From assembly GCF_900114645.1 (NCBI RefSeq), contig NZ_FOTR01000007.1, forward strand, positions 1 to 64,000: 64,000 nt of DNA, given 5' to 3'. The notes under the pieces are model-generated. The model was not told the origin of the DNA. It saw only the letters and a program-made list of their open reading frames with translations, and made no database searches. The DNA comes from Gracilibacillus orientalis (GTDB taxonomy: Bacteria; Bacillota; Bacilli; Bacillales; Amphibacillaceae). Each line of letters starts with the position of its first letter. The stretch's first letter is position 1. Shown here in pieces: positions 1 to 64,000 of this stretch. The translations under genes and the position numbers were made by a program.

Positions 1-45
1 TCGGCTCGCGCTGTTCCCGTAGGAGTCTGCGTATTCTGCCTCCGC
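1..45 (-). repeat. Interspersed Bacillaceae repeat, partial copy cut by window edge
   Basis: Read on the minus strand this stretch carries the motif actcctacgggaacagcgcg, the conserved core of the repeat found whole at 355-475 and 50269-50388. The copy runs off the left edge, so its far end is not visible. It is non-coding. Confidence 0.6.
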
Positions 46-48
46 TTT

Positions 49-147
49 GCGTAGTGTTCTGTTTATCGAAAGAAGAGAACTTATGGAATGATATTCTATG
101 AATTTCTTCCTGCATGATAAGAAATACATACTAAGCTGCGGAAAAAC
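49..147 (+). repeat. Long repeat shared with 50183-50280
   Basis: About 97 bases from gtagtgttctg to ctgcggaaaaa match 50183-50280 with only a few substitutions and a one-base length difference. In both places the block leads into a copy of the actcctg-cgggaacag element, so the two loci share a composite repeat. An open frame across it (98-391) is an accident of the repeat. Confidence 0.75.
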
Positions 148-185
148 ACTCGCTTTCACCCAAGGGAACAAGTGCAACATCTACT

Positions 186-262
186 CAAGCAAAGATCGCT
201 CACTGCGGGATCTTCATCGCGTAAGTTCCCACAGGAGTGTCGCATTTTTCCGCAGCTTCGTA
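186..262 (-). repeat. Interspersed repeat, second copy (minus orientation)
   Basis: The reverse complement reads gctgcggaaaaatgcgacac, then ctcctgtgggaac, then gaagatcccgcag. This closely matches the start of the right-hand copy at 50269-50388. It lies inverted relative to the copy at 355-475. Confidence 0.65.
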
Positions 263-354
263 TGGTTTTCTGAACAAGTGAGCAGAAGTCCGAGAAGGTA
301 TATTCTAAGGGGATCAGCCTTCCATCAGCTGAAAATCACTACTAGCGGAGGCAA

Positions 355-475
355 CATACGTAGACTCCTGCGGGAACAGTGGCCAAAGTGAGACCCCACA
401 GCGAACGGTCTTGGTGAGTGAGGAGGCTCACGGGTCACCCGCGGAAAGCGAAGTATGTTGCCGCAGCGTATACTT
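355..475 (+). repeat. Interspersed repeat, third copy (plus orientation)
   Basis: It begins acgtagactcctgcgggaac and ends ggaaagcgaagtatgttgcc followed by gcagcg. The ends are partly complementary (catacgtagac near 355, gtatgttgcc near 460), so a transcript could fold into a long hairpin. The core matches 50269-50388. No transposase is nearby. Confidence 0.65.
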
Positions 476-581
476 AACATTCATTTCTAAGAAGAGGGAA
501 AGAAGCAAATCTAAGCGAAAGTTTTACTGCGCAGTTTATGTTTTATCTGCACTATTATATATATTCTTTATTTTCACATAA

Positions 582-615
582 AAAGCTGAGCATCATGATT
601 TAGATGCTCAGCTTT
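582..615 (-). terminator. Rho-independent terminator of secDF
   Basis: A perfect 13-bp stem (582-594 with 603-615, 8-nt loop) directly follows the secDF stop codon. On the minus strand it is followed by a short T run. Confidence 0.85.
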
Positions 616-618
616 ATC

Positions 619-2874
619 TTATACTTGTGGGCCGTCGTTATGTTTTTTCTCTGTGTATGTGATAGGTTTATCGTTAATTGATTTACCACGCCATACCAAC
701 CATATCTGTGCTGCGATGAATAAAGATGAGTAGGTACCTGCAATTAAGCCTACAACTAATGCGAAAGAGAAGTTAGTAATGGCATTGGCACCGAAAATGA
801 GTAACATCAAAGCAGCGAAGATAACCGTTAAAACGGTGTTGATACTTCTTGCTAATGTCTGCATCAAACTGTGATTAACAATTTTAGCAAGCTCGGCAAT
901 AGATTTGATTTTTTTCTTTTTCTTCAGATTCTCTCTAATCCTGTCAAAGGTTACGATCGTATCATTAATTGAATAACCAACAATGGTTAAAATCGCAGCA
1001 ATGATGGTAATATCAAACTCCAACCTTGTAATACTAAACAATGCGACAATAAAGAATGCATCGTGCAATAACGCAAGTATTGCCGTTAAAGCTGAAAAGA
1101 ATTCAAATCGGATCGTTACGTAAATGATGATTCCGATCGAAGCATATAAAACAGCAAGCACCGCATTCTTGGCTAATTCTTTCCCAACAACATTCGAAAC
1201 AGTGTTAACTGTCGGTTGACTTCCGTACTTTTCTTCAAAATGACTTCTTACTTCGGAAACTTTATCTTGCGATAGTTCGTCTGAGAAACGTGCTACGGCA
1301 ATATTTTGATTATCACCTGATAACACAATTGGTGCACTTACTTCCAAGTCAAGTGCTTCAAAGCCTTCTTCAATTTCTTCAGCAGTAAGTGTCTGGTCCG
1401 CTAATACTTCCACTCGGGAACCGGCTGTAAAATCGATACCGAGATTTAATCGGAATAATGCCAAGCAAGCAATACCAATTACAATTAAGCCAATAGAAAT
1501 ACGGAAAAATTTCTTACGGTGTTTAACAAAATCAAATTGTTTACCGAAGAAAGTTGGTTTCACCTCTTCACTACTGTTAATATCAAGAATTTGGTTTTGT
1601 TTTACTCCAAACCAGCCAGGACGTTTGTTTAATATGTTGCTGTATACCCAGAAACCAAGGAATAATCTCGAACCAAATACTGCTGTAATAAAGCTTAATA
1701 CAATGCTGATAATTAACAATGTCGCGAACCCTTTTACAGAACTTGTACCGAATATAAATAGTACTGATGCTGCAATCAGCGTTGTAATGTTGGCATCAAA
1801 TATGGTCGACAGTGAATGTTGATTACCTGCTTTAAAAGCTGCTTTGATTGATTTTCCTTCTTTGATTTCTTCCTTAATCCGTTCGTACGTGATGATGTTG
1901 GCGTCAACTGCCATCCCAACCCCTAGTACCAGAGCAGCAATACCCGGTAACGTTAGAACACCATTCATTAATTGGAAGACCAGTAATACTAAATATACAT
2001 ATATACTAAGTGTAATAGCTGCAATCACACCAGGGAAACGGTAATAGAAAATCATATAAATAAAAACTAAGAGAACACCTAATATACTGGCGAAAACAGT
2101 TTTATCCAATGCTTGCTGACCAAACTGTGCACCTACTGAATTGGAATACTCCTCTTCTAAATCAACAGGTAAAGAACCTGCATTTAATAAATCTGCAAGT
2201 CGATCTGCAGATTCTATCGTGAAATCACCTCTAATCATAATATCTGTCGTTCTTAATACTTGTTCAAAGGTCGGAGCAGAAATTACTTTCGAGTCTTCTT
2301 TCAGATTTTCTTCTTCGTATGTATCTCCTTCTTCATAGTCCATCCAGATAACCACTTGATCTGTAAGCTCTGGATTTTCCCTGATTTCTTTTGTGGTATC
2401 ACCAAAACGATCTGGATCTTTAAATTGAACCGTTACGATTGGTTGATTAGTTTCTGGATCAAAATCCTGTTCGGCACTACCTTCTTTTATATCTGAACCA
2501 TCTAAATATTTTTTATCGTTAACATCACGGAATGATAATTCTGCTGTTGTAGCTAACATTTCTCGTGCTTCATCTTGATCTTCTACGCCAGCTAGTTGGA
2601 CACGAATGCGGTTTGGTTCTTCGATATTAAAGCTCGGTTCGCTGATACCAATCGCATTTACACGTCTTTCAAGAGTAGAAACGGTAGATTCTAACACACT
2701 TCTAGTTACTTCTTCGTCACCAATAGGCTCCACATCATACAAGACTTCAAAACCACCTTGTAAGTCCAGCCCTAATTTAATTTTATTTGCTATATCAGAA
2801 TATGTTGTTCCAATCGTTGCTCCTAATACTAAAACAATTAGGAAAAATGCAACGAGTCTTCCTCTTTTCACCAT
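619..2874 (-). CDS. secDF: Protein translocase SecDF (fused SecD-SecF)
   Basis: Membrane protein that uses the proton gradient to help pull exported proteins through SecYEG. At 751 aa it carries SecD and SecF in one chain, as in B. subtilis. The SecD half starts with a membrane segment (about 8-24) and the LGLDLQGG motif at 34-41, and contains the VGMAVDANIITYERI membrane motif near residue 320. The SecF half, from about residue 446, repeats the plan with LGIDFTAGS and YSINDTIVTFDRIREN. An agggagg ribosome site precedes the ATG. The gene is monocistronic by appearance, with its own terminator; comN lies 79 bp upstream in the same orientation, as in B. subtilis. Confidence 0.97.
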   Translation of the reverse strand: MVKRGRLVAFFLIVLVLGATIGTTYSDIANKIKLGLDLQGGFEVLYDVEPIGDEEVTRSVLESTVSTLERRVNAIGISEPSFNIEEPNRIRVQLAGVEDQDEAREMLATTAELSFRDVNDKKYLDGSDIKEGSAEQDFDPETNQPIVTVQFKDPDRFGDTTKEIRENPELTDQVVIWMDYEEGDTYEEENLKEDSKVISAPTFEQVLRTTDIMIRGDFTIESADRLADLLNAGSLPVDLEEEYSNSVGAQFGQQALDKTVFASILGVLLVFIYMIFYYRFPGVIAAITLSIYVYLVLLVFQLMNGVLTLPGIAALVLGVGMAVDANIITYERIKEEIKEGKSIKAAFKAGNQHSLSTIFDANITTLIAASVLFIFGTSSVKGFATLLIISIVLSFITAVFGSRLFLGFWVYSNILNKRPGWFGVKQNQILDINSSEEVKPTFFGKQFDFVKHRKKFFRISIGLIVIGIACLALFRLNLGIDFTAGSRVEVLADQTLTAEEIEEGFEALDLEVSAPIVLSGDNQNIAVARFSDELSQDKVSEVRSHFEEKYGSQPTVNTVSNVVGKELAKNAVLAVLYASIGIIIYVTIRFEFFSALTAILALLHDAFFIVALFSITRLEFDITIIAAILTIVGYSINDTIVTFDRIRENLKKKKKIKSIAELAKIVNHSLMQTLARSINTVLTVIFAALMLLIFGANAITNFSFALVVGLIAGTYSSLFIAAQIWLVWRGKSINDKPITYTEKKHNDGPQV

Positions 2875-2953
2875 ATGTAAAGCCTCCCTAAGTTTTCACA
2901 ACAATACCATATTACTATAAAAACCAATCATGAGACAAGCAACAATAGGAATG

Positions 2954-3250
2954 CTAGTCTGTTTTTTTATTTCCTAATAGTGCATCAAGTGATTCCTGTA
3001 AATTATTATCTTTCAATGATTGCTGTGTTAAAAATGTCATAAATAAGTTCGGATTCAAATGAAAAATATCCTGTACCACTTCATGCAACGATTTTTCCGG
3101 ATCACCCTTCCACACCTTTTCTAATAAACAGTTCCAAATATCCTCTGCTGTTGCTTTCGAATAATCCAGCAGTTTAAATTCATTGACCTTACTATCGAGC
3201 ACATCCTCTAATTCATGCTTCCAAATCGAGACTTGCTTTTTTACTGTCAT
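2954..3250 (-). CDS. comN: Post-transcriptional regulator ComN family protein
   Basis: A 98-aa soluble protein matching the ComN/YrzD family by size, by its position between secDF and spoVB, and by its helical, acidic sequence (VWKGDPEKSLHEVVQDIF). In B. subtilis ComN post-transcriptionally controls the comE competence operon and interacts with DivIVA. The frame extends to 3292, but only the ATG at 3250 has a proper ribosome site (ggagga, 7 nt upstream), so I use that start. Identification rests on family memory and synteny; function in this organism is inferred. Confidence 0.8.
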   Translation of the reverse strand: MTVKKQVSIWKHELEDVLDSKVNEFKLLDYSKATAEDIWNCLLEKVWKGDPEKSLHEVVQDIFHLNPNLFMTFLTQQSLKDNNLQESLDALLGNKKTD

Positions 3251-3459
3251 GAATTTTCCTCCATCCGTCATCAGAAAAACTTGGCATCTCACCGATTCTA
3301 TCTAGCGATGGCCTTAGTTTCCCTTATACTATAATTCATCATCATTTCATACATTTATAGTACAAAAAATCTATCCGAAATAGTCATGCTTGTCCTCACT
3401 TCATGCATATACTTCATTGTATATGAAAATTTTCCATTTGAGAAGGTAGGTCGAGCAAA

Positions 3460-4998
3460 GTGACCAAACAAAATTTTTTACAAGGGACCATTATTTTAAT
3501 CATAGCTGGAATGATTACACGATTTATGGGATTTATTAATAGAATTCTGGTCGCAAGATTAATGGGCGAGGAAGGCATCGGTTTATACAATATGGCGTTG
3601 CCCACCCTATTCTTAATGTATACTATCTCGCAAATTGGACTACCTATTGCAATCGCAAAGCGGGTGGCCGAAGCAGATGCCAAAAAGGATCATGCCAAAA
3701 TCAAGCAGATCTTAATCATCTCCTTATCAATTACTATTTCACTAAGTATGCTATCATCTGTTTTGATGTTCTTGCTGATTCCTTATATTTCGAATTATCT
3801 ATTAACGGATGAACGTGTTTTTTACCCAATGATGGCAATTATTCCAATTATTCCAATTAGTGCTGTAGGTTCGGTGATTCGTGGTTATTTTCAGGGACGC
3901 CAGAACATGAAACCGCAGAGTTACGCCCAAGTACTGGAGCAAATAGTCCGGATTGGTTTTGTACTAGTCCTGGTAAGCTGGTTGGTTCCATACGGAGTTG
4001 AATTCGCTGCATCTGGTGCCATGATAGCTGTTATTATTGGAGAAGCTGTTTCCTTACTATTTATGCTAAAAATGTTCCAGATAAAGAAACGGATTAAATT
4101 ACGTAGAAATATCTATAAATACATGAAAGCAGGAAAAGAAACGCTACAGCAATTGTTTTCGATAGCGATACCAAGCACAGCAAGCAGGTTGGTTAATTCG
4201 ATTGCTAACTTTCTGGAACCTATATTAGTTGCGCAAAGTTTAGCCTTAGCAGGTTTTCAAGCAACTGTAGCAACCAAGCAATATGGAGCACTTACTGGTT
4301 ATGCCCTGCCACTGCTATTTCTACCTACCTTTATCACACACTCACTTGCAGTCGCACTAGTACCAAACATTAGTGAAGCGGAAGCTAATCATCACACAAA
4401 ACTAATTCATTACAGAATACACCAGTCCATTCGGCTTTCATTCGCATCAGGAGCTATCGCCACCGTCTTATTAACACTTTTTGCCGATGCAATTTTGCAA
4501 TATATGTATGGTTCAAATAATGCCAGCCTCTTTCTGAAGATTATGGCACCCTGTTTTTTATTTATGTATATACAATTCCCGTTAAATGCTTCTTTACAAG
4601 CTTTAGACTTAGCTAAACAAGCGATGTGGAATAATATCGCAGCAACGGTGATAAAATTTATTATTTTAATCAGCCTAGCAACTAATCCACAAATTGGTAT
4701 ATACGGGGCAGCCATTGCAATGTGTGTTGGTGTAATGATTGGTACGATATTTCATTTGATTACATTATTCCGAGCCATTCGCTTTTATATACCTGTTAAA
4801 ATGATAGTGAAAATGATCGCTTTAATTAGTTTAACCTTTTGGATGGGAGAGTTATTAATTAGTATTTTTTCCTTTCAACCATCAGATATGTATAGCTTTT
4901 TAATTATATTATTCCTATTACTAGTTAGCTATCTAATCTTTCTATTCAGCTTACAATTTATTAGTAAAGATGAGTTGCAACAATTACGAAAAAAATAA
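3460..4998 (+). CDS. spoVB: Stage V sporulation protein B, MOP-superfamily flippase
   Basis: Polytopic membrane protein (512 aa, about 14 predicted helices) of the MATE/MOP polysaccharide-exporter family. The N-terminus TRFMGFINRILVARLMGEEG and the following GLYNMALPTL are typical of SpoVB. It is needed for spore cortex synthesis, probably as a lipid-linked precursor flippase in the outer forespore membrane. The start is GTG at 3460 behind gaaggtagg. It is transcribed divergently from comN and faces the DUF421 gene, with a shared terminator at 4993-5030. Location next to secDF matches B. subtilis. Confidence 0.93.
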   Translation: MTKQNFLQGTIILIIAGMITRFMGFINRILVARLMGEEGIGLYNMALPTLFLMYTISQIGLPIAIAKRVAEADAKKDHAKIKQILIISLSITISLSMLSSVLMFLLIPYISNYLLTDERVFYPMMAIIPIIPISAVGSVIRGYFQGRQNMKPQSYAQVLEQIVRIGFVLVLVSWLVPYGVEFAASGAMIAVIIGEAVSLLFMLKMFQIKKRIKLRRNIYKYMKAGKETLQQLFSIAIPSTASRLVNSIANFLEPILVAQSLALAGFQATVATKQYGALTGYALPLLFLPTFITHSLAVALVPNISEAEANHHTKLIHYRIHQSIRLSFASGAIATVLLTLFADAILQYMYGSNNASLFLKIMAPCFLFMYIQFPLNASLQALDLAKQAMWNNIAATVIKFIILISLATNPQIGIYGAAIAMCVGVMIGTIFHLITLFRAIRFYIPVKMIVKMIALISLTFWMGELLISIFSFQPSDMYSFLIILFLLLVSYLIFLFSLQFISKDELQQLRKK

Positions 4999-5030
4999 CA
5001 CATCACCAATCGATGTGTTATTTTTTTTCG
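4993..5030. terminator. Terminator between spoVB and the DUF421 gene
   Basis: The stem aaataacacatc / gatgtgttattt (4993-5004 with 5012-5023) is followed by a long T run on the plus strand and preceded by five A residues. It can serve both converging genes. The minus-strand stop codon lies inside the hairpin. Confidence 0.85.
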
Positions 5031-5692
5031 TTTTTTTTATCGATATACCATTCATCATTCACATCAATTGAACAGAAAGAAACTTGTTTAATGTCGTTAA
5101 ACTCTCTTTTTTCTAGTTGTTTATGTAGCCAGTTCTCACTCTCACCCAATTGTTCCAAGGCTTTCTCTTGTATTCTACCATCTACGACTAATGGTAAAAC
5201 AAGTCCATTTATCTTGTTCCGTACATTAGCGAAATCTTGTTTTTCAATAATCGAGAGCTTACCCGACGGCTCCAGAATAGCATATGATACATCCTTAATA
5301 CTTTCAGTGCCATTCTCCCGAAGTTGTTGCAGGAGATCATCAAAATTGAAGCGATTTTTCTTCATGGCATACTCATCAATTTTTCCTTTTGAAATAATAA
5401 TAGTTGGTTTACCTTCAAACCATTTCCGAAATAGTGGGCTTTTTAAAGAGATCCATGCTGTTAAACGCTGTATAATTAGTAAAAGAACCATCGGAATTAA
5501 CCCATAGCCAAAAAATAATTCCAGATCTTCTATCGTCAGAACGGCGATTTCAGCAATCATAATAAAGACAACAATATCTAAAAGACTCAATTCTCCTACT
5601 TCTCGCTTCCCCATCAAACGAAAGATGAGAATTATACTTAAATAGTATAATAACGTACGAAAAATTAGTGTATAAATTTCCTCCATTGACAA
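5018..5692 (-). CDS. DUF421 membrane protein (YrbG-like)
   Basis: About 224 aa: three N-terminal membrane segments with the conserved FRLMGKREVGELSLLD stretch, followed by a soluble DUF421 domain containing KPTIIISKGKIDE and AILEPSGKLSI. B. subtilis has yrbG in the same place next to spoVB. The molecular function of the family is not established; several members affect spore germination. The frame is open to a GTG at 5701. The TTG at 5692 has the best spaced ribosome site (aaaggg, 9 nt), and an ATG at 5686 is also possible, so the start is uncertain by a few codons. Confidence 0.85.
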   Translation of the reverse strand: MSMEEIYTLIFRTLLYYLSIILIFRLMGKREVGELSLLDIVVFIMIAEIAVLTIEDLELFFGYGLIPMVLLLIIQRLTAWISLKSPLFRKWFEGKPTIIISKGKIDEYAMKKNRFNFDDLLQQLRENGTESIKDVSYAILEPSGKLSIIEKQDFANVRNKINGLVLPLVVDGRIQEKALEQLGESENWLHKQLEKREFNDIKQVSFCSIDVNDEWYIDKKNEKK

Positions 5693-5752
5693 ACTAGCCA
5701 CACCCTTTACAAGCGATATAACTAGTTTTTCCCACTACACTTTGTAATATAC

Positions 5753-7054
5753 TTATAACGGCTGTTGAAAGGGTAACAAATAGCGAAAATAAATATATAT
5801 CGTCGCAATAATTAACGAAAAGATTACAACCGGAATCCCGTATAACATGAATTTGACAAATGCAATAGGCTTATTCTGCGCATCAGCAAGTCCAGCAACC
5901 ACGACATTGGCGGATGCACCAATTAATGTACCATTGCCACCGAGACATGCCCCAAGTGCTAATGACCACCATAATGGATCTAGATTTGCCATTCCATATG
6001 TTTCAAACTCTTTAATTACCGGAATCATTGCAGCAACGAAAGGAATATTATCAACAATCCCCGAAAAAATTCCCGAAATCCATAAAAGTAACAATGCTGT
6101 ATAAGTCATATCACCCTCTGTTAACCACATTATCGATCTTGCTAATTCATCAATGATCCCCACTTCTTCCAATCCTCCTACAAGCATAAACAGACCAATA
6201 AAGAAAAAAAGTGTGACCCACTCGACTTGTTGAAATACGGTTTCAGCCTCCACCTCTTTTTCACTGATTATTAACAAAAGAATGGCACCACATAGTGCAA
6301 TGATCGTTAAATCAATATGAAAAACAGGATGTAACATAAAACCTGTAATAGTCAGAGTTAACACTGATAATGACTGATATAGTAATGGTGATTTAACTAA
6401 ATAACTCGATTCTTTCATTTTCATTAGTTCTTGAATTCTAGTGTCATCTATTTGTTTCAATTGTTTTCGAAATAGAAAACTGAGCAAGATCATGACTAAA
6501 ATAAATAACAAGGCAGCAATAGGTGCAGTGTGCTGAATAAAGGATATAAAAGTTAAATGAGGAACTGCCTGACCAATCATAATGTTTGGCGGATCACCGA
6601 TTAACGTAGCTGTCCCGCCAATATTTGCAGTTAATATAATCGTGATTAAATAAGGTAATGCCGGTAACTGCAGTAAATTTGTCAGGGTTAATATTACAGG
6701 TACAAATAATAACACAGTTGTCACATTATCGAGTAATGCCGAACCTAAAGCAGTTAAAAATCCTATTCCTACTAACAAAGGAACAGGCTTGCCTTTCACT
6801 ACTTTCGCCAACCAGATTGCAATGTAACTAAATACACCTGTTTTTTTCGTTATCGCTACTAATACCATCATTGCAAAAAGTAATGCTACAGTGTGCCAAT
6901 CTATATAAGACGTAACAGCATCTTCCCAACCATAAACACCGGTTAATAATAACAGCACACCACCAGCCAACGCGACTAACGCTCGATTTATTTTTTCAGA
7001 CATTATAAATATATAGCTAATAATAAATACGGCAACTGCGATGATTACTGACAT
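5753..7054 (-). CDS. ArsB/NhaD-type ion permease (SLC13/CitMHS fold)
   Basis: 433-aa inner-membrane transporter with about 11-12 helices. Two inverted-repeat signature loops are visible: GGTATLIGDPPNIMIG in the first half and LGGNGTLIGASANVVVAG in the second. They mark the ion-transporter superfamily that includes ArsB and NhaD. The GDPPN motif fits the ArsB/NhaD branch rather than citrate carriers. The substrate cannot be told from sequence; arsenite or Na+/H+ exchange are candidates. It has a good ggagac ribosome site and no ars regulator or reductase nearby. Confidence 0.85.
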   Translation of the reverse strand: MSVIIAVAVFIISYIFIMSEKINRALVALAGGVLLLLTGVYGWEDAVTSYIDWHTVALLFAMMVLVAITKKTGVFSYIAIWLAKVVKGKPVPLLVGIGFLTALGSALLDNVTTVLLFVPVILTLTNLLQLPALPYLITIILTANIGGTATLIGDPPNIMIGQAVPHLTFISFIQHTAPIAALLFILVMILLSFLFRKQLKQIDDTRIQELMKMKESSYLVKSPLLYQSLSVLTLTITGFMLHPVFHIDLTIIALCGAILLLIISEKEVEAETVFQQVEWVTLFFFIGLFMLVGGLEEVGIIDELARSIMWLTEGDMTYTALLLLWISGIFSGIVDNIPFVAAMIPVIKEFETYGMANLDPLWWSLALGACLGGNGTLIGASANVVVAGLADAQNKPIAFVKFMLYGIPVVIFSLIIATIYIYFRYLLPFQQPL

Positions 7055-7208
7055 GGAATGTCTCCTCTCTAATCTTCATAGTAAGACAAGTTATATTACC
7101 ATCTATATTCTTATTTTGTGAAACTATTCAAAAAAGGAGGTCTTCTATTTTCAAAGGACATGCATACATAATTAGAGAGGACTTTTTATACAATTGGGGG
7201 GGTTATGG

Positions 7209-7586
7209 ATGAAAACAGCTGTCAGTGTGTTGTATGGTTGGATGGGGATTTTTGTGGTGATGCTTGTTGCCAGTATTATTCTCACACTTTTGTTGCGTTT
7301 TACTTCTTTAGGGGAGTCTACGCTTGAGATGGCTACGTTGTTTATCAGTTTTATTGCGCTGTTTACTGGAGGACTAATTGCAGGATTAAAAGCAAAGCAT
7401 AAGGGGATTCTTGTCGGAGCAATTACTAGTTTATTATTTACGTTTGTAGTCTTTTGCTATCGTTTCCTTGGATTACATTTAAGTTTTTCGGTAGTCGAAC
7501 TGGTCAACCATGGTGCGTATATACTTTTAGCAATGTTCGGGGCGATTATTGGCGTGAATTTATCATCCGGAGAGGAGTCTGCTTGA
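7209..7586 (+). CDS. TIGR04086-family membrane protein (YrzE-like)
   Basis: 125-aa protein with four hydrophobic segments separated by short loops (GLIAGLKAKHKGILVGA is the conserved middle). It resembles the YrzE/TIGR04086 family that sits between spoVB and yajC in B. subtilis. The start is placed at the ATG at 7209, 6 nt after a run of seven G; a TTG at 7194 would remove the ribosome site. Function unknown. A strong terminator follows. Confidence 0.8.
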   Translation: MKTAVSVLYGWMGIFVVMLVASIILTLLLRFTSLGESTLEMATLFISFIALFTGGLIAGLKAKHKGILVGAITSLLFTFVVFCYRFLGLHLSFSVVELVNHGAYILLAMFGAIIGVNLSSGEESA

Positions 7587-7613
7587 GAATTAATAAAGAG
7601 AGATTAAATATTA

Positions 7614-7649
7614 AATACCATGACAGCAAATGCTGTCATGGTATTTTTT
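7614..7649 (+). terminator. Terminator of the YrzE-like gene
   Basis: A 15-bp inverted repeat, 7614-7628 with 7631-7645 (14-bp stem once the loop opens), ends in a six-T run on the plus strand. The converging yajC transcript ends at the same place. Confidence 0.88.
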
Positions 7650-7661
7650 GTGCATTATAAA

Positions 7662-7925
7662 TTAACTTTGTTCTACTACTTCTCGTACTGACGAACGATC
7701 GTATGTAATTTTCGTTCCATCTCCAACTAGAAGTACGATCTGGTCTTCATCCAATGCATGTACACTTGCGTGCATTCCGCCAATAGTAATGATTTTGTCT
7801 CCCTTTTTCAGTTCCTGTTGCATTTGACGGACTTGCTTTTGTTTTTTCTGCTGTGGTCTGATTAATAAGAAGTAAAAAATCACAACCATCAAAATCAGTG
7901 GTCCAAAAGTTGCTAAAATCTCCAC
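7662..7925 (-). CDS. yajC: Preprotein translocase accessory protein YajC
   Basis: 87-aa single-pass membrane protein: hydrophobic helix at about 8-21, then the invariant FLLIRPQQKKQK junction and a small cytosolic domain with KKGDKIITIGGMHASV. YajC associates with SecDF. The start is GTG (7925), 8-9 nt after an agggggc ribosome site. A nearby ATG is in another frame. It is the last gene of the ruvA-to-yajC operon, 17 bp behind tgt. Confidence 0.95.
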   Translation of the reverse strand: MEILATFGPLILMVVIFYFLLIRPQQKKQKQVRQMQQELKKGDKIITIGGMHASVHALDEDQIVLLVGDGTKITYDRSSVREVVEQS

Positions 7926-7942
7926 TCATTTCGCCCCCTTTC

Positions 7943-9097
<1,155 letters not shown>

Positions 9098-10126
9098 TTA
9101 CATAATTAACATGGCGTCACCAAAACTGAAGAAACGATAACGTTCGGTTACTGCTTTGTTGTAAGCTTCTAAAATAAAATCTCGATCAGCTAAAGCACTA
9201 ACTAACATAATCAAAGTTGATTTTGGTAAATGGAAGTTCGTGATTAAACCATCAATCGCTTTAAACTGGTATGGAGGATATATAAAAATATCTGTCCAAC
9301 CGTTTCTCTCTTCAAACTTACCACCTGTATCTCGTGCTATCGTTTCTACCGTTCTTGTTGAGGTAGTTCCAACAGAGATAATCCGATCTCCTCTTATTTT
9401 TACCTGGTTTAATTGATCAGCAGTCTCTTTCGTCATTTGGTAAAATTCGGCATGCATTTCGTGTTCCGCGATATTATCCACACTTACCGGTCGAAATGTT
9501 CCTAAACCGACATGTAAGGTAATAAATGCTATTTCAACACCCTTTTCCCTGATTTGTTGCAATAATGCTTCAGTAAAATGGAGCCCTGCCGTTGGAGCAG
9601 CTGCAGACCCCTTTTCTTTAGCATACACGGTCTGGTAACGATTACGCTCATCCAATTGCTCTTTAATATATGGTGGGAGTGGCATTTCCCCTAATTGATC
9701 CAATACTTCATAAAAGATACCATCATAGTGAAAACGAAGCACCCGACCGCCGTGTTCTTTAGTATCAACACATGTTGCCGTAAGCTTTCCTTCGCCAAAG
9801 CTGATTTTAGTACCTTCTGTTATTTTTTTCGCTGGCTTGACCAGCACTTCCCAATCATCATCTTCCAGCTGGGTTAGTAATAAGACTTCTACTTTTGCAC
9901 CCGTTTCTTCTTTTACACCATATAGTCTTGCTGGTAACACTTCGGTATTATTTAGTACTAGGCAATCTCCCGACTTTAAAAAATCCAATATATCATAAAA
10001 ATGATGATGGGTAATCGAGCGATTCTCTCGGTTTAATACCATCAATCGGGAGCTTGCTCTCTCCTCTAATGGCGTCTGTGCAATTAATTCTTCTGGTAGA
10101 TCAAAATCAAAATCTTCAATTTCCAT
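9098..10126 (-). CDS. queA: S-adenosylmethionine:tRNA ribosyltransferase-isomerase
   Basis: Transfers the ribosyl moiety of SAM onto preQ1-tRNA to form epoxyqueuosine. 342 aa, the family's usual length, starting [20 protein letters not shown] and containing GLHFTEALL and [11 protein letters not shown]. The frame is open to 10165, but the ATG at 10126 sits behind aaggag, so the shorter form is annotated. It follows the DUF2905 gene by 13 bp and precedes tgt. Confidence 0.97.
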
Positions 10127-10139
10127 CTTTCTTCTCCTT

Positions 10140-10340
10140 TTATTTGAAACGTCCGATGATAGCAAAAATCAATGTCAAAATAATACTTATCACAATCGAG
10201 GTCACAATCGGGAAATGGAAGGAAAAGTTTCCTTTTTTAAAACTGATATCTCCTGGTAATTTTCCAATAAAACCCCATAACAGACCAACGATAATAAAGA
10301 CAACCCCTATTACAATAAAGATTTTGCCAAACTCCGTCAA
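10140..10340 (-). CDS. DUF2905 small membrane protein
   Basis: 66 aa with two hydrophobic segments (about 6-26 and 44-62) around the conserved [16 protein letters not shown] loop of DUF2905. It starts with TTG overlapping the ruvB stop codon (ttga), with gggaggt 9 nt upstream inside ruvB, so translation is probably coupled. Homologues sit in the same place in many Bacillaceae. Function unknown. Confidence 0.9.
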
Positions 10341-11338
10341 GCTTCAGGCACCTCCCGCTCAAAATGAGCATATGCTTTAGGTGTAACCAACCTTCCCCTT
10401 GGTGTACGCTGAATAAAGCCTTGTTGTAATAAGTATGGTTCATAGACGTCCTCAATTGTTTGTGACTCTTCACCAATGGATGCTGCGATCGTATCTAATC
10501 CAACCGGTCCTCCTTTAAAACCATCCATCATTGCTAACAGTAGCTTATGATCAATGTGGTCAAGACCCTCTTGATCGACCTGTAACATTTGCAGTGCTTT
10601 TTGCGTTGTCTCAATTGATATACTAGTTTCCCCTTTCACCTGAGAAATATCGCGAACTCTTTTTAATAAACGATTAGCAATACGTGGTGTACCACGCGAC
10701 CTTCTAGCCATTTCCAATGCTGCTGCTTTATCAATTTCTACTTGAAAAATTTCAGCAGTTCGTTCCACAATAGCACAAAGATCTACGACTTCATAAAATT
10801 CAAGACGTGATAAAACACCAAATCGGTCACGTAATGGTGCTGATAATAATCCGGCGCGAGTTGTTGCCCCTATTAATGTGAAAGGTGGTAAATCTAATTG
10901 CACAGAACGAGCACTCGGACCCTGTCCAATCACTATATCTAAACAAAAATCTTCCATTCCTGGATATAATATTTCTTCCACTGCTCTTGGTAAGCGATGA
11001 ATTTCATCAATAAAAAGAACATCCCCTACTTCCAGTGAAGATAAAATTGCCGCTAAATCCCCTGAACGTTCAATGGCTGGTCCTGATGTCTGTTTAAATT
11101 GGACACCCATTTCATTCGCGATGATCTGAGCCATTGTTGTTTTACCAAGTCCAGGCGGCCCATATAATAAGACATGATCCAAGGCTTCATTACGCATTTT
11201 AGCTGCTTCGATAAATATCGATAAGTTTTCTTTTGCATTATGTTGTCCAATATATTGCTTTAATAATTGTGGACGGAGACTGAGCTCTTCCGCTACATCA
11301 TCTTCTTGTATTTCACCTGAAATGATTCGGTCTTCCAT
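10337..11338 (-). CDS. ruvB: Holliday junction branch migration ATPase RuvB
   Basis: AAA+ motor that, with RuvA, drives branch migration of Holliday junctions during recombinational repair. 333 aa: Walker [10 protein letters not shown] at 60-68, Walker B LFIDEIH with DEIH at 111-114, sensor [18 protein letters not shown], and a C-terminal winged helix containing GGPVGLDT and [11 protein letters not shown]. It follows ruvA by 18 bp. Confidence 0.98.
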
Positions 11339-11356
11339 GTTGAAGCTCCTTTCTCC

Positions 11357-11956
11357 TTATTTCATTAATAACGCTAACCCTTTACGTATATATGTATCCG
11401 CCGTATCACTTTTTTCTTTCGTTAATACCGGTTTTATGTGATTAATTTCTTTTTCGGAATAACCAAGGGCTTTTAATGCTTCAATCGCTTCTGTTAAAGC
11501 CTGATTACTTCCCGGTATGCCTTCTTCTTGTTGCACTATGTTTTCAGCTTGATATTCAAAAGGCAGCTTCCCTTTTAGATCGAGTATCATCTGCCTAGCT
11601 GTTTTCTTACCGACCCCTGGAAAGCTTGTTAAAAACTTTTCATCCTCTTGTTCGATTGCAACAACAAAATCTTGTACGGTGGTTGTAGCAAGAACGGCTA
11701 GCGCTCCTTTAGGTCCAATACCAGAAACATTAAGAATTTGTGCAAACAGTGCTTTTTCATCCTGATTTTGAAAGCCATATAAAATTTGTGCATCTTCTCT
11801 TACATGATGATACGTATAGATTTTTTGTTTGTTTCCCACTTGTGCTTGGAAGCGATAAGGATTCGGACAAATCACTTCATATCCAAGACCATTCGTTTCC
11901 AAAATAATAGCTTGTTCTGTTATTTCTGCTACTTCCCCATTTATATATGCAATCAT
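11357..11956 (-). CDS. ruvA: Holliday junction branch migration protein RuvA
   Basis: Binds four-way junctions as a tetramer and recruits RuvB. 199 aa: N-terminal OB fold (MIAYINGEVAEI), helix-hairpin-helix motifs around VSGIGPKGALAVL and FPGVGKKTARQMILDLKGK, and a C-terminal RuvB-binding domain (EALKALGYSEKEI). The ATG at 11956 follows agaggag by about 10 nt; upstream in-frame codons lack a site. It is the first gene of the operon behind a sigma-A promoter with a LexA box. Confidence 0.97.
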   Translation of the reverse strand: MIAYINGEVAEITEQAIILETNGLGYEVICPNPYRFQAQVGNKQKIYTYHHVREDAQILYGFQNQDEKALFAQILNVSGIGPKGALAVLATTTVQDFVVAIEQEDEKFLTSFPGVGKKTARQMILDLKGKLPFEYQAENIVQQEEGIPGSNQALTEAIEALKALGYSEKEINHIKPVLTKEKSDTADTYIRKGLALLMK

Positions 11957-11997
11957 ATCATGAACTCCTCTTTGATCCAATTTCTATTTATTATTCA

Positions 11998-12045
11998 CAA
12001 TCATACGTTCGTATTTATCTTAGCTTATCATAGATTGTTTATCAA
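11998..12045 (-). promoter_or_regulatory. ruvA promoter with LexA (SOS) box
   Basis: On the minus strand TTGATA (12040-12045) and TAAGAT (12017-12022) are 17 bp apart, a near-consensus sigma-A promoter. Just downstream, cgaacgtatgattg (11998-12011) matches the Gram-positive LexA box CGAACRNRYGTTYG at 13 of 14 positions. B. subtilis ruvAB is LexA-controlled, so SOS induction is expected here. Confidence 0.8.
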
Positions 12046-12082
12046 GGTAAGCGAGAGCAAAATAAATGAAAGCGGTTATTTA

Positions 12083-12117
12083 TTTATGATAAGGTAATAG
12101 AATGACTTTATCATAAA
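12083..12117. promoter_or_regulatory. Inverted repeat upstream of MFS gene, candidate operator
   Basis: The arms tttatgataaggt (12083-12095) and actttatcataaa (12105-12117) are complementary at 12 of 13 positions around a 9-nt centre. There is no T run, so this is not a terminator. It ends just before the ribosome site of the transporter. The regulator is unknown. Confidence 0.5.
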
Positions 12118-12128
12118 GGATGACTTCT

Positions 12129-13277
12129 ATGTCAAACAAACGTCAAATGCGATTTTTGAAAGCGTTAACTTTATTAAACGCCAGTCACAAAGGACTTATA
12201 TTACCTTTTTTACCATTATTTTTGAGTTTTAGAGGTTTTTCTTCAGTTGAGATTGGAACTATCTTGGGGATTGCCCCAATGGTGAGTATTGTGGCACAAC
12301 CTTTTTTCGGGTATATAAGTGATAAATATAAAACAATTAAAGGATTACTTTTATTCTTATATTTTGCCGTCATTGCTGTTAGTTTCAGTATCTTTTTCAA
12401 CACTTCATTTTTTATTGTTTTTATTTCTTTTATCGCCTTTCACTTTGTTATGTCACCTGCAGGCCCGTTACTTGATAGTATGGCCATAAAGAGCCTAGGA
12501 GCGAAGAAACGCGATCAGTACGGTAAAATTCGACTGTGGGGTTCTGTCGGGTTTGCGCTCACTGCAGTAGTTTCTGGTCCTATTCTAGGATGGATCGGGA
12601 TTCATAACATTTATATTTTATTTTGGATTCTGATTCTGCTTTTAGTATCTTTAACATTATTTTTAAAAGATAATAATCATTCGGCAGATCCAGTCTCCTT
12701 ACAAGGAGTGAAAGAAGTATTAACAAATAAAGGGTTTATGCTATTTCTCTTTTTGTGTTTTCTCGTTATGATTCCGCACCGGATGAATGATACGATGCTT
12801 GTTCTTCACTTAGAAGATTTAGGAGCTACTACTTTTTTAGTCGGGGCTGCCTGGGCTCTTGCGGCTTTTAGTGAAGTACCTGTCTTTTATTTCTTAACAC
12901 AAAAGATTCTAAAATTTCATCATTTATTTTTACTTGGTATTGTTGCCATGTTTTTTACGATTCGTTGGTTATTGTACGGTTTTATTGAATCCGCTGAATG
13001 GATTGTTTTTTTCCAAATTTCTCAAGGACTCACGTTTGGTTTGTTCTGGCTCGTTGCATTACAAACTGCCGTTAGCTTTGTACCAAACCATTTACGCAGT
13101 ACAGGACAAGCGTTGTTAATGTCGACATGTTTTGGGTTAGGTGGAGCAGTTGGAGGTACAACCGGCGGGGCTATCCTGGATAATTTTGGTTCCCAAACGA
13201 TGTATCAATTGATGGCAGCGATGACATTTTTGGCAATGATCGGAATTTTCACTACGTATAAATTAAGAAAAACGTAA
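12129..13277 (+). CDS. MFS transporter (LacY-like / MFS_1-like family)
   Basis: 382-aa protein with 12 hydrophobic segments. N-terminal features (KGLILPFLPLFLSFRGFSSV, then GIAPMVSIVAQPFFGYISDK) resemble the MFS_1-like group related to sugar and nucleoside proton symporters. GSVGFALTAVVSGPILGWIG is the usual conserved helix 5. Two in-frame ATGs exist; the second (12129) is properly spaced from aaagg and is used. B. subtilis has the unrelated-looking MFS gene csbX at the matching position. Substrate unknown. Confidence 0.82.
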   Translation: MSNKRQMRFLKALTLLNASHKGLILPFLPLFLSFRGFSSVEIGTILGIAPMVSIVAQPFFGYISDKYKTIKGLLLFLYFAVIAVSFSIFFNTSFFIVFISFIAFHFVMSPAGPLLDSMAIKSLGAKKRDQYGKIRLWGSVGFALTAVVSGPILGWIGIHNIYILFWILILLLVSLTLFLKDNNHSADPVSLQGVKEVLTNKGFMLFLFLCFLVMIPHRMNDTMLVLHLEDLGATTFLVGAAWALAAFSEVPVFYFLTQKILKFHHLFLLGIVAMFFTIRWLLYGFIESAEWIVFFQISQGLTFGLFWLVALQTAVSFVPNHLRSTGQALLMSTCFGLGGAVGGTTGGAILDNFGSQTMYQLMAAMTFLAMIGIFTTYKLRKT

Positions 13278-13300
13278 AGGGGGATTATTAGCACCATGAT

Positions 13301-13338
13301 AAAAAAGTTGAACGATGAGTGGTCATCATCGTTCAACT
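13301..13338 (-). terminator. Terminator of bofC
   Basis: The stem gttgaacgatga / tcatcgttcaac (13307-13318 with 13326-13337) has six T on its minus-strand 3' side. The bofC stop codon is inside the stem. Confidence 0.85.
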
Positions 13339-13881
13339 ATTAACTGCTTCTACATCTTGATAGGATCGATACGTTTCTATAACTTTTAAGTAGTCTTGCT
13401 TCGAATCAATTTTTATACCCTCTTTTAATTGTTTATGCAAGTGCGATTCTAATTCCTCGGTATCAATTTGATAAAAAGATTGTACAGCTGCTTCATGAAC
13501 GGGGACACCTTCAAAGATTGTCAGTTGCCCTTCTTTAATACCAAAGTATCCATTTGCTTTCAAGTATGGTGAAATATCATCCACTTCTTTTCGGAAACGA
13601 ATAAAACCTTCCTTTTGCTCCATCACTTGCCATTCTTGATATTCTGACCAGAAATCCTCCATGGAAGCAATCGTTTCTTCAACATACTCTGTCTCGATAT
13701 TACCATCTATATATTGTTTCTCTAGAGATAGTTCAATTGTTAGTGGGTCTTGCGACATGACCATTACTTCTTCTTGTTGCTCTCTTTCTTTTGTCTCATC
13801 TTGTTGAAAGAATGATTGAAAACTAATTACCCCAATAATTAAGACGACAACACAATTTAATAGTAACCATATCTTGCCCAT
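13333..13881 (-). CDS. bofC: Intercompartmental signalling factor BofC
   Basis: Forespore-secreted protein that restrains the SpoIVB protease and so delays pro-sigma-K activation. 182 aa: N-terminal signal or anchor helix (about 4-20, IWLLLNCVVVLIIGVISF), then a secreted part ending in the BofC C-terminal domain (ISPYLKANGYFGIKEGQL, FEGVP). The ATG at 13881 has a gagggt ribosome site; longer in-frame starts do not. The gene neighbours ruvA in B. subtilis too. Its targets' partners spoIVFA and spoIVFB are also in this window. Confidence 0.88.
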   Translation of the reverse strand: MGKIWLLLNCVVVLIIGVISFQSFFQQDETKEREQQEEVMVMSQDPLTIELSLEKQYIDGNIETEYVEETIASMEDFWSEYQEWQVMEQKEGFIRFRKEVDDISPYLKANGYFGIKEGQLTIFEGVPVHEAAVQSFYQIDTEELESHLHKQLKEGIKIDSKQDYLKVIETYRSYQDVEAVNS

Positions 13882-14119
13882 AATGACCCTCCAATCGAGC
13901 TTTGTTACTATTAGGGTGCCCAATTCTAGAAAATATAACCACAAATATATGAGAAAAGGACAGAGTGCTTATACTATTGCCATCGTCTTATATAAAGTCC
14001 TATTAGATGAAATTGGAATTTTACATATTTTTAGTTACCACGCATAATAAAGGATTTATAAAGTTGATATACAACAAACCTTTTTAACACGATTAAAGTT
14101 TTGATGTAAAAATGAAAGT

Positions 14120-14272
14120 AATTGACAAATCTTCCTTGCTCGAGTGGCGTTTTGTCTTATATATCAAGATAATTAACAAATCTCTCTTGCTCAAACAGAG
14201 TTTTGTCTCATAAATTGAGATAACTGACAACTCTCTCTTGCTCGAGCGGTGTTTTGTCTTATAAATTTCAAA
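14120..14272. repeat. Three 51-bp tandem repeats
   Basis: Units start at 14120, 14171 and 14222 with exact 51-bp period. Each reads about aattgacaaatctctcttgc, then a variable tcgagcggtg block, then ttttgtcttataaattgaga. Within each unit acaaa and ttttgt are complementary, so each could fold into its own hairpin. No reading frame runs through them. Confidence 0.8.
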
Positions 14273-14326
14273 AAAAGCACCCTATAGGTAGACTTTTTTA
14301 AGTGTCTACTCTATAGGGTGCTTTTT
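14272..14326 (-). terminator. Terminator of yebC
   Basis: A long stem of about 22 bp (14272-14292 with 14304-14326, one bulge) carries aaaaagcaccctatag on one side and ctatagggtgcttttt on the other. Runs of A and T flank it so it may act on both strands. Confidence 0.88.
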
Positions 14327-14350
14327 AGCAGGGCAACCTTTTCGTTTCAT

Positions 14351-15100
14351 TTATAATTGTTCCATAATTTCTTCGTTTGCGTCCATGTTGTGATGAACTT
14401 CTTGGATATCTTCCATGTCCTCGAGCATTTGGACCAGCTTGACCATTTTATTTCCTGCACTTTCATCCACTTCTGAAAGTGTTTGGGGTATCATGGTAAT
14501 TTCCGCTGCTTCAAATGCAAATCCGCTTTTTTCCATAGTTGATTTTACATCTTGGAAATCCTCTGGATCTGTGTAGATTTCATAAGCACCTTCCACTGTT
14601 TCCATTTCTTCTGCACCAGCTTCGATTGCTTCTAACATTACACTATCTTCATCTACATCCGTTTGACTTTGATCAATTACCAGGTAACCTTTACGATCAA
14701 ACATGAAAGCTACACAGCCGTTCTCACCAAGGTTTCCACCATTTTTGTTAAACGCATGCCTTACTTCAGAAGCTGTCCGGTTTTTATTATCAGTTAATAC
14801 CTCAACCATTACAGCAGTTCCACCAGGACCGTATCCTTCATATGTTAGCTCTTCAAAATTTGCTCCGTCTAAGTCACCTGTTGCTTTTTTAATAGCCCGA
14901 TCTATGTTTTCATTCGGCATGTTGTCAGACTTTGCTTTTTCTACAGTAAGACGTAATCCCGCATTCATTTCCGGGTCACCGCCACCTTGTTTAGCTGCAA
15001 TATAAATATCCTTAGCGTGTTTCATAAAAATTTTACCACGTTTTGCATCTTGTGCATTTTTTCTTTTTTGGATATTCTTCCACTTAGAATGTCCTGCCAT
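14351..15100 (-). CDS. yebC: YebC/PmpR (TACO1) family protein, YrbC-like
   Basis: 249 aa with the family's invariant start [20 protein letters not shown] and the motifs [30 protein letters not shown] and [13 protein letters not shown]. The family was long annotated as a transcription regulator. Recent work on bacterial YebC and mitochondrial TACO1 describes a ribosome-associated role in translating proline-rich stretches. It lies between bofC and the proline-rich safA, with separate terminators, so co-transcription is not indicated. Start ATG behind gagggg. Confidence 0.95.
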
Positions 15101-15203
15101 GCTTTCTCACCCCTCATAATCATCTCAGTCTCCAATACTTACTTTATCACAACTATCGGAAATTGAAAATATAGACGCTAAACAGAGTGTTCTAGTCAAA
15201 CAG

Positions 15204-15237
15204 AAAAAGACGATTCTATTTTCGAATCGCCTTTTTT
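15204..15237 (-). terminator. Terminator of safA
   Basis: The hairpin cgattc / gaatcg around 15211-15229, extended by A/T pairing and one mismatch, is followed on the minus strand by a T5 run. Confidence 0.75.
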
Positions 15238-15243
15238 CTATTA

Positions 15244-16371
15244 TTATTCTCGGTTTCCACCGCAACCGCAGTCATTTTTATTGGCTTGACCGTAAGGCAC
15301 TCCTTGTTGACCATATGGCTGATATGGCATTTGTTGCGGACTCTGCATTCCATATGGCATTGGCATTAATGGATAATTTGGTGCACCTGGTTGTGGGATC
15401 ATTGGTTCCCCAGGCATCGGTGCTGGCATATTTGGTTGATGATGCATCGGCATTTGTTGTGGCATCATTTGTTGCATTGGTTGTTGTTGATTTGGCATCA
15501 TTTGATTTTGTGGCATTTGTGGTGGTCCCCATGGCATTTGCTGTCCTTGATGTTCATTCACAGGTGGCATTTGTGCTTGATACCATCCTTGATGTGGCTC
15601 GGTAGATGGACCTGTTTGTTGTGGTTCCGATTGTTCACCCATAACCTGTGGTTGAAAACCTTCTGGAAACGGATATTGAGGCATATGTCCTGGATTTCCT
15701 GGATGACCCGGATGTCCTTGATATCCTTGATGCCCCGGATGTCCTGGATGACCTGGATGACCTGGATGACCTGGATGACCCATTTGGCCATATCCATAAG
15801 GTATACCATCTTGTGAACAACATGGTGCTTGCATTGGTAATGGTTGTGGATGATGGTGATGTGGTGCCATTGGTTTGTGTTCTGGTTTCATGTGATCCTC
15901 TACTCCAGCAACATGGTCGTCATCTTGCGTCGGATGAATATGTGTTTCGAAATTATTGGTCAGCTGTGTCCATTTTAAGTCTTGTGATGATTGAGATGGT
16001 GCTGGTTGTACAGGTTGTGGTGGTTGCTTATTAAAATGAATTGGTAAAGACGGCATTTCTTTTTTTAATGGCTCCCACTTTTTACCTTCATCTTCTTCAA
16101 TGGAAGGTAAAATTTGATTGGGTGCTTGTGGTGTTACCTCCTGTTTGTCTTTTTTATCCGTTGTTCCAGGTTGAACTTGTTGTTTTTTGTTAGATGGTGC
16201 TGGTTGTTGTTTATTGTCAGACATAGCTGGAATCTTTATCTTCATTCCTGGCATAATCATCTCAGGATTTGAAATTTGTGGGTTCGCTGCAATCACGTCA
16301 TCTAGGTTAACACCATATTTTTGCGCAATTTTCCAAAGTGTTTCGTCTTTTTGCACAACATGAATTTTCAA
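15244..16371 (-). CDS. safA: Spore coat assembly protein SafA, with collagen-like repeats
   Basis: Morphogenetic protein of the inner spore coat, held at the cortex/coat border by its LysM domain. 375 aa: LysM at about 3-47 (KIHVVQKDETLWKIAQKYGV, ending MIMPGMKIKIP), a proline-rich linker, a His/Asp-rich patch (HMKPEHKPMAPHHHH), then a GHP-type Gly-X-Y tract at about 198-229, a Met/Pro/Gln-rich region and a C-terminal CGCGG. The ATG at 16392 has no ribosome site. The TTG at 16371 lies 8 nt after aaaggag and starts where known SafA proteins start, so it is used. It sits next to nadA, as in B. subtilis. Confidence 0.92.
   Translation of the reverse strand: MKIHVVQKDETLWKIAQKYGVNLDDVIAANPQISNPEMIMPGMKIKIPAMSDNKQQPAPSNKKQQVQPGTTDKKDKQEVTPQAPNQILPSIEEDEGKKWEPLKKEMPSLPIHFNKQPPQPVQPAPSQSSQDLKWTQLTNNFETHIHPTQDDDHVAGVEDHMKPEHKPMAPHHHHPQPLPMQAPCCSQDGIPYGYGQMGHPGHPGHPGHPGHPGHQGYQGHPGHPGNPGHMPQYPFPEGFQPQVMGEQSEPQQTGPSTEPHQGWYQAQMPPVNEHQGQQMPWGPPQMPQNQMMPNQQQPMQQMMPQQMPMHHQPNMPAPMPGEPMIPQPGAPNYPLMPMPYGMQSPQQMPYQPYGQQGVPYGQANKNDCGCGGNRE
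15690..15785 (-). repeat. Nine-base tandem repeats encoding Gly-His-Pro
   Basis: The coding strand repeats ggtcatcca-type units about ten times inside safA, giving Gly-X-Y triplets (mostly GHP, with GHQ, GYQ, GNP). Copies are nearly identical in DNA, pointing to expansion by slippage. Open frames on the other strand here (15315-16034) are by-products of the repeat. Confidence 0.85.
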
Positions 16372-16470
16372 AGCAATTTCTCCTTTCTTCATGATAAGTA
16401 TGGAAGGGCATTTGTCTCGGTCTAATCCATCTTCTTTATCAACATATGCAAAATGCCTAAAATGTTGAAT

Positions 16471-16508
16471 AAAAAAAGAAGGATATCTTTTTTATTCTAG
16501 ATATCCTT
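16471..16508 (-). terminator. Terminator of the nadBCA operon
   Basis: The stem aaggatatct / agatatcctt (16479-16488 with 16499-16508) is followed by a T7 run on the minus strand. Confidence 0.85.
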
Positions 16509-16545
16509 TACACAAATCAAATATATGATGGTACGTTTTTTGTCC

Positions 16546-17652
16546 TTATATCATTCCATGAAGCATGCGGTTGAGAGCCTGGTTAGCATTTTGGGTTATT
16601 TCATTAGGAACGGTTATCTGGTTGGTGTTTTTTCCTTCGCTCACTTCTTCTAATGCCCATGTTAAATGAGGTAAATCGATACGATTCATCGTTAAGCACG
16701 GACACATAAATGGGTTTAGTGAAATGATTGTCTTATCTTGATGGTTGTTAATTAAGCGATTGACTAAGTTCATTTCCGTGCCGATTGCCCACTTACTTCC
16801 GGCTGGTGCTTGCTCTATTTTTTCGATGATATATTTGGTAGATCCAGCAAGATCCGCTTGTTGAACAACTTCATACCTACATTCCGGATGGACAATAATA
16901 GTCATATCAGAATGATCTTTACGAACTTGCTCGATATTTTTGGTAGTGAAATTCTCATGTACAGAACAATGCCCCTTCCATAAAATAACACGTATTTGTT
17001 CTTCCGAATCACCTTCAAATTCTAATTTTCTCGCAATTGGGTCCCAAACAGCCATTTCCTCTAATGGAACACCTAATTCTACAGCCGTATTCCGACCTAA
17101 ATGTTGATCAGGTAAAAATAACAGCCGTTGTTTTTGCTTGAATGCCCATTGCACCATTTGTTTAGCATTAGATGAGGTAACCGTGGCTCCACCATGCTGT
17201 CCTACGAATGCTTTGATTGCAGCGGTAGAATTGACGTATGTTAAAGGCAGAATAGTTTCCCCGAACAAGTCAGTTAGTTCCTCCCATGCCTCTTCGGTCT
17301 GCTTATCATTTGCCATATCTGCCATCGAACAGCCTGCACGCATATCAGGTAAGATCACCTTTTGATCATCATTCGTTAAAATATCAGCTGTTTCGGCCAT
17401 AAAGTGAACACCACAAAACACAATATATTTCGCTTTTTGTTTTGCAGAAACTTGAGCGAGTTGTAAAGAATCTCCACTAGCATCGGCGAATTGGATGACT
17501 TCATCCTTTTGATAATGATGTCCTGGTATAAATAAGTCATCCCCCATCTGTCCTTTAATAGTTCTTATTCGTGCTATCATCTCTTCATTGCCCATTTGTT
17601 GATACTTTTCCGGTAATTGGTGATGCGTGGTAAATAGTGTTGCTAAATTCAT
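16546..17652 (-). CDS. nadA: Quinolinate synthase NadA
   Basis: Condenses iminoaspartate with dihydroxyacetone phosphate to quinolinate, using a [4Fe-4S] cluster. 368 aa, the longer Bacillus-type NadA. Visible motifs: [28 protein letters not shown], and cluster cysteines in [10 protein letters not shown] (Cys108), HPEC and NPFMCPCL. It overlaps nadC by 4 bp and is last in nadB-nadC-nadA. The nifS product encoded divergently is the likely sulfur source for its cluster. Confidence 0.97.
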
Positions 17653-18494
17653 TTTGTTCCCCCCTTAATGTTAAAACTGATATCTAATGCCTGCGCTGAA
17701 TGGGTAATAAACCCAAGTGAAATCATGTTCACCTTGGTATCCTTGTATAAGTGAATATTATCAACTGTAATATTACCGGAAGCTTCCGTCATAATATGGT
17801 TTGGCACTAGGTTGATCAGCTCTCTTATTTCTTCCGGTGACATGTTATCAAACATAATGACATCCACACCTGCTGCAATCGCTTCCTGTAATTGTTGTTT
17901 GCTTTCGATTTCTACTTCGACTTTTATCATATGCCCTGTCGAAGCTCGTACTTTTTTGACCGCTTCCGTGATCGAGCCCACCGCTGCAATGTGATTGTCC
18001 TTTAACATCACCGCATCATCAAGTCCGAAACGGTGATTCACTCCACCACCACAGCGAACGGCATATTTTTCTAACATACGTAATCCTGGTGTCGTTTTAC
18101 GAGTATCGGTAATTTCTATTTGATCATTAGCTAAGTTATGGACTGCTTGAGACGTAATGGAAGCAATACCGCTTAGTCGTTGCAAAAGGTTTAAAATAAC
18201 CCGCTCTGTGGTTAACAACAACGGATATGGGCCAGTTACTTGTGCAATGACATCTCCTGTTTTTACTTGTTGACCATCTGTTTTGAATAGTTCCAGTTTT
18301 ATCTTTCCAGCAAAAAGCGGATATGCTTCTCCTAATATAACTTCACCAGCAAAAACACCATCCACTTTTGCCATAAATTCACCTGTTCCTTCGGTATATG
18401 GTTGGTCGAAAATACAATCACTTGTGATATCTCCACTTCCGATATCTTCCTGAAAAAAATGGCTTAATTGTTTTTTTAGCTGTAATTGATTCAT
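17649..18494 (-). CDS. nadC: Nicotinate-nucleotide pyrophosphorylase (carboxylating)
   Basis: Converts quinolinate and PRPP to nicotinate mononucleotide. 281 aa with [17 protein letters not shown] at the start, the [34 protein letters not shown] and LKDNHI motifs (split here to stay short), and [11 protein letters not shown] in the barrel. It overlaps the nadB stop codon by 4 bp, with aaggag inside nadB as ribosome site, so translation is coupled. Confidence 0.97.
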
Positions 18495-20029
18495 ACTTTT
18501 ACTCCTTGTTTGATTAATTGAAAGGTAATACTTTTATTTTTCCATTGTTCGCTTTGATTCGGATAGTCCACTCGGTAGTGAGCACCTTTACTCTCTGTTC
18601 GTTTCCTCGCAGCTTTCGTGACGAGCAGTGCAACAAGTAAATGATGCTGTATTTGAATTTGCTCCCGTGATAAAGCATAGGACAGTAAATCATTTTCATG
18701 GATTATCGTAAATTCGTTTAACCATTCCAACATTTTTTTCAAACCAGTTTCATGTCGATTAATGCCCACATAAGCTGTCATTCGTTTCCGTAATTGTTCA
18801 AAATCAGGTTGCTGTCTTGATAACTGTTTTGGTTGATTTTCTGATATGTTGTCAAAGGACAAGCTTGGTTGCATTTGTAAGTACTCTGCTAATCTCGTGG
18901 CAAACACTATTCCCTCTAACAATGAATTACTTGCCAGACGATTTGCACCGTGTACATGAGTACAAGCTACCTCGCCAATCGCATATAATCTTGGGATATT
19001 AGTCCTGCCAAGCAAGTCGGTTTCTACTCCGCCCATTGTAAAATGAGCACCTGGTTTTACCGGAATCAATCCTTGCTGCAAATCTATGTTATTCTTTTCA
19101 CATACTGAATTAATAAAAGGAAATTTAGTTTGAAAGTTTTTGATTTTCCGAATATCTAAAAATATTTGATTACCTTTTGTTATTTCCGTCATAATCGCCC
19201 GGGCTACAATGTCCCGAGGTGCAAGATTTTCCAGTGGGTGAATATCTATCATAATCTCTCGCTGGTCCTGATCCACCAGAATTGCTCCTTCTCCTCGAAC
19301 CGCTTCTGAAATCAAGTCATTGTATCGAGCTTGTGTTGCCAGCATAGTCGGGTGAAATTGGACAAATTCCAAATCAGATACTATTGCACCAGCACGATAA
19401 GCTATCGCTATCCCGTCACCCGTAATACTGGGATCATTGGATGTTGTATCATATAGTGCACCAAAGCCTCCTGTAGCCAATACAATATGATCTGCAGAAT
19501 AAGTATGATATTGATTCTGTTGATCAATAGTAATGATTCCTTTACACTCTCCCGCTTTGGTAACACAATCTACGGCAAGTTGACCTTCGATCATCGTTAT
19601 TCTTCCTTGCAATAACTTCTGATAAAAGTTAATCAGATATTTGCCGGTTTGATCTCCACCTGCATGAATAATTCTTCGCTGACTATGCGCCCCTTCACGT
19701 CCAAATAAAAGTTCACCTTGTTGATTACGATCAGCTAAAAATCCTTTTCTTAGCAGTCTTTTTACTACCTGCTGACCCTCTTTCACCAATGTTTCTACAG
19801 CAACTCGATGATTGTGGAATAAACCTGCTTTTAAGGTGTCTTCTACATGTAATTGCCATTGATCCTTTACGGAAATAGCAGCAGCTATCCCTCCCTGAGC
19901 ACGGATAGAGTTACTATTTTGGATTGCATTTTTCGTGAGAATAGTGACATCCGCATGCTGCCATAATTTACTTGCCAATACATATGCGGCAAGACCTGAG
20001 CCAACAATAACAATTTTTTGTCTTTGCAA
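18491..20029 (-). CDS. nadB: L-aspartate oxidase NadB
   Basis: FAD enzyme that oxidises aspartate to iminoaspartate, the first step of NAD synthesis. 512 aa: FAD fold IVGSGLAAYVLASKL at 7-21, SNSIRAQGGIAAA, the substrate motif VQFHPTML, and the histidine/arginine region GAHFTMGGVETD and GANRLASNSLLEG. The start is TTG (20029) behind aggtg. It is the first gene of nadBCA, diverging from nifS across a 92-bp regulatory gap. Confidence 0.96.
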   Translation of the reverse strand: MQRQKIVIVGSGLAAYVLASKLWQHADVTILTKNAIQNSNSIRAQGGIAAAISVKDQWQLHVEDTLKAGLFHNHRVAVETLVKEGQQVVKRLLRKGFLADRNQQGELLFGREGAHSQRRIIHAGGDQTGKYLINFYQKLLQGRITMIEGQLAVDCVTKAGECKGIITIDQQNQYHTYSADHIVLATGGFGALYDTTSNDPSITGDGIAIAYRAGAIVSDLEFVQFHPTMLATQARYNDLISEAVRGEGAILVDQDQREIMIDIHPLENLAPRDIVARAIMTEITKGNQIFLDIRKIKNFQTKFPFINSVCEKNNIDLQQGLIPVKPGAHFTMGGVETDLLGRTNIPRLYAIGEVACTHVHGANRLASNSLLEGIVFATRLAEYLQMQPSLSFDNISENQPKQLSRQQPDFEQLRKRMTAYVGINRHETGLKKMLEWLNEFTIIHENDLLSYALSREQIQIQHHLLVALLVTKAARKRTESKGAHYRVDYPNQSEQWKNKSITFQLIKQGVKV

Positions 20030-20043
20030 AATAACACACCTAA

Positions 20044-20080
20044 CTTTACAGTTGTCTTTACAGTTATCTTTACATATAAT
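20044..20080. promoter_or_regulatory. nifS promoter overlapped by three 12-bp direct repeats (likely NadR operator)
   Basis: Units ctttacagttgt, ctttacagttat and ctttacatataa lie end to end at 20044, 20056 and 20068. A plus-strand promoter, TTGTCT (20052-20057), 17 bp, TATAAT (20075-20080), sits inside them. In B. subtilis NadR/YrxA represses both nadBCA and nifS-nadR from this gap in response to nicotinic acid, so this is the expected operator. Confidence 0.7.
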
Positions 20081-20121
20081 GAATGATATGACAAGTATTT
20101 TTTATAGGAAAGGAAGATTGG

Positions 20122-21291
20122 ATGATCTATTCTGATTATGCCGCTACATCTCCCATGTCAGAAATTGCATTAGATGTATATCAGGAAGTGGCTCGAGATT
20201 ATTTCGGAAATGCCAGCAGCTTGCATGATGCAGGTGGGAAAGCAAAAGATATATTAGAGCGTTCAAGAAGTATGATTGCGAAACTTTTATATACAGAAGC
20301 AAGACAAATCGTATTTACGAGCGGAGGTACGGAAAGTAATCTGCTGGCTGTCGATACATTATTAAGAGCTAGCAGGTTAAAAGGAAGAAAGCACGTCATT
20401 ACAACGGAGGTAGAACATAACTCACTATATTACTTCATGAAAGATTTAGCACACCAATCTAATATAGAGGTAACTTTTTTACCAGTAGATCAAAATGGAC
20501 AAATTCACCTTTCCGATCTTGAAAAAGCCATTCAGACTAACACATGTCTTGTCTCTATTCAACATGTTAATGGTGAAACGGGTGTGATTCAGCCAATAAA
20601 GGATATAGGAGAATTCTTACAAGATCGGGATATACCTTTTCATAGCGATATGGTTCAATCATTTGGTAAAATAAAGGTAGCAGACTTGATACCTCTTGTT
20701 GACAGTATGACGATATCAAGTCATAAAATTTTTGGACCTAAAGGGGTCGGTGCGATATATTTTTCTAAGAAGCTATCGTTAACATCTCACCCTGTTTCAA
20801 CTAATCATGAGCATGGTTTAAGACCAGGAACAGTTAATGTGCCTGGTATAGCTGCATTTGCTGCAGCAGCCTCGGAAACCCTAGCTGATCTTGCTGTGAA
20901 CCAAGTTCACTTACAAAATATACGAAATCTATTTATTCGGAAAGTGAAATCTGCGGGGATTCCGCTACAGCCTATCATAACCGAAAATCAGTGTCCGAGT
21001 ATTATTGGTTGTGTTAGTGATTTTGTACAAGGTGATTATGTCATGCTAGAATATAATCGGCACGGCATTGCTATTTCGACAGGTAGTGCATGTAGTATTG
21101 GAGCAACTGAATTGCCAAAATCAATTCAACCGTTTATCACTAATCTCGAAGAAGGAAAACGGTTTGTACGATTTTCTTTTAGCCATCATACAACGGAAAA
21201 AGACATTCAAGATATCATTGAAACATCAGATACAATATTCAAACGAATAATGGAGGAGAGACAAGGCTATGACAAAAAAGTTAACGGGTAA
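20122..21291 (+). CDS. nifS: Cysteine desulfurase NifS (NAD-operon type)
   Basis: PLP enzyme supplying sulfur from cysteine, in B. subtilis for the NadA iron-sulfur cluster. 389 aa: YSDYAATSPMSEIAL start, FTSGGTESNL, HVNGETGVIQP, the PLP lysine in SSHKIFGPKGVG (near 204) and the sulfur-carrying cysteine in STGSACSIG (near 329). It starts at ATG 20122 and overlaps nadR by 23 bp. Pairing with nad genes argues against a general IscS/SufS role. Confidence 0.95.
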   Translation: MIYSDYAATSPMSEIALDVYQEVARDYFGNASSLHDAGGKAKDILERSRSMIAKLLYTEARQIVFTSGGTESNLLAVDTLLRASRLKGRKHVITTEVEHNSLYYFMKDLAHQSNIEVTFLPVDQNGQIHLSDLEKAIQTNTCLVSIQHVNGETGVIQPIKDIGEFLQDRDIPFHSDMVQSFGKIKVADLIPLVDSMTISSHKIFGPKGVGAIYFSKKLSLTSHPVSTNHEHGLRPGTVNVPGIAAFAAAASETLADLAVNQVHLQNIRNLFIRKVKSAGIPLQPIITENQCPSIIGCVSDFVQGDYVMLEYNRHGIAISTGSACSIGATELPKSIQPFITNLEEGKRFVRFSFSHHTTEKDIQDIIETSDTIFKRIMEERQGYDKKVNG

Positions 21292-21802
21292 AACTCGACG
21301 CGATAGTCTTCTGACCTGGTTACAGAATAGTAAAACACCGCTCACAGGAACAGAGCTGGCTGACAAAGCTAATGTAAGCAGACAAGCGATTGTGCAGGAT
21401 ATTTCCTTACTAAAAGCTCACAATCATCCTATTATCGCTACAAGTAATGGTTATTTATATATGAGAGCAGAAAACGAAAAGACTGATTTCCGCCGTGTCA
21501 TTGCTTGTAATCATGAAAGTAAAGACACGAAGGAAGAGTTGTATACGATAGTAGACTTTGGTGCGACTGTAGAAGATGTCATCATCGAACACCCTATTTA
21601 TGGTGATTTAAAAGCCTCTTTGATGATAAGTAGTCGTGCTGATGTTGATCAATTTGTTCGTAAAATCAAAGAAAAAAATGCTCCATATTTATTGGAGCTA
21701 ACGGATGGTATTCATAATCATACAATGGTTGCTAATGAAGAATGGAAATTGGATCAAGCATATAAAGCGTTAAAAGATAAAGGATTTATTGTGGAACAAT
21801 AG
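21269..21802 (+). CDS. nadR: Transcription repressor NadR (NiaR/YrxA family)
   Basis: 177 aa: N-terminal helix-turn-helix (TGTELADKANVSRQAIVQDI, about 27-46) and a C-terminal 3H domain with conserved histidines in IEHPIYGDL and DGIHNHTM. The family represses NAD synthesis and niacin uptake genes with nicotinic acid as co-repressor. It is translated from within the nifS 3' end (23-bp overlap). The likely target is the repeat-rich gap at 20044-20080. Confidence 0.93.
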   Translation: MTKKLTGKTRRDSLLTWLQNSKTPLTGTELADKANVSRQAIVQDISLLKAHNHPIIATSNGYLYMRAENEKTDFRRVIACNHESKDTKEELYTIVDFGATVEDVIIEHPIYGDLKASLMISSRADVDQFVRKIKEKNAPYLLELTDGIHNHTMVANEEWKLDQAYKALKDKGFIVEQ

Positions 21803-21910
21803 GAGTAAGCATTGGAGATTTTGCGGGCCGTTCGCGTAAGCTTTCAGCTTGGATTGTTTTTTCTTTTTATCGAAGGATCCATTAGATTTTTTGCCTGTTC
21901 CAATAAAATC

Positions 21911-21944
21911 ATAGCAAAACGCTTGCGATTATACCGCAAGCGTT
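21911..21944 (-). terminator. Terminator-like hairpin at the end of pheA
   Basis: The perfect stem aacgcttgcg / cgcaagcgtt (21918-21927 with 21935-21944) contains the pheA stop codon in its loop and is followed by only four T on the minus strand, so efficiency is uncertain. Confidence 0.6.
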
Positions 21945-22810
21945 ACGCCATTTCCACTGTGTAGATAGTACGGGTAGCTTCCTAATATCGATATTTTACA
22001 GCCTAACGTTTCCATTTCTGTTATAGCATTTGGAATCAGAACATCATCCATTTTTTGTTCAATGTCGATTAAGAAGTAATAATTTCCGAGACCTGTTTTC
22101 ATCGGACGTGATTCAATTTTTGATAAGTTCAAGTTACGCCATGCAAAAGCCGATAATACTTGATGTAATGAACCAGGTTGATCAGATGGTAATGTAACTG
22201 TTACCGTTGTTTTGCATCCCTTTTCCTCCATTTTATTGGAAGTTAACTCTATCTGGTCCTTATGCAAGACAACGAATCTCGTATGATTATTATCAAAATC
22301 ATGGATGTCCTTTTTTACAATCGATAAACCATATTCTTTCGCTGCTAGGTGGTTGGCAATTGCAGCAATATTTTGATCAGGATGTTGACTGACAAATTCT
22401 GCAGCTGCTCCTGTTGAAGTCATCGAATGGGTCGGTACCTTTACTAACTCCTTGTGTAAATAGCTGTGACATTGTGCAATCGCATGAGCATGAGAATAAA
22501 TTGCATCGCTTTCTGACCATTTATCAACATTATCCGGGTGGACCATCAAGTGCTGACGAATCGGTATAATTACTTCACTTACAATTTTCACTTGTTGCAC
22601 TTGAATTAAATAATCCAATGTTATATTAACCGTACCTTCAATCGCATTTTCCAATGGCAAAACAGCATAGGTTACTTCATTGTTAACAACAGCATCAATA
22701 CATTCCGGAATCGTACTATATCCTTTTTTTACTTCACCATTAAACATCGAATCTACTGCTATTTTAGTGAAAGTTCCTTTTGGACCTAAATAGCCTATTG
22801 TTTCCTTCAT
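21929..22810 (-). CDS. pheA: Prephenate dehydratase
   Basis: Converts prephenate to phenylpyruvate in phenylalanine synthesis. 293 aa, monofunctional: catalytic domain starting ETIGYLGPKGTFT, with PLENAIEGTVN and SMTSTGAAAEF and the conserved NNHTRFVVL, then an ACT regulatory domain (QPGSLHQVLSAFAWRNLNLS, KIESRP). The ATG at 22810 follows ggggga; the frame reaches 22840 without a better site. It is 19 bp after pheB. Confidence 0.96.
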   Translation of the reverse strand: MKETIGYLGPKGTFTKIAVDSMFNGEVKKGYSTIPECIDAVVNNEVTYAVLPLENAIEGTVNITLDYLIQVQQVKIVSEVIIPIRQHLMVHPDNVDKWSESDAIYSHAHAIAQCHSYLHKELVKVPTHSMTSTGAAAEFVSQHPDQNIAAIANHLAAKEYGLSIVKKDIHDFDNNHTRFVVLHKDQIELTSNKMEEKGCKTTVTVTLPSDQPGSLHQVLSAFAWRNLNLSKIESRPMKTGLGNYYFLIDIEQKMDDVLIPNAITEMETLGCKISILGSYPYYLHSGNGVTLAV

Positions 22811-22829
22811 ATAGCTTGCTCCCCCTATG

Positions 22830-23282
22830 TTATGAAACACCTGAACTTAATATTTCTACCTGATTGACATAATCAATCTGTTTTAAATTTTTTAAAAGCT
22901 GATCGATTTCGACAGTCATTCCATTTGTATTTAGTGATAACGTGACATTTGCTTTTCCTTGAATAGGAATCGTTTGGTGAATCGTTAAAATATTGCATCC
23001 CGCCTGTGCGACAACTGATAAAAGAAAAGATAATACCCCTGTTTGATCGTCCAAATGAAAAAACAGCGTAATCATTTGCTCTTTTGCCATATGTTGAAAT
23101 GGAAAGACAGCATCACGATATTTATAAAAGACACTACGCGACAAACCGACCTGGCGCGTAGCCTCATGAATCGAATCCACTTTGTGACTTTCCAATAATT
23201 TTTTCGCTTCCAGCGTTTTTTTCATACCATCCGGTAAGAAATCCTCACTTACCAGATAAAACTTTTCATTTTTCGCAGACAT
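22830..23282 (-). CDS. pheB: ACT-domain protein PheB (UPF0735)
   Basis: 150 aa: a short helix-turn-helix-like N-terminal part ([19 protein letters not shown]) and a C-terminal ACT domain ([20 protein letters not shown]). The exact biochemical role is not known; the ACT domain suggests amino-acid sensing. ATG at 23282 follows aagggg; the frame extends to 23303. It lies between obg and pheA, as in B. subtilis. Confidence 0.92.
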
Positions 23283-23334
23283 CCTCATTCCCCTTTTTAT
23301 CAACGGATGGTCTTGCTACTAAGCATCATATCTA

Positions 23335-25156
<1,822 letters not shown>

Positions 25157-25341
25157 CCCTCACACAATAAGCAAATTATAGCATAGAAAGACGTAAGATT
25201 CATCTATATGTATAGAATTACAATAGTAGTATCTAATAATTCCTGCTTTATAGATACTCGGTTTCACTCAGGAGCTTCGCACTTCCCGCAACTGATAAAT
25301 TCAGAACGTCTTGTACACCAACAAATATATACATCCAAAAT

Positions 25342-25375
25342 AAAAGGCTCTAACCTTGATAGATTAGAGCCTTTT
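25342..25375 (-). terminator. Terminator of the rplU-prp-rpmA operon
   Basis: The 12-bp stem aaaaggctctaa / ttagagcctttt (25342-25353 with 25364-25375) ends just past the rpmA stop. T-rich sequence lies on both strands. Confidence 0.85.
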
Positions 25376-25384
25376 TTTATTCCC

Positions 25385-25663
25385 TTATGCAGGATATACA
25401 CTAACTTTTTTGCGATCGCGTCCTAGGCGTTCGAATCTAACCACACCTTCTGCTTTAGCATATAGTGTGTCATCTCCACCACGGCCTACGTTTACACCTG
25501 GGTAAACTTTTGTACCGCGTTGACGATAAAGGATTGAACCACCTGAAACGGCTTGACCGTCTGCACGTTTACAACCTAAACGTTTAGACTCAGAGTCACG
25601 ACCGTTTTTCGTACTACTTACACCTTTTTTTGATGCGAAAAACTGTAAATCTAGACGTAGCAT
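25385..25663 (-). CDS. rpmA: 50S ribosomal protein L27 (with cleavable N-terminus)
   Basis: 92 aa with the L27 core [21 protein letters not shown] and GSILYRQRG. The first nine residues, MLRLDLQFF, are the Firmicutes extension removed after Phe by the Prp protease before L27 can function at the peptidyl-transferase centre. The gene for Prp lies 14 bp upstream in the same operon. Confidence 0.98.
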
Positions 25664-25677
25664 GTCGTTGCACCTCC

Positions 25678-26010
25678 TTATTTTTCAGAAATAGATATAT
25701 ATTGACCATAATCCCGCTCAACGGTTTGTAAAGAAACCACCATAGCTTCAAAGAGTAACGATACTTTTTCTAAAAGTAAATCATCCAATAAAGCAGGAAT
25801 AGTGACCTTCATATAACCACCTTCATCACCGGCTTGGTCGATATCCAAGTCAATCTCACATAGCGAAAACACTGCGTTGACAGAACCAAAAGAGATCGCA
25901 GATACAGCTGCACAAACTAAGTCGTGCCCCTCTGGTCCACTTCCAGCATGCCCTGTCAGTGTAAATGATTTTATATACGTTTGCTCACGCTCAATTGTCA
26001 CGTTAATCAT
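25678..26010 (-). CDS. prp: Ribosomal-processing cysteine protease Prp (YsxB)
   Basis: 110 aa. Catalytic residues are visible as His21 in TLTGHAGSG and Cys33 in [11 protein letters not shown]. It trims the L27 N-terminus, consistent with its position between rplU and rpmA (12 and 14 bp gaps). The N-terminal extension on L27 here preserves its substrate. Confidence 0.95.
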
Positions 26011-26022
26011 ACAAACAAAACC

Positions 26023-26331
26023 TTATGCATTGATTTTCTCAACTGTAACTTTTGTGTATGGCTGACGGTGACCTTGTTTACGTGAATAGTTTTTCTTTGG
26101 CTTGTACTTAAATACAGTGATTTTCTTTTGACGGCCTTGTTTTTCTACTTTAGCCGTTACAGAAGCTCCATCAACGTATGGAGTACCAAATTTTGAATTG
26201 TCTCCACCTACTGCAAGTACTTTGTCAAATGTTACTGATTCACCAGCCTCAGCAACTAGTTTCTCTACAAAAATCTCTTGGCCTTCTTCTACTTTTACTT
26301 GTTTTCCACCAGTTTCAATAATAGCGTACAT
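26023..26331 (-). CDS. rplU: 50S ribosomal protein L21
   Basis: 102 aa starting [18 protein letters not shown] and ending in the basic [22 protein letters not shown] at 26331 follows gaggaggtg; an in-frame extension to 26382 runs back into the structured leader and is not used. First gene of rplU-prp-rpmA. Confidence 0.98.
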
Positions 26332-26455
26332 TCTCTGCACCTCCTCATATGACTCAGACTCGCCATACAGGTAGCTTATCAAAGCTTTAAAGACCTGTTC
26401 TGCGCGGTTGTTAGCAACGGGTGCTACTTAAACAACATGACGATCTTACCATATA
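26332..26455 (-). promoter_or_regulatory. Structured rplU leader (candidate L21 leader)
   Basis: The 124 nt before rplU contain nested complementary segments: caggt and agctt pairing with aagct and acctg around tgat, preceded by a gtagcacccgttgctaac block. Position and structure fit the L21 leader, a proposed autoregulatory ribosomal-protein element of Firmicutes. Covariance matching was not possible here. Confidence 0.6.
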
Positions 26456-27904
26456 TTAAAGCAACTTGTCAATGACTATTTCCTGATTGTCTGCCATATA
26501 CAGATTTATTAGTTCCTTACTGCCGGAACGGATAACCTGATAATGTTGAACGTATTCATCTGTGTAATAATACAGTTCTATTTGAATGTTAGATAAGACA
26601 TCATTAGTCAGTTTTTCTTTCAAAACGCTATACAAGTCTGGGTGAAGTGCAAGCAATAAACACTCCGTATTTCGATTCCACTCTAACAGTTCGCGCTCCA
26701 ATTGATAACCGACCGTATCCACTGATAATACAGGTTCCTTACTTGAAGCACTATTGGTAAGAATTTCTAAGAGCCCTGTTCTTTCTCTTTTTCTTGTCAT
26801 TTCCAATAAACCTAGCTGTGTAAAGCCGAATACTTCTGTTCGCAACGGATCTTCTCGTAGAGCCTTTTTCATTTCTTTTACGATGATATTTTCTTCTTTT
26901 TTTCCCATTTTCAGAAAGTCAATCATGATGATTCCTGAGATATTACGCTTGCGAATTTCCTCTACGCAATATCTAACAGAACGTTGATTAATGCGATAGA
27001 TAGTTTCTTGTTTATTTTGGCGACTCGTAAATCTGCTGCTGTCAATATCTATCACTGTTAATGCCTCTGTTTGTTCCACTGTTAATGTTATACCGTCCTG
27101 TTTATGAACGACAGGATGAATCGCTTCTGTCAACCATTGATTCACATCATAGCCTGCTATCTGATTAGCTTCTTTCCTAATCCTCATCTTATCTGCTAAA
27201 TCAGGAAAAATTGTCTTCATTTTTTGAAGAGCACGACGCTCATCGAAAGTAATATCATGAAAAGCTTCGTTTTGGTATTGATTTAACATTTGATCAGGTA
27301 CCATTGGATATTGAAAAAGGAAGTACGGGGCTTTATGTTGTGTTGCATCCCGTTCCATTTGCTGCCACCGTTGTCTGCTTGTGGCTAATTCACTTAATAC
27401 CTGGTCTGTTTTAGCATTCGCAATTTCTGTTCGTAATATAGCTCCTTCATTAGAAGATAGTTGTTCAGTTAGAAAACTTTTCCATTGGTCCGTTAATGAT
27501 TGCGATAATTTTTTAGAACTGGCAACGTAACTTCCTTTTGGTAAATAAACAATCCGCTGCCCAGTAAGCGTTATATTAGCAGTAAGTCTTGGACCTTTAT
27601 CCTGATACGCTTCTTTTATAACCTGAACTATAATACTTGCTCCATCTGTTAAATCAGAAGAGAGTCGGTCATTTACCCCTAAAAAAGGCACTTCACTTTT
27701 TGGCAGAAAACCAACTTTCTTCTCTCCAATATCGATAAAAGCTGCTTCCATACTTTCATCAACATTTCGTATTTTCCCTTTATAAATCGAGCCCAAACGA
27801 GCGTCTGTTGACTGTCGGTCTATAAAAATATCGGTACATTGCTTTTCTTCAAATAACAGTCCGATTTTTTCCGAGCAGCTTGTATAAAAGTGTATTTTCT
27901 TCAT
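26456..27904 (-). CDS. rng: RNase E/G family endoribonuclease
   Basis: 482 aa. N-terminal S1 domain (LGSIYKGKIRNVDESMEAAF, about 38-70), then the RNase E/G catalytic region with metal-binding aspartates in ALTVIDIDSSRFT (Asp286) and GIIMIDFLKM (Asp329), and EMTRKRERTGLLE. Where E. coli enzymes carry the zinc-link CPxCxG, this one reads LTNSASSKEP (about 382-391), with no cysteine. B. subtilis has no homologue here; some other Bacillaceae do. It follows spoIVFB by 13 bp, has a gaggatt ribosome site, and precedes the rplU leader directly. Confidence 0.9.
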   Translation of the reverse strand: MKKIHFYTSCSEKIGLLFEEKQCTDIFIDRQSTDARLGSIYKGKIRNVDESMEAAFIDIGEKKVGFLPKSEVPFLGVNDRLSSDLTDGASIIVQVIKEAYQDKGPRLTANITLTGQRIVYLPKGSYVASSKKLSQSLTDQWKSFLTEQLSSNEGAILRTEIANAKTDQVLSELATSRQRWQQMERDATQHKAPYFLFQYPMVPDQMLNQYQNEAFHDITFDERRALQKMKTIFPDLADKMRIRKEANQIAGYDVNQWLTEAIHPVVHKQDGITLTVEQTEALTVIDIDSSRFTSRQNKQETIYRINQRSVRYCVEEIRKRNISGIIMIDFLKMGKKEENIIVKEMKKALREDPLRTEVFGFTQLGLLEMTRKRERTGLLEILTNSASSKEPVLSVDTVGYQLERELLEWNRNTECLLLALHPDLYSVLKEKLTNDVLSNIQIELYYYTDEYVQHYQVIRSGSKELINLYMADNQEIVIDKLL

Positions 27905-27917
27905 TTTAATCCTCTTT

Positions 27918-28772
27918 CTATCCTGTAAGTAATTGGCCTACACTCGCATGAATATTTTTCTGATCGAAATAAGTGCGCAGACAATCTCGTTCTGTTAACC
28001 AATAAACCTTCCCGTGTTGATCATATACTTTGATACAATGAAAGGTATCTCTTTTAAATAAACGAAACAATTGCAATAAACTAATCGATGCAGGGACTTC
28101 AATTTCCCTTTGTTTCCGGTATTTAGTGGTCTCACTATATCGACTCCATAAAAAGCGCCACCATTTAAAATATCTTCTTTTCCATTCTAATCGATTTTCC
28201 CAAATTAAAAAAATCATAAGTAAAGTAAAACTTAGTGAGAGCCACGCCTGACTATATACATAAACACTTACACATACAATCGTAACAACGGATATCATAA
28301 TCATCCATCTATGAGAAACTGGAAAGGAAAAAAAATAATCCAAACTAAGCTGGACAAGCTTTCCACCATCAAGTGGCCATATAGGTAATAAATTTCCTAT
28401 TAATATAAATGAATTATATTGATAGGCAATCATTAATGTTGATTCTGGTAAGAAGCCACTGATATCTAACATATAGATAACGGCATAGATAGCAATATGT
28501 TGTAATGGCCCTGCAATCGTAACTAGAAATTCTTCACGTAATGGTCTTGTCCCATACTCATCTGTTTCCATCACTCCACCAAAAACCCACAAAAAAATGC
28601 GCCGAATTCGCCACTTGAAAACGCGCGCGCAAGTATAATGCCCTAATTCATGAATAAAAACAATCAAAAAAATAATGAGAAATTCCACAAACATACCGGT
28701 AAGTATAGCGACAAATAAGAAAAAAAATAAAACCGGGTGAATATGAATAGGTGGTAATTTAAGATTGTTCAT
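27918..28772 (-). CDS. spoIVFB: Intramembrane metalloprotease SpoIVFB
   Basis: Site-2-type protease that cleaves pro-sigma-K in the mother cell. 284 aa: HELGH zinc motif at 41-45 in the second membrane helix, GNLLPIWPLDGGKL with Asp135 as third ligand, six hydrophobic segments and a C-terminal CBS-like domain (FHCIKVYDQHGKVYWLTERD). The gene overlaps spoIVFA; ATG at 28772 or 28778 are both possible. Confidence 0.95.
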   Translation of the reverse strand: MNNLKLPPIHIHPVLFFFLFVAILTGMFVEFLIIFLIVFIHELGHYTCARVFKWRIRRIFLWVFGGVMETDEYGTRPLREEFLVTIAGPLQHIAIYAVIYMLDISGFLPESTLMIAYQYNSFILIGNLLPIWPLDGGKLVQLSLDYFFSFPVSHRWMIMISVVTIVCVSVYVYSQAWLSLSFTLLMIFLIWENRLEWKRRYFKWWRFLWSRYSETTKYRKQREIEVPASISLLQLFRLFKRDTFHCIKVYDQHGKVYWLTERDCLRTYFDQKNIHASVGQLLTG

Positions 28773-29535
28773 CAACATGCATCACCCGAATCGGATCTAA
28801 AAATTCACGATTTTTTTCAATTGCAAAATACATTGCTGCTTTTGTCTCAGAAGGTTCATAGTTACCTATTTTCTGATTTGCTTTAATCGATTGATAGGAA
28901 TGAACATCTATATTAGTTAAATTTCCATAAATCGATTTACTGCGATCTTCATGTTGGACAATCACCGTTTTTCCTGTTTCACGATCATTACCAGCGAATA
29001 GAACAGTTCCTCCATCAACAGCAATTACTTCTGTTTCTTCAGTTGATGAGATTAATATACCTTCTCCATTTTCTTGAAACGTCTGATTAACCTGACCTGA
29101 AACTGGTAAAGCAGTAGGTTCTGCAGTTTCTGCACTGTCAAGATCTGCTTCTATTGCAAATGGAGCACCAAACCTTGCTTGATACCATGCATTCACACTT
29201 GCAAAGGGAAATTCCTCAGTCATCGTATAATTTACCCAGTTCCGTGGTTGTTCAAGCCATTGCTGATTGGAAGCCGTTGAGAATACTGTAACAAAAAATA
29301 TGATGGCAGCAACAATGCTTTTTACAAGAAACGATTTTAAATATGGTTGATCATGATTGTTGTGATAGCCTCCAAGACTCGGAGAGTACCCATGTCTTTC
29401 TTCGTCTTCCATGTAAGACTGGTTTACATAACTGTGATGCTTTACGCTTGATACTCGTGGTGATGTGATTTTCTTTTTGGACTGTTTTCTTTTCGTAATA
29501 TTTTGGCGTATTTGTGATAGGTTATCTTTTTTCAT
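28759..29535 (-). CDS. spoIVFA: SpoIVFB inhibitor/scaffold SpoIVFA (M23-like domain)
   Basis: Membrane protein that holds SpoIVFB inactive until the SpoIVB signal arrives. 258 aa: basic N-terminal cytosolic part, one membrane helix (SFLVKSIVAAIIFFVTVFST), and an external LytM/M23-like domain (VNQTFQENGEGILISS to NQKIGNYEPSE) lacking the zinc ligands of active peptidases. The start at ATG 29535 is 10 nt from aaagga; the frame reaches 29586. BofC, another member of this checkpoint, is also in the window. Confidence 0.88.
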   Translation of the reverse strand: MKKDNLSQIRQNITKRKQSKKKITSPRVSSVKHHSYVNQSYMEDEERHGYSPSLGGYHNNHDQPYLKSFLVKSIVAAIIFFVTVFSTASNQQWLEQPRNWVNYTMTEEFPFASVNAWYQARFGAPFAIEADLDSAETAEPTALPVSGQVNQTFQENGEGILISSTEETEVIAVDGGTVLFAGNDRETGKTVIVQHEDRSKSIYGNLTNIDVHSYQSIKANQKIGNYEPSETKAAMYFAIEKNREFLDPIRVMHVDEQS

Positions 29536-29567
29536 CAGCATCCATTCCTTTTTTCCAACGTTTGTAC

Positions 29568-29596
29568 AATATATGTGGACAACCATAAGAATATGA
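29568..29596 (-). promoter_or_regulatory. Sigma-E type promoter of the spoIVF operon
   Basis: On the minus strand tcatatt (29590-29596) and catatatt (29568-29575) are 14 bp apart, close to the sigma-E consensus KMATATT and CATACANT. It lies about 33 bp before the spoIVFA start. The B. subtilis operon is sigma-E dependent. Confidence 0.65.
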
Positions 29597-29810
29597 AAAA
29601 GAGCTAAAAAAACTTAGAAAAGCATTATTCATAAGATTAAGTTGAGTACCTCAAGCCTAGGAACTGGGACAACATCCGCTACTTATCTATTATTTCTTCT
29701 AACCGGTCCTCTTTTAAAAGATTGTTGCAGAAAGTAAATTCACAATAAGTTTACATCATAGTTTGGGTTAACAATTTTAGTTAATCAGTAACAAAGAATA
29801 TGTAATTCAT

Positions 29811-29846
29811 AAAAAAAGAGTTTGCTTGATAGTAAGCAAACTCTTT
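29811..29846 (-). terminator. Terminator of the mre-min operon
   Basis: The stem aaagagtttgctt / aagcaaactcttt (29815-29827 with 29834-29846) directly follows the minD stop, with a T run on the minus strand. Confidence 0.87.
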
Positions 29847-29850
29847 CATC

Positions 29851-30648
29851 TTATTTTTTTATTCCGAATGCTTTTTTTACTTTGTCTAAGAAGGTTACTT
29901 TTTCCTCCAACGAGAGAAGTGGTACGGATTCGCCTAGTATTCGCCTTGCAATATTACGATAAGCAATAGATGCTCTTGTATTTGGTTGAAAAGCAACGGG
30001 CTCACCATGATTAGATGCTTTAATAACATCATCATCGTCTGCAACTATTCCTAATAAATCTATCGACAATACTTGTATTATTTCATCTACATCCATCATA
30101 TCGCCACTTTTCACCATATGGTTACGAATACGATTTATAATTAGATGAGGAGGTTCCATATCTTCTTGTTCCAATAAACCAATAATTCGATCAGCATCCC
30201 TTACACTTGATTTCTCAGGAGTTGTCACGACAATCGATTTATCAGCCCCTGCCACTGCATTGCGATAACCTTGCTCAATACCTGCCGGGCAATCAATTAA
30301 TATATAATCATAATCTGGCTTCAATTCTTCAATGATGTGCACCATACCCTCAGGAGTTAATGCCGATTTATCACTTGTTTGTGCTGCAGGTAATAAATAT
30401 AAACAATCAAAGCGTTTATCTTTAATTAATGCCTGAGAAATTTTACATCTTTTTTCCAGCACATCCACAATATCATAAATGATACGATTTTCCAGACCTA
30501 TAATAACATCTAAATTTCGCAGTCCGATATCCGTATCTATTAAACATACTTTTTTCTCTAGTAATGCTAATGAAGTTCCTAGATTTGCCGTAGTAGTCGT
30601 TTTACCGACACCACCTTTACCAGAAGTAATAACTATAGCTTCACCCAT
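29851..30648 (-). CDS. minD: Septum site-determining ATPase MinD
   Basis: Membrane-associated ATPase that recruits MinC to block division at the poles. 265 aa: deviant Walker A SGKGGVGKT at 9-17 (Lys11 and Lys16), IDTDIGLRNLDV, DCPAGIEQG, and a C-terminal amphipathic membrane-targeting helix (TFLDKVKKAFGIKK). No minE is nearby, consistent with a DivIVA/MinJ-based system. It overlaps minC by 8 bp. Confidence 0.97.
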   Translation of the reverse strand: MGEAIVITSGKGGVGKTTTTANLGTSLALLEKKVCLIDTDIGLRNLDVIIGLENRIIYDIVDVLEKRCKISQALIKDKRFDCLYLLPAAQTSDKSALTPEGMVHIIEELKPDYDYILIDCPAGIEQGYRNAVAGADKSIVVTTPEKSSVRDADRIIGLLEQEDMEPPHLIINRIRNHMVKSGDMMDVDEIIQVLSIDLLGIVADDDDVIKASNHGEPVAFQPNTRASIAYRNIARRILGESVPLLSLEEKVTFLDKVKKAFGIKK

Positions 30649-31324
30649 TCATAACTCTCCTTTCAAAAGCATTTAAATCTGGACGCGATCTTGCAACTGT
30701 ACTAATACGGTCCATAACAATTTGTTCACCCTTTGAGTCAATAAAGCCACATTCCATAGGAGCACCTTCTGAGTCAGCATCTGGCGACCTGCTAATTACT
30801 TCTGCTATACGTAATTGGCTAGGTGCCATATGTGCAGCGGCTACTACAGCACCTTTATTACCTTCTGCACCAGCATGTGCAATCCCTCTCAAATTACCCA
30901 TCACAAATATATTACCAGATGCTACTACTTTACCACCGGGGTTCACATCACCAACCAATAATAAATCACCATTAATCTCTAATACTTGTCCAGAACGAAT
31001 AATCTTATTATGTAAATTGACATCTGTTTCTTCTTTCCATTTTAACGCTTCTTCTTTTAAAATAACATTCGAAGCTATTTTGTCTACAACTAACTTATTA
31101 TGCTTGCGAATGACTTCTCTTAATGTTTGTTCCTGTTGATTAGTAATATAACGGTACCCTAATTCAACTTTCACCGTAATCAATGGCTCATCCACTGCCA
31201 TGTGTTTCGTGGAAAGAATTTCTCCCAATTCCTCCAGCAGCTCATTCCAAGCACATTGATCATTCATGAAAAGGGTTAGACCATCTCTTGTCCCTTTTAT
31301 TGTAATCCATTTATTTGATGTCAC
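30641..31324 (-). CDS. minC: Division inhibitor MinC
   Basis: Inhibits FtsZ assembly away from midcell. 227 aa: N-terminal inhibitory domain (WITIKGTRDGLTLFM) and a C-terminal beta-helix with GQVLEINGDLLLVGDVNPGG, GNIFVMGNLRGIAHAG and MAPSQLRIA, the MinD-binding side. The start is GTG at 31324 behind aagggg. It follows mreD by 36 bp. Confidence 0.95.
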   Translation of the reverse strand: MTSNKWITIKGTRDGLTLFMNDQCAWNELLEELGEILSTKHMAVDEPLITVKVELGYRYITNQQEQTLREVIRKHNKLVVDKIASNVILKEEALKWKEETDVNLHNKIIRSGQVLEINGDLLLVGDVNPGGKVVASGNIFVMGNLRGIAHAGAEGNKGAVVAAAHMAPSQLRIAEVISRSPDADSEGAPMECGFIDSKGEQIVMDRISTVARSRPDLNAFERRVMNG

Positions 31325-31360
31325 TTCTATTCAACCCCTTAAAACATTCACTAACCACTA

Positions 31361-31900
31361 TCAATCTGATCGTTCAAACTTAATATACGACCATTTTGTT
31401 AATTTTTTTGCAAATATAAGATAAATTAGCAAGCCAAATAAAATATTCCATATACTTGTTGGAATTAACCGATTCTGCCAATATAAATACCAACTGTTCT
31501 CATGTACTTGAATAATATTATAAAGGAAAAAGATCAAAATGTCTGTAGCTACTACCCCTACAGTCGTCATCAATATAGCAATCAAAAAGTTCGACTGCAA
31601 TACTTTCATTAATCCTCTTGCTGCATATAATACTGCTGTATAAGCAAATATGTAAACCCCTATAACATCAGTATAAACTATATCTATAATAAAGCTGAAC
31701 AGAATCGACAATAAAATAGCATAATACGTAGATTCTTTTTCAAAAAAGATCGTGACATATAACAGAAACATAAAAAGAAAATGCGATACAAATACCCATT
31801 CATCTTGCAAAAATGGAAGGTTTATCGTTGCCAATGTACCTTCCAGTATCACCAATATAAAGCAGATGAGTGCAATAAGAAAAGGGATCATGCTTTTCAT
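31361..31900 (-). CDS. mreD: Rod shape-determining protein MreD
   Basis: 179-aa membrane protein with five to six helices, part of the elongasome with MreC and RodA. Sequence conservation is low in the family; the call rests on topology and on its place after mreC. It overlaps the mreC stop by 4 bp, implying coupled translation. Confidence 0.9.
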   Translation of the reverse strand: MKSMIPFLIALICFILVILEGTLATINLPFLQDEWVFVSHFLFMFLLYVTIFFEKESTYYAILLSILFSFIIDIVYTDVIGVYIFAYTAVLYAARGLMKVLQSNFLIAILMTTVGVVATDILIFFLYNIIQVHENSWYLYWQNRLIPTSIWNILFGLLIYLIFAKKLTKWSYIKFERSD

Positions 31901-32778
31901 GACTCATCCTCCTCTGTTTCCTCATCCACAGTGGTCGTTGATCGATCCATAACGATTACATGATTTAAATCATGTAAATCAGCTGATGGTCGTACATGTG
32001 CAATACTCGTTAATTCATAACGATCAGCTTCTACATCGACAACTTCACCAACTTCAAGCCCTTTAGGAAAAATTCCGCCGAGTCCTGAAGAAAATACATA
32101 TTGGCCTTTTTCTAGCTCACCATCATTATCGTTCATTTCCATCAAAAGCAACTCTGACTCTTCATCATAGCCGACGATGAATCCTGAACTATCCGTTTCC
32201 GTATCTTCTTCATAAACATTTACTGAAATTCGATTGGTGCGGTCAAATCCGTTAAGCAATAACACGGTTGATGTAAACGGTGAACTAGATTGGACTTTTC
32301 CAATCATCCCTTTTCCGGTTACCACTGACATATTGGGCTGTACACCATGCTCTGTTCCTTTATTAATAGTGATTAGCTTAAACCATTGATCCTTGCTTCT
32401 TGCAATAACTGATGCCTGGATCGCATCAAAATTCTGCAAGAAATCTGATTCTGATTTATTCAATAGCTCTTTTAATTCATCCATTTCTTTCGTTAGTTCT
32501 TGATTTTCATATTCTAGCTGCCTTATCTCGTCTAAGCTTGATTTTAATTTTTGATTTTCACGATAAACATGGCGAATTTCTTTTATATTATTGGCAATTC
32601 CGGTCGTGAACGTAATCGGCTTATTAATCACTTCCTGCGACCAACCAACGCTATCATGAATAAAGTCTTCAATGATGGTCAGATCTGTTCGTTCACGTAA
32701 CGAAAAACCAATCAAACCTACGATGATGATTAACGAAATCATTAAAATAAACAGTCGCCTTTTCTTATAAAACATCAT
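31897..32778 (-). CDS. mreC: Rod shape-determining protein MreC
   Basis: Links MreB to extracellular wall synthesis. 293 aa: short cytosolic start, one membrane helix (LFILMISLIIIVGLIGFSL), a coiled coil (about 62-100, ENQKLKSSLDEIRQLEYENQ) and an external beta-barrel region (VITGRGM-like VVTGKGMIGKVQ, LLLNGFDRTNRISV). The acidic C-terminal tail ends in EEDES. It is 9 bp after mreB. Confidence 0.95.
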   Translation of the reverse strand: MMFYKKRRLFILMISLIIIVGLIGFSLRERTDLTIIEDFIHDSVGWSQEVINKPITFTTGIANNIKEIRHVYRENQKLKSSLDEIRQLEYENQELTKEMDELKELLNKSESDFLQNFDAIQASVIARSKDQWFKLITINKGTEHGVQPNMSVVTGKGMIGKVQSSSPFTSTVLLLNGFDRTNRISVNVYEEDTETDSSGFIVGYDEESELLLMEMNDNDGELEKGQYVFSSGLGGIFPKGLEVGEVVDVEADRYELTSIAHVRPSADLHDLNHVIVMDRSTTTVDEETEEDES

Positions 32779-32787
32779 AACACCTTC

Positions 32788-33828
32788 TTAATCTGATAAA
32801 TGCCGCACCCCTACATTTGGGTGTGACCGAAAATGCTCAATATATTCTAGAGATTTCCCTGTGCCAATTGCGACACTATCTAACGGTTCATCCGCAACAA
32901 ATACCGGCATTTTTGTATCATCACTAATTACTTTATCTAAATCTTTTAACAGTGCTCCCCCGCCGGATAACACAATACCTCTGTCCATAATATCTGCTGC
33001 AAGCTCAGGTGGAGTACGTTCAAGCGTGTTTTTCACTGCTTCTACAATGGAATCCACAGTATCTTTTAATGCGGATGCAATTTCCGACGCACTGACACTA
33101 ATTGTTTTCGGTAATCCTGTTAATAAATCACGTCCACGTATATCCATTAGTTCCTTCTCGGATGAAGTTATAGCAGAACCTATATCCACCTTTAATGATT
33201 CAGAAGTGCGCTCTCCAATCATAAGGTTATATGTTCTTTTTACATATTGAATGATCGATTCATCCATATCATCACCAGCGGTACGAATGGACCTACTTGT
33301 AACAATACCACCAAGAGAAATAACCGCTACTTCAGTTGTTCCTCCACCGATATCTACAATCATACTACCAGTTGGCTCCCATACAGGTAAACCAGCACCA
33401 ATAGCAGCAGCGAATGGCTCTGCAATTGGAAATGCATCTTTTGCACCTGCATGTTTGGCTGCATCAATTACAGCTCGTTCTTCTACCATTGTTATTCCAG
33501 ATGGCACACATACCATTACGTTTGGTTTTTTTGCAAAGCTGGATCTGTTTCTCTGCGCTAATTTGATATAATATTTCATCATGGAAGCAGTGGTATCATA
33601 ATCTGCAATAACTCCATCTTTCATCGGTCGAATAACTTGAATATTTCCTGGAGTACGACCAATCATATTCCTGGCATTACTACCAACTGCCTCAATATCA
33701 CCTGTTGTCTTATTTATTGCTACTACGGAAGGTTCACGCACAACAATACCTTTACCTTTGATGAATACTAATGTGTTTGCTGTACCTAAATCAATCCCCA
33801 AATCTTGTGATAAACTAAATAGTCCCAA
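32788..33828 (-). CDS. mreB: Rod shape-determining actin homologue MreB
   Basis: 346 aa: phosphate 1 motif [36 protein letters not shown], and [18 protein letters not shown] complete the actin-type ATP site. The start is the TTG at 33828, 7 nt after aggaag; the frame runs to another TTG at 33846, but that would place the ribosome site inside the gene. First gene of mreBCD-minCD. Confidence 0.97.
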
Positions 33829-33930
33829 TCTTTTTCTTCCTCTCAACCATTATTATACTAAACATTCACTTAAATATTTTATGCTTTTATTGGCTTTCAA
33901 TCAAGAATTTATATTCTTTTCATAATAATA

Positions 33931-33965
33931 AGCGCCTTTATACAAGCATTCTTGTATAAGGCGCT
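33931..33965 (-). terminator. Hairpin between radC and mreB
   Basis: A stem of about 15 bp (33931-33946 with 33951-33965, one bulged base) separates radC from mreB. The minus-strand T content downstream is modest, so termination may be partial. Confidence 0.6.
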
Positions 33966-34016
33966 ATAAAAGCTTGTTAATTCTATTATACTTAACTTCA
34001 GCAAAAATAGATAGTG

Positions 34017-34706
34017 CTATAAGTACCCTTTTTCTTTTAATGATATAAACTTATGATCTCCTATAATCAAATGATCCAAAAGTTCGATACCTATCATTTT
34101 TCCGCTTTCTAATAATCGCTTGGTAACATGAATGTCTTCTTGTGAAGGTGAAGGATCTCCTGAAGGATGGTTGTGTGCACAAATGATGGAAGCTGCCGAT
34201 CTTTTGATTGCTTCCCGGTAAACTTCGCGAGGATGAACAATAGAGGCGTTTAAACTGCCTATAAAAATTGTTTGCTGATGAATGACTTGATTCTTCGTGT
34301 TGAGAAAGATGGTTACAAAATGTTCCTGTTTCAGGCTGCTCATTTCTTCCATTACATAATTTGCACCATCTTCCGGACTTTTTATAACAAATTTCTCCTT
34401 TTCTTTAAATCGTTGAATTCTTTTACCAAATTCCACGGCGGCAAGGATATTAACACCTTTTACTTGGCCAATACCTTTAATTTCGGTTAATTCCTCAATA
34501 GTAACGTCTTTCAGCATTCTTAAACCTTCGAAATGTTGTAACACTTTTTCCGCTAATTGGTGTACATTTTCCTTCTGTGTCCCTGAACCTAATAAAATCG
34601 CCAATAACTCCTGGTTGGATAAATGATTGGGTCCATACTCCAATAGGCGCTCTCTGGGCCGGTCTTCTTTCGGCACTTCTTTCATTTTGATGGTTGTCAT
34701 CTCCAA
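34017..34706 (-). CDS. radC: RadC family JAB-domain protein
   Basis: 229 aa: a helix-hairpin-helix N-terminal half (LSNQELLAILLGSGT, EIKGIGQVKGVNILAAVE) and a JAB/MPN metalloprotein half with HNHPSGDPSPSQED as the zinc motif. The historical DNA-repair role is not well supported; function remains unclear. A TTG at 34706 has the best spaced ribosome site (aaggggg, 8 nt); ATG at 34700 is the alternative. In B. subtilis maf separates radC from spoIIB; it is missing here. Confidence 0.93.
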   Translation of the reverse strand: MEMTTIKMKEVPKEDRPRERLLEYGPNHLSNQELLAILLGSGTQKENVHQLAEKVLQHFEGLRMLKDVTIEELTEIKGIGQVKGVNILAAVEFGKRIQRFKEKEKFVIKSPEDGANYVMEEMSSLKQEHFVTIFLNTKNQVIHQQTIFIGSLNASIVHPREVYREAIKRSAASIICAHNHPSGDPSPSQEDIHVTKRLLESGKMIGIELLDHLIIGDHKFISLKEKGYL

Positions 34707-34801
34707 TGTATATTCCCCCTTTAGCAATATCTATTATTTTAACGGAGAAGGAATAACATCAGCAAATGGCTATTTCAGTATTTTCTAGTACCCGAAATAA
34801 T

Positions 34802-34840
34802 AAGTTTTGCTATTTCCGTTATAAGAAATAAGCAAAACTT
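34802..34840 (-). terminator. Hairpin downstream of spoIIB
   Basis: The arms aagttttgctatttc (34802-34816) and gaaataagcaaaactt (34825-34840) pair with one bulge. The T tract on the minus strand is short, so it is only a probable terminator. Confidence 0.5.
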
Positions 34841-34868
34841 GTTAGCTCAAAAGTATGAAAAAAATATT

Positions 34869-35780
34869 TTACTCATTTGCTACATTTTCATATTGATTTA
34901 GTAATCTTAATAGTATCACTTGGCTTGATTGTTCATATTCTGCTGTTTTTATGGACTCTATTTCCGCACTTAAAGCTTGAATCTCTTCAGAGGTATTAGA
35001 TGGCTCATTAGCTAGCCATTGATCAACCGCTGTTTCATCAATATTATCCTCTATCATTTGATCCAATATGCCTTCGAGATCTGTCAGCCAAGCCTTTTCT
35101 TCGTCAGAAATTGAGAATGTTGCAGAGATAGTCTGCCATTCCTTACCAGGATACATTTCGTAACTACTTGGAAAAGTATTGGTTGTATATTGTTTTGATG
35201 CATCATGAGTTGTCTTTACACTAACAAAAACATGATATTTATCATCACGCGACCAAACCATGCTCTCTATTTGATCTCCTTTTAACTCTTGAACTAATTG
35301 GTTAGCTGCATCTTCATTTTTAAACACTCCTGCCTGAGTAACAAAGAAATTAAATGCTTTACTTTGAAAATCTTCTTGTTCCTGTGCATTGGCAGTAGCA
35401 CTATCTTCCTCGTCTGACTGATCACTTGTTGTGGTAACTGCCTGGCCATTGGAAGTATTTTGATCAAACGCCACTTCTTCCGGATCTAAGTCCACAAATA
35501 TTTTCAGCATCATAAACCCTAGAAATGATCCAATTAAAACAGCTGTAATAGCAGAAATAAGAAACGTTTTATATTTTGACCAAAAGGATGTTTTTCTTGA
35601 CCGATTAAATCCATTAGTATCTGGTGTATATTTGCGTTGAAATACTTGATGATCATCCATGACCGGGTGATGATTTTCTCTGATGTAGTCTTCTAAAGTA
35701 GCTTGATTAGTAGACTTATGTTCAGATGAATTAGATTTACTCTGATTGATTTGGACTGAAATTTGCTTTTTATTATCCAC
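34869..35780 (-). CDS. spoIIB: SpoIIB-like SPOR-domain protein
   Basis: 303 aa: a charged cytosolic N-terminal part, one membrane helix (TFLISAITAVLIGSFLGFMM, about 77-97), an acidic Ser/Thr linker, and a SPOR-type domain (FFVTQAGVFKNEDAANQLV to HVFVSVKTTHD) that would bind denuded septal peptidoglycan. In B. subtilis SpoIIB helps septal thinning at the start of engulfment and lies between maf and comC. The start is GTG 35780, preceded by gaggg; a longer frame to 36023 has no ribosome site. Overall similarity is in architecture rather than residues. Confidence 0.82.
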   Translation of the reverse strand: MDNKKQISVQINQSKSNSSEHKSTNQATLEDYIRENHHPVMDDHQVFQRKYTPDTNGFNRSRKTSFWSKYKTFLISAITAVLIGSFLGFMMLKIFVDLDPEEVAFDQNTSNGQAVTTTSDQSDEEDSATANAQEQEDFQSKAFNFFVTQAGVFKNEDAANQLVQELKGDQIESMVWSRDDKYHVFVSVKTTHDASKQYTTNTFPSSYEMYPGKEWQTISATFSISDEEKAWLTDLEGILDQMIEDNIDETAVDQWLANEPSNTSEEIQALSAEIESIKTAEYEQSSQVILLRLLNQYENVANE

Positions 35781-36384
35781 GGTAATCCCTCGTTTCAAAT
35801 CCTTTTCTATCACCCTATCATATCTATTTTGAGATGTAAGGCGACTTTTGTCAGTTCTATCAAAAAAGCGTTCATCAAAAAATGACAGATAGTAAGACAA
35901 ACTGAGGAACATTCCTTTTAAAATTAGAAATAAACTGCAACATGGTAGAAATGGAAACTTGCTTTCTTCTCGTCCGATTGATGATGAGTATATGTATATC
36001 AAAAGTTTCCAGCATACATTCATTTTCGTTTAGGCGTGTAACAAATTGCTGAAAAGACTCATATACTGATGGTATTTTCTCTACCTGGATCCTATTTTCT
36101 AAAGGTAACCTCAACCCATCGGTCAATTTTAAACGTCGATAATCAGAACACTTACCAAATAAAAAAATACGATAACTAAAAAGAATCCATTTTTAAGACA
36201 GATTGAGTCAAATGGATTCTTCTCTAATAGATTTCTGTTTATTTTTAATAAAAAAGCTTGATCATTTCTGTTAACCTTAGTAAAACCACTAAAAGAGATA
36301 CATTCTTAATATATCTAAAGGACGCGTTTAAGGATTGTAAATTAGATAGATATGACAAAGTTCTAATGTGCTTTTTGGTCCTTT
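35781..36384. other. Gene-poor gap upstream of spoIIB
   Basis: No convincing gene. A minus-strand frame at 35875-36126 (83 codons) has no ribosome site and no recognisable domain. A terminator hairpin at 36181-36221 belongs to the upstream SET gene. In some Bacillaceae type IV pilus genes occupy this interval; decay of such a locus is possible but not shown. Confidence 0.5.
36181..36221 (-). terminator. Terminator downstream of the SET-domain gene
   Basis: The stem aagaatccattt / aaatggattctt (36181-36192 with 36210-36221) has a 17-nt loop and T residues following on the minus strand. Confidence 0.6.
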
Positions 36385-36762
36385 CTAGTCCTGATTAAAC
36401 CACAATGGCTCTTTGTCATCTACATCGCCATTATAATTGATTAGAATCTCATCCCCTGCTTGTATATCTGTATAAGCATAGAAGTCAAATGTGTGATTTC
36501 TAAAATTAATCTCATAAGTTGCATTAGGTTCATAAGAATGATTAAACAACATCCCATAACCAAGAAGGAACGCAGAATGATTTATCCCATACTCAAAAGC
36601 GTAATCAGCAATTATGGTTTGCTCAATGTATTGATGCTGGTCGTTCGGATAAGAAATAACAGGTGCTTCATGTAAAAGCTCTTCTTTTTTGATATCACAT
36701 GTAGCAAATACCCCTCTATTGAATTCTCCATCACTAAGTAATGATTTTTTTATCTCAATCAT
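36385..36762 (-). CDS. Small SET-domain protein (putative lysine methyltransferase)
   Basis: 125 aa, essentially a minimal SET domain. SET motifs are in order: SLLSDGEFNRGVFAT at the start, FNHSYEPNA (NHS at 74-76) and AGDEILINYNGD (102-113), which normally bind S-adenosylmethionine and form the active-site tyrosine. The cysteine-rich post-SET zinc site is absent. Substrate unknown. ATG 36762 follows aggtgg. It stands alone between spoIIB and a DUF6366 gene, which suggests later insertion into the conserved cluster. Confidence 0.88.
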   Translation of the reverse strand: MIEIKKSLLSDGEFNRGVFATCDIKKEELLHEAPVISYPNDQHQYIEQTIIADYAFEYGINHSAFLLGYGMLFNHSYEPNATYEINFRNHTFDFYAYTDIQAGDEILINYNGDVDDKEPLWFNQD

Positions 36763-37120
36763 GTTGTCCACCTACTAACTTTTAAAATACTTCTTCTAAC
36801 TGTAACATTAATTTTAACATTGTGCTCTTTTTATTTAGAAAAGTGACTCTCTAACAAGTCATAGACGATCTTCTTTTTAAAATTAGGCTTCCGTTAACAC
36901 AATAGACATTATCTCCTTCACAATTAGGCTTTTCTTGGTGGACTTGTTGTTACATATGTTTGTGCAATATAAAAATCCATATAAATAGTGTAACGGGTTC
37001 ATTATGAAGTGGAAAATTACGAATTAACCAGTAAAATAACACTATAATCAGTAAAAGGAACGCTCAGAGATGAAAATCACTGAGCGTTCCTTTTTATTGT
37101 CTTATTCAATTAAAGCACTG
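36763..37120. other. Intergenic region with one hairpin
   Basis: About 350 bp without a supported gene. It contains two direct copies of aattaggctt (near 36881 and 36924) and the terminator at 37054-37095. A short minus-strand frame (18 codons) has no ribosome site. Confidence 0.5.
37054..37095. terminator. Terminator downstream of the DUF6366 gene
   Basis: The perfect 14-bp stem aaaggaacgctcag / ctgagcgttccttt (37054-37067 with 37080-37093) has T-rich sequence on both strands. Confidence 0.82.
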
Positions 37121-37336
37121 TTAGCGAAAAAAGACGGAATATATTATAAACCCTACTATTATTACAAGAATAAGTATTCCTGTTCCTTTCCACCCCAAAC
37201 CACCTACTAAATCAACCAGGCTTCCATTACTTGCTCTATAAGTAGCGTCGTTCAAATTTCCAGTAGGATTTCCTCTTAATTCCTCTTGTCTTAATCTTTC
37301 TCTTCGTTGTTCAGGAGTTTCTTGATTTTCACTCAT
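37121..37336 (-). CDS. DUF6366 family protein
   Basis: 71 aa: a charged N-terminal half (ETPEQRRERLRQEELRGNPT), the family signature GNLNDATYRASNGSLVDLVG, and one C-terminal membrane helix (GTGILILVIIVGFIIYSVFF). ATG 37336 is preceded by aggggggcagg; a longer frame to 37372 lacks a site. Function unknown. It is not part of the B. subtilis cluster at this place. Confidence 0.85.
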   Translation of the reverse strand: MSENQETPEQRRERLRQEELRGNPTGNLNDATYRASNGSLVDLVGGLGWKGTGILILVIIVGFIIYSVFFR

Positions 37337-37397
37337 TAACCTGCCCCCCTTGTATAGATCTCTATGCAACAACTGTATCGTTATGGAATAAAGATGA

Positions 37398-37527
37398 TTA
37401 TTTTTGAATTCTTAACTCTTGAACCTCTTCTTCAAATCTGCCTTTTTCTGAAACTCTTTCCTCGGCTCTGAAGTTCTTCGACTAATATAGAAAAAAAGCC
37501 AATAATTGCAACAATAAATAACAACAT
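37398..37527 (-). pseudogene. Possible frameshifted small membrane protein
   Basis: From an ATG at 37527 the frame gives a hydrophobic start (MLLFIVAIIGFF) up to a seven-T run. In the next frame the sequence continues as a charged tail (KNFRAEERVSEKGRFEEEV) to a stop at 37398. The combination looks like one small anchored protein broken at the homopolymer. There is no strong ribosome site, so this is tentative. Confidence 0.25.
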
Positions 37528-37642
37528 TACATCTTACATACGAAATTAAACAATAAAAGTTTCATTTCTACTTCCGCTAACCTCCATATAGCACAACGTC
37601 TTCTCTCATCTATTTTAATTCTAAGTCATGAAAAAAAGACGA

Positions 37643-38407
37643 TTATTTGAGGATCATCAAATTCGTATAAGCGTTGATAATTTCATCACCGAACAGAAGG
37701 GCTATGATAGCGCCCAACACAATCGTTGGGCCAAACGGGACTTCTTGTTTTGCCTTAAATCCTCTTTTAATAAGGACCAGGCCGCTCGACAATAAACCGA
37801 TTAATATAGCTATAAAAAAGGCTAATAGAATGTATGAAAAACCTAGTAATACTCCTAGTAATCCTAATAATTTCATATCCCCAGCGCCCATACCGCCTCT
37901 GCTGACAATTATAATTAGTGCAATAATACCGTAACCAGCTACAGAACCAGTAATGCTCGACCACCATGGTTCAAGGGGGTGGAATACTCGAAGCAGAATA
38001 AAAATAGGCAAAAAGAATAGCAGAATTTTATTGGGGATGATCATAAAACGAAGGTCTGTTACTAATAAAATCGAGAATAAGCTGATTAAACTGAACGTAA
38101 TCCATAAGTCTAGTGATATTCCCAGATACAAATAACTTAATTGAAAACCAATACCTGTGATTAATTCAACAGTTGGATAAAGATAAGAGATTGATTGTTG
38201 ACAATATCGACATTTTCCTTTTTGTATTAAAAAAGAAAGGACTGGTATTAACTCATACCATTTTAATGTGTGGTTACATGTCGGACATGCAGATCGTGAT
38301 GAGGATAAAAATGTCCGTTGTGGAATTCTAAGACCAACTACATTATAAAAAGAGCCTAACACTAAACCCAAAACAAAGAATAGTCCACTATATAATATAT
38401 CCATCAT
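37643..38407 (-). CDS. comC: Prepilin peptidase ComC (A24 aspartic protease)
   Basis: Cleaves and N-methylates type IV-like prepilins of the competence pseudopilus. 254 aa: N-terminal methylase domain with two CxxC pairs (Cys41/Cys44 and Cys66/Cys69), membrane helices, and catalytic aspartates Asp118 in VTDLRFMIIPN and Asp177 in GAGDMKLLG. Both active sites are intact, so the peptidase should still serve substrates encoded elsewhere. A good aggag site precedes ATG. The broken pilin-like frame ends inside its first codons. Confidence 0.95.
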   Translation of the reverse strand: MMDILYSGLFFVLGLVLGSFYNVVGLRIPQRTFLSSSRSACPTCNHTLKWYELIPVLSFLIQKGKCRYCQQSISYLYPTVELITGIGFQLSYLYLGISLDLWITFSLISLFSILLVTDLRFMIIPNKILLFFLPIFILLRVFHPLEPWWSSITGSVAGYGIIALIIIVSRGGMGAGDMKLLGLLGVLLGFSYILLAFFIAILIGLLSSGLVLIKRGFKAKQEVPFGPTIVLGAIIALLFGDEIINAYTNLMILK

Positions 38408-38615
38408 TTGTAACTCCTTTTTTGAAAAAGGGTGTGTAATACGTAACTGAAATAGCTAAATTTAACGCTTGCATACTATCCATCATATGTTGAATTAATA
38501 TTGCACTTTGGAGCATACGTAAACAGGGCTAAAAAACAAAGCAGATTATTGTGAGGATCATAACCGAAGCAAGAATTTCGATTAATGTAAAGCCAATTTT
38601 ACTTTTGGTGAATAT
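38390..38615 (-). pseudogene. Broken type IV pilin-like gene
   Basis: A gggggag ribosome site (38624-38630) is followed after 8 nt by an ATA codon, then FTKSKI and G-FTLIEILASVMILTIICF: a prepilin cleavage site (Gly before Phe, Glu at +5) and pilin helix. The frame hits an amber codon at 38529-38531 after a six-T run. Another frame continues as FLALFTYAPKC to a stop soon after. Both the start codon and the body appear mutated. It lies directly upstream of comC. Confidence 0.55.
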
Positions 38616-38717
38616 CTATATCTCTCCCCCTTCTTCACTTGTCCTATTATAAAACTCATTATACTTTTTTACCTAATAAAGAACAATACTTTATTTATAA
38701 CGAACTGGTGGGTTTTT

Positions 38718-39977
38718 TCATTTTTGAACTAATCTCTTTATGAATTCGACAAAGTGAAGTGAACCTGTGATCAATATCAAGTCATTTGGATTGCTGTTGT
38801 TACATAATAGATTATCCAGTGCTTGTTGAGCGTCTTCTAAATACATGACATGATCAGGTATTTCTTTATCAGTTAATGCTCTTGGATGATCAAATGTAGT
38901 CACCATAATCTCGTCAGTGAGTGTTGACAATTCCTTAATCATCCTGTTTATGTCTTTATCACGAAATGCACTAAATAAGACTTTGACGCTTCCCTCGATA
39001 TCTTCTTCCTTAATTGTTTCTACTAGCTTGCTAACACTTTGGACATTATGTGCACCATCAGCGATAATTCTAGGTTTTTCATTAATAATTTCCATACGAT
39101 TGGCTAGCTTTGCTCTAAACAATCCTTTTTTTATCGCTATGTCTTCTATATTAAATCCATTTTCATTCAATAAATCTAATGCTTGTATGGCTAATGATGC
39201 ATTCATAATTTGGTGAAGACCTTTCATGGACAGATCAATAGGATAACGCTTTGAACCATTATTCCAGAGAAAATGATTCACACCTACTATTTCTTCTGTC
39301 CAAAACTCCTGTCCATACAGATACAGAGGTGCACTTTGTTTAGTTCCTTCTTCTATTACTACTTCTATAGCTTCATCTTCTAATTCACCTGCTATAACTG
39401 GGACTTTTTCTTTGATAATTCCTGCTTTATGGGCTGCAATGGCTTTTATCGTATCACCTAAAAAGCTAGTATGGTCAAATGCAACAGTAGTAATAATCGT
39501 TAGGAGCGGCTCCACTCGATTGGTTACGTCCTCCCGGCCCCCCATACAGGTTTCGATCACAGCGATATCAATATTATCTTTGAGAAATAATAACGTTATA
39601 ATCATTAATATTTCATATTCCGAAGGGGCTTGATCATGTTGGTCCATTTCTTCAATAATTGGCAAAAGGTGATTAAGTATATCGACAAATTCCTGCAAAG
39701 TAATAGATTGATTGTTAATCGCTATATGATCCAAAATAGTGGGAAGTCCTGGTGACTGAAAAGTCCCTACACTGTATCCACTCTCTATTAATACTTCATT
39801 TAAATAGGTTAAAGTGGAGCCTTTACCATTTGTACCGGCAATATGAATAGTTGGTATCGATTTTTGTGGATGATTGACTTTTTCTAATAAATAATCTAAC
39901 CGTTCTAAACCAGGTTTTATTCCTAGCTTTCTTCTTGATCCAAAAAAACGTTCCAAATCATGAATAGAATCAATCAT
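38718..39977 (-). CDS. folC: Folylpolyglutamate synthase / dihydrofolate synthase
   Basis: Adds glutamate to folates (and probably dihydropteroate). 419 aa Mur-ligase type: P-loop AGTNGKGST at 47-55, TFQSPGLPTILD, the conserved ETCMGGREDVTN and DHTSFLGDTI, and C-terminal ADGAHNVQS. It lies between comC and valS as in B. subtilis, 233 bp after valS and separated from it by a terminator. Confidence 0.96.
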   Translation of the reverse strand: MIDSIHDLERFFGSRRKLGIKPGLERLDYLLEKVNHPQKSIPTIHIAGTNGKGSTLTYLNEVLIESGYSVGTFQSPGLPTILDHIAINNQSITLQEFVDILNHLLPIIEEMDQHDQAPSEYEILMIITLLFLKDNIDIAVIETCMGGREDVTNRVEPLLTIITTVAFDHTSFLGDTIKAIAAHKAGIIKEKVPVIAGELEDEAIEVVIEEGTKQSAPLYLYGQEFWTEEIVGVNHFLWNNGSKRYPIDLSMKGLHQIMNASLAIQALDLLNENGFNIEDIAIKKGLFRAKLANRMEIINEKPRIIADGAHNVQSVSKLVETIKEEDIEGSVKVLFSAFRDKDINRMIKELSTLTDEIMVTTFDHPRALTDKEIPDHVMYLEDAQQALDNLLCNNSNPNDLILITGSLHFVEFIKRLVQK

Positions 39978-40176
39978 AAAAACACATCCTTCTTCTTATT
40001 TAACAAAGTAGATACAAACAGCAAACTAATGAAAATTTGTCTTGGTATAACTTTCCACCCATTCTGATTAATGGTCAATGCTTGGATGAAAGGGAATGTT
40101 TTTACTCATCTCCAACAAAATGGGAGGATGAAACACAAAAGTTACTTCGTAGTTTATATTTTACGCTTGTTATTGT

Positions 40177-40203
40177 AAAAAAGAGACTGCCAGTGACAGC
40201 CTC
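40177..40203 (-). terminator. Terminator of valS
   Basis: On the minus strand the arms gaggctg and cagtctc form a short stem (one wobble pair) followed by six T. Confidence 0.75.
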
Positions 40204-40210
40204 CCTTTCT

Positions 40211-42859
40211 TTATTTCTGTAGCTCTTGAATACGCGCCTGTACCTTTTCGCGTTTTTCAATGTAATCTTTTTGCTTTTCTTTTTCAGCCTCTACTAGATG
40301 TGCAGGAGCTTTACTGACAAATCCTTCATTTGCTAATTTTTTGTCAACACGTTCTACTTCCTTAGTTAATTTGTCCAATTCCCCTTGAAGACGTGCTAAC
40401 TCTTTGTCAATATCAATTAGTCCTTCTAAAGGCAAGAAGATCTCTGCACCGGTCACAACAGCAGACATCGATTTGTCAGGAACAGTAACTTTGGTATCAA
40501 TCGTAAGTTCGCTCGGTTTACAGAAACGATCTAAATAAATGCGATTTGCTTCTAATTGTTTCTGTACCGCTTCATTATTTGCCTGAACTAAGATAGGAAT
40601 TTCCTTAGACATCGGTGTATCCACTTCTGCACGGATATTACGAACAGAGCGAATAATTGCTACAAGTTGTTTCATAACATCAGATGCTTCTTGATCCGAT
40701 AACGTATCATCTACAGTTGGCCATGCTGCACGTACAATGGATTCACCTTCGTGTGGCAACTGCTGCCAGATTTCTTCTGTAACAAATGGCATAAACGGAT
40801 GAAGCATGCGCATCGTATGATCTAACACATATGCCAAGATTGAGCGAGTTGTTAATTTTGCTTGCTCATCTTCCCCATAAAGCGGTAATTTCGCCATTTC
40901 AATATACCAGTCACAGAAGTCATCCCAAATAAAGTTATACAGGTAACGTCCTGCTTCACCAAAATCATATTTATCAACTTGTCGCGTCACTTGTTCAATC
41001 GTTTCGTTTAGTCTTGTCAAAATCCATTTATCTGCCACAGATTTTTTGCCAGATAAGTCCATTTCATCATATGTTAATCCATCCATGTTCATAAGAGCAA
41101 AACGGGATGCATTCCATATTTTATTGACAAAATTCCATGTCGATTCTACTTTTTCCCACTGGAAGCGTAAATCCTGACCAGGACTTGACCCCGTTGCCAA
41201 GAAATAACGTAACGAGTCTGCACCATACTTATCGATCACTTCCATTGGATCAACACCATTGCCAAGTGATTTACTCATTTTACGGCCTTCTGCATCACGC
41301 ACTAATCCATGAATTAAAACATCATTAAATGGACGCTCATCGTTAAATTCGACGGATTGGAAAATCATTCGTGATACCCAGAAAAAGATAATATCATAGC
41401 CTGTTACCAATACATTAGTCGGGAAGAAATGCTTAAACTCTTCGTCCTCTGTATTTGGCCAGTTGAGTGTAGAGAATGGCCATAATGCTGATGAAAACCA
41501 AGTGTCCAATACATCTTGATCTTGTTCCCAGTTTTCAATATCTGCTGGTTCCTCTTTACCAACATACATTTCACCTGTTTCTTTATGGTACCAGGCAGGA
41601 ATACGGTGTCCCCACCATAGTTGTCGGGAAATACACCAGTCACGGATATTTTCCATCCATCTAAGGTAAGTTTTTTCGAAACGCTCCGGTTCAAAATGCA
41701 CTTTTTCATCAGTTGCTTTTTGAATTTCAATAGCAGCATCCGCCAATGGCTGCATGTTTACAAACCATTGTGTGGATAAATATGGTTCTACAACGGCATT
41801 GCTTCGTTCAGAGTGACCTACTGAATGCATATGCTCTTCAATTTTGAAAAGGACACCTTGGTCTTGAAGGTCTTTCACAATTACTTTTCGGCATTCAAAG
41901 CGGTCCATCCCACGATATTTATCTGCATTCTCATTCATTGTACCGTCTTCGTTCATGACAAGTACACGTTCGAGGTTATGACGATTACCAATTTCAAAGT
42001 CGTTTGGATCATGCGCAGGCGTTATTTTAACAGCTCCTGAACCAAATTCCATGTCAACATAATCATCTGCCACGATGTCAATTTCACGGCCGACAATGGG
42101 GAGTTTCACTTTCTTACCAATCAAATTTTTATATCTCTCATCATCCGGGTGTACGGCTACCGCTGTATCCCCAAGCATTGTTTCTGGTCTTGTTGTTGCA
42201 ACTTCAATATGACCTGATCCGTCGGCTAATGGATATTTCATATGATAAAAATGACCTTGAACGTCTTTATAAATTACTTCGATGTCTGATAGGGCTGTTT
42301 TAGTTGCAGGGTCCCAGTTAATAATATACTCGCCACGATAAATAAGTCCCTTATTATACAATGTTACAAACACTTCTTTTACGGCATCTGATAAACCTTC
42401 ATCTAAAGTAAATCGTTCACGAGAATAGTCAAGACCAAGTCCTAATTTTGCCCATTGTTCACGAATGAAGCCTGCGTATTCTTCTTTCCAATCCCATGCT
42501 TTTTCGAGAAACTTCTCTCTGCCTAAATCATACCGTGACAGGTTTTCTTCACGTAATTTTGCTTCCACTTTCGCTTGGGTTGCAATACCTGCATGGTCCA
42601 TCCCTGGTAAGTAGAGAACATCATAGCCTTGCATTCGTTTGATTCTAGTAATGATGTCCTGAAGCGTTGTGTCCCATGCGTGGCCAATATGCAATTTACC
42701 AGTTACGTTCGGTGGTGGGATCACGATCGTAAAGGCTTCTTTGTCGTTGTTTCGTTCTGCTTCAAAGTATTTTCCTTCTACCCATTTGTTGTAACGACCT
42801 TTTTCAACAGCAGTAGGGTCATACTTTGGCGGTAAATTTACTTCGTGTTGTTCTGTCAT
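40211..42859 (-). CDS. valS: Valyl-tRNA synthetase
   Basis: Class I synthetase, 882 aa. ATP motif [15 protein letters not shown] (HIGH class) near 48-62, KMSKS in [14 protein letters not shown] near 527, an editing domain ([14 protein letters not shown]), and a C-terminal coiled-coil arm ([19 protein letters not shown]). ATG 42859 follows aaggagg. The long leader is a T-box with a valine specifier, so expression should rise when tRNA-Val is uncharged. Confidence 0.98.
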
Positions 42860-42976
42860 TATTTTTCCTCCTTATATTTAATTTGCTATACTTTAAGAAA
42901 AATTGCTAAGAAGAAGGAAATCCACGAGAAGTTACTTCGCGGCTTTTTTGTGCACAAAGTCAAACTCCTTCTATAC

Positions 42977-43245
42977 AAAAAATCCTTTCCGGCCTTGTGT
43001 AATAAAGGACGAAAAGGATTGGGTTTCCGCGGTGCCACCTTAATTTATAAGTAATGCTACTTATACGCTTAGCAGAAGATAACGGATTTCACCGGCTTTT
43101 ACCTACTTGTTATGTTCAGTAAAGCTGCATCAGAGGCTACCTTCCTTCACCTTCTTTCGAGAAAACCTTTCAGCCTAGGGGTTTTCCTCTCTAGCGAACA
43201 GTGTGAAGTACTCCTCCTCATCATCGCATCTGACTAGTTTATGAT
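42977..43245 (-). promoter_or_regulatory. T-box riboswitch of valS (GUA specifier)
   Basis: On the minus strand: a long Stem I from about 43245 with the AGTA bulge and the paired cttcac / gtgaag; a specifier-loop codon GTA (43138-43140) just before gcctc; the antiterminator T-box aaggtggcaccgcgg (43028-43042); and a terminator aatcctttt...gaaaggatt with T run (42977-43020). GTA is a valine codon, matching the downstream gene. Confidence 0.93.
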
Positions 43246-43293
43246 TCATTATATGCTATTTTATCCAAAAAGAATCAAAGAAGTCAAGTTTAA

Positions 43294-44073
43294 TTATAAT
43301 TTGAGTTGTGCATGATTATTAAAAAACGTTTTATAGCCAAAATACAAGAATAAGATAACAGATATCGAAACACTGCCAGTAATTCCAAGCATAATCGCAA
43401 TTTGATATTTAATTGCATCCATTGGTCCTGCTCCAGATAAAATAACACCAGTCATCATACCCGGTAAGAAGACTATCCCCATTCCTACCATACTGTTGAT
43501 TGTTGGTAAGATTGCTGAATCAAAGGCATGATTAACAATACCTTGTGATGCTTTTTTCGGTGGCGCCCCTAACATCAATGCTGCCTCCACTTCTTTCTTT
43601 CGTGAAGTGAAGCCTTCAATTAAAGAACTAACTCCAAGTGTAATACCAGTCATCGAGTTTCCAATTAACATGCCGGCAATCGGTATAAAATAGCGAGGAT
43701 CATACCAAGGTGAAAATCGAACAACAATAAAATCAAAGTAGAGAAAAGCAAATAATGTTCCTGACACCATCGAAAACGCAATAATTTTCTTTAAATCTCT
43801 ACTTAATGATTGCTTTGTACGTTTATAAATATTATAGACCGCAAATATCTCCATAATAATGATGACGATAACCGAATAAATCATTTTTTCATTTTCAAAA
43901 ATAAACATAAGGACATATCCGACTAAAACGAGTTGTATCGTCATCCTTAGTGTGGCAATAATTATCTCTTTCTCTCGCGGAATTTTGCGCCAGCGAACGA
44001 TCGCTAATAAAATGACAATAAAAATATAAGCGGTAACGAGTTGCCATAAAGTCATTTCAAGCATCTCATTCAT
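43294..44073 (-). CDS. fetB: FetB-like ABC transporter permease (UPF0014)
   Basis: 259 aa with seven hydrophobic segments and UPF0014 signatures (ATLRMTIQLVLVGYVL, IPIAGMLIGNSMTGITLGVS, FLPGMMTGVILSGAGP). In E. coli FetAB exports iron and helps under oxidative stress; other members are linked to metal tolerance. It overlaps the ATPase gene by 4 bp. The pair sits between valS and ndh and is not part of the B. subtilis order here. Confidence 0.9.
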   Translation of the reverse strand: MNEMLEMTLWQLVTAYIFIVILLAIVRWRKIPREKEIIIATLRMTIQLVLVGYVLMFIFENEKMIYSVIVIIIMEIFAVYNIYKRTKQSLSRDLKKIIAFSMVSGTLFAFLYFDFIVVRFSPWYDPRYFIPIAGMLIGNSMTGITLGVSSLIEGFTSRKKEVEAALMLGAPPKKASQGIVNHAFDSAILPTINSMVGMGIVFLPGMMTGVILSGAGPMDAIKYQIAIMLGITGSVSISVILFLYFGYKTFFNNHAQLKL

Positions 44074-44708
44074 GAAAGAGTCCCCTCTTTCATTAGAATG
44101 TCGGTCATATAAATAATTTCATCACTATATTTTTCCGCAATTCCTTTTGAATGTGTAACCATTATGGCCGTTTTACCCGCGTTACGGACTTTCTTTGTAA
44201 ATAAGTCCATAATTACTGTTTCAGTATTCTCATCGAGAGCTGAAGTAGGTTCGTCCATTAAATATACTTCAGCATCCATCAGCAGCACACGTCCAAACGC
44301 TAACCTTTGTTGCTCACCACCAGATAATTTATCAGCCTCTTCATCTAAATCTTTTGCTAAATGTAACTCTTTTAATAACTCTGTCAGCACCTGATTTGCT
44401 ACAACTTCTTTAGCTGCAAATTGCAACCCTATTAAAAGATTATCACGAACCGTCCCCTCAAAAACAATGGGATCCTGTCCAAGCATTACCACTTCTCTTC
44501 TTAATTGAATAGGGTCTAAGTCTGCAATGGATTCATCTTTATATGTGATTTTCCCTTGGTCTGGTGTAAGCATACTGTTAAACATTTTTAATAATGTAGA
44601 CTTACCGCTCCCGCTTTCACCAAATAAGCAGTATATTTTACCTGATTCTATTTCTAATTTTCTCACGTTTATTATATCTTTAAAAACCAATTGATTGATC
44701 GAAAACAT
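44070..44708 (-). CDS. fetA: FetA-like ABC transporter ATPase
   Basis: 212-aa single-domain ABC ATPase: Walker A GESGSGKST, Q-loop LGQDPIVFEG, signature LSGGEQQR, Walker B VYLMDEPTSALD and H-loop VTHSKG. ATG 44708 has the site ggaggg; a longer frame to 44759 does not. Its stop overlaps fetB, which supplies the membrane part. Confidence 0.9.
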   Translation of the reverse strand: MFSINQLVFKDIINVRKLEIESGKIYCLFGESGSGKSTLLKMFNSMLTPDQGKITYKDESIADLDPIQLRREVVMLGQDPIVFEGTVRDNLLIGLQFAAKEVVANQVLTELLKELHLAKDLDEEADKLSGGEQQRLAFGRVLLMDAEVYLMDEPTSALDENTETVIMDLFTKKVRNAGKTAIMVTHSKGIAEKYSDEIIYMTDILMKEGTLS

Positions 44709-44764
44709 CGTGTTCCCTCCAAATATTTGGCTGTTATTTGTTATGTCTACAAATAACAATTAGT

Positions 44765-44797
44765 ATAAAAAGAGCAGACACAACGTTGTATCTGCCC
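44765..44797 (-). terminator. Terminator downstream of the 32-aa membrane peptide gene
   Basis: A stem of about 12 bp (with two G-U pairs on the minus strand) between gggcagatacaa and ttgtgtctgctc is followed by five T. Confidence 0.75.
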
Positions 44798-44804
44798 TCC
44801 TTCT

Positions 44805-44903
44805 TTAGCGAAAGTCTCGCTTATCTTCCATTTTCCTAGAAACACATACATAAGCAATGGTCGCAACTACTGTTAATAATGTGTAAAATAATGTATTCTT
44901 CAT
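44805..44903 (-). CDS. Small single-pass membrane protein (32 aa)
   Basis: A frame of 32 codons starting MKNTLFYTLLTVVATIAYVC, with one membrane helix, and ending in a charged tail (SRKMEDKRDFR). It is preceded by a strong gaggagg ribosome site 7 nt before ATG and followed by its own terminator. It lies 27 bp after ndh, so it is probably transcribed with it. No family recognised. The translation signals make it a likely real gene. Confidence 0.6.
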   Translation of the reverse strand: MKNTLFYTLLTVVATIAYVCVSRKMEDKRDFR

Positions 44904-44930
44904 ACGACTTCCTCCTCTTTTATAGTTCTA

Positions 44931-46145
44931 TTAAAATGGACGGAATTTACCCTTTTTCAATACGAGTGTTGGTCCACCTAATAAGAACAGATAGCGGTCA
45001 TCAATCACATTTTTCATCACCTTTGCCTGCATACCATACAATTTACTTCCATCAAATACAGTACCCATTGCATCACTTCCACCTAACGATGCTACTGTTC
45101 CTTTATCATCGAACTTAAACTCCTGTAATGTACCACCATAAATCATCGTTTTAATATTATGTGCACAAACATCCGCTTCCTGAATGGCAATTTGTGCAGT
45201 CGGTGGGTATGGTTTACCCGTTTCGTTATTCATCACCCATGCACAATCACCTAAAATAAAGACCTCATCATGATCCGGAGCTGACAATGTTGCATCCACA
45301 TTGACTTTACCCTTTGTTAATTCAAAACCAGATTCTCCAACAATGCGATTAGCTTGTACACCACCAGTCCAAACAATGGTACTTGCCTTAATTTCTTCTT
45401 CCTCTTCACCAACTATAACAGAATCTGCTTTCACTTCTTTAATCATGGTACCAAGCTTAAATTCAATACCTCGATATTCCAGCGATTCTTTTGCATAGCT
45501 TAATAATTCTTCATCAAATCCTGGTAAAATCGATGGCATTGCTTCGACATCAATAATCTTCACGTCTTGACGTGGTATATCATATTTTTTACATAGCAGT
45601 GGAATTCGTTCTGCTAATTCACCCAAAAATTCAATACCGGTGAAACCAGCACCACCTACGACAATCGTTAGCATACTTGGATCAGGATTTTTTTCATTAC
45701 GATAACGAGCAAACTGATATTCAATGTGATCTCGAATCATACGACTCGTATCAACACTTTGAATTGAAAAAGCATGCTCTTCCATACCAGGAATACCGAA
45801 TGTAGCTTTTTCAAAACCTAAACCAATAACTAAATAATCGTAATTTATTTCTCCACTTTCTAATTGAATTGTTTTGCTTTCTTTATTAATTTTCACAACT
45901 GTATCATGCACAAAATTTACCCGGCGAGTATTAATGACATCTGAAATCATGATTCGAGAGCGATTTACATCAATTGTTCCTGCAGCCACTTCATGTAACC
46001 ATGTTGTTTGATAATGATAATTGTGTTTGTTGACTAAGGTAATGTCGGCTTCTTCTGGCGCAAATTGCTGAGTTAATCGTTTTGCTGTCATCATTCCTGC
46101 ATAGCCAGCACCAAGCACAACTATTTTAGGTTTGTTTCCTATCAT
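44931..46145 (-). CDS. ndh: Type II NADH dehydrogenase
   Basis: Non-proton-pumping NADH:menaquinone oxidoreductase. 404 aa: FAD-binding IVVLGAGYAGMMTAKRL, the NDH-2 motif NKHNYHYQTTWLHEVAAGT, NADH-binding VVGGAGFTGIEFLGEL, FILGDCAWV, and a hydrophobic C-terminus (DDRYLFLLGGPTLVLKKGKF) that would anchor it to the membrane. The long separate gap upstream suggests its own promoter. Confidence 0.93.
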   Translation of the reverse strand: MIGNKPKIVVLGAGYAGMMTAKRLTQQFAPEEADITLVNKHNYHYQTTWLHEVAAGTIDVNRSRIMISDVINTRRVNFVHDTVVKINKESKTIQLESGEINYDYLVIGLGFEKATFGIPGMEEHAFSIQSVDTSRMIRDHIEYQFARYRNEKNPDPSMLTIVVGGAGFTGIEFLGELAERIPLLCKKYDIPRQDVKIIDVEAMPSILPGFDEELLSYAKESLEYRGIEFKLGTMIKEVKADSVIVGEEEEEIKASTIVWTGGVQANRIVGESGFELTKGKVNVDATLSAPDHDEVFILGDCAWVMNNETGKPYPPTAQIAIQEADVCAHNIKTMIYGGTLQEFKFDDKGTVASLGGSDAMGTVFDGSKLYGMQAKVMKNVIDDRYLFLLGGPTLVLKKGKFRPF

Positions 46146-46446
46146 CTAATCCTTCCCTTCTTGTTATAGATCCATAATAAACTACGATAGTTTACACTTT
46201 TTCAACGATTTGTATGTATCATATCGATCGCAGTCAGTATATCAAAATTGCATTTTTTCGTCTAATAAACTATACCCCATTCCAAAAAGAATATTACATT
46301 TGCATTTAAACTTTCAGAAATAAAATTTGTGAAAGGAACCAAACAAAGCGCAAACTCCCGTATAAATACATAGCTGCAGGAAGTATGCTGTTTTTTTGAA
46401 TATTGGCTAGTAGCATTTACCTATATATTTTCTACCTTCAAAATAA
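46146..46446. other. Intergenic region between ndh and the SinI-like gene
   Basis: About 300 bp, AT-rich. A single ttgtgaa half-site near 46326 resembles half of a Rex operator, but the matching half is missing. No gene or other structure is supported. Confidence 0.4.
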
Positions 46447-46471
46447 AAAACCCTATATTTGCTAGGGTTTT
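46447..46471 (-). terminator. Terminator of the SinI-like gene
   Basis: The stem aaaacccta / tagggtttt (46447-46455 with 46463-46471) directly follows the stop codon, with a T run on the minus strand. Confidence 0.82.
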
Positions 46472-46475
46472 ATGA

Positions 46476-46610
46476 TTAGTTGAGTTGTACATTGGACTTG
46501 TATTTACTCTGATTTAGGAATTCTCGTATTTCTTCTACTGTGTAACCATCCGCTTTTGCTTTTGCCATCAAGTAAATCCATTCACAATCCACGTTTGTTT
46601 TTGTTAGCAT
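46476..46610 (-). CDS. SinI-family antirepressor-like small protein
   Basis: 44 aa. Residues 8-34 (DCEWIYLMAKAKADGYTVEE then IREFLNQ) match the SinI dimerisation domain, whose B. subtilis form reads DQEWVELMVEAKEANISPEE then IRKYL. SinI proteins bind SinR-type repressors and free biofilm genes. There is no DNA-binding domain, so an antirepressor role is inferred. The ribosome site ggagggg is 11 nt before ATG. A cyclic-di-GMP-I-like riboswitch lies 40 nt upstream and a terminator just downstream, so it is a one-gene unit. No sinR is in the window. Confidence 0.78.
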   Translation of the reverse strand: MLTKTNVDCEWIYLMAKAKADGYTVEEIREFLNQSKYKSNVQLN

Positions 46611-46630
46611 AAAAACATATTCCCCTCCTA

Positions 46631-46730
46631 AAATACACTACTGTATTTCAGGTAGCTCAGCCATCCGAAATCCTATGCATTTTACGGATCTGTAACTTTG
46701 CGTCCCTACTTCTCAATAGGTTTGCCTTTT
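46631..46730 (-). promoter_or_regulatory. Cyclic-di-GMP-I (GEMM-I) riboswitch upstream of SinI-like gene
   Basis: On the minus strand: ggcaaacc, then a stem cctatt / agtagg closed by the GNRA tetraloop gaga, then the hallmark gggacgcaaag, then a second stem with atccg / cggat, ending ggctgagctacc. This order fits the GEMM-I aptamer, whose two stems dock through a tetraloop and receptor. Between the aptamer end (46650) and the ribosome site (46622-46629) is a 7-bp hairpin, aaataca / tgtattt (46631-46648), a candidate expression platform. Confidence 0.8.
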
Positions 46731-47195
46731 TCTGATCATATATATCCCAAAATGGTAATAAATACATTTTTGTGTACTTAGTTATGATAATAATCATGCC
46801 TTTACAATCTAAGCATTATAACTGGATTACATACTACTGCTGTATCAACTACCTTCCCTTGATAGATATATTAACCCATTACTTTTTAATTCAATATAAT
46901 TCTGACAAGTATACTATCATTAAAGGTATCACCCCCTTTTTTTAAAAGTAAATACTTTAGCTAAATCCATAACACCTATTATCTTGTATATATTCGATAA
47001 ATGTCGATGATATTCCTGCATAATAATTTTAATTTTAAGAAAATAGAACTAGGTAATCCCGCTGATATATTTAATTTTAATAGTTGGAACTTTTCAAACT
47101 GCTCAATTAAAATTGTTAAATTGGGTACAATTCCATTTTTGCTGCATAAACTACAATATATAATGATTTATCTTATCATGAATGAGGTGATTTTT
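46731..47195. other. Intergenic region upstream of riboswitch and of small membrane gene
   Basis: About 460 bp of very AT-rich DNA between divergent units. It must hold promoters for both; a minus-strand tataat near 46815 and tatgat near 46735 are candidate -10 elements without good -35 partners. Nothing else supported. Confidence 0.4.
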
Positions 47196-47384
47196 TTGTC
47201 CCGTTATTATCGCTACCGTCTACCACCTTGGGCACGAGAATGGATATTTGTTTGTGAACGGTGCACGCTTCCAATCGTGATTTTTCAAGGTATACGAACA
47301 TTATTTATACCAACGACTTTCGATGTATTATTGTTAGGAATCTTAATTGGTATTCTTATTGCTTTTCAATTGGAATGGATATAA
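47196..47384 (+). CDS. Small two-helix membrane protein, unknown function
   Basis: 62 aa beginning SRYYRYRLPPWAREWIFVCE after the initiator, then two hydrophobic segments (TLPIVIFQGIRTLFIP and FDVLLLGILIGILIAFQLEW). The TTG at 47196 lies 7 nt after gaggtg; the open frame upstream to 47001 is AT-rich and has no site. Family not recognised. It converges on ysxE with only 4 bp between stops. Confidence 0.6.
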   Translation: MSRYYRYRLPPWAREWIFVCERCTLPIVIFQGIRTLFIPTTFDVLLLGILIGILIAFQLEWI

Positions 47385-47388
47385 TTAT

Positions 47389-48405
47389 CTAATATGCGTC
47401 TTCAAATTGCTCTGACTTTAAAGTTTTATAAATAAATTCTTGTAACTGAAACCCAAATAATAATCTACGGTATTCCTGTTCAATCTTGATGGAGCTATTT
47501 ACAGTATTTTTATTTCGTGATGATTGCATACTTGAAGATACTTCTTGTATCCATTTAGATGGTGAAAGCAATTGTAAAGCTAATAATGCTTTTTCATAGT
47601 CTGATAAATCAATATAACGACAATAGATTGAAAAAGAATCTATGACTTTTCCAATATCACAGTCATGAAATTGAAATAAATATTGATAATAAGCTGCTAA
47701 ATCATAGGTTGGAGAAGTCATAAAGGCATCTTCCCAATTTAAAAAATACGTGTTTGTTTGTGTGACCACATAATGGGAAGGTCGTATATTTCCGTGACAT
47801 AAGGTATATTTCATCTTTTCCGTTTCATCCATTACATCTAAGTAAATTTCTTGCCATCTTTCTAGTTGATTGAATGTGTGTTCTATATCGCGATAATACA
47901 TGCAAACTTGTAGCTCATATGGGGACATAAAACGCTTTGCTTCAAAATAACGAACGTACTTTAGCATTTGATCCCGATAGGTAGATAATTCTTGCTGAAA
48001 TTGTTGCTCTATAGTAGTTTTATTTTGTTTCATTGGTGCAATCTGATGATAATCCATAGTGGCAGCATGGAGACGACCGACAGCATGTATGGCTGTTGCA
48101 TACTCATCAATTGGTTGGTCCGTATAATCTTGTTCCACCCAGGGCATCAGATAATAAATATGTTCTTGGTCCTGTACAAAAAGTTGATTATTTTCAGCAT
48201 AATAAAGGGGAACAAAACCAAGTATCTGTTTTTGTTGTATAAATTGTTGGATCGCTTGCCACCTTCCTAAATCATCAGGATATAATCTTGATCTTTTTAA
48301 TGCATATTGTTGAGAGTTTGCTTTTATTTTAAATACTCTTTCTGTCACTTGCTCGATTTCCTCCGGTTGTAATTGATATGCTTCTATTATATTTGACCAT
48401 TCCAT
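47389..48405 (-). CDS. ysxE: YsxE, CotS-family spore coat kinase-like protein
   Basis: 338 aa, aminoglycoside-phosphotransferase/CotS fold. Visible: nucleotide lysine in YALKRSRLYP (Lys38), the catalytic loop LCHGNIRPSHYVV and the metal-site strand YFLNWEDAF. The last usually reads D/N-F/W-D/E in the family, here with Asn at the first place, so catalysis is uncertain. ATG 48405 follows aggagga; the frame extends to 48456. It is 63 bp after spoVID, the partner gene in B. subtilis. Confidence 0.87.
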   Translation of the reverse strand: MEWSNIIEAYQLQPEEIEQVTERVFKIKANSQQYALKRSRLYPDDLGRWQAIQQFIQQKQILGFVPLYYAENNQLFVQDQEHIYYLMPWVEQDYTDQPIDEYATAIHAVGRLHAATMDYHQIAPMKQNKTTIEQQFQQELSTYRDQMLKYVRYFEAKRFMSPYELQVCMYYRDIEHTFNQLERWQEIYLDVMDETEKMKYTLCHGNIRPSHYVVTQTNTYFLNWEDAFMTSPTYDLAAYYQYLFQFHDCDIGKVIDSFSIYCRYIDLSDYEKALLALQLLSPSKWIQEVSSSMQSSRNKNTVNSSIKIEQEYRRLLFGFQLQEFIYKTLKSEQFEDAY

Positions 48406-48468
48406 TTGTTTTCCTCCTTTCAAATCTGAAACAAAAAATCCCTTGACCGATACCAAGGGATTAAAACT

Positions 48469-49443
48469 TTAATCTTCTGAGATTATTGGAATATATATTA
48501 ATTGACCTGCTGATACATCATCTTCTTCTAAACGATTCGTTCTCATAATTTGTCTAGGAGAAACTTGATATCGCTCAGCAATAGTTTGCATTTGATCATC
48601 AGGCTGCACTATATATAATTTTAATCGAGTATAGCTAGCTTCCTCTTCTTCTGCAAAAATATTCAATAAATAGGTTGTATCATTTGCTCGCTCTTCTCTT
48701 GCTTGGACATGAAGTTTATCGTCTTCTTCGTCTTCTTCGTCGCCTTCTTCCTCTTCTTCCTCTTCACTTTCCAATACGACATCTTCTTCTGACTCTCTCA
48801 CTAATTCCTCTTCCTGTTCTTCTTCTATGCTATCATCTTCTTCAGCTATTTCCTGATCACTTCGCATACTGCTAATGGCTACAACTTTTTCCTCATCTGG
48901 ATGATCATCCAACTCTTCTTCTACTTTCACATGAAATGTATCCTCCGTATCTTCTTCTTGTTGTTCTTCTATTCGATTTTCCTCAAAGGATGGCAAAGTA
49001 TCTTCTTCTTGAATTTCTGCTTGAACCTCAGGCTCTTCGATACCTTGAATAGCAAGAGTTGCTTCTATAAACATTTCATTAGTTGATTCTAAAGAATAAT
49101 CGAAATGATCTACTTCAATTGAGACATCGTCTAATGAAGGGATTCTATCCATCGGGATCGATACATCAATAAGGAATTTATGGAAAAATTCGTTCACTTC
49201 ATCAGATAATGATTCTACTCGTTCCACATAGGTTGCGTTTGTTTGTCGCTCTTCACTTTCCTCAGGAGCATCATTTCTAATATACTCTCCTTTCAGTTCC
49301 ATTACTCCTCTAACGGAAAGTGTGTTACCTATCTCCTCCATTGAAATTACTGGCTCTAATCCAATGCCCAGCATTTCTTGGATTTGTTGTTCCTTATCAA
49401 AAGCTACTGCTTCATGAATATTAAAAGTAAAGGCTTCTTGCAA
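48469..49443 (-). CDS. spoVID: Stage VI sporulation protein SpoVID
   Basis: Morphogenetic protein that lets the spore coat encase the forespore, working with SafA and SpoIVA. 324 aa: N-terminal beta-rich domain (FNIHEAVAFDKEQQIQEMLG), a very acidic middle (about 140-255, with EESEEDVVLESEEEEEEEG) and a C-terminal LysM (LKLYIVQPDDQMQTIAERY to LIYIP). The start is TTG 49443 after ggggga. A sigma-E-type promoter lies at 49495-49523. Its B. subtilis partner gene safA is also in this window. Confidence 0.9.
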   Translation of the reverse strand: MQEAFTFNIHEAVAFDKEQQIQEMLGIGLEPVISMEEIGNTLSVRGVMELKGEYIRNDAPEESEERQTNATYVERVESLSDEVNEFFHKFLIDVSIPMDRIPSLDDVSIEVDHFDYSLESTNEMFIEATLAIQGIEEPEVQAEIQEEDTLPSFEENRIEEQQEEDTEDTFHVKVEEELDDHPDEEKVVAISSMRSDQEIAEEDDSIEEEQEEELVRESEEDVVLESEEEEEEEGDEEDEEDDKLHVQAREERANDTTYLLNIFAEEEEASYTRLKLYIVQPDDQMQTIAERYQVSPRQIMRTNRLEEDDVSAGQLIYIPIISED

Positions 49444-49494
49444 AGCACTTCCCCCTTTCTTTTGCTTAGCTAAGGCGTACTAGCATCTCAATAA

Positions 49495-49523
49495 ACTATA
49501 TGTAGGTTAACAGGGAAATATGC
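49495..49523 (-). promoter_or_regulatory. Sigma-E type promoter of spoVID
   Basis: Minus strand gcatatt (49517-49523) and catatagt (49495-49502) with a 14-bp spacer match the sigma-E pattern, about 52 bp before the start codon. Confidence 0.6.
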
Positions 49524-49731
49524 TTGATCAGTATTATTCAGCATGCTTATTTTCTGCTATAAAATAATGAACCAAAACACAATTACTTATACTTTTTCAG
49601 TACGGTGCAGCTTTATATAAGAATAAAAAATAGAGTAGTTTTTTTGTTGCGATTTTACGCTAACCAGTTTTTTTATCATTTATTATTTATGTTAAAATGA
49701 CATAAAAATAATTAGTATTTAGGGAGAAAAA

Positions 49732-50040
49732 ATGAGAAAACGTATTTTGTTTGTCTTAATCATATTTATAATTGGTTGTTCAGAAGAAAAGACGTATTCA
49801 GATACTCCAGATTTTATTGGAAGTGTTCTTTCTTTTGAGGATAGCAATCTGCGTGTGGATATAAAATCAGGAAATATTACTAACTATGGTTACGTAGACG
49901 AAATTATCATTATGATTGAGAACCCTGAATCTATGGAGGGCCTTGAAAAAGGTGATGAAATTAAAGTATGGATAGACGGTCAGTTATTAGATGGCCAACC
50001 ACCTCAAGCGAAATTAGCAAAATACGAAACCACTGAATAA
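49732..50040 (+). CDS. Small lipoprotein, DUF3221-like
   Basis: 102 aa: signal peptide with a lipobox (IIFIIGC, Cys16), then a small beta-rich domain (FIGSVLSFEDSNLRVDIKSG, then GDEIKVWIDGQLLD) resembling DUF3221 proteins. It would be anchored outside the membrane. ATG follows agggag. Plus-strand gene inside a mostly minus-strand region and next to a repeat element. Function unknown. Confidence 0.72.
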   Translation: MRKRILFVLIIFIIGCSEEKTYSDTPDFIGSVLSFEDSNLRVDIKSGNITNYGYVDEIIIMIENPESMEGLEKGDEIKVWIDGQLLDGQPPQAKLAKYETTE

Positions 50041-50182
50041 CCTTCAATTAAACTATTAAAAAATGTTCCCTCTTACAACACAGTTACCATAAACTGCGCA
50101 GTAACTCTATAAAGAACTTCCTTCCATTCTGCATTTTGATGATTGCTGCAATACGCGCTACGGCAAGATACTTCGCTTTTGT

Positions 50183-50280
50183 GTAGTGTTCTGATTATCG
50201 AAAGAAGAGAACTTATGGAATGATATTCTATGGATTTCTTCTTGCATGATAAGAAATTACACACTAAGCTGCGGAAAAAT
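50183..50280 (+). repeat. Long repeat shared with 49-147
   Basis: Nearly identical to 49-147 over about 97 bases (gtagtgttctg to gctgcggaaaaa). It leads straight into the interspersed repeat at 50269-50388. Open frames on either strand here follow the repeat and are not genes. Confidence 0.75.
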
Positions 50281-50388
50281 GCGACACTCCTGTGGGAACA
50301 GCGCGAGCTGAAGATCCCGCAGCGAACGTATGTGAGCGAGGAAACTGAAGCCGTGCCCACGGAAAGGGAGTATTTTTCCGCAGCGATG
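50269..50388 (+). repeat. Interspersed Bacillaceae repeat, right-hand copy
   Basis: It begins aagctgcggaaaaatgcgac, runs through ctcctgtgggaacagcgcga and gaagatcccgcagcgaacg, and ends tatttttccgcagcg. The outer ends are complementary (gcggaaaaat / tttttccgc), so a transcript would form a long hairpin. Related copies are at 1-45, 186-262 and 355-475. Confidence 0.75.
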
Positions 50389-50490
50389 TCTAGCACTCCA
50401 TTTCCGAAAGAAAGGAGCTTACCAAAGAAAATTTTCACTAGTGCACAGTTTGTATCTACTGCTGTATAAAATATTTATGATATGTAGCAG

Positions 50491-50529
50491 AAAAAAAGCT
50501 TGCAAACCTTTGTTGGTTTGCAAGCTTTT
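50491..50529 (-). terminator. Terminator of the hemAXCDBL operon
   Basis: The 15-bp perfect stem aaaagcttgcaaacc / ggtttgcaagctttt (50494-50508 with 50515-50529) just past hemL is followed by T7 on the minus strand. Confidence 0.92.
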
Positions 50530-50532
50530 GGA

Positions 50533-51819
50533 TTAGGATAACTTTTCAAATGCTTTTTCTGCTGCTTCAATTGTTTTTTCAATATCTTCATCTGTATGGG
50601 CAATTGACAGGAATAGTCCTTCGAATTGAGAAGGTGGAAGGAAGATTCCCTCTTCCGCCATTGTTTGATAATAAGTTGCGAAGGCTTCGGTATCTGAATT
50701 CGCTGCTGTTTCATAGTTAACAACTGGTTCTTCCGCGAAAAAGACTCCAACCATAGATCCCGCACGATTAATTTGTAAGGATACATTGTGTTTGTCTGCT
50801 GCTAATCTATAACCTTCAACAAGACGATCCACTTTCTTACTAATCTCGTCATAAGCAGCACGATCCATCGCCTTTAATGTTTCTAAACCAGCCGTCATCG
50901 CAAGCGGGTTACCAGATAAAGTTCCAGCCTGATAAATATCACCTACCGGAGCAATACGCTCCATGATCTCACGTTTGCCACCATACGCACCAACCGGTAA
51001 ACCGCCACCGATTACTTTCCCTAAACAAGTTAAATCTGGTGTCACCTCAAAATGACCTTGTGCACAGTGATATCCAACTCGAAAACCAGTCATTACTTCA
51101 TCAAAGATTAGTAAAGATTCTTGCTGATTGGTAATATCACGTAATGATTTTAAGAAATCCTGATTTGGTGGAACAACTCCCATGTTTCCTGATACAGGCT
51201 CCACAATAACAGCTGCTATATCATCACCAAATTGTTCAAAAGCATAACGAACACTTTCTATGTCATTATAAGGTACTGTAATCGTATGCTGTGCAACACT
51301 TTCTGGCACACCAGGGCTGTCAGGAAGACCTAATGTCGCAACACCTGAACCAGCTTTAATAAGTAATGAGTCACCATGACCATGGTAATTGCCTTCAAAC
51401 TTCAAAATTTTATTTTTCCCAGTATAACCACGAGCTAGTCTCAAGGCACTCATCGTTGCTTCTGTACCTGAGTTAACCATACGAACCATTTCGATTGAAG
51501 GAACACGATCAATTACTAATTGTGCTAATTCATTTTCAAGTAATGTTGGAGCTCCAAAGCTTGTCCCTTTTTCTGTTGTTTCTTTTAATTTTGAAACTAC
51601 ACGGTCATCCGCATGCCCTAATATTAATGGTCCCCAGCTTAATACATAGTCAATGTATTCATTGCCATCAATATCATAAATTTTCGATCCTTTTCCATAT
51701 TCCATATAAATAGGATTCATTCCAACTGATTTAAACGCTCGAACAGGTGAATTAACCCCGCCCGGCATTAAGTTTACCGATTCTTTATATGCCTCTACCG
51801 ATTTCTGATTTTCAAGCAT
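50533..51819 (-). CDS. hemL: Glutamate-1-semialdehyde 2,1-aminomutase
   Basis: PLP enzyme making 5-aminolevulinate from glutamate-1-semialdehyde. 428 aa: start [41 protein letters not shown] and the PLP lysine Lys268 in [20 protein letters not shown] follows aaggagg. Last gene of the haem operon, 18 bp after hemB. Confidence 0.97.
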
Positions 51820-51837
51820 AAATGATCGCCTCCTTAT

Positions 51838-52815
51838 TTACTTTTGAAGCCATTTTGCCACATCTTTAGCAAAATAGGTAATAATAATGTCCGCTCCAGC
51901 TCGTTTCATTGCTGTCAATTTCTCTAAAACGATTGCCTGCTCATCAATCCATCCCTTAAGACTTGCTGCTTTTACCATGGAATATTCTCCACTTACATTG
52001 TAAGCAACTACCGGGACAGGGTGTTGATTCTTTACGTCACGAATGATATCCATATAGGATAAGGCCGGTTTAACAATTAAAAAGTCGGCACCTTCGTCGA
52101 TATCAGATGCAGCTTCACGCATTGCTTCTAACCGATTTGCAGGGTCCATTTGATACGTTTTTCTGTCACCGAATTGTGGTGTACTTTCTGCTGCATCACG
52201 GAATGGACCATAAAAAGCAGAAGCATATTTTACCGCATAGGACATAATGGGGGTTTGTTTAAAACCTGCCTCATCTAGACCTTTGCGAATTTCAGATACG
52301 AATCCGTCCATCATATTCGATGGTGCAATGATATCAGCACCTGCTTCAGCTTGCGTAACAGCTGTCTTCACATGTAAAGGTAATGATTTGTCATTATCGA
52401 CATCCTGATTTTCAATGACACCACAATGACCATGGGATGTATACTCACATAAACAAGTATCCGCGATGATTAGCAACTGATCTGTCTTCTGTTTAATCTG
52501 ACGAATAGCCAGTTGAACAATACCATTCGGATCAAATGCTCCAGAACCAACTTCGTCTTTCTCTTTAGGCACCCCGAATAAAAGAATGGAAGGAATCCCA
52601 AGTGACAATAACTCCTCTACTTCTTCATCCAAGTGATCTAATGATACTTGAAAAACCCCAGGCATTGAACTAACTTCATTTTTTACATTTTCCCCTTCGA
52701 CAACGAACAATGGGTAAACTAAATCATCTACTTTTATATCTGTTTCACGAACAAATCGTCTCATAACAGTGGAGTTTCTTAAGCGACGATGACGATCAAA
52801 TTGTGTTTTTGCCAT
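51838..52815 (-). CDS. hemB: Porphobilinogen synthase (5-aminolevulinate dehydratase)
   Basis: Joins two 5-aminolevulinates into porphobilinogen. 325 aa with Schiff-base lysines Lys196 ([17 protein letters not shown]) and Lys249 ([12 protein letters not shown]) and a zinc-type cysteine cluster Cys121, Cys123 and Cys131 in [13 protein letters not shown]. Its start overlaps the hemD stop by one base. Confidence 0.97.
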
Positions 52816-53579
52816 TATGCATCACCTTTTCTTATGTAATCAATATAAACTTCTACCATATTCTCTATTGTAAACGTCTCCGGATAAAGAATATGACGGA
52901 ATGATAGTTCATGTAAAGCATTTGCGGTGGTTTCACCAATTGCAACAGTTACCATATTATTTATCGCCTGTTCAAACAGGTCTGGTGCTAAAAATTGCTG
53001 AAAAGTATCCACTGTTGATGGACTGGTAAAAAATATCGCATCAACTTCTGATACCATGTTATTAAGTAATGACTTAGAATGCTCATTTGTTATTGTACGA
53101 TAAATCACGATTTTTTCAAAAGATACCCCAGCATCCTCAAGTAATTCAGGTATTTCTCTTCTGGCATTTTCACCACAAATAAGCGCAATCTGTTTAGTAC
53201 CATTTCTATGTAAAAACTCTTCAACCATTGTCTTACCACTATAAGTAGAAGGTTGAAAATCAACGGTGTAACCATATTCATTTAACGACCGTGCCGTTTT
53301 TTCTCCAACAGCTGCGATCTTATTATTCACCTGAACACCAAGTGAAGTAATATATTCATGAAAAAAACGAACAGCATTCACACTGGTAAAAAAGAGCCAC
53401 TCGCTTGGAACAATGTTGGTTAATTGCCTGCGATTGACATCATTGTACATTGCTTCAAAACGAAGGAGTGGTACACGTTCACAACTTGCACCATATCCTT
53501 CAAGTAAACGGATTAAGGGGAGCGCTTGTACTGCTTCCCTTGTCACCATTATTTTCCTACCTTTTAAAGGTTGGTTCAT
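52815..53579 (-). CDS. hemD: Uroporphyrinogen-III synthase
   Basis: Closes hydroxymethylbilane to uroporphyrinogen III. 254 aa, two-domain fold of low sequence conservation; start [20 protein letters not shown], and [15 protein letters not shown] and [14 protein letters not shown] are the typical later motifs. The position between hemC and hemB with overlaps on both sides confirms the call. Confidence 0.94.
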
Positions 53580-54508
53580 TCCTGGTTCTCCTCGATAGCT
53601 TTGTCCACCAATTCCTGAGCACCTTGGGCTTGGAGTTTTACTGCTACTTCTTTTCCAACTTGTTGTGGATCAGTTCCTTTTACCGTTTCTTTTAATATCG
53701 TGTTGCCATCAATGCTTGCTACTAGTGCAGTTAACACAACTTCATCACCATCGAGGTATGCATAACCGCCAATTGGTACCTGGCAACCCCCATTTAATAA
53801 ATGTAAGAAAGTACGTTCTGCTGTTACCGTTCTTTCCGTGTATGCATCATTAATCTTTTCTAATAATTCTAGTAGTTCACGGTCATCTTCTCTACATTCA
53901 ATCGCTAAAGCGCCTTGTCCAACAGCAGGTACACAAACATCTGGTTCTAAATATTCCGTAACAATATCTTCGCTCCAGTTCATTCGCTTCAAGCCTGCCG
54001 CAGCTAGAATGATAGCATCGAAATTCTCTTCTTTTAACTTACGCATTCTTGTTTCAATATTTCCGCGAATCCATTGAATTTTTAGATCTGGTCGTGCTGA
54101 TAGAATTTGTGAACCTCTACGCAAGCTGCTCGTTCCTACAACCGCTTCAGTCGGTAAATCTTCTAATTTAATATGATCATTGGAAATAAAAGCATCCCGA
54201 TGATCTTCCCGTACAGGAATAGATCCGATTATCAAACCATCTGGCATTACTCCAGGCATATCTTTCATACTATGTACAGCAAAGTCAATCTCTTTGTCAT
54301 ACATCGCTTTTTCGATCTCTTTTACAAAAAGACCTTTTCCTCCAACTTTTGAAAGGGTGACATTGAGAATTTGATCCCCTTTGGTTACGATTTTTTTAAT
54401 TTCAAAATCATATTTATCACCTGTATGTTTCTTTAACTGCTCGATGACCCATTCTGACTGAGTCATTGCTAAATTACTTCTTCTTGAACCTACGACAATT
54501 TTACGCAA
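53576..54508 (-). CDS. hemC: Hydroxymethylbilane synthase
   Basis: Polymerises four porphobilinogens. 310 aa: [17 protein letters not shown], catalytic Asp83 in HSMKDMPG, and the dipyrromethane-cofactor cysteine Cys242 in [13 protein letters not shown]. It overlaps hemD by 4 bp and follows hemX by 24 bp. Confidence 0.97.
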
Positions 54509-54532
54509 GCTAGATGCCTCCTTTGTGTTATG

Positions 54533-55351
54533 TTACATATGAAAATTCGATAAACTGTTAAACAGAAAAAAGTTGATTAATAAAATCAAAAATGCGAATA
54601 TATTCCAGCTTAAAATAGCTTTACCTTTATAGCCTTGTTGAATTCGCATGTATAAATAGCCAGCATAAATGATAAACACAATGATTGAACCAAGTGTTTT
54701 ACTATCACCCCAGTAAAATTCCGTTCCAGTCATATATGCCCAGACTACACCTATAATAATTGATAACAATAGTAGCGGTTCACCTAAAACAATCGACTGA
54801 AATGCTCTTTTTTCCAACCCTTCTAAGTCTTGGAATCTTCGTAACCATTTATACCCTTTTTTCATTTTAAGAAATTTATATTGCATATAGTAGAGACAAG
54901 CTAAGATAAACGAAATGGTAAAAAGACCATAGGATACGAGCGCAAGTACAATATGCGCAAAAAGCATTTCATCTAATACCAATGGAATCTGGGTAGAGTC
55001 CGTGATCTGCATCGATCGCAATGTATGAATAACCATGATAAAAAAACCAAATACACTGATAAAGAACATAAAAAATTCGAGACGGAACATTCGATGAACA
55101 ATAAGAGAAAACGTAATAATAATCCAAGTATACGTATATAATCCATCGTTTAACGTCTGTATCGGTATACTTGATGTCTGCCAAATTTCTGTTAATAAAA
55201 AAATGGTTTGAAAAAGCCAAACCATTGCAAGCAACCAGAAAGCGATTCTATTCGCTTTCCGGTTATGGTACAAAAAATCTATAAAGTAAATAATTACGGT
55301 AAAGCCATAAAGTAATAACATACTCTCTTGTAAAAATCTATCTGCGAACAT
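54533..55351 (-). CDS. hemX: HemX, CcsA-like membrane protein
   Basis: 272 aa with eight hydrophobic segments, in the cytochrome c assembly (CcsA/CcmC) superfamily. In B. subtilis HemX lowers the cellular amount of HemA. A tryptophan-rich WWD motif as in true haem handlers is not evident; GVVWAYMTGTEFYWGDSKT is the nearest stretch. It sits between hemA and hemC as expected. Confidence 0.9.
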   Translation of the reverse strand: MFADRFLQESMLLLYGFTVIIYFIDFLYHNRKANRIAFWLLAMVWLFQTIFLLTEIWQTSSIPIQTLNDGLYTYTWIIITFSLIVHRMFRLEFFMFFISVFGFFIMVIHTLRSMQITDSTQIPLVLDEMLFAHIVLALVSYGLFTISFILACLYYMQYKFLKMKKGYKWLRRFQDLEGLEKRAFQSIVLGEPLLLLSIIIGVVWAYMTGTEFYWGDSKTLGSIIVFIIYAGYLYMRIQQGYKGKAILSWNIFAFLILLINFFLFNSLSNFHM

Positions 55352-55369
55352 ATTGGGAAAACCACCCGA

Positions 55370-56737
55370 TTAATGTGTGGACACATTTTGTAGTTTCTGT
55401 AAAATGCTTTCCTTATTTTTTTCAAAGGTAACTACTTTATCATTTTCTGTTTTTTTCACTTCTTCTTTTACTCGATCTTCTATATCAAATATTTGCATAA
55501 GTAATGCTAATGATTGATCCGCATTTTTCTGACCGGCAAATTCTTTTGCCTGCAAAATGGGCTGTTTTAATATTTGATTGACAATACTTTTGGTGTGTTT
55601 ATTCAACACTTTACGTTCACGTTCTGTTAGATCAGGCATTTTGCGTTCTATACTTTTCATTGTTTCTTGCTGAATGGATAATGCTTGTTCACGTAATGCA
55701 GTAATAACCGGTACAACACCAAGAGTTTGCAACCATTCATTGAATGCAACGATCTCTTCTTCAATCCACAGTTCAATGACTTCGGCAGCTTCTTTTCGAG
55801 CCTCAAGATTAGCATCCACAACATTTTGCAAATCATCGATATCATATAAGAAAACATTATCGACAGCTTCCAGAGCCGGGTCTAAATCTCTTGGCACGGC
55901 AATATCAACAAGGAATAAAGGACGTCCTTTACGCTGTTTTTCTACCCGTTGATAAAGATCTTTCGTAATCATATAATCATTCGCACCAGTAGAACTGATG
56001 ACAATATCAGCTTCCACTAAAGTTTCTTCTAGATGAGCAGTTGATTTAGCAACACCATTAAATTGGCTCGCCAGTTGTTCTGCTTTCTCCATGGTACGAT
56101 TAACAACCGTTACTTGCTCTGCACCAGAACCATAGATGTTTTTGGCAGCCAATTCGCCCATTTTTCCAGCACCAATAATGACAATATGTTTTTCTTGCAA
56201 ATCTGTGAAGATCTTTTTCGCTAATTCTACCGCAGCGTAACTAACAGATACGGCATTCTCATTGATTGATGTTTCACGCTGGCTTTTTTTACCGATCGTT
56301 ATTGCTTGCTTGAAAAGCTCATTAAAAATAGTACCAGTCAATTTTCGTTTTTGCGCATCTAAAAAGATTTGCTTTACTTGACCTAAAATCTGCGTTTCAC
56401 CCATCACCATTGATTCCATTCCACAGCTTAAACGGAACAGGTGTTCCACCGCTGCTTCGTTTTCATACATAATAAGGTGTGGCGCAAATACGTCCTTTTC
56501 AATATCAAACCAATCGGCCAAAAATTGTTTGATAAAATATCTTCCTGTATGAAGTTGATCAACTACCGCATAAATTTCCGTGCGATTACAGGTTGAAATG
56601 ATGACATTCTCTAAAATGCTTTTTCTGCTGTTTAACTCTGTCATCGCATCTGTAATCGTATCTTCATGGAATGCGAGCATTTCTCTTACTTCAACAGGAG
56701 CTGTTTTATAATTTATACTCGCTGCTAAAATATGCAC
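55370..56737 (-). CDS. hemA: Glutamyl-tRNA reductase
   Basis: Reduces glutamyl-tRNA to glutamate-1-semialdehyde, the committed and regulated step of haem synthesis. 455 aa: catalytic Cys50 in [36 protein letters not shown] site [13 protein letters not shown] and a C-terminal dimerisation domain. The GTG at 56737 follows gggggt by 8 nt and aligns with the B. subtilis start; the frame extends five codons further without a site. First gene of hemAXCDBL. Confidence 0.97.
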
Positions 56738-56775
56738 TCTATATACCCCCAAAAAAGCAAAAGCCTAACACATAA

Positions 56776-56790
56776 GTATTATTATTATAA
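56776..56790 (-). promoter_or_regulatory. PerR-like box at the hemA promoter
   Basis: Minus-strand ttataataataatac matches the PerR consensus TTATAATNATTATAA at 12 of 14 defined positions. It overlaps a possible promoter (TTGAAA, 17 bp, AATAAT). B. subtilis hemA is a PerR target, so peroxide induction of haem synthesis is likely. Confidence 0.6.
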
Positions 56791-56964
56791 CACGTTTTCT
56801 TTTCAAAATCGTGATGATTTTATGAACTGTTTATGAACCATCTATGATAAAATGAAAGTTGTTATTTGTAATTTTGAATTCAATAGTACTTTATCATATT
56901 CAATATGTTTTATCAAGAAAATGAATCTAACTTAATAATAATTTTAATCTAGGAGTGTTTGTTT

Positions 56965-57444
56965 TTGAAAAATAATGGTCTTGTAGCTTATTTATTAATA
57001 GGGATTGGTCTTTACTTCCTACTGCGAGAACTACGTCTCCCTATTCTAACCGATTTTTACTCATGGCCGACATTATTAATTTTAATTGGAGCAGCTTTTC
57101 TTATACATGCTTTCTCATCTGGAGATTTTAAGAATATTTTCCCCGGCACCCTGTTACTTGGTTTAGGAATCCATTTCCACGCCCTCACCCATTATGGATT
57201 TTGGATTGATCATTGGGGAATGTATACGCTGATTATTGCTATTGCTTTTTTAACACGGGCAATTAAAACAAGAAAAGGATTTATTCCCGGTATTATTTTA
57301 CTAGTGATATCGCTTTTTGCCATCTTTGTTAATAATCAGCCAGGATGGTTTGACTGGATACACCAGTTTATGAATTGGATTGAACACTTTTGGCCGGTTG
57401 TATTAATAGGGTTTGGTGTTTATCTCCTCTTGAAAAAAAGATAA
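56965..57444 (+). CDS. LiaI/LiaF-like four-helix membrane protein
   Basis: 159 aa with repeated hydrophobic segments and the pattern WPTLLILIGAAFLIHAF and WPVVLIGFGVYLLLKKR, typical of LiaF-type transmembrane domains. There is no C-terminal regulatory domain and no two-component system beside it, so a role in envelope-stress sensing is only a guess. The TTG at 56965 lies 9 nt after aggag; a TTG two codons earlier is too close. Confidence 0.72.
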   Translation: MKNNGLVAYLLIGIGLYFLLRELRLPILTDFYSWPTLLILIGAAFLIHAFSSGDFKNIFPGTLLLGLGIHFHALTHYGFWIDHWGMYTLIIAIAFLTRAIKTRKGFIPGIILLVISLFAIFVNNQPGWFDWIHQFMNWIEHFWPVVLIGFGVYLLLKKR

Positions 57445-57516
57445 TTTGTGCTATGATGACAATGCCTTTTGAATACAGAAACCTTTGAAAATAGAGAGAG
57501 AAAAGAAGGTGAAAGT

Positions 57517-58425
57517 ATGAGAAACTATTTTGCTTATCTCGTAACAATTATTGGTGCAAGCTTTTGGGGCCTGACAGGCTTATTTGTGGACGGTTTATAT
57601 AAAGAAGGTTTTACCGCATGGGAGATTGTCGCCATCCGTTTAACTATTTCTACGATAATATTAATGTCGTTAATCGCCATCATTGCCCCTGGAAAATTAC
57701 GTATTCAGATAAAACATATCCCACATTTTATTGGATTAGGGGTATGTGGTATTGTCTTATTCAATTGGTTTTACTTTACTGTGATGACACAGACATCCAT
57801 ATCAATAGCTGTAGTATTACTCTACACTGCTCCTGTCTTTGTTACAGTATTATCTAGATATTTCTTTAACGAACCAATTACGAATAGAAAAATCGTCTCT
57901 TTAGTATTATCGATTTTCGGATGCTCTCTGGCAATTCAACTTATTCCTGTCGGGCATATGCAAATTCCATTCATTAGCGTTGCTTTCGGTTTACTTTCTG
58001 CTTTTTTCTGTGGTTTATACAGTATTATTGGTAAAAAGATCAGCAGACATTATAATTTTCTTACTACAACAGTATATGCTTTATGTATGGGCAGTGTCTT
58101 TATCCTTCCGACAAGTGGCTTATGGAATAAGATAGATGCTTTTCAGTCGTTTGACGTCTGGTTTAATATTGGTGGTATTGTGATTATTTCTACCATTAGT
58201 GCCTATACACTTTATACGTATGGACTTACTCATATCGAATCGAGTAAAGCTGCCATCTTAGGAGCATTAGAACCAATTGTTGCGGTATTAATTGGTGTAA
58301 TCATTTTTGATGACCACTTAAGCTTTTTACAAGTCATAGGTATCTTACTGGTAATCAGTGCAGCATTCGTTACTGTTTACCATAGACAGAGAATAATATA
58401 TAGACATACAAAAACCGAGCAATAA
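57517..58425 (+). CDS. EamA/DMT-family transporter
   Basis: 302 aa with ten hydrophobic segments in two EamA halves (GASFWGLTGLFVDGLYKEGF and, in the second, GLLSAFFCGLYSIIGKKISR). The second half ends with ESSKAAILGALEPIVAVLIG, the classic motif. Substrate unknown; relatives export amino acids or metabolites. ATG 57517 follows agaaggtg; the frame runs up to 57469. Confidence 0.85.
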   Translation: MRNYFAYLVTIIGASFWGLTGLFVDGLYKEGFTAWEIVAIRLTISTIILMSLIAIIAPGKLRIQIKHIPHFIGLGVCGIVLFNWFYFTVMTQTSISIAVVLLYTAPVFVTVLSRYFFNEPITNRKIVSLVLSIFGCSLAIQLIPVGHMQIPFISVAFGLLSAFFCGLYSIIGKKISRHYNFLTTTVYALCMGSVFILPTSGLWNKIDAFQSFDVWFNIGGIVIISTISAYTLYTYGLTHIESSKAAILGALEPIVAVLIGVIIFDDHLSFLQVIGILLVISAAFVTVYHRQRIIYRHTKTEQ

Positions 58426-58439
58426 CGCTCGGTTTTTGT
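58408..58439 (+). terminator. Terminator of the EamA transporter gene
   Basis: The 13-bp stem acaaaaaccgagc / gctcggtttttgt (58408-58420 with 58427-58439) includes the end of the gene and a T5 run. Confidence 0.87.
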
Positions 58440-58569
58440 ATGAGACCCTAATTAATAATGAAGGACACTTTTGTTCCAGGTGCAAGAAAAGCTCAGAGCA
58501 CTGGGCGTTCGGAGCTAGACACCCACACAAATTTTATGCTTACTAGTCTTACCAGATAACAGCTTTAAC

Positions 58570-59154
58570 TTACTTTAAATAATTTAATAAATAACTCCAG
58601 ACGTCTTCTTTTCCTTCGCTTGTTTCAGCAGAGAATGGGATGACGCTATCATCGGGATCTAACTCAAGCGTATCTATCACTCTTTTTAAATGTGTCGCTT
58701 TTTTGTTTTTAGGAATTTTATCCAATTTAGTCGCGACCACCAAAACAGGTATTTCATAAAACTTCAGAAAATTATACATCATCACATCATCTTCTGATGG
58801 TTTATGGCGGATATCTACAATCATCACGGTTAATCTTAATGTGTCTCGGAGTGAGAAATATTCTTCCATCATCTTACCCCATTTTTCCCGCTCTTTCTTA
58901 GATACTTTGGCATAGCCATAACCAGGAACATCAACAAAATAAAAAGCATCATTAATGGTATAAAAATTTAATGTTTGTGTTTTTCCAGGCTTTGAAGATG
59001 TTCGCGCTAAATTTTTCCGGTTGATCAATTTATTAATAAAAGATGATTTACCTACATTCGAACGACCTGACAAGGCAATTTCCGGCCATCTGTCCGTTGG
59101 ATATTGCTTTTCAGACACTGCACTAATAACTATTTCTGCTTTATTGACTTTCAT
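58570..59154 (-). CDS. engB: Ribosome biogenesis GTPase EngB (YsxC)
   Basis: Essential GTPase for late 50S assembly. 194 aa: G1 GRSNVGKS at 30-37, [14 protein letters not shown]3 DVPGYG, G4 TKLD and G5 [11 protein letters not shown] 59154 follows tggagga and overlaps the lonA end by 14 bp, so the two are likely co-translated. The frame is open to 59175. Confidence 0.96.
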
Positions 59155-61474
59155 CGTTCTCCTCCAATAATGCATATTCTAATACAGTATCTAAATGGTC
59201 AACCGGAACGAAGGTTAAGCCTTCCCGAACACTTTCAGGAATATCTTCTAAATCTTTTTTGTTATCAGCCGGAATAATAATCGTCGTAATACCTGCCCTG
59301 TGTGCACTTAGTGATTTTTCTTTAAGTCCACCAATCGGAAGTACTCGACCTCTTAAGGTAATTTCCCCTGTCATTCCAACTTCTTTTCGAACTGGTCGTC
59401 CTGTTAAAGCAGACACAAGTGCAGTTGCCATCGTAATCCCTGCTGATGGACCATCTTTTGGTGTAGCACCTTCTGGAACATGAATATGAATATCATATTT
59501 TTCATGAAAATCTGGATCTATTTTTAATTGATCGGCTCTTGAACGAATATAACTGAAAGCAGCTTGTGCTGATTCCTTCATGACATCCCCTAATTTACCA
59601 GTTAAGGTTAATTTACCTTTACCTTTCGAAATACTAACTTCAATCGATAAAATATCACCACCAGCAGAGGTATAAGCTAAACCTGTAGCAGCACCAATTT
59701 GATGCTCTTCCTCCATGATGCCATAGCGGAATTTTGGTTTACCTAAAATGGTTTCTAATTGTTTTTCCGTAACGATCACACGCTGCTTTTCACCAGATAC
59801 GATGATTTTAGCTGCCTTTCTGCAAATGGAAGCTAGCTGACGCTCCAACCCGCGTACTCCTGCTTCCCTGGTATACTGACGGATAAGCTTCAATATTGCT
59901 TCATCACGGATTTGTATTTGTCCTTTTTTAAGACCATTTTCTTTTAGCTGTTTCGACAATAAGTGTTGCTTAGCTATGTGTAATTTTTCTAGCTCGGTAT
60001 AACCGGCAATCGAAATAACTTCCATTCGATCTAATAATGGGCGTGGTACAGTTGCTAAATTATTTGCAGTAGCAACAAACATAACATTAGACAAGTCATA
60101 CGTTTCTTCTAAATAATGATCACTGAACGTATGATTTTGTTCAGGATCTAATACTTCCAACATAGCAGCTGATGGATCTCCTCGGAAATCATTAGACATC
60201 TTATCAATTTCATCTAATAAAAAGACAGGATTAATGGTTTCTGCTTTTTTCATTCCTTGAATAATTCGACCAGGCATTGCTCCTACATATGTGCGACGAT
60301 GACCACGAATTTCCGCTTCATCTCGGACGCCACCAAGTGATATGCGGACAAAATGGCGATCAATCGACCTTGCCACAGACTTGGCCAAAGATGTTTTACC
60401 CACACCTGGTGGTCCTACCAAACAAAGTATAGGGCCTTTCAACGAATTGGTTAACTGTTGTACAGCTAAATATTCGAGTACGCGTTCTTTTACCTTTTCT
60501 AAACCATAATGGTCTTCGTCTAGAATTATTTCTGCATTGTTTATATCAAGGTTATCTTCTGTTTCTTCTTTCCATGGTAATGACAATACCCAATCAATAT
60601 AATTACGTATTACTGAGCTTTCTGCTGAACTTTGTGGAACTCTTTCGTATCGGTTTAATTCTTTTTCTACCAGTTCTACTATTCGTTCAGGTAAGTTTTT
60701 TTCATCCAGCTTCTTTCTTAATGCTGCTAATTCACCTGTCTTACCATCTTTATCACCAAGTTCACTTTGGATAGCTTTCATCTGTTCCCGTAAGTAATAT
60801 TCTTTTTGGGTTTCTTCCATGGATTTTTTAACACGTTGTCCAATTTTTCGTTCTAATTCTAGCACTTCTTTTTCATTAGAAATGATTTCCAGTAACTTTC
60901 GGAGTCGTTTCGTAACATCTAACGTTTCAATTATTTCTTGTTTGTCTGACATCTTTAATGTAATGTGAGATGCAACGTGATCGGCAAATCGGCTCGGGTC
61001 CTCAATATCCGTCACACTTGCCAACGTCTCTTTACTTACCTTCTTTGAAATTTTAGTATAATACTCAAATTGCTCTAACAATGCTCGCATTAATGCATCT
61101 TCTTCAGCTTGTTTCTGATGTACATCTTCCACTTCTTCAATTTCAACAAAAAACTGCTTCTCTTCATTAATAAATTGTTGAATTTCAGCACGGTACAAAC
61201 CTTCCACTAACACTCTCATCGTTCCGTTCGGTAATTTTAGCATTTGATTCACTTTTGCAACCGTACCAACCGTATGAATATCTTCTTTTTCGGGCTCATC
61301 TATTGCGCTTTCTTTTTGAGCAGCAAGAAATATATTCTGATCATTCATCATTGCTTTATCTAAAGCTTGAATGGATTTGTCTCGTCCTACATCTAAATGA
61401 ATTACCATACCCGGAAAGACAATTAACCCCCTTAATGGTAAAAGCGGAATATGTATGAATTTTGATTCTGTCAT
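59141..61474 (-). CDS. lonA: ATP-dependent protease LonA
   Basis: 777 aa: N-terminal substrate domain ([20 protein letters not shown]), AAA+ module with Walker [14 protein letters not shown] (near 355) and Walker [11 protein letters not shown], and protease domain with the Ser-Lys dyad in [12 protein letters not shown] and [14 protein letters not shown]. Degrades misfolded and regulatory proteins. Upstream DNA holds a perfect 12-bp inverted repeat. B. subtilis has lonB between lonA and clpX; here there is none. Confidence 0.98.
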
Positions 61475-61557
61475 TTGGCACCTCCGTCAAAGCTACTAGT
61501 TTTATGTAATAATACAACCGAAATAATCACCATATGTTTTGGCGAAAGTCTTCGTCG

Positions 61558-61602
61558 TTTATACTATAGCCAACTTAAAAATATACATACCTATAGTATA
61601 AA
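61558..61602. promoter_or_regulatory. Perfect 12-bp inverted repeat upstream of lonA
   Basis: The arms tttatactatag (61558-61569) and ctatagtataaa (61591-61602) are exactly complementary across 21 bp. They lie 84-128 bp before the lonA start, contain TATACT/TATAGT hexamers, and have no T run, which favours an operator over a terminator. It does not resemble a CtsR or HrcA site. Confidence 0.55.
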
Positions 61603-61721
61603 TTAGTAATACCTAGTACCATTGTTTGATTGTTCTATTGTTATAAGTTTAAAGAAGTTTCGTTTTTTTGTAAATCTAAAAGTACTTTTTATTAGTTTTA
61701 CCTATGGTTATAAAACAATAC

Positions 61722-61752
61722 AAAATCCCTTGTTGCACAACAAGGGATTTTT
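61722..61752 (-). terminator. Terminator of clpX
   Basis: The stem aaaatcccttgttg / caacaagggatttt (61722-61735 with 61738-61751) directly follows clpX, with T residues on both strands. Confidence 0.88.
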
Positions 61753-61758
61753 TGCCTA

Positions 61759-63030
61759 TTAAGCACTTTCTTTTGGAGATTCAAGATCGATAACAGTTCC
61801 ATCCTCATGGACTAATTTTGGTCGACCACTTTCTTTCGTAACCGTTTCTTTTGTGATCATACATTTCTTAATATCATCACGTGAAGGCAACTCAAACATA
61901 ACATCTAACATTATGCTTTCCAAGATAGATCTTAAACCACGAGCACCTGTTTTTCTTTCAATTGCTTTTTGAGCAACTGCTTCCAGAGCACCTTCTTCAA
62001 ATTCCAACTCAACATCATCAATTTCAAAAAGCTTATTATACTGTTTGACTAAAGCATTTTTCGGCTTTGTTAAAATTTCTACAAGAGCATCTTCATCTAG
62101 CGGCTGCAAGCTTCCAATTACTGGTAAGCGGCCGATGAATTCTGGAATTAAACCAAAGCGTAATAAATCTTCTGGAAGAACTTTAGAAAGTAGTGTCGCT
62201 TTGTCTAATTCTTGATTTTCTGATTCAGAACCAAAGCCAATTACTTTCTTACCAAGACGACGTTTCACAATTTGTTCAATACCATCAAATGCTCCACCAC
62301 AGATGAACAAAATATTAGTGGTGTCAATTTGAATAAATTCTTGATGTGGATGCTTTCTTCCACCTTGTGGAGGTACACTTGCAGTAGTACCTTCAAGAAT
62401 TTTAAGTAGTGCCTGTTGAACACCCTCACCTGAGACATCACGTGTAATGGATGGGTTCTCTGATTTACGTGCAACTTTATCAATTTCATCAATGTAGATA
62501 ATACCTTTTTCCGCTTTTTCAACGTCATAATCAGCTGACTGAATAAGTTTTAATAAAATATTTTCTACATCTTCCCCTACATAACCTGCTTCCGTTAATG
62601 ATGTCGCATCTGCAATAGCAAATGGCACATTTAAAATACGAGCAAGTGTCTGGGCTAGTAATGTCTTACCACTACCTGTAGGGCCAATCATTGCGATATT
62701 ACTTTTTGCCAATTCAACGTCATCTTTCGCTTTTGGTGAATTGATACGTTTATAATGATTATATACGGCTACAGATAAATTCTTCTTTGCCTGTTGCTGA
62801 CCTATTACATAATCAGCTAATATGTCACAAATTTCTTGTGGTTTAGGAATATCTTTATATTCCACTTCTTCATCTGTACCTAATTCCTCTTCCACAATTT
62901 CTGTACAAAGTTCAATACATTCATCACATATATAAACACCTGGTCCAGCAACTAACTTGCGAACCTGGTCTTGACTTTTTCCACAGAATGAACATTTCAA
63001 TTGACCTTTTTCTTCATTAAATTTATACAT
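61759..63030 (-). CDS. clpX: ATP-dependent Clp protease ATPase subunit ClpX
   Basis: Unfoldase that feeds tagged proteins to ClpP. 423 aa: zinc-binding domain with Cys13, Cys16, Cys35 and Cys38 ([15 protein letters not shown]), Walker [23 protein letters not shown], Walker [14 protein letters not shown] and the [11 protein letters not shown] sensor. ATG 63030 follows aaggggtg; the frame extends to 63105. Downstream of tig, as usual. Confidence 0.98.
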
Positions 63031-63326
63031 GACATTCACCCCTTGTTCAAAAAATATCTCCATATGATTCATAAAAACGATGCAATACTTTTCGTCTTTA
63101 AGCAATCATATCAAATTGTTCTAAAATTAAAAAGTAATACACTTTTTTACGTTGGTAAAGCGTATCAATCTTTTATGTCGATTACAAATAGTTTGCTTTT
63201 TTTAGGAGAAGTGTTTTCTATATGTATATGTTAGTCTTACCAAATGTATATCCTTCTATTTCATTCAACTATTTTTTATGTAAAAAAATATGGGGCTGTA
63301 TTGTTAGGTAGGTTTAATCTTTATAG
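63031..63326. other. Intergenic region between tig and clpX
   Basis: About 300 bp, AT-rich, expected to hold the clpX promoter. I saw no CtsR-type heptad repeat and no structured leader. The tig terminator lies at its right end. Confidence 0.4.
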
Positions 63327-63358
63327 AAAACAAGGTACGGAGTAACGCACCTTGTTTT
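63327..63358 (-). terminator. Terminator of tig
   Basis: The stem aaaacaaggt / accttgtttt (63327-63336 with 63349-63358) follows the tig stop on the minus strand. Confidence 0.8.
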
Positions 63359-63373
63359 CACATATAGTTATGT

Positions 63374-64000
63374 TTATTTTGTTTTGCTATTATCAACAAG
63401 GATGTCAATTGCTTTTTTGAATTTCAAGTCTTCTTTAAGTGCTCCGGTGTTTCCACCAAGTGCTTGTTTAATTTGGTCGATTTCCATGTTGTACATAGAA
63501 GCCATTGACTCTAATTCTTTTTCCACATCTTCATCTGTTACTTCCGCATTTTCAGAAACAGCGATTGCTTCTAATGTCAAGTTTGTTTTTACGCGTTTGC
63601 CAGCATCTTCTTTCATTTGCTGTTTTAACGCATCTTCATCTTGACCTGAGAACTGGAAGTACATATCTAATGTCATGCCTTGTGATTGTAGTCTTTGTTC
63701 AAATTCCTGAAGCATACGATCTAATTCAGATTGCACCATAGCTTCTGGGATCTCTACTTCTGCATTGTCAGAAGCTTGTTGAACTAACTCTTCACGTTTG
63801 TTAGAATCAGCTTCATTTTCTTTTTGTTCTTGAAGACGTTTCTTCGTTTTTTCTTTTAATTCATCAAGTGTTTCAACTTCTTCGTCTACGTCCTTAGCAA
63901 ATTCATCATCCAATTCCGGAAGTTCTTTTGCTTTAATTTCATGGATCTTCACTTTAAAAGTAGCTTCTTTTCCAGCTAGGTTCTCTGCATGGTATTCTTC
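63374..64000 (-). CDS. tig: Trigger factor, C-terminal part (runs off window)
   Basis: 208 codons are visible; the gene continues beyond the right edge, so the ribosome-binding and most of the peptidyl-prolyl isomerase domain are missing. The visible part starts [20 protein letters not shown] (end of the isomerase domain), then [20 protein letters not shown] and the helical chaperone arms ([34 protein letters not shown]). Folds nascent proteins at the ribosome exit. A GTG at 63952 is an internal codon, not the start. Confidence 0.95.

Follow-up and report, generated by a model that had tools for sequence, protein, structure and literature searches.

A c-di-GMP-I riboswitch that probably controls translation of an orphan sinI in Gracilibacillus orientalis, and its apparent remnant in Bacillus subtilis

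Is c-di-GMP read directly into the Sin switch by an RNA? SinI and SinR form the textbook biofilm switch of Bacillus subtilis, which is usually described as under Spo0A control and as separate from c-di-GMP. In B. subtilis, c-di-GMP is not known to drive this switch. The question is raised by a locus of Gracilibacillus orientalis, a halophilic relative of Bacillus, that lies in the window, by which we mean the whole 64,000-nucleotide stretch of contig NZ_FOTR01000007.1 that was analyzed. We put the probability at about 0.8 that a c-di-GMP-I riboswitch controls translation of the orphan sinI at this locus, most likely as an ON switch. Genome comparison finds this riboswitch-sinI module widely among Bacillales; the B. 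subtilis sinI leader appears to be its decayed descendant. The minus strand carries, in order, the aptamer, an overlapping hairpin, the Shine-Dalgarno sequence (SD), the 44-codon ORF and a terminator-like site:

46647..46735, minus strand: c-di-GMP-I riboswitch aptamer, above gathering for both RF03167 and RF01051
46735-46732 with 46651-46648, minus strand: P1 of the aptamer, read from the sequence and the Rfam alignment
46627..46652, minus strand: anti-SD hairpin, 11-bp stem, from the minimum-energy fold and a pattern match
46652-46642, minus strand: 5' arm of the hairpin, CCTGAAATACA, starting at the C92 equivalent and containing the 3' strand of P1
46641-46638, minus strand: loop of the hairpin
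46637-46627, minus strand: 3' arm of the hairpin, TGTATTTTAGG, running into the SD
46624..46629, minus strand: Shine-Dalgarno AGGAGG, from the sequence
46476..46610, minus strand: sinI-like gene, 44 aa, ATG start, stop codon included, from PF08671, a profile match and a conserved frame
46447..46471, minus strand: terminator-like site 3' of sinI, 9-pair stem (3 G-C), then a T-rich tail

A preliminary description of this DNA, made from the letters alone, had placed a GEMM-I riboswitch, a ribosome site and a terminator here. The first is confirmed by RF01051 (c-di-GMP-I), which scores 63.1 bits in a genome search (gathering 35). RF03167 (c-di-GMP-I-GGC) scores 65.1 bits (gathering 59, E 4.2e-13, cmscan of the window). 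The SD begins 17 nt after the aptamer end. AGGAGG at 46629-46624 and the terminator-like site at 46471-46447 (one found, 0.4 expected) are also present as described. Of 200 dinucleotide shuffles, 199 fold less well than the leader (z -3.29). No exact 0A box (TGTCGAA) was identified in 45550-52695, and the whole window holds 7 against 8.2 expected. A sigma-70 promoter search of 46380-47420 on both strands gave no excess (7 sites, 7.4 expected). A five-codon frame, ATG TTT TTA TGC TAA (46618-46604, minus strand), overlaps the start of sinI and is nearer to the SD; it might damp translation of sinI in this strain. A conserved mini-ORF before sinI was rejected, as the relatives compared have ACG or ACA in place of the ATG.

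Two other RNA leaders in the window score above gathering, a T-box leader (43002-43233, minus strand, 121.7 bits) and a ribosomal protein L21 leader (26346-26419, minus strand, 48.8 bits). We identified three further c-di-GMP-I aptamers in the genome (C17:26599-26685, minus strand; C22:11952-12041, plus strand; C9:3556-3644, minus strand). Those on C22 and C9 are near-identical, and both are followed by the same terminator-like hairpin. By eye, the frames after these aptamers are response regulator-like (C17), secreted protein-like (C22) and AMP-binding enzyme-like (C9).

The 44-aa product had been described as carrying a SinI domain. Residues 8-33 match PF08671 at E 6.8e-7 with 29.4 bits, 2 bits under the curated cut-off of 31.4, and the match to the NCBIfam SinI model (E 3.6e-7, 30.1 bits) is far below its cut-off of 80. 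A profile of 20 riboswitch-linked relatives matches the solved SinI chains 1b0n_B (3.5e-10) and 5tmx_A (4.3e-10), and all 20 profile members match PF08671 at E <= 0.001. Judged by profile, the ORF is a SinI homologue that falls slightly under the Pfam cut-off; the earlier assignment stands on this homology and on the conserved frame, not on the domain score. A SinI relative was found at E <= 0.01 in 90 of 146 family genomes searched. The Ka/Ks comparison, which is limited to four close sequences with few changes, indicates only modest purifying selection (pN/pS about 0.5-0.65), and the five more distant of the six pairs differ by 4-6.5 synonymous and 10-16 non-synonymous changes. Identity to the nearest named loci is 80% (G. 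suaedae) and 75% (G. lacisalsi) for the 44-aa SinI, and 96% and 93%, respectively, for the neighboring oxidoreductase.

The pair recurs in relatives, where the preliminary description had proposed to look for it. It is present in 15 of 17 genus genomes. The 30 best SinI loci include 21 with an aptamer just upstream, and among 75 SinI loci of named genomes it lies 0-250 nt upstream on the same strand in 43, elsewhere in the stretch in 6 and nowhere in 26; the proportions 21/30 and 43/75 lean upward because the protein queries were riboswitch-linked SinI. Represented in the 43 are Paenibacillus, Virgibacillus, Oceanobacillus, Peribacillus and Neobacillus, as well as Salibacterium, Halalkalibacter, Rossellomorea, Lentibacillus and Domibacillus. 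A chance aptamer was rejected in view of the conserved aptamer-sinI pairing. In 11 of 12 Gracilibacillus loci the preceding gene is a homologue of window 47389-48456, which we take to be a ysxE-like gene, and the following gene is a homologue of the oxidoreductase at 44931-46145; the twelfth (L013) matches neither neighbor. Once duplicates and the six aptamers in other positions (L104, L105, L127, L130, L158, L161) had been dropped, 54 distinct riboswitch-sinI loci were available for the comparisons below. In L104, L105, L158 and L161 (Alkalihalobacillus-type) an extra c-di-GMP-I aptamer is located on the strand opposite to sinI, about 1.4 kb away, and in L127 and L130 one is located 0.93-0.98 kb downstream of sinI on the same strand.

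The hairpin between aptamer and gene suggests how the two may be coupled. Its 5' arm comprises the C92 equivalent and the 3' strand of P1; therefore, the hairpin and the closed, ligand-bound aptamer are mutually exclusive. The 11-bp stem of the window was reached in 2 of 500 linker shuffles. Such an SD-hiding helix, seen as an uninterrupted 7-11 bp stem between the aptamer tail and the SD start that is equaled in <5% of linker shuffles, is present in 25 of the 54 loci, window included; one further 7-bp stem was not above its shuffles. The same stem test gave 1 of 30 for c-di-GMP-I aptamers of other genes (this genome and family). The hairpin occurs in three sequence versions (Gracilibacillus type, Salibacterium, Paenibacillus). 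A comparison of 9 distinct arm pairs shows two-sided changes at 5 of 10 base pairs (equaled in 14 of 500 shuffles), and 90% of cells pair (0 of 500 shuffles; 64% in the best slid register). The number of further pair types in these arms, one of five measures, was not above shuffles (267/500).

Predicted folds are consistent with this exclusion. The minimum-energy fold of the window RNA without ligand consists of P2, P3 and the 11-bp hairpin, with no P1. Forcing P1 costs 7.5 kcal/mol (-31.6 to -24.1), so ligand or co-transcriptional folding must pay for P1. With P1 forced, predicted SD accessibility goes from 0.42 to 0.80 across the 25 hairpin loci, against 0.52 to 0.60 when the linkers are shuffled; for the window by itself the predicted gain is small (0.36 to 0.53). 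The remaining 29 loci, many of which have a GGGGG-type SD, gain 0.24, no more than shuffled linkers do (0.27), and therefore the SD-hiding mechanism does not cover them. A single SD mechanism for all riboswitch-sinI loci was rejected on this basis. An intrinsic terminator ahead of the SD was also rejected, as no run of 5 T occurs between aptamer and SD in any of the 54 loci.

An opposite or different control has to be weighed here, in which c-di-GMP turns sinI OFF or acts through transcript level (Rho-dependent termination, RNA decay) and not through the SD. It is favored by the 29 loci that have no SD-hiding stem beyond shuffles, by two of the 54 loci in which forced P1 lowers SD accessibility by >0.1, and by the aptamers of other genes, which mostly look transcriptional: 26 of 30, including the three other aptamers from this genome, show >=5 consecutive T within 150 nt. 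However, P1 and the SD helix of the hairpin class use one strand, so that ligand should free the SD, and the T-run is absent from all 54 sinI leaders (over the aptamer-to-SD stretch, which is shorter than the 150 nt of the comparison aptamers). We consider OFF or transcript-level control quite unlikely. Going by the modeled folds, the hairpin class should be under translational control that is ON with ligand.

The following sequence of events is proposed for the ON switch. Without ligand, the hairpin would hide the SD. Binding of c-di-GMP would capture the C92 equivalent, upon which P1 would close, the hairpin would be shortened and the SD would be freed. SinI would then be made and would bind (titrate) SinR, and matrix genes, for example the tasA cluster near sinR, would be derepressed. 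Binding of SinI to SinR, with derepression of biofilm genes as the outcome, has been described (PMC3163267).

Other parts of this pathway were identified in the genome. The preliminary description had pointed to sinR as the gene to look for, and a SinR-type gene does exist. It is on another contig (C16), has no sinI beside it, and includes a PF08671 region (45.9 bits). A tasA homologue (PF12389, 264.6 bits) is found about 29 kb away on the same contig, along with tapA-like and sipW-like frames (by eye), and the genome has 4 GGDEF matches. In this genus sinI is not beside sinR. A second SinR-like frame (C6:178801-179040, minus strand; L070) is 49% identical to the query across residues 3-85, and another small SinI-like ORF (C13:273144-273224, plus strand; L002) has no Rfam aptamer in its stretch.

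Given the separation of sinI from sinR and these second copies on C6 and C13, the small SinI-fold protein could act on a partner other than the master SinR, for example on the second SinR-like protein. We think this unlikely: a SinR homologue is encoded within 1.6 kb downstream in 21 of the 54 riboswitch-sinI loci (within 0.35 kb in 20 of these), and the SinR of this genome retains its PF08671 region.

The spread of the module was also approached independently of SinI. A scan of 397 Bacillales genomes with CCTGRAATACN{3,10}GTATTTTRGG, a pattern derived from the hairpin, gave matches in 90, once each, in 25 of 136 genera and 14 families (hand-listed); the reversed pattern gave 0 among the matches listed. 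All 90 matches directly precede a small ORF, and each of these ORFs is recognized by the SinI profile (E <= 0.001). Model R1 identified the aptamer in 85 of the 90 loci, 30 of which were used to build the model and match by construction, and an Rfam aptamer was found in 18 of 20 pattern loci tested. Two of the 85 have low R1 scores (L189, 36.0 bits; L199, 32.1 bits), and in L189 a long P3 insertion separates the two visible aptamer halves. Covariation of P2 and P3 is seen in 30 aligned of 83 loci with a recognizable core; the hairpin pairs are near-invariant in this alignment because the pattern selected them. The accessibility prediction was repeated on 25 of the 83 loci, the other 58 being skipped for length or for want of a 4-bp P1 in the register tried. 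Forced P1 raised accessibility from 0.38 to 0.76 (0.56 to 0.71 with shuffled linkers), by >0.1 in 24 of 25. Several SinI-linked aptamers (L182-L196) have long P3 insertions, with 135-177 nt from pattern to core, which is unusual for this compact aptamer.

The signal had been given in the preliminary description as a cyclic dinucleotide. That part holds, and three residues narrow it to c-di-GMP. We take window positions 46726, 46699 and 46652 to be the equivalents of G20, A47 and C92, the ligand contacts in Vc2 numbering. The window has G, A and C there, and because of this we assign its aptamer to the c-di-GMP type and not to the A20 type. The A20 type of c-di-GMP-I aptamer is tied to cGAMP, and cGAMP was rejected as ligand of the window aptamer given the G at position 20. 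RF03167, the best-scoring Rfam model for the window (65.1 vs 63.1 bits), has GA in J2/3, whereas the window has AA. We read the 'GGC' in its name as G at the first J2/3 position; the window has A at that position, and by that residue it is therefore of the ordinary c-di-GMP-I type. AA was found in J2/3 of 52 of the 54 SinI-linked aptamers, the other 2 not being read. An A at the position-20 equivalent occurs in 6 of the 54 (L030, L032, L142, L145, L154, L159), 4 of the 54 not being read at this position by the expression used. This change is linked to cGAMP recognition in Geobacter, and the ligand choice of these six aptamers may differ.

It is very improbable that the leader senses another dinucleotide (e.g., cGAMP), or has lost sensing so that the hairpin alone sets a low, constant translation. 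The top Rfam score of the variant family RF03167, the six A20-type aptamers, and the retention of the hairpin without a detectable aptamer in Bacillus sensu stricto would fit such a leader. The G, A and C of the window, at the positions taken to be the contacts, do not, and the covariation of P2 and P3 in the 30 aligned aptamers is expected if binding of the ligand is maintained.

The five pattern loci that lack an aptamer (L172-L176) are from the same genus as B. subtilis; all 44 genomes searched in it have a SinI match. In genome G553, SinI is identical to 1b0n_B and a SinR-type frame (by eye) is located behind it; therefore, G553 is B. subtilis or very close kin. Its sinI leader, GTCATGGCCGGACTGGCTGAAATACATAAACAAGTATTTTAGGAGG, has an aptamer end with G for the C92 equivalent, followed by the hairpin and the SD. 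All 30 Bacillus sensu stricto loci fetched retain the hairpin in the form CTGAAATAC/GTATTTTRGG. The 22 nt before the hairpin were compared with the aptamer end in 17 B. subtilis-group loci, ranked among about 6,300 positions. They take first place in 14 of these loci, second place in 2 and fourth place in 1; the cases are not independent because the strains are close relatives. The remaining 13 loci of the genus place this segment 9th or lower. Within the B. subtilis group the 22-nt segment and the hairpin are nearly invariant. Around a variable stretch of these leaders (L254:1362-1488 and 16 others, alignment A6), TTCTGG and CTTCCAGA are kept, and could pair mutually or with the aptamer remnant. 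The pumilus-like leaders (L172-L176, L279-L281) keep the CC of the hairpin and have a GACGCAAGC segment upstream; their aptamer looks as if it were in mid-decay or changed.

The aptamer-only model R1 had no significant hit in any of the 30 Bacillus sensu stricto loci; its best match (12.0 bits, E 0.31) is off the leader, and on the leaders it reaches 11.2 bits (E 0.53) in pumilus-like L279-L281 and 7.0 bits (E 8.9) in B. subtilis. The combined model R2 gives 30 matches at the 30 leaders (8.6-26.7 bits), with 20.1 bits (E 0.015) for B. subtilis and 26.7 bits (E 0.0005) for the pumilus-like leaders, although most of this score may come from the hairpin alone. No covariation was detected in the alignment of B. 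subtilis-group leaders, and the fold of the B. subtilis leader is not unusually good (27 of 200 shuffles as good).

We hold with moderate confidence that dedicated riboswitch control of SinI by c-di-GMP is old biofilm wiring of the Bacillales and that the B. subtilis sinI leader is its fossil. This leader keeps the SD hairpin and the closing segment of the aptamer, and the ligand core is not detectable; apparently, it is a fossil riboswitch in which the sensor was lost. Alternatively, there is no fossil: either the hairpin is the older element, to which other lineages later added the aptamer, or the 22 nt resemble the aptamer end by chance. The absence of a significant R1 match in the 30 loci, the low rank of the segment in 13 of them, the lack of covariation in the putative remnant, and a B. 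subtilis leader that does not fold unusually well agree with that account, which we regard as possible but doubtful. The segment tops about 6,300 positions in 14 of 17 B. subtilis-group loci exactly at the expected place, and its near-invariance there, together with the hairpin, also speaks for descent from the riboswitch. A hairpin that came first, with a later aptamer, is less likely because the P3 strand is retained.

The preliminary description had supposed the link between riboswitch and sinI to be undescribed. This is not quite so, as an RNA-seq paper on B. methanolicus MGA3 predicts '(c-di-GMP)-sinI' for BMMGA3_08510 in its text and Table 4 (PMC4342826). The riboswitch ligand class and the target gene family are the same; the entry consists of a table row and a sentence, which give no platform, spread or test. 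What is added here is the SD-hiding hairpin, the distribution over 25 genera and the apparent B. subtilis remnant, and in open-licence PMC literature we found nothing on the platform, the spread of the pair or the remnant. The Bc2/cbpA riboswitch of the Bacillus cereus group is likewise a c-di-GMP-I ON switch related to biofilm and adhesion; in the account given in PMC7423583 it switches on transcription of an adhesin gene, whereas the present riboswitch targets an anti-repressor, through what looks like a translational platform. In B. thuringiensis overexpressing CdgF, sinI expression is higher at high c-di-GMP, according to unpublished data mentioned by the authors of PMC7793685. B. subtilis sinI-sinR shares the leader hairpin, the SinI identical to 1b0n_B (G553) and the SinR-type frame behind it, but differs in having no detectable c-di-GMP aptamer and G for the C92 equivalent. 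The single pair of the window is an instance of a known riboswitch class with a target noted once before. A specialist would be more surprised by the apparent B. subtilis fossil and by a conserved switch that is built on a ligand-contact base.

If these readings are correct, many Bacillales read c-di-GMP directly into SinI translation via one conserved RNA module, and B. subtilis would stand apart as a species whose sensor was lost. Such a loss would account for the lack of a known role of c-di-GMP in driving its Sin switch. The finding would make directly testable why c-di-GMP does not set the B. subtilis matrix switch, and it provides dozens of homologous leaders whose SD-hiding strand begins at a ligand-contact nucleotide.
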